35,299 nt of DNA, from contig CAKZML010000108.1 in NCBI GenBank assembly GCA_937128475.1, forward strand, positions 1 to 35,299, in the 5' to 3' direction. The stretch is from an uncultured Chromatiales bacterium. GTDB taxonomy: Bacteria > Pseudomonadota > Gammaproteobacteria > Steroidobacterales > BM003. This document shows, piece by piece, positions 1-35,299 of this stretch (position 1 is the stretch's first letter; each line of letters opens with the position of its first letter). Both the position numbers and the translations under genes were made by a program. Under the pieces are notes generated by a model. That model made no database searches. It was not told the origin of the DNA and saw only the letters and a program-made list of their open reading frames with translations.

Positions 1-2
1 GC

Positions 3-80
3 GCTGAGGCAGGTAATTACGATTATGGCGTGTCCGTAGGGGACTGCGAAATGGATCCCAGGATCATCGTAACTAAGTAA
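3..80 (+). CDS. C-terminal end of an unidentified protein (partial)
   Basis: An open frame enters from the left edge and stops with TAA at 78-80, giving about 25 residues that end in DPRIIVTK. It would converge on the permease gene whose stop lies 27 bases further on. The fragment is too short to assign a family. It could also be a chance open frame. No function is proposed. Confidence 0.3.
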   Translation, partial: AEAGNYDYGVSVGDCEMDPRIIVTK

Positions 81-107
81 GAATTTACTGGCGGGGTGTG
101 CTGGGCG

Positions 108-1304
108 TCAGGCGACGACCCAGTACACCCAGGCCGCAATGGTCACTGCGGCGGCAAGATTCATGAATACGCCAGCCAGTAACATTCTCCACAACGACGC
201 GCCGCGCATCTCGCCAAATACCAGGCCATTGACCCCTGTTGCCAGGGGGCTCATGAATGCGCAGGTGCATGATAGCGTGACTACCAGCATCGGGTAGATC
301 ATGCCGCTAGCCACCGCACCCTGGGCCTGTATGGTCTCGAACATTCCCAGTTGCACTACCGTGTTACTCAGTGCCTCGGTGGCAAATGAGGTGGTCAAGG
401 CAATCACCACCATCGACCCAAGGCTCTGCAAGTCGCTCGGGAGTGCATTGGCCAGCACCCGTGCGATTGCCTCCACGGCTCCCAGCATGACCAGGGTCGT
501 TGCCAGGATTACGAAGCCCAGGACGAAAAGCATTCCTCGCAGGGGCAGGTTGGAAATCACATCCGATGCTCGCAGCAGGGGCGAGGATTCTGCCTGGTCG
601 TTAGGGAAGGGAATCACGAATAGCCCCAGGACCAGTATGACAGTCAAGGCGATGGTAAGACCCAGCACCAGTTCCTGTTGCCAGAAGTTCATCGCCGTTG
701 AAAGCGCGAAGGCGCAGATGAAAAAGACCGCAGCCATCCACAGTGCGTGACGCTGGGAGCGGCATTTTGGGGCGGTCCAATTTTCGAGAATTTCTACTTT
801 CTCTGCTGCATGACGACCAGCGAGGGTGAGCATGATGACCGCCCAACCCATGACGACCAGCATGGCTGCCAGGGGCAGACCCCACAGCAACCAGGTGTTG
901 AAGCGTAATACGCCCTCACCCGGAATTCCTTGCAGTGCTGCGTAAGCCACGAGGATGCCGTTGGCCGGGGTGGCCGTGATCGCGCCAACCCCGCCTATGT
1001 TCGCGCCGTAGATAACCGACAAGGCGAGGGCGGTTGTCACCCGGGCCTGGTGATCTTTTCCGTGCTGGTGCCATTGGCGTTGCAGCAAGGTGATGATTGG
1101 TAAAACGGTTATTGCCGTGATTGCATTCGGGATAAGAACCGACAAACAGGCGGAGAGGCTTATCAACAGAAATATAAGTGTTGCGAAGTTCAGTTCACGG
1201 GTGACCAGGTTGTGAACGATTCGTTCAGGCAGCCGGGATACCACGAACAGCCGTGACAGCAGGAACCCGCAAAAAAACAGCAGGCCTAGTTGGGCGGTAT
1301 CCAT
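108..1304 (-). CDS. SLC13/DASS-type anion permease (ion transporter superfamily)
   Basis: This is a 398-residue, very hydrophobic inner-membrane protein with roughly ten membrane segments. Two repeated regions look like the DASS/SLC13 (sodium:sulfate or dicarboxylate symporter) fold. The first has IPNAITAITVLP followed by YGANIGGVGAITATPAN, which matches the family's 'GGxxTxxGTPxN'-type hairpin. The second has ATEALSNTVVQLG, with the canonical SNT substrate/sodium motif. In the first repeat the SNT is replaced by PNA, so substrate or ion coupling may differ from known members. It is shorter than many family members (about 430-590 residues). The substrate cannot be read from the sequence; sulfate, dicarboxylate or another anion are all possible. 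The ATG start at 1302-1304 gives a sensible first membrane segment. It stands alone, followed on its 5' side by the cupin gene on the same strand. Confidence 0.75.
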   Translation of the reverse strand: MDTAQLGLLFFCGFLLSRLFVVSRLPERIVHNLVTRELNFATLIFLLISLSACLSVLIPNAITAITVLPIITLLQRQWHQHGKDHQARVTTALALSVIYGANIGGVGAITATPANGILVAYAALQGIPGEGVLRFNTWLLWGLPLAAMLVVMGWAVIMLTLAGRHAAEKVEILENWTAPKCRSQRHALWMAAVFFICAFALSTAMNFWQQELVLGLTIALTVILVLGLFVIPFPNDQAESSPLLRASDVISNLPLRGMLFVLGFVILATTLVMLGAVEAIARVLANALPSDLQSLGSMVVIALTTSFATEALSNTVVQLGMFETIQAQGAVASGMIYPMLVVTLSCTCAFMSPLATGVNGLVFGEMRGASLWRMLLAGVFMNLAAAVTIAAWVYWVVA

Positions 1305-1431
1305 GGTGGCTTGCGTCTCCCTGGCTGTGTAGCCGATAGTGCAGCCGGATGATGAACTGCCAAGTATGGTTCAGGATCGGACTTCCGGGCTGTCCGTAAT
1401 GGCCCTGACCCAGGCGTGTAAAAGCGAGAGC

Positions 1432-1773
1432 TTACTCGTATATCGCGTACAACTTGCGTACTTCGCCCAGGGACTCCCAGGTGCCCTTGAAGCCCGCCTG
1501 GACAACGAAGCTGTCACCGGCCTTGACGTGTTCTGCCTTGCCCTGTTCGTCGGTAAGAATGGCCTCTCCGGTCAGCATGTGGACAAATTCCTGCTCGGTA
1601 TAGCTCACCGGCCACTTGCCCTTGGTGGATTCCCATATACCCGCAAAGAAGTGCTGATCCGGGGACTCGAAGAAATTCCGGGTGGTAGCCTGGGGTTCAC
1701 CTTCCAGGGGGTTGTTAACGGGGCCGGTGCTCACATCCGGAGTGGCGCTATCAAAACGAATAATGCTGGTCAT
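1432..1773 (-). CDS. Small cupin-domain protein (Cupin_3/DUF861-like)
   Basis: This 113-residue cytoplasmic protein is one beta-barrel cupin domain. Its central part (IWESTKGKWPVSYTEQEFVH, then LTGEAILTDEQGKAEHVKAGDSFVV) matches the DUF861/Cupin_3 pattern, also found in ureidoglycine aminohydrolase and many stand-alone proteins. The usual first-motif metal ligands are poorly conserved. It keeps the E-x-x-H of that motif, as DUF861 proteins often do. Nothing nearby belongs to purine or allantoin degradation, so a ureidoglycine role is not supported. A small-molecule or stress-related role would be a guess. The ATG lies at 1771-1773 with only a weak ribosome binding site. Confidence 0.75.
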   Translation of the reverse strand: MTSIIRFDSATPDVSTGPVNNPLEGEPQATTRNFFESPDQHFFAGIWESTKGKWPVSYTEQEFVHMLTGEAILTDEQGKAEHVKAGDSFVVQAGFKGTWESLGEVRKLYAIYE

Positions 1774-1903
1774 GGTCGGTCCGTTTGTCTGGGGCGATAG
1801 TTTCCCGCCGTCTTCGGAAGGGGCGGGGTGCTCGCCAATGCTATCTGCTCCCGGGATATTTTAAAACTTGGCGTAGATATTCTGAAGGCCCCGACCCGCT
1901 GAC

Positions 1904-1933
1904 TTGAGTTTGTCGAATGCATCCCCATATTTT
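1904..1933 (+). promoter_or_regulatory. Putative sigma-70 promoter of trxC
   Basis: TTGAGT (1904-1909) and TATTTT (1928-1933) are separated by 18 bases. They end 27 bases before the trxC start. An AGGA-type ribosome binding site lies between. This is a reasonable but not perfect consensus match. Confidence 0.35.
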
Positions 1934-1960
1934 TTCTGGGTGTGCGCAGGATAAAGACAG

Positions 1961-2437
1961 ATGGCAAGTCACAAAATTGATGAAAAGGGCGTCTTGTTGA
2001 GTTGCACGGCGTGTGGTCAACGAAATCGCCTGTCCTGGCAGCGAATTAACGAGTTGGGACGGTGCGCGAGTTGCAAGAAAGCCCTGGCGAGACCCTCTCT
2101 TCCCCTGGAGGTCGCCAGCCCCGGGCAGTTTTCCTCCATGCTGGCAAGTTCAGCCTTGCCGGTGCTGGTGGACTTCTGGGCGGCCTGGTGTGGTCCTTGT
2201 CGTTCGCTGGCGCCTGAGTTGGAGAAGCTGGCGGCGGTTAGCGGTGAGGAGTTCCTGGTGGCCAAGGTGGATACCGAGGCGTTGCCCTCGGTAGCGGCGC
2301 AATTTGCGATCCGCTCTATTCCGTCATTGTTGTTGTTTGGCAGCGGGCGGGAAATCGCTCGCAGCGCCGGAGTTCAACCCGCCGGGGCCTTGCGAAACTT
2401 TGTCCACAAGGCCCTGGCGGATCGGGTCTCTACTTAG
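1961..2437 (+). CDS. trxC: Thioredoxin 2 (zinc-containing thioredoxin TrxC)
   Basis: This 158-residue cytoplasmic disulfide reductase has the two-part layout of TrxC. An N-terminal zinc finger carries C15-x2-C18 and C35-x2-C38. A thioredoxin fold follows with active site WCGPC (C77, C80) and the cis-proline region SIPSLLLF. TrxC accepts electrons from thioredoxin reductase and, in E. coli, is induced by OxyR under peroxide stress; no OxyR site was identified here. It is slightly longer than the E. coli protein (139 residues), because of an extended linker and C-terminus. It overlaps the convergent methyltransferase gene by 8 bases at the 3' ends. It probably forms its own transcription unit. 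Confidence 0.93.
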   Translation: MASHKIDEKGVLLSCTACGQRNRLSWQRINELGRCASCKKALARPSLPLEVASPGQFSSMLASSALPVLVDFWAAWCGPCRSLAPELEKLAAVSGEEFLVAKVDTEALPSVAAQFAIRSIPSLLLFGSGREIARSAGVQPAGALRNFVHKALADRVST

Positions 2438-3263
2438 CGGGCTTGCGGAAGCGCAATGTCATCCGGTCGCTTTCACCAATTGCCAGGTACTTGTCCTGGT
2501 CCTGTTCACCCAGGGTCAGGCTGGGCGGCAGGGTCCAGACGCCGCTCTCGTAGTCCTTGGTATCCTTCAGGTTGGAATTGATTTCCGAACTGGCTTCAAA
2601 AACCAGGCCTGCTGCCTCGGCCAGGGCGATAACGTGGGCTTGAGAGACATAGCCTTTCTTGGCGCTCTCAGACGGGTCGGCACCCTCGGGGGCCCGGTGC
2701 TGTACCAATCCGAGCACGCCGCCTGGCTTGAGTACCGCGGCGATGGCGCTGAACACATCTTTCTCAATGCCCGAGTTGATCCAGCCGTGAACGTTGCGGA
2801 AGGTCACCACCATGTCGGCAGACCCATCCGGGCCCAGTGAGGATTTCTCCGGCGGAAGCCATTCAGTGACCTTGACGCTGCCATATGCTGCGGGGTTTCC
2901 GGCGACCTTTTCCATCAGGGCCTTGTGCAGCCGCGGCCGGTAGGCGGGGCTTGCGTCCATGCCAAAGCTGGCGGCCACCAGGGTGCCTGTGCCTTGCAAG
3001 GCGGGTCCAATGATTTCCGTATACCAGCCACCACCGGGCCATAGTTCCACCACGGTCATATCGGGCTGCATGCCGAAGAACTCCAGCGTGTCCCAGGGGT
3101 GTCGCTGACTGTCCCTGGCGATGTTCGCCTCGGAGCGCTGCTCACCGTGAATGACATCATTGAGTCTGGCTGCCATGCTCTGGTCGTCTGCGGAGGCAGA
3201 GATTGAAAAGCCCTGCAGCGCCAACAGGCCCAGTGCTAAGATCGGTGTCATTCTTGATTTCAT
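2430..3263 (-). CDS. Exported SAM-dependent methyltransferase-like protein (COG4798 type)
   Basis: The 277-residue product begins with a clear signal peptide: MKSR, a hydrophobic core through about residue 20, and a likely cleavage after ASA at residue 25. The rest resembles a class I Rossmann methyltransferase. It has a glycine-rich motif I, VVELWPGGGWYTEI (about residues 71-84), a DMVVTFRNVHGW motif-IV-like segment, and a LKPGGVLGLVQHR strand. Secreted proteins of this type occur widely in proteobacteria and have no agreed substrate. The exported location is odd because SAM is cytoplasmic, so the fold may bind another ligand. The strong GGAG ribosome binding site before ATG supports this start. 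It is divergent from the ferredoxin-NADP-reductase-like gene and overlaps trxC at the 3' end. Confidence 0.8.
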   Translation of the reverse strand: MKSRMTPILALGLLALQGFSISASADDQSMAARLNDVIHGEQRSEANIARDSQRHPWDTLEFFGMQPDMTVVELWPGGGWYTEIIGPALQGTGTLVAASFGMDASPAYRPRLHKALMEKVAGNPAAYGSVKVTEWLPPEKSSLGPDGSADMVVTFRNVHGWINSGIEKDVFSAIAAVLKPGGVLGLVQHRAPEGADPSESAKKGYVSQAHVIALAEAAGLVFEASSEINSNLKDTKDYESGVWTLPPSLTLGEQDQDKYLAIGESDRMTLRFRKPAK

Positions 3264-3386
3264 TCAGTTCTCCCTAATTGAATTGTTCTGTCGACACTGA
3301 ATATAGCAGCCCGTAGAGGGCAGGGGGAATGTGTTGGCCGGTTCCCTGGCGAAAGGCTTTGAATACACGGGTGCATAGGAGGCAAC

Positions 3387-4121
3387 GTGGCGTTTGACAC
3401 ATTTCCTGCAGTAGTGACCCATATCCGTATGGTGACCCCAACCGTGCTGTGCCTGGGTTTCAGGCGCCAGGACGGGCAACTCCTGGATTTCAAACCGGGT
3501 CACTTCGTCAATGTTCATTTCCAGGATGAGGACGGCGAGACCCATCGCAGCTATAGCGTGGCGAATCCACCGGGGGAAGATCATTTCGAGATTGCCGTGG
3601 CGCCAGTGGAAGATGGCAGGGCGACGCGTTACCTGTTTGGCCTCAAAGAAGGCGACCAGGTGGATATCAGTGGCCCCTACGGTCGTTTTGTCTTGCGCGA
3701 GGAAAACCATGACAGGTATGTGCTGGTAGGCACCGGTACCGGCATCACGCCTTATCGGGCAATGCTGCCCCAGTTGGCGCAACGCATGCAAAACAGCCAG
3801 GCCAGGGTGGAGGTGTTAATTGGCGTGCGCAGCCGTGAGGAGTTCTTGTTCGCCGAGGATTTTCTTGCCGCCGCCCAGGCGACGCCGGGCGTCGAATTGC
3901 ACGCCAGGTACAGCCGCCAACTGCCCGGGCAACCCCATGCATGGGAAAGCCAGGGATATGTCCAGGGACTGTTCGAGGGGATGGAACTGGATCCCGAGCG
4001 GGATATTGTCTACTTGTGCGGCAATCCGAATATGATCGATGAAGCCGTCGCCTGGCTGAAGGCCAGGGGGTTCCCGGTGAAGCGCATCAGGCGCGAGAAA
4101 TACCTTTCCGCAAACGCCTGA
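3387..4121 (+). CDS. Ferredoxin-NADP reductase-family flavoprotein
   Basis: This 244-residue cytoplasmic protein has the two FNR-family domains. The FAD-binding barrel includes RSYS at residues 54-57. The NAD(P)-binding Rossmann domain includes GTGTGITPYR (115-124) and YLCGNPNMID (209-218). No 2Fe-2S ferredoxin cysteine motif is present, so electrons must pass to a separate partner such as a ferredoxin. The C-terminus ends in REKYLSANA, so the last residue is not the aromatic one seen in plant-type FNRs. It starts at a GTG preceded by an excellent AGGAGG ribosome binding site at about 3377-3382. It could be Fpr itself or another NAD(P)H-flavin/ferredoxin oxidoreductase. A terminator follows the stop codon. 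Confidence 0.82.
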   Translation: MAFDTFPAVVTHIRMVTPTVLCLGFRRQDGQLLDFKPGHFVNVHFQDEDGETHRSYSVANPPGEDHFEIAVAPVEDGRATRYLFGLKEGDQVDISGPYGRFVLREENHDRYVLVGTGTGITPYRAMLPQLAQRMQNSQARVEVLIGVRSREEFLFAEDFLAAAQATPGVELHARYSRQLPGQPHAWESQGYVQGLFEGMELDPERDIVYLCGNPNMIDEAVAWLKARGFPVKRIRREKYLSANA

Positions 4122-4137
4122 CACTCTTTTCGTGAGA

Positions 4138-4174
4138 CCGGGGCGGGAACGCCCGCACCCGGCATCACTTTTTT
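4138..4174 (+). terminator. Rho-independent terminator after the FNR-like gene
   Basis: A GC-rich stem GGGCG (4141-4145), loop GGAA and CGCCC (4150-4154) lies inside a longer possible CCGGG/CCCGG pairing. It is followed by six T residues at 4169-4174. It sits between the convergent FNR-like gene and ettA and abuts the ettA stop codon. Confidence 0.65.
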
Positions 4175-5842
<1,668 letters not shown>

Positions 5843-6072
5843 GGAGTTTTGCTTCCGGGAAAACCGTCAATTATGGATAAGCCAGGGGCTCATCGCCAGC
5901 CTCGTGATGCTCTCTTGTGGCCGCTACCGGCCCCGGTGATGAGGATATTCGTCACTTTGGGGGCTTTCGGGGGGCCTCACGGGCCGCTGGCTGCGGTACA
6001 ATCCCGCCTTTGGCCCATTGACCTTGATGATGTCCCATCGCCCCTCCGGGCAGGTGACTACGGAGACTTTGC
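5843..6072. other. Intergenic region between divergent ettA and glyA
   Basis: This 230-base gap must hold the promoters for both genes. A TACAAT at 5997-6002 could be a glyA -10 element but has no convincing -35. GC-rich inverted segments lie near 5920-5935. No glycine riboswitch architecture is recognisable. A GGAG at 6062-6065 serves as the glyA ribosome binding site. Confidence 0.4.
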
Positions 6073-7329
6073 ATGTTCGACCGAAAAATGACCATTGCCG
6101 GCTATGACGATGAACTGGCGCAATGCATTGATAAAGAGCGTATCCGCCAGGAAGAGCACATCGAGCTGATCGCCTCGGAGAACTATGCCAGCCCCCGGGT
6201 CATGGAGGCCCAGGGTTCGGTACTGACCAACAAGTATGCCGAGGGTTATCCGGGCAAGCGCTATTACGGTGGCTGCGAATTTGTGGACGTGGCCGAGACC
6301 CTGGCCATTGACCGGGTTAAACAGTTGTTCGGCGCCAGTTACGCCAATGTGCAGCCCCATTCGGGCTCCCAGGCCAACGCCGCTGTTTACCTGGCATTGC
6401 TCAAGCCCGGCGAAACCGTTCTGGGTATGAGTCTTGCCCATGGCGGTCACCTGACTCATGGCGCCAAGCCCAATTTTTCGGGCCAGATTTTTAATGCCGT
6501 GCAGTACGGTGTGAAACCGGATACCGGCGAAATCGATTACGACGAGGTACGTGCCCTGGCTCTTGAGCACAAACCGCGCATGGTCATCGCCGGATTCTCT
6601 GCCTATTCTCGAGTGGTGGACTGGAAGCGTTTCCGCGAGATCGCCGATGAAGTGGGCGCCTACCTGATGGTGGACATGGCCCACGTGGCGGGCCTGGTTG
6701 CGGCCGGGTTGTATCCAAACCCTTTGCCCTATGCGGATGTGGTCACCTCGACTACCCACAAGACCCTGCGTGGTCCCCGGGGTGGTGTGATTCTGGCAAG
6801 GGAAAACGATGTCATTACCAAGAAGCTGAGTTCCCTGGTGTTCCCGGGCACCCAGGGTGGTCCCTTGATGCACGTGATCGCCGCCAAGGCAGTGGCGTTC
6901 AAGGAAGCCCTGCAGCCGGATTTCAAGGAATACCAGGAGAAGGTGGTCGCCAACGCACGCAAGATGTGTGAAGTGCTGACCGAACGCGGATACCAGATTG
7001 TCTCCGGTGGCACCGATAATCATTTGCTGCTGGTGAGCCTGGTGGACAAGGCGATTACCGGAAAGGATGCAGACGCTGCACTGGGACGCGCCTATATCAC
7101 GGTGAACAAGAACACGGTTCCCAACGACCCGCGCTCTCCGTTTGTGACCAGCGGCTTGAGACTGGGTACTCCTGCGATTACCACCCGGGGCTTCGGTGAA
7201 GCCGAGGTGGTGCAGTTGACGGGATGGATTTGCGACATTCTTGACGACATCGAGAATGATGAACTCAACGATCGGGTGCGTGGCCAGGTGCTGGAGCTTT
7301 GCTCACGGTTCCCTGTCTACGGTGACTAG
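6073..7329 (+). CDS. glyA: Serine hydroxymethyltransferase
   Basis: This 418-residue PLP enzyme interconverts serine and glycine using tetrahydrofolate and is the main source of one-carbon units. It shows family motifs in order: [56 protein letters not shown], and the PLP lysine in [12 protein letters not shown] (close to residue 229). The length matches E. coli GlyA (417). A GGAG ribosome binding site lies 7 bases before the ATG. nrdR follows 37 bases downstream and is probably cotranscribed. Confidence 0.98.
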
Positions 7330-7366
7330 GCCCCGGTTCGGTTTGCTCTTGCCTCGGTAAGCTCCC

Positions 7367-7873
7367 ATGCATTGTCCTTTCTGCGCTCATGAAGAGACCA
7401 AGGTGATCGACTCCCGGCTGACCGGTGAGGGATCGCAGATTCGTCGCAGGCGGGAATGTCTGGATTGTGGTGAACGATTTACGACCTTTGAGACGGCCGA
7501 GCTTGTGCTGCCTTACGTGGTTAAGCGGGACAATACCCGGCAGCCGTTTGACCAGGGCAAGTTGAGAGCCGGAATTACCCGGGCGATGGAAAAACGCCCG
7601 GTGGGCAGTGACGAGGTTGAGGCGGCGATTAATCACATCATTCACAAACTGCGGGTGGCAGGCGAGCGGGAAGTGCCGGCGCGAATGATTGGCGAGTTGG
7701 TCATGGAAGAGTTGAGGGCCCTGGACGAGGTCGCCTACGTGCGATTCGCCTCGGTGTACCGCAGCTTCCAGGACCTGGATGAGTTCAGGGACGAGATCGA
7801 ACGATTGAGAAAGGACCCGAGTTCGGGCAACCGTCAGCAGTTACCACTGTTGCCGGAAAACAAGCGCCGCTAG
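7367..7873 (+). CDS. nrdR: Transcriptional repressor NrdR
   Basis: This 168-residue regulator represses ribonucleotide reductase genes. An N-terminal zinc ribbon comes first (CPFC near residue 3 and CLDCGERF near residue 31, with the linking RRRRE DNA-binding segment). An ATP-cone follows, beginning with [14 protein letters not shown] and reading through [11 protein letters not shown]. The ATP cone senses dATP/ATP. It lies between glyA and ribD, a common place in gammaproteobacteria. No nrd genes or NrdR boxes were noticed in the window, so its targets lie elsewhere. The ribD start follows 23 bases after the stop, suggesting cotranscription. Confidence 0.97.
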
Positions 7874-7896
7874 GCGCCGGGCAGATCGGTTACCCC

Positions 7897-8994
7897 ATGA
7901 ATAAGTTCAGCGAACAGGACAGGCAGTTCATGATGCGGGCTGTGGAATTGGCCGGCGGCGGCCTGTATTCCACCGATCCCAATCCCCGCGTGGGATGCGT
8001 GGTGGTGAAGGATGATCGCATCGTGGGTGAAGGCTGGCACCAGCGTGCCGGTGAGCCCCATGCCGAGGTGTTTGCCCTGGAAGAGGCCGGTGAGGCCGCC
8101 CGGGGTGCAACGGTCTACCTGACCCTGGAACCCTGTTCCCATCACGGCAGGACGCCGCCTTGCGCCGAGGCCCTGGTAAGGGCTGCACCGGCACGGGTAG
8201 TGGTGGCCAGTCGCGATCCCAACCCCAGGGTGGATGGACGCGGCCTGGCAATGCTGGAGGCCGCGGGGATAGTCGTACAGACCGGTCTTGGCCGGGAACA
8301 GGCCGAGGCACTGAATCCGGGCTTCATCAAGCGCATGGCATCTGGCCGCCCCTGGGTGCGGGTGAAGGTTGCAGCAAGTCTGGATGGCCGTACCGCACTG
8401 GCGAATGGCGAGAGTAAATGGATTACCGGTGAGGCTGCCCGGCAGGACGTCCAGCACTGGCGTGCGCGCAGTTCGGCAGTGATTACCGGCAGCGGCACCG
8501 TCCTTGCCGACGATCCGGGACTGGATCAGCGCCTGGACGGGGTGTCCAGACAGCCCCTGAGAGTATTGCTGGATAGTGAATTGCGGACACCGGCGTCGGC
8601 CAGGACCCTGGGCTTGCCCGGTGATGTGCTGGTTTTCACCGCCGAAGGCAATGACGGCTCAGCGCTGGAAACCGCCGGAGCGCGGGTTGAATGCCTTCCG
8701 GCAGGGCCGGGTGGATTGAGCCTGGCGGCGGTGGTGGATCGCCTGGGCGAGTTGCAGATGAACGAGGTGCTGGTGGAAGCCGGCGCCACCCTGGCAGGGC
8801 GTTTCCTGTCCGAGGGGTTGGTGGATGAACTGGTGGTGTACCTGGCGCCCTGCCTGTTGGGAGACCTTTCCCGGGGAATGTTTGGCCTGGGCGAGATCAC
8901 AGCGTTATCAGACCGAGTACAATTACGGATTTTAGATGTGGCCCGGGTAGGCGAGGATTTGCGCCTCATCGCACGGCCGGACGGGAAAAACTGA
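7897..8994 (+). CDS. ribD: Bifunctional riboflavin deaminase/reductase RibD
   Basis: This 365-residue protein performs two successive steps of riboflavin synthesis. The N-terminal cytidine-deaminase-like domain has the zinc site HAEVFALEEAG and PCSHHGRTPPC. It deaminates the pyrimidine intermediate. The C-terminal reductase domain (from about residue 148, WVRVKVAASLDGRTAL, then GSGTVLADDP) reduces its ribosyl side chain with NADPH. The length matches the E. coli enzyme (367). The TGA stop overlaps the ribE ATG by one base (TGATG at 8992-8996), indicating translational coupling. No FMN riboswitch precedes it: only 23 bases separate it from nrdR. Confidence 0.97.
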   Translation: MNKFSEQDRQFMMRAVELAGGGLYSTDPNPRVGCVVVKDDRIVGEGWHQRAGEPHAEVFALEEAGEAARGATVYLTLEPCSHHGRTPPCAEALVRAAPARVVVASRDPNPRVDGRGLAMLEAAGIVVQTGLGREQAEALNPGFIKRMASGRPWVRVKVAASLDGRTALANGESKWITGEAARQDVQHWRARSSAVITGSGTVLADDPGLDQRLDGVSRQPLRVLLDSELRTPASARTLGLPGDVLVFTAEGNDGSALETAGARVECLPAGPGGLSLAAVVDRLGELQMNEVLVEAGATLAGRFLSEGLVDELVVYLAPCLLGDLSRGMFGLGEITALSDRVQLRILDVARVGEDLRLIARPDGKN

Positions 8995-9641
8995 TGTTTA
9001 CGGGAATTATCCAGGCAATTGGGCGTATTGGCGCCATGGAGTCTCGAGGCGGTGATGTCCGTCTTACTGTGAAGGCTCCGGGATTGGATTTCGCCAGCTG
9101 CGCACTGGGTGACAGTATCGCGGTAAATGGCGTTTGCCTGACGGCTGTGGAACTGGGTAGTGATTATTTTGCTGCCGATTGTTCCCGGGAAACCCTGCAG
9201 GTCACGACCCTGGGGAATTTGAACCCCTCAGATCCCGTGAACCTGGAAAAGGCCCTCTGCCTGGGCCAGCCCCTGGGTGGGCACCTGGTGAGCGGTCATG
9301 TGGACGGTATAGGCAAGCTTGTTCAGCGCAGTGACGATGCACGATCGGTCAGGCTGAGGTTTGAAATGCCCGACGGGTTAACCCGCTACGTGGCGAAGAA
9401 AGGTTCTGTGTGTATCAACGGGGTGAGTCTTACCGTGAATGCGGTGAACGCCAATCGTTTCGATGTGAACATCGTGCCGCATACTCTGGAGGCAACCACC
9501 CTGGGTGACATCACCTCAGGTGACCAGGTGAATCTCGAGGTAGACCTGGTGGCGCGCTATCTGGAACGACTGGTTATGCCAGAGGGTTCTGAAAGCGGAC
9601 TGGATTTGAGCAAGCTTCGCGACGCGGGCTTTGTAAAGTAA
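8994..9641 (+). CDS. ribE: Riboflavin synthase, alpha subunit
   Basis: This 215-residue enzyme catalyses the dismutation of two 6,7-dimethyl-8-ribityllumazine molecules to riboflavin. It consists of two tandem lumazine-binding barrels. The first starts MFTGIIQAIGRI and the second near GHLVSGHVDGIG (about residue 100). Both contain the SLTV/CLT-type ligand segments (VNGVCLTAV and INGVSLTVN). The C-terminal helix for trimerisation is present. Some nomenclatures call this gene ribC. It is translationally coupled to ribD and followed after 35 bases by the RibB fusion. Confidence 0.97.
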   Translation: MFTGIIQAIGRIGAMESRGGDVRLTVKAPGLDFASCALGDSIAVNGVCLTAVELGSDYFAADCSRETLQVTTLGNLNPSDPVNLEKALCLGQPLGGHLVSGHVDGIGKLVQRSDDARSVRLRFEMPDGLTRYVAKKGSVCINGVSLTVNAVNANRFDVNIVPHTLEATTLGDITSGDQVNLEVDLVARYLERLVMPEGSESGLDLSKLRDAGFVK

Positions 9642-9676
9642 TTAATCACGATTCTGATCGAATATAAGGAAAAGCT

Positions 9677-10801
9677 TTGAACAATATTCAAGAAGTCCTC
9701 GCCGATTACCGGGCTGGCAAGATGGTCATCCTGGTTGATGATGAAGATAGAGAAAATGAAGGCGATCTTCTGATGGCCGCCGAGATGATCAGGCCTGAAG
9801 ACATTAATTTCATGGCCCGATTTGGTCGTGGCCTGATTTGCCTGACCCTTACCCGTGATCGCTGCCGGCAGCTTCGCCTGCCGTTGATGGTTCGCGAGAC
9901 GGACCAGGAGCATGGCACCAACTTCACCTTGTCTATCGAGGCCTCCGAGGGTGTGACTACCGGCATCTCTGCCCATGATCGCGCCCAGACGGTATTGGCG
10001 GCAGTGACCCCTGATGCCAAGCCTGAGGATATTCGTCAGCCTGGTCACGTGTTTCCGCTGATGGCCCAGCCCGGTGGTGTGCTTACCCGTGCGGGTCATA
10101 CAGAAGCGGGTTGCGACCTGGCTCGTATCGCCGGAATGAAAGAACCCGCTTCGGTGATCGTGGAAATTCTCAACGACGACGGCACCATGGCCCGTCGGCC
10201 TGACCTGGAAAAATTCTCCGAGCAGCACAACATCAAGATCGGCACCATCGCCGACCTGATTCACTACCGGCTTGAAATCGAGAACACCATCGAGCGTATT
10301 TCACACCAGAAGATCGAAACGGAATTCGGTGAGTTCGATCTGTATTGCTACGATGACTATGTTCACCGGGATGTGCATCTTGCCCTGGTCAAAGGTGATC
10401 CTGGTACCAAGGATCCGGCCCTGGTGCGGGTTCATGTGCAGGATACGCTTAGTGACGTGCTGGGCGCGAAGAGTGAAACCCTGGGTTGGCCGCTGCGAAA
10501 TGCAATGCGCCAGATCGCTGAATCCGAGAGCGGTGTGGTGGTGATTTTGCGTCCCCCCGAGACACCTCGTCAGCTCATGGATGCGGTCCAGGCATTGATG
10601 TCCCAGAAGAAAACCCCGCGCAAGGACACGGGGGAGGGTACCCGGGTACTTCGCACCTACGGTACCGGTGCGCAGATACTCAGAGACCTGGGTGTGACCA
10701 AGATGCGCGTGCTTAGTGCCCCCACCCAGATGCACGGAATTTCCGGTTTCGGCCTGGAAGTGGTGGAATATGTTGATGAACATAAGCCCAGTGAGGCCTG
10801 A
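9677..10801 (+). CDS. ribBX: DHBP synthase with degenerate GTP cyclohydrolase II domain (RibBX type)
   Basis: The 374-residue protein has an intact N-terminal 3,4-dihydroxy-2-butanone-4-phosphate synthase domain (about 1-200), with DDEDRENEGDL at 21-31 and RAGHTEAG near 139. It makes the four-carbon precursor of riboflavin from ribulose 5-phosphate. The C-terminal part resembles GTP cyclohydrolase II (RYG/GAQILRDLGV), but the zinc ligands are gone. Where RibA has VHSEC followed by CDC, this protein reads VHVQD (252-256), then E267 and L269. It is therefore predicted to be RibB-active only, like the RibBX variant known in Proteobacteria. A separate RibA is expected elsewhere. Translation starts at TTG with AGGA six bases upstream. 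Databases often label it ribBA. Confidence 0.93.
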   Translation: MNNIQEVLADYRAGKMVILVDDEDRENEGDLLMAAEMIRPEDINFMARFGRGLICLTLTRDRCRQLRLPLMVRETDQEHGTNFTLSIEASEGVTTGISAHDRAQTVLAAVTPDAKPEDIRQPGHVFPLMAQPGGVLTRAGHTEAGCDLARIAGMKEPASVIVEILNDDGTMARRPDLEKFSEQHNIKIGTIADLIHYRLEIENTIERISHQKIETEFGEFDLYCYDDYVHRDVHLALVKGDPGTKDPALVRVHVQDTLSDVLGAKSETLGWPLRNAMRQIAESESGVVVILRPPETPRQLMDAVQALMSQKKTPRKDTGEGTRVLRTYGTGAQILRDLGVTKMRVLSAPTQMHGISGFGLEVVEYVDEHKPSEA

Positions 10802-10804
10802 TTG

Positions 10805-11281
10805 ATGGATAAGCTCAAGCAGTTTGAAGGTGACTTGCAGGTACGTGACCTGCGTATCGTCATTGTCGCGTCGCGTTTTAACGAGTTCGTGGTAGATAGC
10901 CTGGTCAAGGGCGCTATCCGCGCGCTGCGCCAGCACGGCGCCCAGGACAACGACATTCACGTCGTGCATGTGCCTGGCGCGTTTGAAATGCCCCTGGCCG
11001 TGAAGCAATTGGCTGCGTCCCGGCGCTATGACGCCATTGTGGCGCTTGGTGCGGTGATTCGCGGTTCTACTCCGCATTTTGATTTTGTTGCCAGTGAGTG
11101 CACCAAGGGTGTCGCCAGTGCCAGCATGAGCTACGACGTGCCGGTGGGCTTCGGCGTGCTGACCGTGGATACCATTGAGCAGGCTGTGGAGCGTGCGGGT
11201 ACCAAGGCCGGTAACAAGGGCGCCGAGGCGGCCATGTGTGCCGTTGAAATGGCTAATCTGCTGCGCCAGCTGGAGCGCTGA
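10805..11281 (+). CDS. ribH: 6,7-dimethyl-8-ribityllumazine synthase
   Basis: This 158-residue enzyme condenses the RibD and RibB products into lumazine, the RibE substrate, and usually assembles into pentamers or 60-mers. Conserved segments are VASRFNEFVVDSLVKGA, VPGAFEMPLAVKQLA, the phosphate/substrate loop ALGAVIRGSTPHFD, and FGVLTVDTIEQA. The proton-transferring histidine lies in GSTPHFD. The ATG at 10805 is preferred; an adjacent in-frame TTG at 10802 would add one residue. The start is 3 bases after the ribBX stop and nusB starts 2 bases after its end, so the genes form one tight operon. Confidence 0.97.
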   Translation: MDKLKQFEGDLQVRDLRIVIVASRFNEFVVDSLVKGAIRALRQHGAQDNDIHVVHVPGAFEMPLAVKQLAASRRYDAIVALGAVIRGSTPHFDFVASECTKGVASASMSYDVPVGFGVLTVDTIEQAVERAGTKAGNKGAEAAMCAVEMANLLRQLER

Positions 11282-11283
11282 TA

Positions 11284-11841
11284 GTGTCTGACAACAAGAC
11301 CAGGCGTGCTCCCTCCGGGCGTAGCAAGGCCCGGGAATTGGCCATGTGGGCCCTGTACCAATGGCAGGTGGCAGGCACGGACGAGCGGGAAATTTATAAG
11401 CAGTTCCTGATTGATACCAAGGGTTCCAAACTGAATCTGGATTACATCGCCGGCCTGGTGACTGAGTACATCGAGGAGATGGAAAATGCCTCCCTTGATG
11501 ATTTCAACCCACGCTATTTCTCGGGTGCTGATCCCAGGTATTTCAAAGAACTGATTTTGAAAATCCCGCCCCTGTCTGACGAATTGGACGAGGTGCTCTC
11601 GGCCTTTGCTGATCGCCCCATCGATCAACTTGATCCCGTGGAGCGCAGTATCCTGATGATCGGCGTCTACGAGCTGCGTGATCGCCTGGATGTTCCCTAC
11701 CGGGTTGTGATCAACGAGGCGGTGGAGATGGCCAAGTTTTACGGTGCCGAGGATGGACACCGCTACGTGAATGCGCTGCTGGATAAAGCCGCAGGCGAAC
11801 TTCGCAAGGTAGAGCAGCAAGCCCCTCGCAAGCCACGCTGA
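11284..11841 (+). CDS. nusB: Transcription antitermination factor NusB
   Basis: This 185-residue all-helical RNA-binding protein joins NusE (S10) on boxA RNA in rRNA antitermination. It begins at GTG and contains the basic N-terminal segment RRAPSGRSKARELAMWALYQWQ and the C-terminal YELRDRLDVPYRVVINEAVEMAKFYG. It is longer than E. coli NusB (139 residues), mainly by an insertion around residues 60-90 and a basic tail ending in PRKPR. It is the last gene before a MITE-like insertion that separates it from thiL. Confidence 0.95.
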   Translation: MSDNKTRRAPSGRSKARELAMWALYQWQVAGTDEREIYKQFLIDTKGSKLNLDYIAGLVTEYIEEMENASLDDFNPRYFSGADPRYFKELILKIPPLSDELDEVLSAFADRPIDQLDPVERSILMIGVYELRDRLDVPYRVVINEAVEMAKFYGAEDGHRYVNALLDKAAGELRKVEQQAPRKPR

Positions 11842-11852
11842 GATTGAGCTAA

Positions 11853-11870
11853 GGAGCCTCTGATTTATTC
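11853..11870 (+). repeat. Left terminal inverted repeat of the MITE
   Basis: GGAGCCTCTGATTTATTC, matching the reverse complement of the right repeat (GGAGTCTCTGATATATTC) at 16 of 18 bases. Confidence 0.75.
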
Positions 11871-11994
11871 TGGGCTTAGCAGATTGGGAGTGAAAAAAGT
11901 CAGATTCAAGGCGTAAATCCCACGCGATAGTGGTGCTATCGTGAAGATTGGCAACACAGAAGCTGGATTTTTTGGCCCCAAGATACAAGTTCAT

Positions 11995-12012
11995 GAATAT
12001 ATCAGAGACTCC
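11995..12012 (-). repeat. Right terminal inverted repeat of the MITE
   Basis: Read on the minus strand it is GGAGTCTCTGATATATTC. It is immediately followed by the second CTAA copy. Confidence 0.75.
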
Positions 12013-12071
12013 CTAATGCCCTTAGCCCTTCCGCTTGAGCGCCAACACCTGCATACCCGGGGAGTTACCTC

Positions 12072-13034
12072 TTGAGTGGACTTAGCGAAAGCCAGGTAAT
12101 TCAACTTCTAAGTGAATACGGCGGTCTCCAGCGTCCGGACGTGGTGCTGGGTATTGGTGACGACGGGGCGGTGCTCCAGCCACCCGTAGGTCAGCAGCTT
12201 GTGCAGGTCGTGGATGCCCTGTTCGAGGGTGTGCATTTTCCCCGGGGCATGGACGGTGAGGATCTTGCCTGGCGGGCGTTTGCTGTAAATATCAGCGATA
12301 TCGCCGCCATGGGAGCAGAACCGGCCTGGGCCACGCTGGTGCTTTCCATGCCTGCTGCCGAGGAATCCTGGGTGCGAGCGTTTGCCCGTGGTCTCGGAGA
12401 CTGCACCCGGCAGTTCAATATTTCCCTGGTAGGCGGCGATACAGTACGAGGCCCCCTGGGCGTGTCGGTACAGATCACCGGTTTCGTTCCGACGGGTCAA
12501 GCCTTGCGTCGGCAGGGTGCGGCCGAGGGCGATGGCATCTATATCACCGGGCGTACCGGCCTGGCTGCGGCCGGCCTGGCCTGCCTGCAGGGTGAAATTC
12601 AGCAACAGGATGAACCTGAGCAATGGCGTCAACGATTCCTGCGACCCGAACCGCGCTTGCGCCAGGGCCGTGATCTGAGAGGAGTGGCCAGCGCCTGCCT
12701 GGATATATCCGATGGGTTATTGCGTGACCTGGGCCGTTTGCTTGAGGCCAGTTCAGTAGGCGCGACGGTTTTCCTGGAGAAGATTCCTGGACTGGATGAG
12801 TTGTCTGCCCTGGTCGGTGAGCAAAGAGCTGTGTCCCTGGCGCTTACCGGTGGCGATGATTATGAGTTATGTTTCACCGTGCCCCGCGAGCATGAGGCCA
12901 GGTTGGCTGAACGGGTGCGGGAGTGGTCGTGCGAATGCACGCGGATCGGTGAGATTTCCGGAACCGAGGGTATTCGACTGATGAAGGATGAGCGGGAAAC
13001 CCCTCTTCCTGCCCCAGGATTTGAGCATTTTTAA
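12072..13034 (+). CDS. thiL: Thiamine-monophosphate kinase
   Basis: This 320-residue enzyme phosphorylates thiamine monophosphate to the active cofactor thiamine pyrophosphate. Family signatures are LGIGDDGAVL (metal-binding aspartates), DALFEGVHFP, AVNISDIAAMGAEP, VGGDTVRGP and LDISDGLLRDLGRL. The length is close to E. coli ThiL (325). The start is TTG at 12072 with a GGGGAG ribosome binding site 7 bases upstream; no better in-frame ATG exists. It lies 55 bases after the MITE and 2 bases before pgpA, to which it is coupled. Any promoter of its own would have to lie in the MITE or the short spacer. Confidence 0.95.
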   Translation: MSGLSESQVIQLLSEYGGLQRPDVVLGIGDDGAVLQPPVGQQLVQVVDALFEGVHFPRGMDGEDLAWRAFAVNISDIAAMGAEPAWATLVLSMPAAEESWVRAFARGLGDCTRQFNISLVGGDTVRGPLGVSVQITGFVPTGQALRRQGAAEGDGIYITGRTGLAAAGLACLQGEIQQQDEPEQWRQRFLRPEPRLRQGRDLRGVASACLDISDGLLRDLGRLLEASSVGATVFLEKIPGLDELSALVGEQRAVSLALTGGDDYELCFTVPREHEARLAERVREWSCECTRIGEISGTEGIRLMKDERETPLPAPGFEHF

Positions 13035-13036
13035 GC

Positions 13037-13525
13037 ATGAATAAATCAGTTTCTCCCAAGACAGTATTCACCGATCCAGTGCACTTTCTTGCATTTGGTT
13101 TTGGCAGTGGACTTGCGCCCTGGGCGCCGGGCACCGCAGGCACCCTGGTGGCGGTATTGCTGGAATGGCCCATGCGCTCACAGTCGCTGGAACTTCGCTT
13201 GCTGGTTGCCGCTGCAATGTTTGCGGTGGGAGTCTGGATTTGCGGTGAAAGCGCCCGAAAGCTGGATGCTCATGACCATCCGGGCATCGTGTGGGACGAG
13301 TTCGCCGGGTATTTTCTTACCATGGTGCTGGCGCCCGAGGGCTGGATATGGAGCCTGGTTGGTTTTGCCCTGTTCAGGTTTTTCGATATTCTCAAGCCTT
13401 GGCCAATCCGAGAGATCGATCACAGACTGGGTGGTGGGATTGGGATTATGGTTGACGATACTTTCGCGGGAGTGTTCGCAGGAGTCATCTTGTGGGGCAT
13501 CGCCCAAACCCTTGTTTACCTTTAA
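13037..13525 (+). CDS. pgpA: Phosphatidylglycerophosphatase A
   Basis: This 162-residue inner-membrane enzyme removes phosphate from phosphatidylglycerophosphate to give phosphatidylglycerol. It contains FGSGLAPWAPGTAGTL, the conserved VWDEFAGYFLTM and the RFFDILKPWPI segment of the PgpA family. Several hydrophobic helices follow, including the C-terminal VDDTFAGVFAGVILWGI. The length is close to that of E. coli PgpA (172). The gene follows thiL by 2 bases. The kinase start is 23 bases downstream, or overlaps if an upstream ATG is used. Confidence 0.95.
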   Translation: MNKSVSPKTVFTDPVHFLAFGFGSGLAPWAPGTAGTLVAVLLEWPMRSQSLELRLLVAAAMFAVGVWICGESARKLDAHDHPGIVWDEFAGYFLTMVLAPEGWIWSLVGFALFRFFDILKPWPIREIDHRLGGGIGIMVDDTFAGVFAGVILWGIAQTLVYL

Positions 13526-13548
13526 CGGATTTCCGAAGAAGTGCTAAT

Positions 13549-14859
13549 TTGAGCCAGAGTAATAAAGGCGAGATACCAGACAAGATTGGTAAATACGTCA
13601 TCATCAACGAAGTGGGTCGTGGTAGCACAGGTAGAGTGTTCCTTTCCCATGATCCCTATTACGGGCGTGATGTGGCGATCAAGGTATACAAGAACGAAGC
13701 TTCCGACGAAGACGACAAGTCACGTGTTGCCCGGAAGATGTTCTTCAATGAGGCCCACATGGTGGGCAAATTGCAGCATCCGAACATCCTGCCAATTTTT
13801 GATGCAGGTGAGGAACAAGGGCGGTATTACGTGGTCACCGAGCATGTGCACGGGGCCCGGACACTGGCCTCTTACACCAAGCCCGGAAATCTGCTGCGCG
13901 TGGATGATGTGGTCGAGATCACCTACAAGTGTGCCAAGGCCCTGTCCTATGCCCATGGACGCGGTGTGATCCATCGGGACATCAAGCCTAGCAACCTGAT
14001 GCTGACCCTTGATAACGATGTGCGCATCATCGATTTCGGTATCGCAATCGTCAAGGATGCCGATGTGTCGCGTATCCAGGGCATCGCGGGCTCACCCAGT
14101 TACATGTCGCCGGAGCAGGTGCAGTCTGATGAGATCACTCATCGTGCAGATTTGTACGCCCTGGGCGCCACCATGTACGAGTTGCTGACCGGTGACCGGC
14201 CATTCAAGGCCAATAACCTGGGCAAGTTGCTCCACCAGATTGTGTATTCCACACCGCCGCCCATCCACACGCTGCGGGCGGAAATCCCCGAGGAACTGGA
14301 AAACATTGTCTCCAAGGCGATGCAGAAAGATCCCGAGAATCGCTTTAAGAACGGCAACGAGTTTGCCGCTGCCCTGACTAAGGTGTTTAAGAACCTGCGA
14401 AGTCAAAATGACACGGTGGACCGTCAGGAACGCTATGACACACTGCGCAAGCTGAGATTCTTCCACGAATTTTCTCACTCTGAAATCTGGGAACTGCTGC
14501 GAGCCAGTGAATGGCGTGAGATGGAGCGGGGCGAGGAAATTGTCCGGGAAGGCGAAATGGATGACCGCTTCTACGTCATCGTCGATGGCGGTGTCGGCGT
14601 GGAACGTTCTGGCAAGGAAGTGGCGATACTCGGCCAGGGCGATTGTTTCGGCGAGGCCAGCTACGTCAGCGGCGCCCGTCGAACTGCAACGATCCGTGCC
14701 ACAGAACACGTTGCCCTGATCTGTGTTAGTTCAACCCTGCTTGAACAGGTTTCATCTGCCTGCCAGCTGCGATTCAATCGCGTGTTCCTGCGCTCATTGA
14801 TCCGTCGCCTGCAACGCATGGACGGCGTGGCAGCATCTTCGGACAAGCTCTCTGCCTGA
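13549..14859 (+). CDS. Ser/Thr protein kinase with C-terminal cyclic-nucleotide-binding domain
   Basis: This 436-residue cytoplasmic protein has a complete Hanks-type kinase domain. It shows glycine loop GRGSTGRV (23-30), ATP lysine in AIKVYK (K45), catalytic HRDIKPSN (from H142), DFG (162-164) and SPE in place of APE. A charged linker around residues 290-320 leads to a cNMP-binding barrel with the phosphate cassette FGEASYVSGARRTAT (367-381). R378 could bind the cyclic phosphate. There is no membrane segment, so it is a soluble kinase. It may be gated by cAMP or cGMP like eukaryotic PKG, but with the domain order reversed. The TTG start at 13549 is chosen to avoid overlap with pgpA; an in-frame ATG at 13492 is the alternative. 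No adenylate cyclase is nearby. Confidence 0.88.
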   Translation: MSQSNKGEIPDKIGKYVIINEVGRGSTGRVFLSHDPYYGRDVAIKVYKNEASDEDDKSRVARKMFFNEAHMVGKLQHPNILPIFDAGEEQGRYYVVTEHVHGARTLASYTKPGNLLRVDDVVEITYKCAKALSYAHGRGVIHRDIKPSNLMLTLDNDVRIIDFGIAIVKDADVSRIQGIAGSPSYMSPEQVQSDEITHRADLYALGATMYELLTGDRPFKANNLGKLLHQIVYSTPPPIHTLRAEIPEELENIVSKAMQKDPENRFKNGNEFAAALTKVFKNLRSQNDTVDRQERYDTLRKLRFFHEFSHSEIWELLRASEWREMERGEEIVREGEMDDRFYVIVDGGVGVERSGKEVAILGQGDCFGEASYVSGARRTATIRATEHVALICVSSTLLEQVSSACQLRFNRVFLRSLIRRLQRMDGVAASSDKLSA

Positions 14860-14863
14860 GGCC

Positions 14864-14883
14864 AGGCATCCATTCGGATGCCT
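14864..14883. terminator. Hairpin between the kinase gene and folE2
   Basis: A perfect 8-base stem AGGCATCC/GGATGCCT has a 4-base loop (ATTC). It lies 4 bases after the kinase stop and no T-run follows on either strand. It may be a weak or Rho-assisted terminator, or an mRNA 3'-end stabiliser, for the rib/thiL/kinase operon. Confidence 0.4.
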
Positions 14884-14977
14884 AAATCCAAACAGGCGAA
14901 TCAATCACTGAATTAGTGTTTCCCGTGGGGAAAGCGGGGCCTTGCGCTGGAAGCGCCGGGCCCGGGGCATGTGTGCC

Positions 14978-15802
14978 TCAGGCGTCCAGGTCCTTGTCTT
15001 TTTCGATCAGGGCGTAAGCCGAGTGGTTGTGGATGGACTCGAAATTCTCAGATTCCACGGTGTAGCCACGCACCCGGTCTTCGTTGTTCAGGCGAACAGC
15101 GATGTCGCGCACGATATCTTCCACAAACTTCGGATTGTCGTAGGCGCGCTCAGTGACGTACTTTTCATCCGGCCGTTTGAGGATGCCGTACAACTCGCAA
15201 GAGGCTTCCTGTTCCACGATATCCACCAGTTCTTCCAGCCACATAAAGCCGTCGATCCTGGCCGAAATGGTGACGTGGGAACGCTGGTTGTGGGCGCCTC
15301 GATCTGAAATTTTCTTTGAACAGGGGCAAAGACTGGTTACCGGCACAACCACCTTAAGAGTCAGGGCGTTCTTGCCGTCCTTGTGTTCGCCAAGGAACGA
15401 GGCCTGGTAGTTCATCAGGCTTTTGACGCCCGAAACTGGCGCAGTCTTGTTGATGAAGTAGGGGAAGTCCATCTCGATGTGACCGGCATCTGCATCCAGG
15501 TGCTCGGTCATTTCCGAGAGCATCACGCGGAAGGACTTCACTGAAATCTCGTGCTCGTGGTTGTGGAGGATTTCCACGAACCGTGACATATGCGTGCCCT
15601 TGAAGTCCTGGGGCAGGTTCACATACATATTGAACCGGGCAACCGTGTGCTGGTCACCACCGGCGCGGTCACTCACGCGTACCGGGTGGTAAATATCCTT
15701 GATGCCAACCTTGTTGATTGGGATGCGGCGAGTATCCGCGCGGCCCTGCACATCTTCGATTTCGGTGTCGCTGGCGCTGGGGGCCTTGGAGTCCTGATTC
15801 AT
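14978..15802 (-). CDS. folE2: GTP cyclohydrolase IB (FolE2)
   Basis: This 274-residue enzyme converts GTP to dihydroneopterin triphosphate, the first step of folate synthesis. It is of the type that can work with manganese or iron instead of zinc. Family motifs are [15 protein letters not shown] (30-43), [14 protein letters not shown] and the active-site [12 protein letters not shown] (cysteine at 159 or 161). The frame opens 31 codons earlier, but ATG 15800-15802 is preferred because homologues begin with a short variable leader before [12 protein letters not shown]. Many FolE2 genes are Zur-controlled; no convincing Zur palindrome was seen upstream. A GCCTGG/CCAGGC hairpin (15832-15850) lies in its leader. 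Confidence 0.93.
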
Positions 15803-16045
15803 CAGTAGGGTGTCCTCAAAAATATGTAAGACCAGGCGATTTCGGCCTGGATTCATCGGCATTGAGATGGGCGCATAGTGAATATTTAGACCCATTTTAA
15901 CTCATTGGTTCGAGTTTAGCCCGGGCCCGGATTCAATTTGATCCTATTGTAACGAGGAATTGTCGGTTTGCGTAGGCATCTGCTCTTGCGCGGGGGCGTG
16001 TCTATGGTCATGATTCCACTGTTAACCAACGATATTGGGATTACC

Positions 16046-16288
16046 GTGGCAAAAAGCAAGACCGACGATCTGGATTTCGAGGCGGCCATGGCCGAACTGG
16101 AAGGCCTGGTAGAGCGCATGGAAGCAGGAGATCTGCCCCTGGAGGAGACTCTCAAGCAGTTTGAACGGGGGGTCACCCTGACTCGCCAGTGCCAGAGCGC
16201 ACTCAAGGAAGCGGAACAGAAAGTCCAGATTCTGAGCGGGTCCGGCGAGAATGCCAAGGCGGAGGATTTTGAGTCCTCTGACGAGTAA
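16046..16288 (+). CDS. xseB: Exodeoxyribonuclease VII small subunit
   Basis: This 80-residue protein is the small subunit that decorates XseA in exonuclease VII, a single-strand DNA exonuclease. It shows the typical [20 protein letters not shown] core and [19 protein letters not shown] helix. An acidic tail follows. The GTG at 16046 gives the usual 80-residue length; the frame remains open to 15968 but the additional residues are not family-like. Normally ispA and dxs follow xseB in gammaproteobacteria. Here the next gene is a rubrerythrin with its own promoter. Confidence 0.93.
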
Positions 16289-16300
16289 CCTGGTAGTCGG

Positions 16301-16328
16301 TTGACATCGCCTAGGGTAGGGCTAGAAT
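16301..16328 (+). promoter_or_regulatory. Strong sigma-70 promoter of the rubrerythrin operon
   Basis: A perfect TTGACA (16301-16306) is followed after 16 bases by TAGAAT (16323-16328). It lies just downstream of the xseB stop. A strong AAGGAG ribosome binding site (about 16389-16394) precedes the rubrerythrin ATG. Confidence 0.75.
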
Positions 16329-16338
16329 CAATTGAGAC

Positions 16339-16357
16339 CTTTAGACCTGTTCTAAAG
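16339..16357. promoter_or_regulatory. Putative operator dyad downstream of the rubrerythrin promoter
   Basis: CTTTAGA (16339-16345) and TCTAAAG (16351-16357) form a perfect 7-base inverted repeat with a 5-base spacer. It is centred about 20 bases after the -10 element. The position suits a repressor site in the early transcribed region. The sequence is not a clear match to known Fur, OxyR or IscR sites. Confidence 0.4.
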
Positions 16358-16401
16358 AGCGATTTCTCCCCTGTTTAATTGATTTATAAAGGAGACCTGA
16401 A

Positions 16402-16821
16402 ATGGACTTGAAGGGTTCAAAAACTGAACAAAATCTGAAAGATGCGTTTGCTGGCGAGTCCCAGGCGAATCGTCGCTACCTGTATTTCGCAGCCAAGGCT
16501 GACGTGGAAGGCTACAACGATGTTGCCGCTGTATTCCGCTCAACCGCTGAAGGTGAGACGGGTCACGCCCATGGTCACCTGGAATACCTGGAAGCCGTAG
16601 GCGATCCCGCTACCGGCCTGCCCATCGGCCCTACAGATAACAACCTCAAAGCAGCGATTGCTGGTGAAACCCACGAGTACACCGATATGTACCCGGGAAT
16701 GGCCAAGTCAGCGCGTGATGAAGGTTTTGATGAAATTGCCGACTGGTTTGAGACGCTGGCCAAGGCCGAGCGTTCACACGCCAATCGCTTCCAGAAGGCT
16801 CTGGATAGCCTGGAAGACTAG
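16402..16821 (+). CDS. Rubrerythrin without a rubredoxin domain
   Basis: This 139-residue, ferritin-like, di-iron protein probably acts as a peroxidase. Iron ligands expected for rubrerythrin are visible: E19 in [10 protein letters not shown]52 and H55 in [11 protein letters not shown]89 and E92 in GETHEYTDM, and E123 and H126 in [10 protein letters not shown]. The C-terminal rubredoxin domain of classical rubrerythrins, with two CxxC motifs, is absent and the protein has no cysteine. It must receive electrons from another protein. It is the first gene of a unit with a GlpC-like Fe-S protein and a DUF3501 protein. A GC-rich hairpin follows its stop codon. Confidence 0.93.
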
Positions 16822-16847
16822 GCAAAACGTTACTGCTGATGCAGTTC

Positions 16848-16877
16848 GGGTGGGGGTGACAAGGTTTGCTCCCACCC
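16848..16877 (+). terminator. GC-rich hairpin between rubrerythrin and the Fe-S gene
   Basis: GGGTGGG (16848-16854) pairs with CCCACCC (16871-16877) around a 16-base loop. It is followed by a moderately pyrimidine-rich tract without a clean T-run. It could attenuate downstream transcription or protect the abundant rubrerythrin message. Confidence 0.45.
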
Positions 16878-16902
16878 ACTTCTAACTTTCCTGGGAGGCA
16901 AC

Positions 16903-18249
16903 ATGGCCACGTCAGGTGGAAGCCGCAGGGAGGGTAGCCTGGAGGCACCCACCCGTCATCCGTTGGATTGGAAAAACCCCGACTTTTACAACGAAGAATC
17001 GCTTTTCAAAGAAATGGAGCGGGTTTTCGATATTTGCCATGGCTGCAGACGTTGCTTCAGCCTGTGTAATTCCTTCCCCACCCTGTTCGATGCGGTGGAT
17101 GAGTCCGAGACTATGGAGCTGGACTCGGTTCCCAGGAAGGTTTACTGGGACGTGGTCGACCACTGTTACCTGTGTGACATGTGCTACATGTCCAAGTGTC
17201 CCTATGTTCCTCCCCACGAGTGGAACCTGGACTTTCCCCACCTGATGCTCAGGGCCAAGGCCAAGCGATTCAAGGATGAGGGTGCCTCCACCCGGGACAA
17301 GATTCTCAGTGCCACCGATGTTGTGGGGCGACTTGCCGGTATACCGGTGGTGGCCCAGACCGTTAACGCGGTTAATCACAGCAAGGCCGGACGTAAGCTG
17401 CTCAATGCAACCATGGGAATCCATGAAGACGCCCCGATCCCCGATTATGCGGCCCGGTCCCTGAAGTCACGGATGAAGCACGTGCCTGTACTGGGGAATG
17501 ATCCCCAGGAAGCCGGTCCCACCCGGGGCAAGGTTGCCTTGTTTGGCACCTGCTACGGTCGCCACATACACCCGGAGCTTGGCGAGGATATCGCCGCGAT
17601 TTTCCAGCACAACGGTATTCCGGTTCAGATGGCGCCGAAGGAAAAGTGCTGCGGCATGCCCAAGCTCGAGCTGGGTGACCTGGAAAGCGTGGCCGCGAAC
17701 AAGGACGTGAATATTCCTGTCCTGGCTGCCCTGGTCGACGATGGCTGGGATATCGTCGCGCCTATTCCTTCGTGCGTGCTGATGTTCAAGCAGGAACTGC
17801 CGTTAATGTTCCCGGACGATGAGCAGGTGAAAAAAGTCCAGGCGGCGATGTTCGATCCTTTCGAGTACCTGATGCATCGACACAAGGCCGGTTTGCTGGA
17901 TACCCAGTTCAAGAAGGAACTGGGCAACGTGTCCTATCACGTGGCCTGTCACCTGAGAGTCCAGAACATTGGCCTGAAAACCCGCGATGTATTGTCGCTG
18001 GTTCCGGGTACGACGGTGGATCCTATTGAACGCTGCAGTGGTCACAACGGCACTTATGCGGTGAAGCAGGAGTTCCACGATTTCTCCGTGAAAATCGGCA
18101 GGCCGGTTGTGCGCAAGGTCAGCGATGCCAAGCCCGATTATTACGCCAGTGATTGTCCAATGGCCGGCGAGCAGATAGGTCATGGGCTGGAGGGCGATCA
18201 GCAACCCACTCATCCCTTGCGACTGCTACGCATCGCCTACGGGATATAG
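16903..18249 (+). CDS. GlpC/HdrB-like iron-sulfur oxidoreductase subunit
   Basis: The 448-residue soluble protein has an N-terminal ferredoxin-like region with two cluster motifs, C45-x2-C48-x2-C51-x3-C55 and C88-x2-C91-x2-C94-x4-C99-P. Two cysteine-rich CCG-type domains follow, as in heterodisulfide reductase HdrB and GlpC. The first has KCCGMPK (C249, C250). The second has ACHL (C349) and a divergent RCSGHNG (C378) in which the second cysteine is serine. Such subunits shuttle electrons between flavoproteins and thiol or quinone acceptors; here no flavin subunit is encoded nearby. A GGGAGG ribosome binding site lies five bases before the ATG. Its setting after rubrerythrin suggests that it supplies electrons to it. 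This is inference. Confidence 0.88.
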   Translation: MATSGGSRREGSLEAPTRHPLDWKNPDFYNEESLFKEMERVFDICHGCRRCFSLCNSFPTLFDAVDESETMELDSVPRKVYWDVVDHCYLCDMCYMSKCPYVPPHEWNLDFPHLMLRAKAKRFKDEGASTRDKILSATDVVGRLAGIPVVAQTVNAVNHSKAGRKLLNATMGIHEDAPIPDYAARSLKSRMKHVPVLGNDPQEAGPTRGKVALFGTCYGRHIHPELGEDIAAIFQHNGIPVQMAPKEKCCGMPKLELGDLESVAANKDVNIPVLAALVDDGWDIVAPIPSCVLMFKQELPLMFPDDEQVKKVQAAMFDPFEYLMHRHKAGLLDTQFKKELGNVSYHVACHLRVQNIGLKTRDVLSLVPGTTVDPIERCSGHNGTYAVKQEFHDFSVKIGRPVVRKVSDAKPDYYASDCPMAGEQIGHGLEGDQQPTHPLRLLRIAYGI

Positions 18250-18303
18250 ATACTACGGTTGGTCGCGAGCCAGCCAGACGAAACAGCGGAGAGAATTGAC
18301 GTA

Positions 18304-18888
18304 ATGGAAAAATTGCAGATCAGTGAGTTGTACAGCCTGGAGCAGTACCACCGGATTCGTCCGGATTTTCGTAGCAAGGTGATGGCCCACAAGCGCAATC
18401 GAAAAGTTTCCCTGGGTGAATACGCAACCCTGTATTTCGAAGACACCCTGACCATGAAGTACCAGGTGCAGGAAATGCTCCGGGTGGAAAGAATCTTTGA
18501 GGAAGAGGGCATCGTGGAGGAGTTGGAAACCTACAATCCGCTTATTCCCGATGGCAGCAATCTCAAGGCTACCTTCATGCTGGAATATGCGGACATCTAC
18601 CAGCGGCGCCAGGAACTGGGGAAGCTGGTGGGTGTGGAGGACAAGGTGTGGGCCAGGGTCGGCGACTTCGACAAGGTATTTGGTATTGCCAACGAGGACC
18701 TGGAACGCTCCACCCAGGAGAAGACCTCATCCGTGCATTTCATGCGTTTCGAATTCACTGACGAGATGGTTGCCGCGCTCAAGCAGGGGAGTGACCTGGC
18801 TTTCGGCGTGGATCATGAGCACTGCAAGAAGTCCGTGAATCCAGTGCCGCAAGCCACCAGGGAAGCGTTGCTGGCTGACTTTAATTGA
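18304..18888 (+). CDS. DUF3501 family protein
   Basis: The 194-residue, soluble, acidic protein has no signal peptide and no metal-binding cysteine motif; one lone cysteine sits in HEHCKKSVNP. Recognisable features are SELYSLEQYHRIRPDFRSKV near the N-terminus, the central TLYFEDTLTMKYQVQEML and RVERIFEEEG segments, and SSVHFMRFEFT. These match proteins annotated DUF3501, whose genes commonly accompany rubrerythrin and GlpC-like Fe-S genes in proteobacteria. Function is unknown. The frame is open from 18259, but ATG 18304 with GGAGAG about 10 bases upstream is preferred. It lies 54 bases after the Fe-S gene, in one operon. Confidence 0.85.
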   Translation: MEKLQISELYSLEQYHRIRPDFRSKVMAHKRNRKVSLGEYATLYFEDTLTMKYQVQEMLRVERIFEEEGIVEELETYNPLIPDGSNLKATFMLEYADIYQRRQELGKLVGVEDKVWARVGDFDKVFGIANEDLERSTQEKTSSVHFMRFEFTDEMVAALKQGSDLAFGVDHEHCKKSVNPVPQATREALLADFN

Positions 18889-19018
18889 TGCCTGCAGTGG
18901 GCCGGATTCGTGCTGATCGCCAGATTGGCTTGCAGCGGTCATCGCCTACAACTATTGGTGGCAAACGAAGGTCGCCATGGGTGGCCCAAAGTGGGTTAGA
19001 ATCCGCCCATCTTGTTAA

Positions 19019-20923
<1,905 letters not shown>

Positions 20924-20953
20924 GCCGGCGAATCGCCCATTGGAATTGCCAGG

Positions 20954-20974
20954 ACCCGACCGGCACGGTCGGGT
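20954..20974. other. Intergenic hairpin between parE and parC
   Basis: ACCCGACC and GGTCGGGT form a perfect 8-base stem around GGCAC. No T-run follows, so it is not a classical terminator. It may act as an mRNA-stability or processing element in the parE-parC transcript. Confidence 0.45.
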
Positions 20975-20995
20975 GACCTCAGAGAGTTAAAAACC

Positions 20996-23242
20996 ATGGA
21001 AAATCAGGAACTGAATTTCGAGGGTGTTGAGCAACAGCCGCTCAAGACGTTTACCGAGAAGGCCTATCTGGACTACTCGATGTACGTGATCCTCGACAGG
21101 GCGCTGCCCCACATCGGTGACGGCCTCAAGCCCGTGCAACGCAGGATTATCTACGCCATGAGCCAGCTGGGACTGGCGGCAACCTCCAAGCCCAAGAAGT
21201 CAGCCCGTACCGTGGGTGATGTGATCGGCAAGTTTCACCCCCATGGTGACTCCGCCTGTTACGAAGCCATGGTTCATATGGCCCAGCCTTTTACTTACCG
21301 CTATCCGATTATTGAAGGCCAGGGTAACTGGGGTTCTACAGACGACCCGAAGAGCTTCGCGGCCATGCGTTACACCGAGGCCAAGTTGCATCCCTATGCG
21401 GCGGTGTTGCTCGCGGAACTGGGCCAGGGAACCGTGGATTGGGCACCCAACTTTGATGGCACGCTGGAAGAGCCGATCATGTTGCCGGCTCGCCTGCCAA
21501 ACTTGTTGTTGAACGGGGTGACCGGTATCGCGGTGGGTATGTCCACTGACGTACCACCGCATAACCTGCGTGAGGTCGCGGCCGCCTGCATTCACTTGCT
21601 TGAAAAGCCGTCGGCCTCGATTGATGACCTGTGCGAATTTATCCAGGGTCCTGATTTTCCTACCGGCGGAGAGATCGTCACCCCGTTGTCCGAAATACGC
21701 CAGATTTATGTCAATGGTGGCGGCTCCCTGCGGATGCGTGCCACGTGGAAAAAAGAAGACGGTGACCTGGTCATCAGTGAACTTCCCTACCAGGTATCCG
21801 GGAGCAAGATTCTCGAGCAGATCGCCAACCAGATGCGGGCCAAGAAACTTCCCATGGTGGAAGACCTGCGGGACGAGTCTGATCACGAGAATCCGACACG
21901 CCTGGTGGTGTCGCCCAGGTCAAACCGGGTAGACGTTGACGCCCTGATGGCCCACCTGTTTGCCACCACCGACCTGGAACGCAGTTACCGGGTTAACCTG
22001 AATATTATCGGCCTTGATGGTCTGCCCAAGGTGCATGACCTGAAGCGCCTGCTGAGCGACTGGATCAAGTTCCGTACCACGACTGTTACCCGTCGATTGC
22101 AGTTCCGCCTGGATAAGGTTGAGCAGAGACTGCACATCCTGGACGGCCTGTTGATCGCCTTCTTGAACATCGATGAAGTGATCGCGATCATCCGTGCCGA
22201 GGACAAGCCCAAGCCGGTATTGATGAAGCGCTTCGGACTCAGTGATATCCAGGCAGAATCCATTCTCGAGTTGAAGTTGCGCCACCTGGCCAAGCTCGAG
22301 GAAATGCGCATCAAGGGCGAGCAGGAAGAGCTGGCCGAGGAGCGCGATGCGTTACAGAAAGTACTTGGCAGTGCAGCGCGTTTGAAGACCATGATCCGCA
22401 AGGAAATTGCCGACGACATGGAGAAATACGGCGACGATCGCAGGACCCGTATTATCGAAAGACCGGCTGCCCAGGCGATTGATGAAACCCAGCTGATTTC
22501 CAGTGAGCCGATGACAGTGATCCTGTCCAAGCGCGGCTGGGCAAGGGGTGCCAAGGGTCACGAGATTGATCCTGCGAGCCTGGGCTACAAGTCCGGTGAC
22601 GAATACCTGGGGGTGAGCAAGGGGCGCAGTAATCAGCAAGTGGTGTTCCTGGACAGCACCGGTCGAACCTATTCTCTGCAGGCTCACACCTTGCCTTCGG
22701 CACGTAGCCAGGGCGAGCCCCTGTCGGGAAGATTCAATGCGCCGGACGGCGCTTCCTTTGCCGGGGTGCTGATCGCCGATCCTGATGATCTATGGCTGAT
22801 GGCCAGTGATTACGGATACGGATTCATCGTGAAGTACGGTGACCTGTTGTCCCGCAATCGGGCCGGTAAAGTGGTCCTCAAGCCGCCGGTTGACAGTGTG
22901 GTGCTTCCGCCTGCCAGGGTGCCGGCGGGTGAGGGTAACTGGGTGGTGGCGGCGACCAGCGAGGGTTACCTGTTGACCTTCCCGATGGCCGAGTTGCCCC
23001 AGCTCAGTCGTGGCAAGGGCAACAAGATCATCAATATTCCGTCAAAGAGACTGAAGTCCGGGCAGGAGAAAGTGGTGTCCGTGGCAGTGATTGGCCCCGA
23101 GAACAAGCTGGTGGTGTTTAGCGGGCAGCGGCATATGCGCCTGGGCTATCACGAACTTGAGCAGTACGAGGGTAACCGTGGCAAACGCGGCTCATTGCTG
23201 CCACGGGGTTATCGCAAGGTGGACAGGCTGGCCGTCGAGTAA
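20996..23242 (+). CDS. parC: DNA topoisomerase IV subunit A
   Basis: This 748-residue subunit cuts and rejoins DNA. The winged-helix core has [12 protein letters not shown] (81-92) and the catalytic tyrosine in [10 protein letters not shown] (Y126). A long coiled-coil segment ([16 protein letters not shown], then [24 protein letters not shown]) follows, and then a C-terminal beta-pinwheel. The length matches E. coli ParC (752). The quinolone-determining positions equivalent to S80 and E84 are S86 and E90, i.e. the susceptible residues. It converges on the FimX-like gene 8 bases away. Confidence 0.96.
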
Positions 23243-23250
23243 AGACGGCC
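23230..23250. terminator. Shared hairpin at the parC / FimX-like gene junction
   Basis: GGCCGTC (23230-23236) and GACGGCC (23244-23250) form a perfect 7-base stem with a 7-base loop that contains the parC stop codon. It fills the convergent junction and could stop transcription in both directions. Only short T or A runs flank it. Confidence 0.45.
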
Positions 23251-25368
23251 TTACAAGGTGCTGGTACCCAGGATGACTTCGGGTTCCTGGACGTAATAGC
23301 CTTGCATGTACTGTACGCCGCACTGCCATAGAACGGCCATGGTATTGGCGTCTTCCACGCGCTCCGCGATGCTATGTATGTCTTTTTCTTTCAGCGCCAG
23401 GACAAGCGCGGTCACCCAGGCCTGGTTTTCTTGATTGTTGGCCAGGCCCTGCATGAGTGAGCCGTCGATTTTTGCGTAATCCGCCCGCAGGTGCTTGAGC
23501 AGGCGAATAGAGTCGTTCGCGGTGCCAAAATGCTCCAGGGCAAAATACACGCCGACCTCTCCAAGGCGGGTGGCCAACGCCAGGGTTTGCTTGAGATGTT
23601 TTCTAGCCACGCCCTCATCTACCTGGATGCACAGGGCGCCTGGCCCAAGGCGTGCGGCTTTCAGCTTTTCCCCGATCCACTTGGGCAGCGACTCATCGAT
23701 AACTGACTCGGCTGAAATTCGGGCAAATACCCGCGAGGCTTTTCGGGTCACGCAGAATTGCAGTGCTTCGCCCAGCACAAAACGGTCAATCGGCTTGATC
23801 AGGCCATTTCGTTCTGCGGCCGGAATGAAGTTCGAGGGCAGCACTTCGTTACCCTTGTCATCGGTCATTCTAAGCATGACGTCGTACATGTCGTGTACTT
23901 CGTCGGTGAGACTGGCAATGGGCTGATGCACCAGGTGGAAGCGGTTATCCATCAGTGCACTCTTTACATGGTTCACCCAGTGCTTGTCGAACTCAATGGC
24001 CTGGGTATCCTGGCTCACGTCCATTTCGAAGATATGGGTGCTGTCGCCCCCATTCTTGCGGCAGGTTTCATTGGCCTGGTCGGCGTGATTAATCAGGCGC
24101 TCAAGGCTCTCGCTAAAGTTTTCGACTTCGGCGATACCGATGCTGCAGGTAGCGGAAATAGATTTGTCACCAGCTTCGAATACGTGGGTGCGAACCCGGT
24201 TGCCCAGGTTGCTGGCCCAGGCCAGCACATCTTGCCGGGTGCCGCGATTGATGTAGGCGACGAACATGGTTCCGCCGAATCTGCCGTACAAATCGCCACT
24301 CACCACGGAGTCACGCAACAGATTGGAGAAGCTTATCAGTACGTCCTCGCTGCCCAGTGCGCCGATGTTGTTAATGATGTCCCGGAAATTGTCCACGGTT
24401 ATGTAGAGCAGGGCGGTCACGCCTCCCCGGGCAGGTTGTGTGAGGCGCTTGGTCAGGTGTGAGATGAAATGCCGCCGGTTGTAGAGGCTGGTGGTCATGT
24501 CCAGCTTGGCGAAGCGCTCCAGTTTCTGAGCCGGTTCCTGCTGCTCGGCCTTGCGGGCGGGAATGCACATGCGAACACAGGCTTCCCCATCAAAGTCTGC
24601 CATGCTCAGTTTCAAGACCATGGAGAGTGATGAGTTGTCGCTTAAAAGCCCTTGTGCCTTGAGATCGTGGTCGTTCCACTTGCCCTGCATGCAGGCCACC
24701 AGGGCTGCCTTGATCGCGGTGTGATTCTGGTTGTCGAACAGATCCATCACCGGTGTTCCCACCAGGGGTTCATCTTCGGGATATCCAAATAGCTCCATCC
24801 AGGCAGCATTGGTGCCGACAACTATTCCTTCGCTGATCTGGGCAATAGCATCCGCCGAACCTTCCAGGAAGCTGTGCAACTGTTCCTTGTACTGGCTGGC
24901 CGCACCCAGCGTCTGGTTAAGAGCGCGTTCAAGACGGAAGCCGCGAAGCTCCCGGGTGGCAACCGCAATCAATCTATCGGTATGGGTCAGGGTTACCGTG
25001 TCCTTGGCACCCTCCCGCATTGCCTGGGCAATGATGTCTTCGTTCAGGGTGCTACGCACTTCCAGGATGGGTACTCCCGGCGCCCATGAATTCCTCAGGT
25101 CTGCCACGGTAGGAATCCGGATCCCGGAATTATCGGTGAACAGCATGATCATCTCGGGATTGACCTGGCCCATGGCTTCGGCCAGGTCGTCGGTGCTTGA
25201 GATCAACGTGCAGTGAACCGGATGTCCCCCTGTACGAAGGATTCGGTTGACCGATTCCGATTGCTCGGGCGTCTTGGCGATGACGATTAATGGAACACCG
25301 GCTTCCTGATTCAATTCGTGTTCTCCGCGCGGGCTGGTAGGCCGCATATACCATATGCGACCGGGCAT
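23251..25368 (-). CDS. FimX-like degenerate GGDEF/EAL c-di-GMP receptor protein
   Basis: The 705-residue cytoplasmic protein has four parts. There is a receiver-like domain without a clear phospho-acceptor (about 1-150), then a PAS domain (about 160-275, NAAWMELFGYPEDEPLVG). A GGDEF domain follows whose signature is degraded to RFGGTMF (near 364). Last is an EAL domain (about 455-705) in which EAL is replaced by YDVML. The usual metal-binding DDFGTG is EHFGTA. It is therefore predicted to be catalytically inactive and to bind c-di-GMP at the EAL domain. The layout and size match Pseudomonas FimX (691), which controls type IV pilus assembly. fimV, another pilus gene, lies in this window. The first ATG is used; an alternative ATG lies seven residues in. 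Confidence 0.82.
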   Translation of the reverse strand: MPGRIWYMRPTSPRGEHELNQEAGVPLIVIAKTPEQSESVNRILRTGGHPVHCTLISSTDDLAEAMGQVNPEMIMLFTDNSGIRIPTVADLRNSWAPGVPILEVRSTLNEDIIAQAMREGAKDTVTLTHTDRLIAVATRELRGFRLERALNQTLGAASQYKEQLHSFLEGSADAIAQISEGIVVGTNAAWMELFGYPEDEPLVGTPVMDLFDNQNHTAIKAALVACMQGKWNDHDLKAQGLLSDNSSLSMVLKLSMADFDGEACVRMCIPARKAEQQEPAQKLERFAKLDMTTSLYNRRHFISHLTKRLTQPARGGVTALLYITVDNFRDIINNIGALGSEDVLISFSNLLRDSVVSGDLYGRFGGTMFVAYINRGTRQDVLAWASNLGNRVRTHVFEAGDKSISATCSIGIAEVENFSESLERLINHADQANETCRKNGGDSTHIFEMDVSQDTQAIEFDKHWVNHVKSALMDNRFHLVHQPIASLTDEVHDMYDVMLRMTDDKGNEVLPSNFIPAAERNGLIKPIDRFVLGEALQFCVTRKASRVFARISAESVIDESLPKWIGEKLKAARLGPGALCIQVDEGVARKHLKQTLALATRLGEVGVYFALEHFGTANDSIRLLKHLRADYAKIDGSLMQGLANNQENQAWVTALVLALKEKDIHSIAERVEDANTMAVLWQCGVQYMQGYYVQEPEVILGTSTL

Positions 25369-25482
25369 GGATTGTTGGTTTTGGAGTGTATCACCAGATG
25401 CGCCCGGCGGGGGACTTGGGAGGGTACCTATGGGGTTGTGATTTGCTGGCCTGCTATTGAGATGACCTGATTCATGGAAACT

Positions 25483-25491
25483 TGGTATTAT
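25483..25491 (+). promoter_or_regulatory. Extended -10 promoter element of efp
   Basis: TGGTATTAT has the TGn extension directly before a good -10 hexamer (TATTAT, 25486-25491). There is no strong -35. It lies about 60 bases before the efp start. Confidence 0.45.
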
Positions 25492-25552
25492 TGGCGGCTT
25501 TCACCGGGGCGCAAATTCCCGGAACAACCGTGTTTTGACAGGATTCCATGCT

Positions 25553-26122
25553 ATGGCCAGCTATCAGACCAGCGAATTTCGCTCCGGATTAAAATTTTTG
25601 CTTGATGGTGATCCTTACACCATTGTTGAAAATGAATTTGTAAAACCGGGTAAGGGCCAGGCTTTCAATCGGGTGCGCATACGCAACCTGAAGAATGGCC
25701 GGGTAGTGGATAAGACCTTCAAGTCCGGAGAAAGCGTGGAGGCCGCAGACGTGGTTGAGACAGATATGCAGTATCTGTACAGCGACGGTGAGTTCTGGCA
25801 CTTCATGAATCCTTCCTCATTCGAGCAGTATGCCGCTGACGCCACAGCCGTGGGAGACAGCGTGAAATGGTTGAAAGAAGAAGATATCTGCCTGGTTACC
25901 CTTTGGAATAATTCACCCTTGCTGGTGTCGGCGCCGAACTTCGTGGAATTGAAAATTGTTGAGACCGACCCGGGTTTGCGTGGTGACACGGCCCAGGGTG
26001 GTGTGAAACCTGCCCGCCTGGAAACCGGCGCCTCGGTACGTGTGCCCCTGTTCCTGGAAGAAGGCGAAATCATCAAGGTGGATACCCGTAACGGCGAGTA
26101 CGTCTCCCGGGTCAAAGAATAA
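25553..26122 (+). CDS. efp: Elongation factor P
   Basis: This 189-residue translation factor relieves ribosome stalling at polyproline stretches. Three beta-barrel domains are expected. The modification loop [10 protein letters not shown] places lysine at position 34, the residue beta-lysylated by EpmA in gammaproteobacteria. The ATG at 25553 gives [12 protein letters not shown], the family N-terminus; the frame opens six codons earlier. epmA starts 22 bases downstream, so the substrate and its modifying enzyme are in one operon. Confidence 0.96.
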
Positions 26123-26144
26123 TTCCGGATCCACGGACTATCCC

Positions 26145-27119
26145 ATGACTACACAGACAAGTTGGCACCCCACGGCTTCCGTGGAGGTGCTACGTCTGCG
26201 TGCCGGAATGCTGGCCCGCACCAGGGCCTTCTTTGAGCGCAGGCAGGTAATGGAGGTGGAAACCCCGGTGCTGTCGGCGGCCGGAACCACGGATGTGAAC
26301 ATCCATAGCTTGAGCACCCGTGTCGCGGGTCAGCCCGGTTCCCTGTATTTACATACCTCTCCAGAATTCCCGATGAAACGGTTGCTGGCCGCCGGATCGG
26401 GGGATATCTACCAGATTGCCAGGGTATTTAGAGACGGCGAGAGTGGACGTCGGCATAACCCGGAATTCACCATGCTGGAGTATTACCGGCTGGGAATGGA
26501 TCACCACCGCCTGATGGATGAGGTGCAGGAGCTGATGGGGGAATTGCTGGGTGACGGCGCCGAGCCCCTGCAGTGCCAGCGACTGACGTATCGGGAGGCA
26601 TTCATGCAGGCTGTAGGCCTGGACCCGATGGTCGCCGGGCGACAGGACCTGCTTGATGCCCTGGCCCGTCACCAGGTTGAGCTACCCGGAGAACCTCTCA
26701 CCGATGCCCAGCTGAGCGATTTGCTCATGGGAACCCTGGTTTCGCCGGGCCTGGGTAGGGATCAGCCCTGTTTCGTTTACGACTTTCCGGAAGACCAGGC
26801 GGCCCTGGCCAGGATACGACCAGGCAACCCGCCGGTGGCCGAGCGCTTCGAGTTGTTTTACCGGGGTATGGAGTTGGCCAATGGCTTCCACGAATTATGT
26901 GACGCCGACGAGCAACGGCAACGCTTTGCCCGGGATAATCTTGTGAGACAGGAGTCAGGCCTTCCAACGGTGCCTGCGGACGAGAATATGTTGCAGGCCC
27001 TTGAACAGGGTTTGCCTGCCTGCGCCGGGGTGGCTATCGGTTTTGATCGCCTGGTCATGCTGGCCGCCGGTGCGGATCAGCTGTCTGATGTGCTGGCTTT
27101 CGCTATCATGCGAGCCTGA
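26145..27119 (+). CDS. epmA: EF-P lysine ligase EpmA (PoxA/GenX)
   Basis: This 324-residue, class II lysyl-tRNA-synthetase-like enzyme attaches (R)-beta-lysine to EF-P. It lacks the anticodon-binding domain of LysRS. Class II motif 2 is visible as ARVFRDGESGRRHNPEFTMLEYY and motif 3 as ACAGVAIGFDRLVMLA. The length matches E. coli EpmA (325). The ATG at 26145 is chosen because it gives the family's N-terminus (SWHPTASVEVLRLRA). Its partner EpmB, lysine 2,3-aminomutase, is not in the window. Confidence 0.95.
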   Translation: MTTQTSWHPTASVEVLRLRAGMLARTRAFFERRQVMEVETPVLSAAGTTDVNIHSLSTRVAGQPGSLYLHTSPEFPMKRLLAAGSGDIYQIARVFRDGESGRRHNPEFTMLEYYRLGMDHHRLMDEVQELMGELLGDGAEPLQCQRLTYREAFMQAVGLDPMVAGRQDLLDALARHQVELPGEPLTDAQLSDLLMGTLVSPGLGRDQPCFVYDFPEDQAALARIRPGNPPVAERFELFYRGMELANGFHELCDADEQRQRFARDNLVRQESGLPTVPADENMLQALEQGLPACAGVAIGFDRLVMLAAGADQLSDVLAFAIMRA

Positions 27120-27150
27120 GAGTCACGTTCACACTACGGATACCTGCTGT

Positions 27151-27639
27151 ATGAGTTTTCAACTGGCACTGCCCGATTACACTGATCCGGATTTTTATTC
27201 CCAGCTGACCGCCCAGGCCGGCGCCCTGCTGACCGGTGAAACTGACCAGGTGGCCAACGCGGCCAATATCTCGTCACTGCTGTTTAATGCATTGCCGGAT
27301 ATTAACTGGTCAGGATTTTATTTTCTGCGCGAGTCTCAATTGGTCCTGGGTCCCTTCCAGGGCCTGCCTGCCTGTGTACGCATCAAGATGGGGCAGGGCG
27401 TGTGTGGTACCGCTGCTCAAACCGGGCAGACCCAGTTGGTGCCGGACGTACACGCCTTCCCCGGCCACATTGCCTGTGATGCGGCCTCGCGCTCGGAGAT
27501 CGTGGTGCCGTTATTCCGCGATGGCAAGGTGATGGGAGTGCTGGATGTGGACAGCCCCAGTGCCGGACGCTTTACCGAGAGAGACCGGGCCGGGCTCGAA
27601 AGCCTGGCCCGCTTGTTCGAAGACTCACTGGCTGGCTGA
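27151..27639 (+). CDS. msrC: Free methionine-(R)-sulfoxide reductase (GAF domain)
   Basis: This 162-residue GAF-fold enzyme reduces free methionine-(R)-sulfoxide, using thioredoxin as electron donor. All three family cysteines are present: C75 in ACVRI, C85 in GVCGTA and C109 in HIACDAASRSEIVVPL. Their spacing matches C84, C94 and C118 of E. coli YebR. The ATG at 27151 gives the natural start; the longer frame overlaps epmA. It is the third gene after efp and epmA and overlaps the convergent psd by 15 bases. Confidence 0.93.
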   Translation: MSFQLALPDYTDPDFYSQLTAQAGALLTGETDQVANAANISSLLFNALPDINWSGFYFLRESQLVLGPFQGLPACVRIKMGQGVCGTAAQTGQTQLVPDVHAFPGHIACDAASRSEIVVPLFRDGKVMGVLDVDSPSAGRFTERDRAGLESLARLFEDSLAG

Positions 27640-28521
27640 GGCCTTGCCGGTGGTAGCCAGCAGCTGACCCATCTGGATGGGGCTGCCTGGCTGGAGATCA
27701 TCAAGCCAGTCGCACTTACCCTTGGGCATCAGCAGGATCACCGTGGATCCCATGTTGAAGCGTCCCATTTCCTCGCCCTGTACCAGTCGAACAGGCTGTT
27801 CTGCCTGGTAGCTGGTGCGAGTCAGGGTGTCGGGGCCGCCGGGTGTGATTTCTCCCGCCCAGACCGTCTCGATGCTACCCACGAATATTGCCCCCACCAG
27901 TACCATGACCATGGGGCCGTGTTCAGTCTCGAATTTGCAGACCACCCGCTCATTGCGGGCGAACAAACCTGGCACGCCCCGCACGGTGGCCTCGTTCACG
28001 CTGAACAGCTTGCCCGGAATATAGGTCATGGTTTGCAGGTTGCCGGTCAACGGCATGTGAATACGATGATAGTTTGACGGGGCCAGGTACAAGGTGGCGA
28101 ACTCGCCACCCAGGAATTCGTTGGCCAGTTCCTGGTCGCCCCCCAGCAGTTCGCTGACCGTGTAGGTTGTACCCTTGGCCTGCAGAATCCGGTCACCATG
28201 TATGTCGCCCAGTTCGCTGACTTTTCCGTCCACCGGGCTGGCCAGGTTATGGGTGCCAAAGGCCACTGACCGCGCATCGTCATCCAGGCTGCGGGTGAAG
28301 AAATCGTTAAAAGACGAATAATCCTCGGGCTGGGTGCGCTGGGCTTCTGACAGGTCTACCTTGAACTGACCCACGAACCAGCGAATTAGCAGGTTCTTGA
28401 TCGCGGGAATTTCGATGCGCATAACCCAGTGGATAACGCGAGACAGGGCGTGCTGGGGCAGCAGGTACTGCATCGATACAAATAGCCATTCGCCAAGAGC
28501 TGAAGATTTTTTCTGGATCAT
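27625..28521 (-). CDS. psd: Phosphatidylserine decarboxylase proenzyme
   Basis: This 298-residue inner-membrane-associated enzyme makes phosphatidylethanolamine from phosphatidylserine. It cleaves itself to create a pyruvoyl group. The cleavage site is MGST (FNMGSTVILL) near the C-terminus, where E. coli has LGST. The catalytic Asp and His lie in ASPVDGKV and YHRIHMP. The ATG at 28519-28521 starts the family N-terminus (MIQKKSSALGEWLFVSMQYLLP); the frame extends 30 codons further into the PCu(A)C gene. It is the third gene of a minus-strand unit with the copper genes. Confidence 0.95.
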   Translation of the reverse strand: MIQKKSSALGEWLFVSMQYLLPQHALSRVIHWVMRIEIPAIKNLLIRWFVGQFKVDLSEAQRTQPEDYSSFNDFFTRSLDDDARSVAFGTHNLASPVDGKVSELGDIHGDRILQAKGTTYTVSELLGGDQELANEFLGGEFATLYLAPSNYHRIHMPLTGNLQTMTYIPGKLFSVNEATVRGVPGLFARNERVVCKFETEHGPMVMVLVGAIFVGSIETVWAGEITPGGPDTLTRTSYQAEQPVRLVQGEEMGRFNMGSTVILLMPKGKCDWLDDLQPGSPIQMGQLLATTGKASASQ

Positions 28522-28540
28522 TACGCTTGCCTTGATAAGT

Positions 28541-28978
28541 CTAGTGGCCGCCGCCGGAGCGAACGGGGGCCGTAATATGCAATTCACTGCCATCAGAGAA
28601 TGACAGTTCAATTAATACTTTGTCGCCTTCGGAGAATTGCCTGCCCGGTGCTATGAGCATCATGTGGCGGCCGCCCGGTACGAAACGCAGCGCCTCGCCG
28701 GCTCCCAATACCAGGGAGGTTTCCTGGCGCATGCGACTGACACCGTCCTCCATCACTGAATTATGGAATTCCACGGCAGCGAAATCCGGGCTGCTGGCGC
28801 CGGTGAGGGTCAGCTCGAAGGAGGAGGGGTTATGCAGAATCATGTAGCCGGCCAGCATGCTCATGCCCGGGGGTGGTTCGCGCACCCAGGGGTCTTCGGC
28901 ATAAGGAGGCTGGGACGATTTTGCGCATCCTGCTGCGCTGACGAGGACTAACAGGAAAATGGACAGAACACGTTTCAT
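28541..28978 (-). CDS. PCu(A)C-type periplasmic copper chaperone
   Basis: This 145-residue exported protein begins with a signal sequence ending in VSAAGC. Cysteine 18 suggests a lipoprotein, although the lipobox is not canonical. The copper-binding pattern H-x10-M-x21-H-x-M is exact: H72, M83, H105 and M107. Proteins of this family deliver Cu(I) to the CuA centre of cytochrome oxidase together with a SCO protein. The ATG overlaps the SCO stop by 4 bases (ATGA), so the two are translationally coupled. Confidence 0.92.
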   Translation of the reverse strand: MKRVLSIFLLVLVSAAGCAKSSQPPYAEDPWVREPPPGMSMLAGYMILHNPSSFELTLTGASSPDFAAVEFHNSVMEDGVSRMRQETSLVLGAGEALRFVPGGRHMMLIAPGRQFSEGDKVLIELSFSDGSELHITAPVRSGGGH

Positions 28979-29607
28979 GATTGCTCTGCCATGAACTCGA
29001 CGATCTTGCGGTAGTCGCCGGCAATGCCTTCAACGCTATGGGGTGCGGAGATAATGGCGTTAAGTTCGGCACCGGGGTTAAGCATGAAAATTGCAGCACT
29101 GTGATCCATGCTGTAGCCGCCCTGGTCCAGGGGGACCTTCTGGAATGCCACGCCCAGCTGGGCAGCAAGCGCCTCGACCTGGGACAGCTCGCCGGTCAGG
29201 CCGATCATATTCTTGTCGAAGTGCTCCACGTAGCCCTTCATTACTTCGGGTACGTCCCGCTCGGGGTCAACGGTAATAAAAACCAGTTGCGGTTGCTGTG
29301 CCTGGGGCAGGTTCTCCAGGCGCCTGGCAACCTGGCTCAAGATGGCCAGGGTGGTCGGGCATACGTCGGGGCAATGTGTGAAGCCGAAAAACACCAGGCT
29401 CCAGCGGCCTTTTAATTGCTGGAGGCTTAATTCATTGCCCAGGGTGTCTTGCAGCCGGACATCGCCAACCGGACGTGCGGTCCGAAGCAACGTGGCATTG
29501 GTTTCCGGCGGCACGGCGGGGGCAGACATCCGCAGTTGCAGCCAGAGCCCGGCAACCACTGCCATGGCGGCCAGTCCGATTATCATTAGAATTCGTTGCA
29601 GTCCCAT
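28975..29607 (-). CDS. SCO1/SenC-family cytochrome oxidase copper assembly protein
   Basis: The 210-residue protein has an N-terminal membrane anchor (about 7-26) and a periplasmic thioredoxin-like domain. The copper ligands are visible: CPDVCP (C79, C83) in FFGFTHCPDVCPT, and H169 in GGYSMDHSA. It is expected to help insert copper into cytochrome c oxidase CuA, either as thiol reductase or as copper donor. It heads a minus-strand operon with the PCu(A)C chaperone and psd. Confidence 0.93.
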   Translation of the reverse strand: MGLQRILMIIGLAAMAVVAGLWLQLRMSAPAVPPETNATLLRTARPVGDVRLQDTLGNELSLQQLKGRWSLVFFGFTHCPDVCPTTLAILSQVARRLENLPQAQQPQLVFITVDPERDVPEVMKGYVEHFDKNMIGLTGELSQVEALAAQLGVAFQKVPLDQGGYSMDHSAAIFMLNPGAELNAIISAPHSVEGIAGDYRKIVEFMAEQS

Positions 29608-29731
29608 GTGTTTCCCTGTTGGATTCGGGCGATGCCCAGGGTTTGATCAAGCCGGTAATTATCGCACAGCTCGTACAGTTGGGGCGGTGTTTGGGTATCA
29701 TGGCGCGATGATCACAAGTTTGGGACCCCAC

Positions 29732-30679
29732 ATGGGTAATGACAGCGACGGTTCGCAGGCGGAAATCACAGTAGAGGAACTGGTGCGGGCGGCCGCGCTG
29801 GAACTGGAGGAATCAGAGGTGTTCTTTGGCCACGGGACGGATAATCCCCTGGATGAGGCTGCCATGCTGGTATTTCATGTAATGGAACTGGATCACGCCC
29901 AGGCCGAGCTTGGTTATTCCCTGGAAGTGCCCGGCGACAAGCGCCGGCGTGTGGAGGAATTGCTGGCCAGGCGGATTAGCGAGCGTATTCCCGCCGCCTA
30001 CCTTATCGGTGAGGCGTGGTTTTGCGGGCTGGATTTTTACGTGGACGAGAGAGTCCTGGTGCCCCGGTCGCCGATTGCCGAGCTCATCCAGGATGAGTTT
30101 TCGCCGTGGATTGCCCCTGATCGAATTAACAATGTGCTGGACCTGTGTACCGGCAGTGGTTGCATCGGCATTGCCGTGGCAGTCGCCTTTCCCGAGGCCA
30201 GGGTGGACCTGGCGGACTTGTCGCCAGAGGCGGTCGAGGTGGCCCGAATCAATGTTGCCCGGCATGGTCTGGGTAGCCAGGTCAGTGTCTATGAGGGCGA
30301 TTTGTTCAACCCGGTGCGCGGGCATAGCTATGATGTGATTGTCTCCAATCCTCCCTATGTGGCGGAAGCTGAGTTTCGCGCCCTGCCCGATGAGTACAAC
30401 AAGGAGCCGGGCATGGGCCTGGTGGCCGGAGTGGATGGGCTGGACCTGGTCAGGACAATCCTGCTTGAGGCGGCGGATTTCCTGGAGCCTGGTGGCATCC
30501 TGGTGGTGGAAGTGGGCTCGGCTGAGCAGGCGCTGGAGCAAGCTTTTCCGGATGTGCCATTTACCTGGCTGGAATTTGAATTTGGAGGCTCTGGGGTGTT
30601 CACCATGAGTCGGGAAGAATTGCTGGCCCACCGGGGTCAGTTTGAGAAATCGAGCAGGGAGCCTGGTCATGTCCGGTAA
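29732..30679 (+). CDS. prmB: Ribosomal protein L3 glutamine methyltransferase PrmB
   Basis: This 315-residue SAM-dependent enzyme methylates a glutamine of ribosomal protein L3. Motifs include [11 protein letters not shown] near the N-terminus, [13 protein letters not shown] (SAM motif I) and the SNPPYV catalytic motif, followed by [14 protein letters not shown] at the end. It is very like E. coli PrmB (310) and distinct from PrmC. ATG 29732 puts GHGTDNP at the expected distance; an in-frame ATG at 29708 is also possible. The stop overlaps the aroC start by 11 bases. Confidence 0.93.
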
Positions 30680-31778
30680 TACCATGGGCAAACTTTTTAC
30701 TGTCACCACCTTTGGCGAAAGTCATGGCAAGGCGATAGGTTGCATCGTTGACGGTTGTCCTCCGGGAATGGAGCTGTCAGAGGAAGACATCCAGGCCGAC
30801 CTTGAGCGACGGCGCACCGGCAAGTCCCGGTATGTTAGCCAGCGCAAGGAACCGGACCAGGTGAAAATTCTCTCGGGGGTTTATGAAGGCCGCACTACCG
30901 GCACTCCTATCGGCCTGTTGATTGAAAACGTGGATGCCAAGTCCAAGGACTACAGCAAGATACTGGACCGCTTCCGCCCGGGTCATGCCGACTACACCTA
31001 CCTGATGAAGTACGGTCTTCGAGATCCTCGTGGGGGAGGTCGCTCCTCGGCCCGGGAAACCGCCATGCGGGTGGCCGCGGGGGCCATCGCCCGCAAGTAC
31101 CTGGAAGAAACTGCGGGCATCTGTATTTATGGTTACCTGGCGCAATTGGGTCCCATCGTCCTGGAACCGCTGGCGCCGGCAACCGTGGATGACAATCCCT
31201 TCTTCTGCCCGGATCCTGCCAAGGTGGAGGAGTTGGAGGAATTCATGAAGCGTCTGTCCAAGGACGGTGACTCCATTGGCGCCCGGGTGAATGTGGTGGC
31301 CACCGGCGTGCCGCCGGGGCTGGGTGAGCCGGTCTTCGATCGCCTCGAAGCAGATATCGCCCATGCAATGATGAGCATCAATGCGGTCAAGGGCGTGGAA
31401 ATCGGCGCCGGGTTTGCCTGTGTGGAGCAACGGGGTACGCAGCACCGGGATGCGATCAGCCCCGATGGCTTCCTGACTAATCACGCCGGTGGCGTACTGG
31501 GCGGGATTTCCTCCGGCCAGGATGTGACCGTAAGCATTGCGCTCAAGCCCACCTCCAGTTTGCGACTCCCCGGCCAGACCGTGGATATTCATGGCAATGC
31601 GGTGGAGGTGGTGACCACCGGACGCCATGACCCCTGTGTTGGAATCCGTGCGGTCCCGATTGCCGAGGCAAAGCTTGCCCTGGTGTTGATGGATCACTAC
31701 TTGCGTCACCGTGCCCAGAATACCGGGGTGGAATCGCCCATGGCGCCGATTGCCGGTTCCGTGACGAAACAGGACTAG
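30669..31778 (+). CDS. aroC: Chorismate synthase
   Basis: The 369-residue enzyme makes chorismate from EPSP, the last shikimate-pathway step, and needs reduced FMN. Signatures are [15 protein letters not shown], the [14 protein letters not shown] region with [15 protein letters not shown], and the C-terminal [17 protein letters not shown]. The length matches E. coli AroC (361). Start ATG 30669 gives [20 protein letters not shown] as in homologues. It overlaps prmB by 11 bases and is followed after 20 bases by an MFS permease. Confidence 0.97.
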
Positions 31779-31798
31779 GTTACCAACTGGGAACTGCC

Positions 31799-32980
31799 GT
31801 GCCATCGATGCGAGAACAACTGGGCCTGGCCCCGGTTTACCTGTTCTATTTTGGAGCCCTGGGTATCCTGATTCCCTTCTGGGGTCCCTATCTGCGTGAC
31901 CTGGGCCTGGATCCTGTGCAGATTGGCCAGATCATGGCGCTCTATCTTGGATGGCGTTTGATTGCTCCCACCGCCTGGGGCTGGCTGGCAGACCACAGTG
32001 GCCGACGCATGTTGCTGGTGCGGCTGGCCGCGATTGCCTCGGCTGTCGCATTTGCCCTGGTTTCCCAGCGTACGGATTTCGTCGGGCTGCTGGTATCCAT
32101 GTCCTTGTTTGCTATTTTCTGGACCGCCCTGATTCCACAATATGAGGCCAACACCCTGGCGGTGCTGGGGCCGAGGATTGCCTCATACGGGCGTATACGC
32201 CTGTGGGGTTCTGTCGGTTTTATCCTGGCAGTGGTGGCCGGTGGCCGGTGGTTTGATACCAATGGCCTGGATTCGGTGCCCACCATTGCGGCAGTCCTGA
32301 TCGGCCTGGTGGCCCTGACCAGTTTCCTGACGCCATCGGGTCCCCAGGCGCCTGAGGAGCCTGATGAGTTACCCCTGGGTCGTGTGCTTCGCCAGCCCCG
32401 GGTCATCGCCTTGTTGGTGGTTGCCATGCTGGTCCAGGCAGCCTTCGGACCTTATTACGTTTTTTTCACGCTGTACCTGGAAGATCTGGGATATGCCCGC
32501 ACCACCATTGGCATCCTTTGGGCTCTCGGAGTGGCTGCGGAAATAGCGGTATTCCTTTATAGTCCGTGGTTATTCAGGGTGTTCAGCCGGCGCTCGCTGC
32601 TGGCGGGTGCATTGGGGTTCGCGGTGGTGCGCTGGTGCATGACCGCGGCCTTCGCAGATAACCTGGTGCTACTGGTGTTTGCCCAGTTGCTCCACATGGC
32701 CAGTTTCGGCTTGTTTCATGCTGTTGCGGTGGTTTGTATCCATGATTTTTTCCCGGGGAAAACCCATGGTCGCGGACAGGCGCTGTACAGCAGCGCGGGC
32801 TTTGGCGCAGGCGGTGCCCTGGGCAGTCTGTACAGTGGCTACAGCTGGAGCCTGTTTGGCCCCCAGGCGATGTTCTGGATCGCTGCGGGACTGGTGATGG
32901 TGGCATTGATTATTGCGGTGGTCTGGATTCATCCAGACAGTGTTGAAAATGAATTAACGGCCGAATGGTCGGAAGAGTAA
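31799..32980 (+). CDS. MFS permease (MFS_1-like, HcaT/3-phenylpropionate-transporter-like)
   Basis: The 393-residue inner-membrane protein has about twelve hydrophobic segments. Typical MFS features are GWLADHSGRR between helices 2 and 3 and SFGLFHAVAVVCIHDFF in the second half. The N-terminal LAPVYLFYFGALGILIPFWGPYL resembles the MFS_1-like group that includes HcaT. The substrate is not predictable from the sequence. The GTG at 31799 has GGGA six bases upstream and is preferred over ATG 31808. It sits between aroC and asd without an obvious metabolic link. Confidence 0.82.
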   Translation: MPSMREQLGLAPVYLFYFGALGILIPFWGPYLRDLGLDPVQIGQIMALYLGWRLIAPTAWGWLADHSGRRMLLVRLAAIASAVAFALVSQRTDFVGLLVSMSLFAIFWTALIPQYEANTLAVLGPRIASYGRIRLWGSVGFILAVVAGGRWFDTNGLDSVPTIAAVLIGLVALTSFLTPSGPQAPEEPDELPLGRVLRQPRVIALLVVAMLVQAAFGPYYVFFTLYLEDLGYARTTIGILWALGVAAEIAVFLYSPWLFRVFSRRSLLAGALGFAVVRWCMTAAFADNLVLLVFAQLLHMASFGLFHAVAVVCIHDFFPGKTHGRGQALYSSAGFGAGGALGSLYSGYSWSLFGPQAMFWIAAGLVMVALIIAVVWIHPDSVENELTAEWSEE

Positions 32981-32982
32981 TC

Positions 32983-34005
32983 ATGAGCGAAAAATTTAAT
33001 GTAGCCGTGGTAGGCGCCACGGGATTGGTCGGCGAAGCCATGATCAGCATCCTGGAGGAGCGAAAATTCCCGGTGGATGAATTGCACTTGCTTGCCAGTT
33101 CCCGCTCGGCAGGCAAGGTCGTCATGTTTGGCACCAAGCGGATTATCGTGCAGGACCTGGCCGATTTTGATTTTAAAGGTGTGGATATCGCCTTGTTTTC
33201 GGCCGGTTCAGGGGTGTCCGAGGAATATGCGCCCAAGGCGGCTGATGCGGGTTGTGTGGTGATCGATAACACCTCCAGATTCCGCCAGGACAAGGATATT
33301 CCGCTGGTCGTACCCGAGGTGAATCCCGAGGCACTGGCCGGGTACGTTAACCGGAAGATTATTGCCAACCCCAATTGTTCAACCATCCAGATGCTGGTGG
33401 CGCTCAAGCCCCTGCACGATGCCGTGGGTATCCAGAAGATTGTCGTCTCAACCTACCAGGCCGTATCCGGGGCAGGGCGGCGACACGTGGAAGACCTGGC
33501 CAAGCAGACTGCCCTGATGATGAATGGCCGGCCATTTGAGAGCGAGCTTTACAAAAAGCCTCTTGCATTCAACGCGTTACCGCAGATTGACGTGTTCGAG
33601 GACAACGGCTTTACCCGTGAAGAAATGAAAATGGTAAACGAGACCCGGAAGATTTTTGGAGACCAGAAGATCCGGGTGAACGCCACGGCGGTGCGTATAC
33701 CAGTATTTTTTGGCCACTCCGAGTCAATTTATATTGAAACTCGTGAACCAGTTACTGTGGCGCAGGCCAAAAAGTTGCTAAAAAAGGCTCCCGGGGTGGT
33801 CCTGATGGATGATCCTGGAAAACTTAAATATCCGACCCCTGCCACCGACGCCGCCCAGAAAGACGGAGTGTTCGTGGGCAGGATCAGACAGGATTTGGAT
33901 GATGATCGGGCCTTGAGTCTTTGGGTGGTGGCTGACAACGTGCGTAAAGGCGCTGCTTTGAACAGTGTTCAAATCGCTGAATTGTTGGTAAAAGAGTATT
34001 TGTAA
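32983..34005 (+). CDS. asd: Aspartate-semialdehyde dehydrogenase
   Basis: The 340-residue enzyme makes aspartate semialdehyde from aspartyl phosphate with NADPH, leading to lysine, diaminopimelate, threonine and methionine. It has VVGATGLVGEAM (NADP-binding), catalytic C132 in ANPNCSTIQM, VFFGHSESIYIE with the active histidine, and ADNVRKGAALNSVQIAELLV at the end. ATG 32983 starts the family N-terminus (MSEKFNVAVVGATG). It is 2 bases after the MFS stop and is followed by fimV, the same order as in Pseudomonas. Confidence 0.95.
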   Translation: MSEKFNVAVVGATGLVGEAMISILEERKFPVDELHLLASSRSAGKVVMFGTKRIIVQDLADFDFKGVDIALFSAGSGVSEEYAPKAADAGCVVIDNTSRFRQDKDIPLVVPEVNPEALAGYVNRKIIANPNCSTIQMLVALKPLHDAVGIQKIVVSTYQAVSGAGRRHVEDLAKQTALMMNGRPFESELYKKPLAFNALPQIDVFEDNGFTREEMKMVNETRKIFGDQKIRVNATAVRIPVFFGHSESIYIETREPVTVAQAKKLLKKAPGVVLMDDPGKLKYPTPATDAAQKDGVFVGRIRQDLDDDRALSLWVVADNVRKGAALNSVQIAELLVKEYL

Positions 34006-34116
34006 GCTATAGTTAGCCGCTGAATATAAAGGGTCTTGTCAAGAGATGCGGTCACCTTATGGCTGTTGACATAATCCAGTATTATCGCCGGCAAAAGAAC
34101 AAATTAGGGAGTTCAG

Positions 34117-35299
34117 ATGGCGCGGAAAACTAGGGTTGTCCCCCTCTTGGTGCTAACGGTCTGTCCGTCAGTTTCCTGGGCACTGGGGCTTGGGGAAATC
34201 GATCTCCAGTCTGCTCTGAATCAACCAATGAAAGCCGAGATTTCCATCGTCGGCGCATCCGGTGAGGAACTCGGTGGTATGGATGTGCACCTGGCTTCCC
34301 GGGGTGCGTTTGATCGTTTGGGCCTGGATAAACCGCAGTTCCTGAATTCGCTTGAATTCGAGGTTGGGCGGAATAGTCGGGGTGAACCGGTGCTCAAGGT
34401 GAGTTCCATGGTTCCCATCACCGAGCCTTTTGTGACTTTCCTGTTGGAAGCCAAGTGGGCCCGCGGAACATTGCTACGCGAGTACACGGTCCTGCTGGAT
34501 CCGCCTACCTTTGTACCCCAGGCAACCCCGGCGCTGGCACCTGTTGTGCGGGCTCCTTCAACCGCTACCCAAACCACCCGCACCACTGGCACAGTATTGC
34601 GTCAGCCCGAGCCCGTTCCAGTGGCTGAAAGCGCTGCTCCGGCGCGTGCCCCCTACACTCCGCCCGAAGGCAGCTACCGCATTGGTCGCGGTGACACCTT
34701 GTGGGAAGTGGCGGAACGCTACCGTCCGTCCGGTGTAACCGTTAACCAGATGATGATTGCGCTGTACGAGGCGAACCCCGATGCGTTTTCCGGCAATATC
34801 AATCGTCTTCGTGCAGGCTCCATCTTGCGCATTCCCTCTGCCGAGGATATGCGTGCGGTAAGCGGAAGCGCTGCTGATTCTGCGGTGCGTGAACACATGC
34901 AGTCGTGGAAGCCCGGCTCCGGAATGCTGGGTCCGAGAATCGAACCTTCGCTGAGGTTGGTTCCGCCGAGCGAGCCAACAGCGCGTCCGTCAGTAGGCAG
35001 CACCCGAGACGAAGACGGCGGTGATACTGATTCCTACCTCAGGGACGAAGTTGATCGCCTGCGCCGTGAACTGGAAAGCGCAGAAGGGCGTTTGCAGGTC
35101 CAGAATGACCAGGTTGCTACGCTACAAAAGAATCTCGAAGAGGCTCGCTCAATAGCCGGCCAGGTAGAACAGCCCGCTGTTGAAATTGAGCCTGAAGCAG
35201 AACCTGTAGTTGAGCCTGTAGTTGAGCCTGAGGCAGGGCTTGCAGCACCAGTCGAAGAAGTGGTGCCGGAAGAGGCAGAGCCTGAAGCTGCAGCGCCGG
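34117..35299 (+). CDS. fimV: FimV-family motility/pilus hub protein (5' part, cut by window end)
   Basis: The first 394 codons are visible. Translation shows a signal peptide (about 1-22, ending in VSWA) and LGLGEIDLQSALNQPMKAEI, the conserved FimV N-terminal domain. A LysM peptidoglycan-binding domain (about 187-240, YRIGRGDTLWEVAERY) follows. Then comes a coiled-coil segment (about 306-345) and a Glu/Pro/Val-rich acidic tail with tandem VVEPVVEP-like repeats. FimV is a polar hub for type IV pili and twitching motility in Pseudomonas and organises the cell pole. The expected C-terminal TPR/FimV domain lies beyond the window. A GGGAG ribosome binding site precedes ATG 34117; no strong promoter was found in the 111-base gap after asd. 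Confidence 0.93.
   Translation, partial: MARKTRVVPLLVLTVCPSVSWALGLGEIDLQSALNQPMKAEISIVGASGEELGGMDVHLASRGAFDRLGLDKPQFLNSLEFEVGRNSRGEPVLKVSSMVPITEPFVTFLLEAKWARGTLLREYTVLLDPPTFVPQATPALAPVVRAPSTATQTTRTTGTVLRQPEPVPVAESAAPARAPYTPPEGSYRIGRGDTLWEVAERYRPSGVTVNQMMIALYEANPDAFSGNINRLRAGSILRIPSAEDMRAVSGSAADSAVREHMQSWKPGSGMLGPRIEPSLRLVPPSEPTARPSVGSTRDEDGGDTDSYLRDEVDRLRRELESAEGRLQVQNDQVATLQKNLEEARSIAGQVEQPAVEIEPEAEPVVEPVVEPEAGLAAPVEEVVPEEAEPEAAAP

Follow-up and report, generated by a model that had tools for sequence, protein, structure and literature searches.

In the 35,299-nt stretch of DNA analyzed here (the window), the operon ribBA-ribH-nusB-thiL-pgpA has a long gap between the nusB stop at position 11841 and the thiL start at position 12072. 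This raises the question of what occupies the gap, how it came there, and whether it serves thiL or itself. The original prediction had placed in it a MITE flanked by IS5-like duplications of CTAA. The features of the region are as follows.

11284..11841, + strand: nusB, the upstream neighbor (PF01029 / TIGR01951)
11849..11852, no strand: left target-site duplication CTAA, read directly; a single CTAA is found at the empty site of the relative G001
11853..12012, + strand (the strand on which the conserved hairpin folds): 160-bp IS5-group MITE, with 13 full-length genome copies at 81-100% identity; 168 bits with covariance model R1
11853..11870, + strand: left terminal inverted repeat GGAGCCTCTGATTTATTC, 16/18 against the right end; near-identical ends bound IS5-family elements of ~1.19 kb
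11890..11976, + strand: conserved structured core hairpin of 87 nt with the internal loops CAAGGCG, GAAG, and GCAAC (covariance model R2, 73 bits, E 3e-17; covariation)
11995..12012, - strand: right terminal inverted repeat GGAGTCTCTGATATATTC, 16/18 against the left end
12013..12016, no strand: right target-site duplication CTAA, read directly
12072..13034, + strand: thiL, the downstream neighbor (TIGR01379, 308 bits)

Positions 11849-12016 read CTAA-GGAGCCTCTGATTTATTC ... GAATATATCAGAGACTCC-CTAA, with 16 matching positions between the 18-bp ends and two perfect copies of CTAA, exactly as had been predicted. The segment is short (160 bp), is bounded by terminal inverted repeats and contains no transposase, which is the composition of a MITE. 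Scanning of the whole window for this layout (18-bp inverted ends with at least 16/18 matches, 100-220 bp apart, with identical flanking 4-mers) retrieved this segment only, and ten shuffled windows yielded none. At the start of pgpA, a lone sequence on the minus strand (13039-13056) is three mismatches away from the MITE end, where end matches as close as this are expected by chance at 0.04 per window; no partner was found for it.

The genome carrying the window contains 13 full-length copies of the element with 81-100% identity. The 4-bp flanks are YTAR, or nearly so, at all of them, forming perfect pairs at 11 copies and pairs with a one-base difference at two, and YTAR has been documented as the target motif of IS5 (PMC10359306). 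The duplications seen (CTAA, CTAG, and TTAG) are thus of the 4-bp type of the IS5 group, and the element is dispersed in multiple copies with target-site duplications, as is usual for MITEs. In the same-genus relative G001, the nusB-thiL site lacks the element and reads GAGATTGAGCTAATGCCC with a single CTAA, compared with CTAA-element-CTAA in the window, and this empty site demonstrates insertion by transposition. The segment 11853-12012 is an IS5-group MITE inserted at a YTAR site. Two of the checks proposed with the original prediction, a search for the repeats elsewhere in the genome and for an empty site with one CTAA in relatives, turned out in its favor. Conversely, the two observations named as fatal to it, presence of the same segment without the repeats in relatives and a genome-unique segment conserved as a regulatory leader, do not apply.

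The predicted position in the long gap of the operon holds insofar as the element lies between nusB and thiL, but the length of the gap is not due solely to the element, since G001 without it has ~150 bp of other sequence there. The G001 gap (locus L072) also includes ~85 bp absent from the window, which reflects either an insertion there or a deletion here. A short derivative of the MITE, with both ends kept and without the core, is seen at positions 26787-26859 of contig C81 in genome G000 (locus L040, near 1501), directly upstream of the start codon of a gene whose product looks like KsgA.

The anticipated lack of a transposase inside the element was borne out, and IS5-family transposases are encoded by autonomous elements bounded by the same ends. 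The end-pattern scan of genome contigs detected at least 117 stretches; among the matches listed, many are inverted pairs 55-264 bp apart with YTAR duplications, and most come from records titled Gammaproteobacteria and Deltaproteobacteria. At least three transposase-coding elements of 1186-1195 bp share these ends (L105, L112, and L207). L105 is a complete element flanked by a CTAG duplication. The L112 transposase matches NF033581 (NCBIfam, IS5 family) with 368 bits against a cut-off of 140, in addition to Pfam PF01609 and PF05598. In genome G050, the MITE is found together with ~20 transposase fragments located mostly at contig edges. No parent transposase was detected in the window genome by PF01609, PF05598, or direct protein search, in an assembly that is fragmented and may miss repeats; the parent was either lost from this genome or its copies were dropped in assembly. 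Judging from the insertion sequences with the same ends found elsewhere, the MITE would be mobilized in trans by an IS5_4-type enzyme. The Y1 transposase (PF01797) that would point to a REP/RAYT system was not found in the window genome. Microbulbifer thermotolerans (L102, L125, L136, L158, and L177) possesses many elements of ~100-230 bp with the same end type, in which similarity to the core is weak or absent.

Pairing in the element runs beyond its ends, so that the whole element forms one long hairpin with a predicted RNA energy of -61.6 kcal/mol (z -5.35), and none of 200 shuffled sequences was as stable. Alignment of 41 copies of ~160 bp from the own and distant genomes (A1), from which the covariance model R1 was built, has 52 consensus pairs, 28 of them with two-sided changes. 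The second alignment (A3, the source of R2) comprises 33 diverse cores across different end types and has 32 pairs, with two-sided changes in 30. Pairing is retained in 93.3% of the A3 cells compared with 60.9% after shuffling, and the covariation score of 0.841 exceeds those of shuffled (0.222) and slid (at most 0.198) controls, a fourfold margin in a comparison where the slid control somewhat favors the structure because it was derived from the same sequences. R2 matches the window at 11890-11976 only. The arms of the core vary freely yet stay complementary, and its short internal loops are fixed (mean identity among cores is 0.80 in the loops and 0.53 in the outer stem). The suggestion that the element could act as an RNA structure is thereby strengthened more than could be known at first reading, through the presence of a conserved structured core. 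Two elements from different genomes (L151:2102-2297 and L111:6531-6725) share an additional hairpin of ~40 nt, homologous and located at the same point in the core, whose structure thereby becomes branched.

The folding of the element is also asymmetric with respect to strand. In 40 of the 41 copies, folding is more stable on the + strand than on the complementary one (mean -73 versus -56 kcal/mol), and GU cells exceed AC cells by 203 to 19 in the inner stems of these copies and by 85 to 12 across families, both being raw counts in which shared ancestry is ignored. The cores behind the strand counts span element families with unrelated ends. An excess of GU together with one-strand folding would be expected if the + strand is read in folded, single-stranded form. 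With DNA folding parameters the same strand preference is observed in 32 of 33 cases, and thus the strand bias does not separate RNA from single-stranded DNA.

R1 detects the element in 41 of 140 genomes across the class, and these frequently have many copies. Some of the matches are confined to the middle of an element, and this middle is shared by elements whose ends are unrelated (L232, L233, L245, and others). Four elements (L238:1501-1697, L243:1398-1587, L244:376-571, and L251:200-395) contain two cores in opposite orientation with a short spacer of CCCTTCGGG or a like sequence between them, and the long inverted ends of these elements are not related to those of IS5 type. Conversely, among the matches listed, many elements with IS5-type ends have no core. 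The occurrence of the core with other ends, and of the same ends without the core, identifies ends and core as separate modules. At E values up to 1e-6, R2 detects the core in 50 of 249 genomes of Pseudomonadota, some of them outside the class of the window. For the window region, Rfam yielded nothing at E values up to 1, and other cores gave sub-threshold matches only, below the gathering threshold. Plasmid and phage collections contained no match, and of two pattern matches in viral contigs one was confirmed by the model.

Does the element affect the operon in which it resides? The window copy is in sense orientation 60 bp upstream of thiL, and it had been proposed that it could reset transcription of thiL-pgpA. 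No consensus promoter-like or intrinsic-terminator-like site was found in this copy; the proposed reset is thus left unsupported, and the element as a supplier of promoter or terminator was rejected. Probably the element is co-transcribed in the operon, adding a hairpin between nusB and thiL, and there is no sign of an effect of this copy on thiL expression. The location just upstream of thiL in sense would also suit a conserved cis-regulatory leader of this gene, but we regard such a role as next to impossible and rejected it, since the site is empty in the same-genus relative and copies occur at 12 other genome locations. None of the 101 scored copies from the own and other genomes lies inside a gene according to a codon-scored ORF caller, which placed nusB correctly at the window copy where a cruder caller misread it. 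Relative to neighboring genes, the codon-scored caller assigned 29 copies to sense and 32 to antisense tandem orientation (28 versus 29 with the crude caller), and hence no sense-strand bias is seen. This balance implies that no particular host gene accounts for the maintenance of the core, and it disfavors a purely cis-acting role in sense mRNA. The likely beneficiary of the core would be the element itself.

Several known groups of repeats resemble the element in part. Autonomous insertion sequences of the IS5 group (NF033581; YTAR targets) share the GGARYCTCTGATT ends and the 4-bp YTAR duplications, and an IS5_4-type transposase is encoded by those that carry these ends; they differ in length (~1.19 kb versus 160 bp without transposase), and past its ends the MITE interior shows no resemblance to the termini of the autonomous elements examined. 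Correia/NEMIS repeats of Neisseria are likewise small multicopy MITEs with inverted ends and long-hairpin transcripts (PMC2229807), but they have TA at their termini and are cut by RNase III in the ends, in contrast to the YTAR targets and the loop-conserved core in many taxa found here. QMITE2 of Coxiella burnetii is a MITE of 150-190 bp whose RNA is predicted to fold very stably (PMC5896051), and going by its description it is set apart by duplications of 7-11 bp. CIR elements of alphaproteobacteria are repeats that lie between genes, are conserved from species to species and keep an RNA structure in two arms (PMC2229807), and the two-core elements L238, L243, and L244 resemble them in outline; CIR contain GANTC sites in place of the CAAGGCG and GCAAC loops of the core, a distinction again made by description. 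In general, small mobile repeats with stable transcripts are ordinary, as illustrated by Correia, ERIC, CIR, and QMITE (PMC2229807, PMC10969869, PMC5896051). Among open-licence papers, we found no description of the end sequence or of the core, nor of a loop-conserved core common to elements with different ends.

An alternative is an ordinary MITE of IS5 origin in which palindrome correction, by template switching or intrastrand conversion, keeps the inner pairing intact as a by-product, without selection. Long hairpins are common in MITEs (PMC10969869; PMC2229807), and palindrome correction alone yields two-sided changes. Nevertheless, correction would erase unpaired internal loops, yet the loops are the most conserved part of the core; it also leaves unexplained the one-strand preference with GU 11 times commoner than AC, and the same loops in elements with unrelated ends. 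We therefore consider this explanation improbable.

A less remote, though still unlikely, alternative is that the core acts as a hairpin of single-stranded DNA extruded at the replication fork and recognized by a host factor or recombinase, as attC is by the integron integrase, RNA being irrelevant. Integron attC sites keep a strand-specific folded structure while their sequence varies. The random orientation relative to genes, the persistence of the strand preference with DNA parameters, and the many copies spread over different transposon ends all agree with such a role. On the other hand, the boundaries here, unlike those of attC, are transposon inverted repeats with target duplications, that is, the ends and duplications of a DDE transposon acting on double-stranded DNA, and no Y1 transposase was found in the genome.

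We favor an IS5-mobilized MITE carrying a selected structural module of one strand, most likely RNA, whose loops are read by a host factor, and assign to this proposal as a whole a probability of about two in three. An IS5-family DDE transposase would have acted on the 18-bp ends, leading to insertion at YTAR between nusB and thiL. Selection would maintain the 87-nt module, common to MITE families with unrelated ends, in its folded single-stranded form and in one polarity. Most likely, read-through transcripts fold into the hairpin, whose loops may be recognized by a host factor, and the folded module could aid the persistence of the element, for example through controlled processing or harmless insertions, and not serve one host gene. 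In a second form of the same idea, a single-stranded DNA hairpin would be bound by a host factor during replication. The ligand and effect of the core make up the last, conjectural step.

From its sequence pattern, the core appears to be an independent structural module of one strand that several transposon families use, as RNA or, less likely, single-stranded DNA, and the presence of the hairpin in elements with different ends suggests that it has a job of its own, seemingly undescribed. For the broader claim that it is an undescribed self-contained RNA or single-stranded DNA module, which several unrelated families of non-autonomous transposons across Pseudomonadota have acquired because it raises their survival or spread, we put the chances as even. 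Small bacterial mobile elements are usually seen as leftovers of insertion sequences. Here, the interior is conserved in its structure, with one strand favored and with no dependence on the ends, so that something in the cell appears to read it. R2 now allows targeted searches, and the loops are well-defined targets for mutation, which makes it testable why such elements persist in genomes from which the transposase has been lost.
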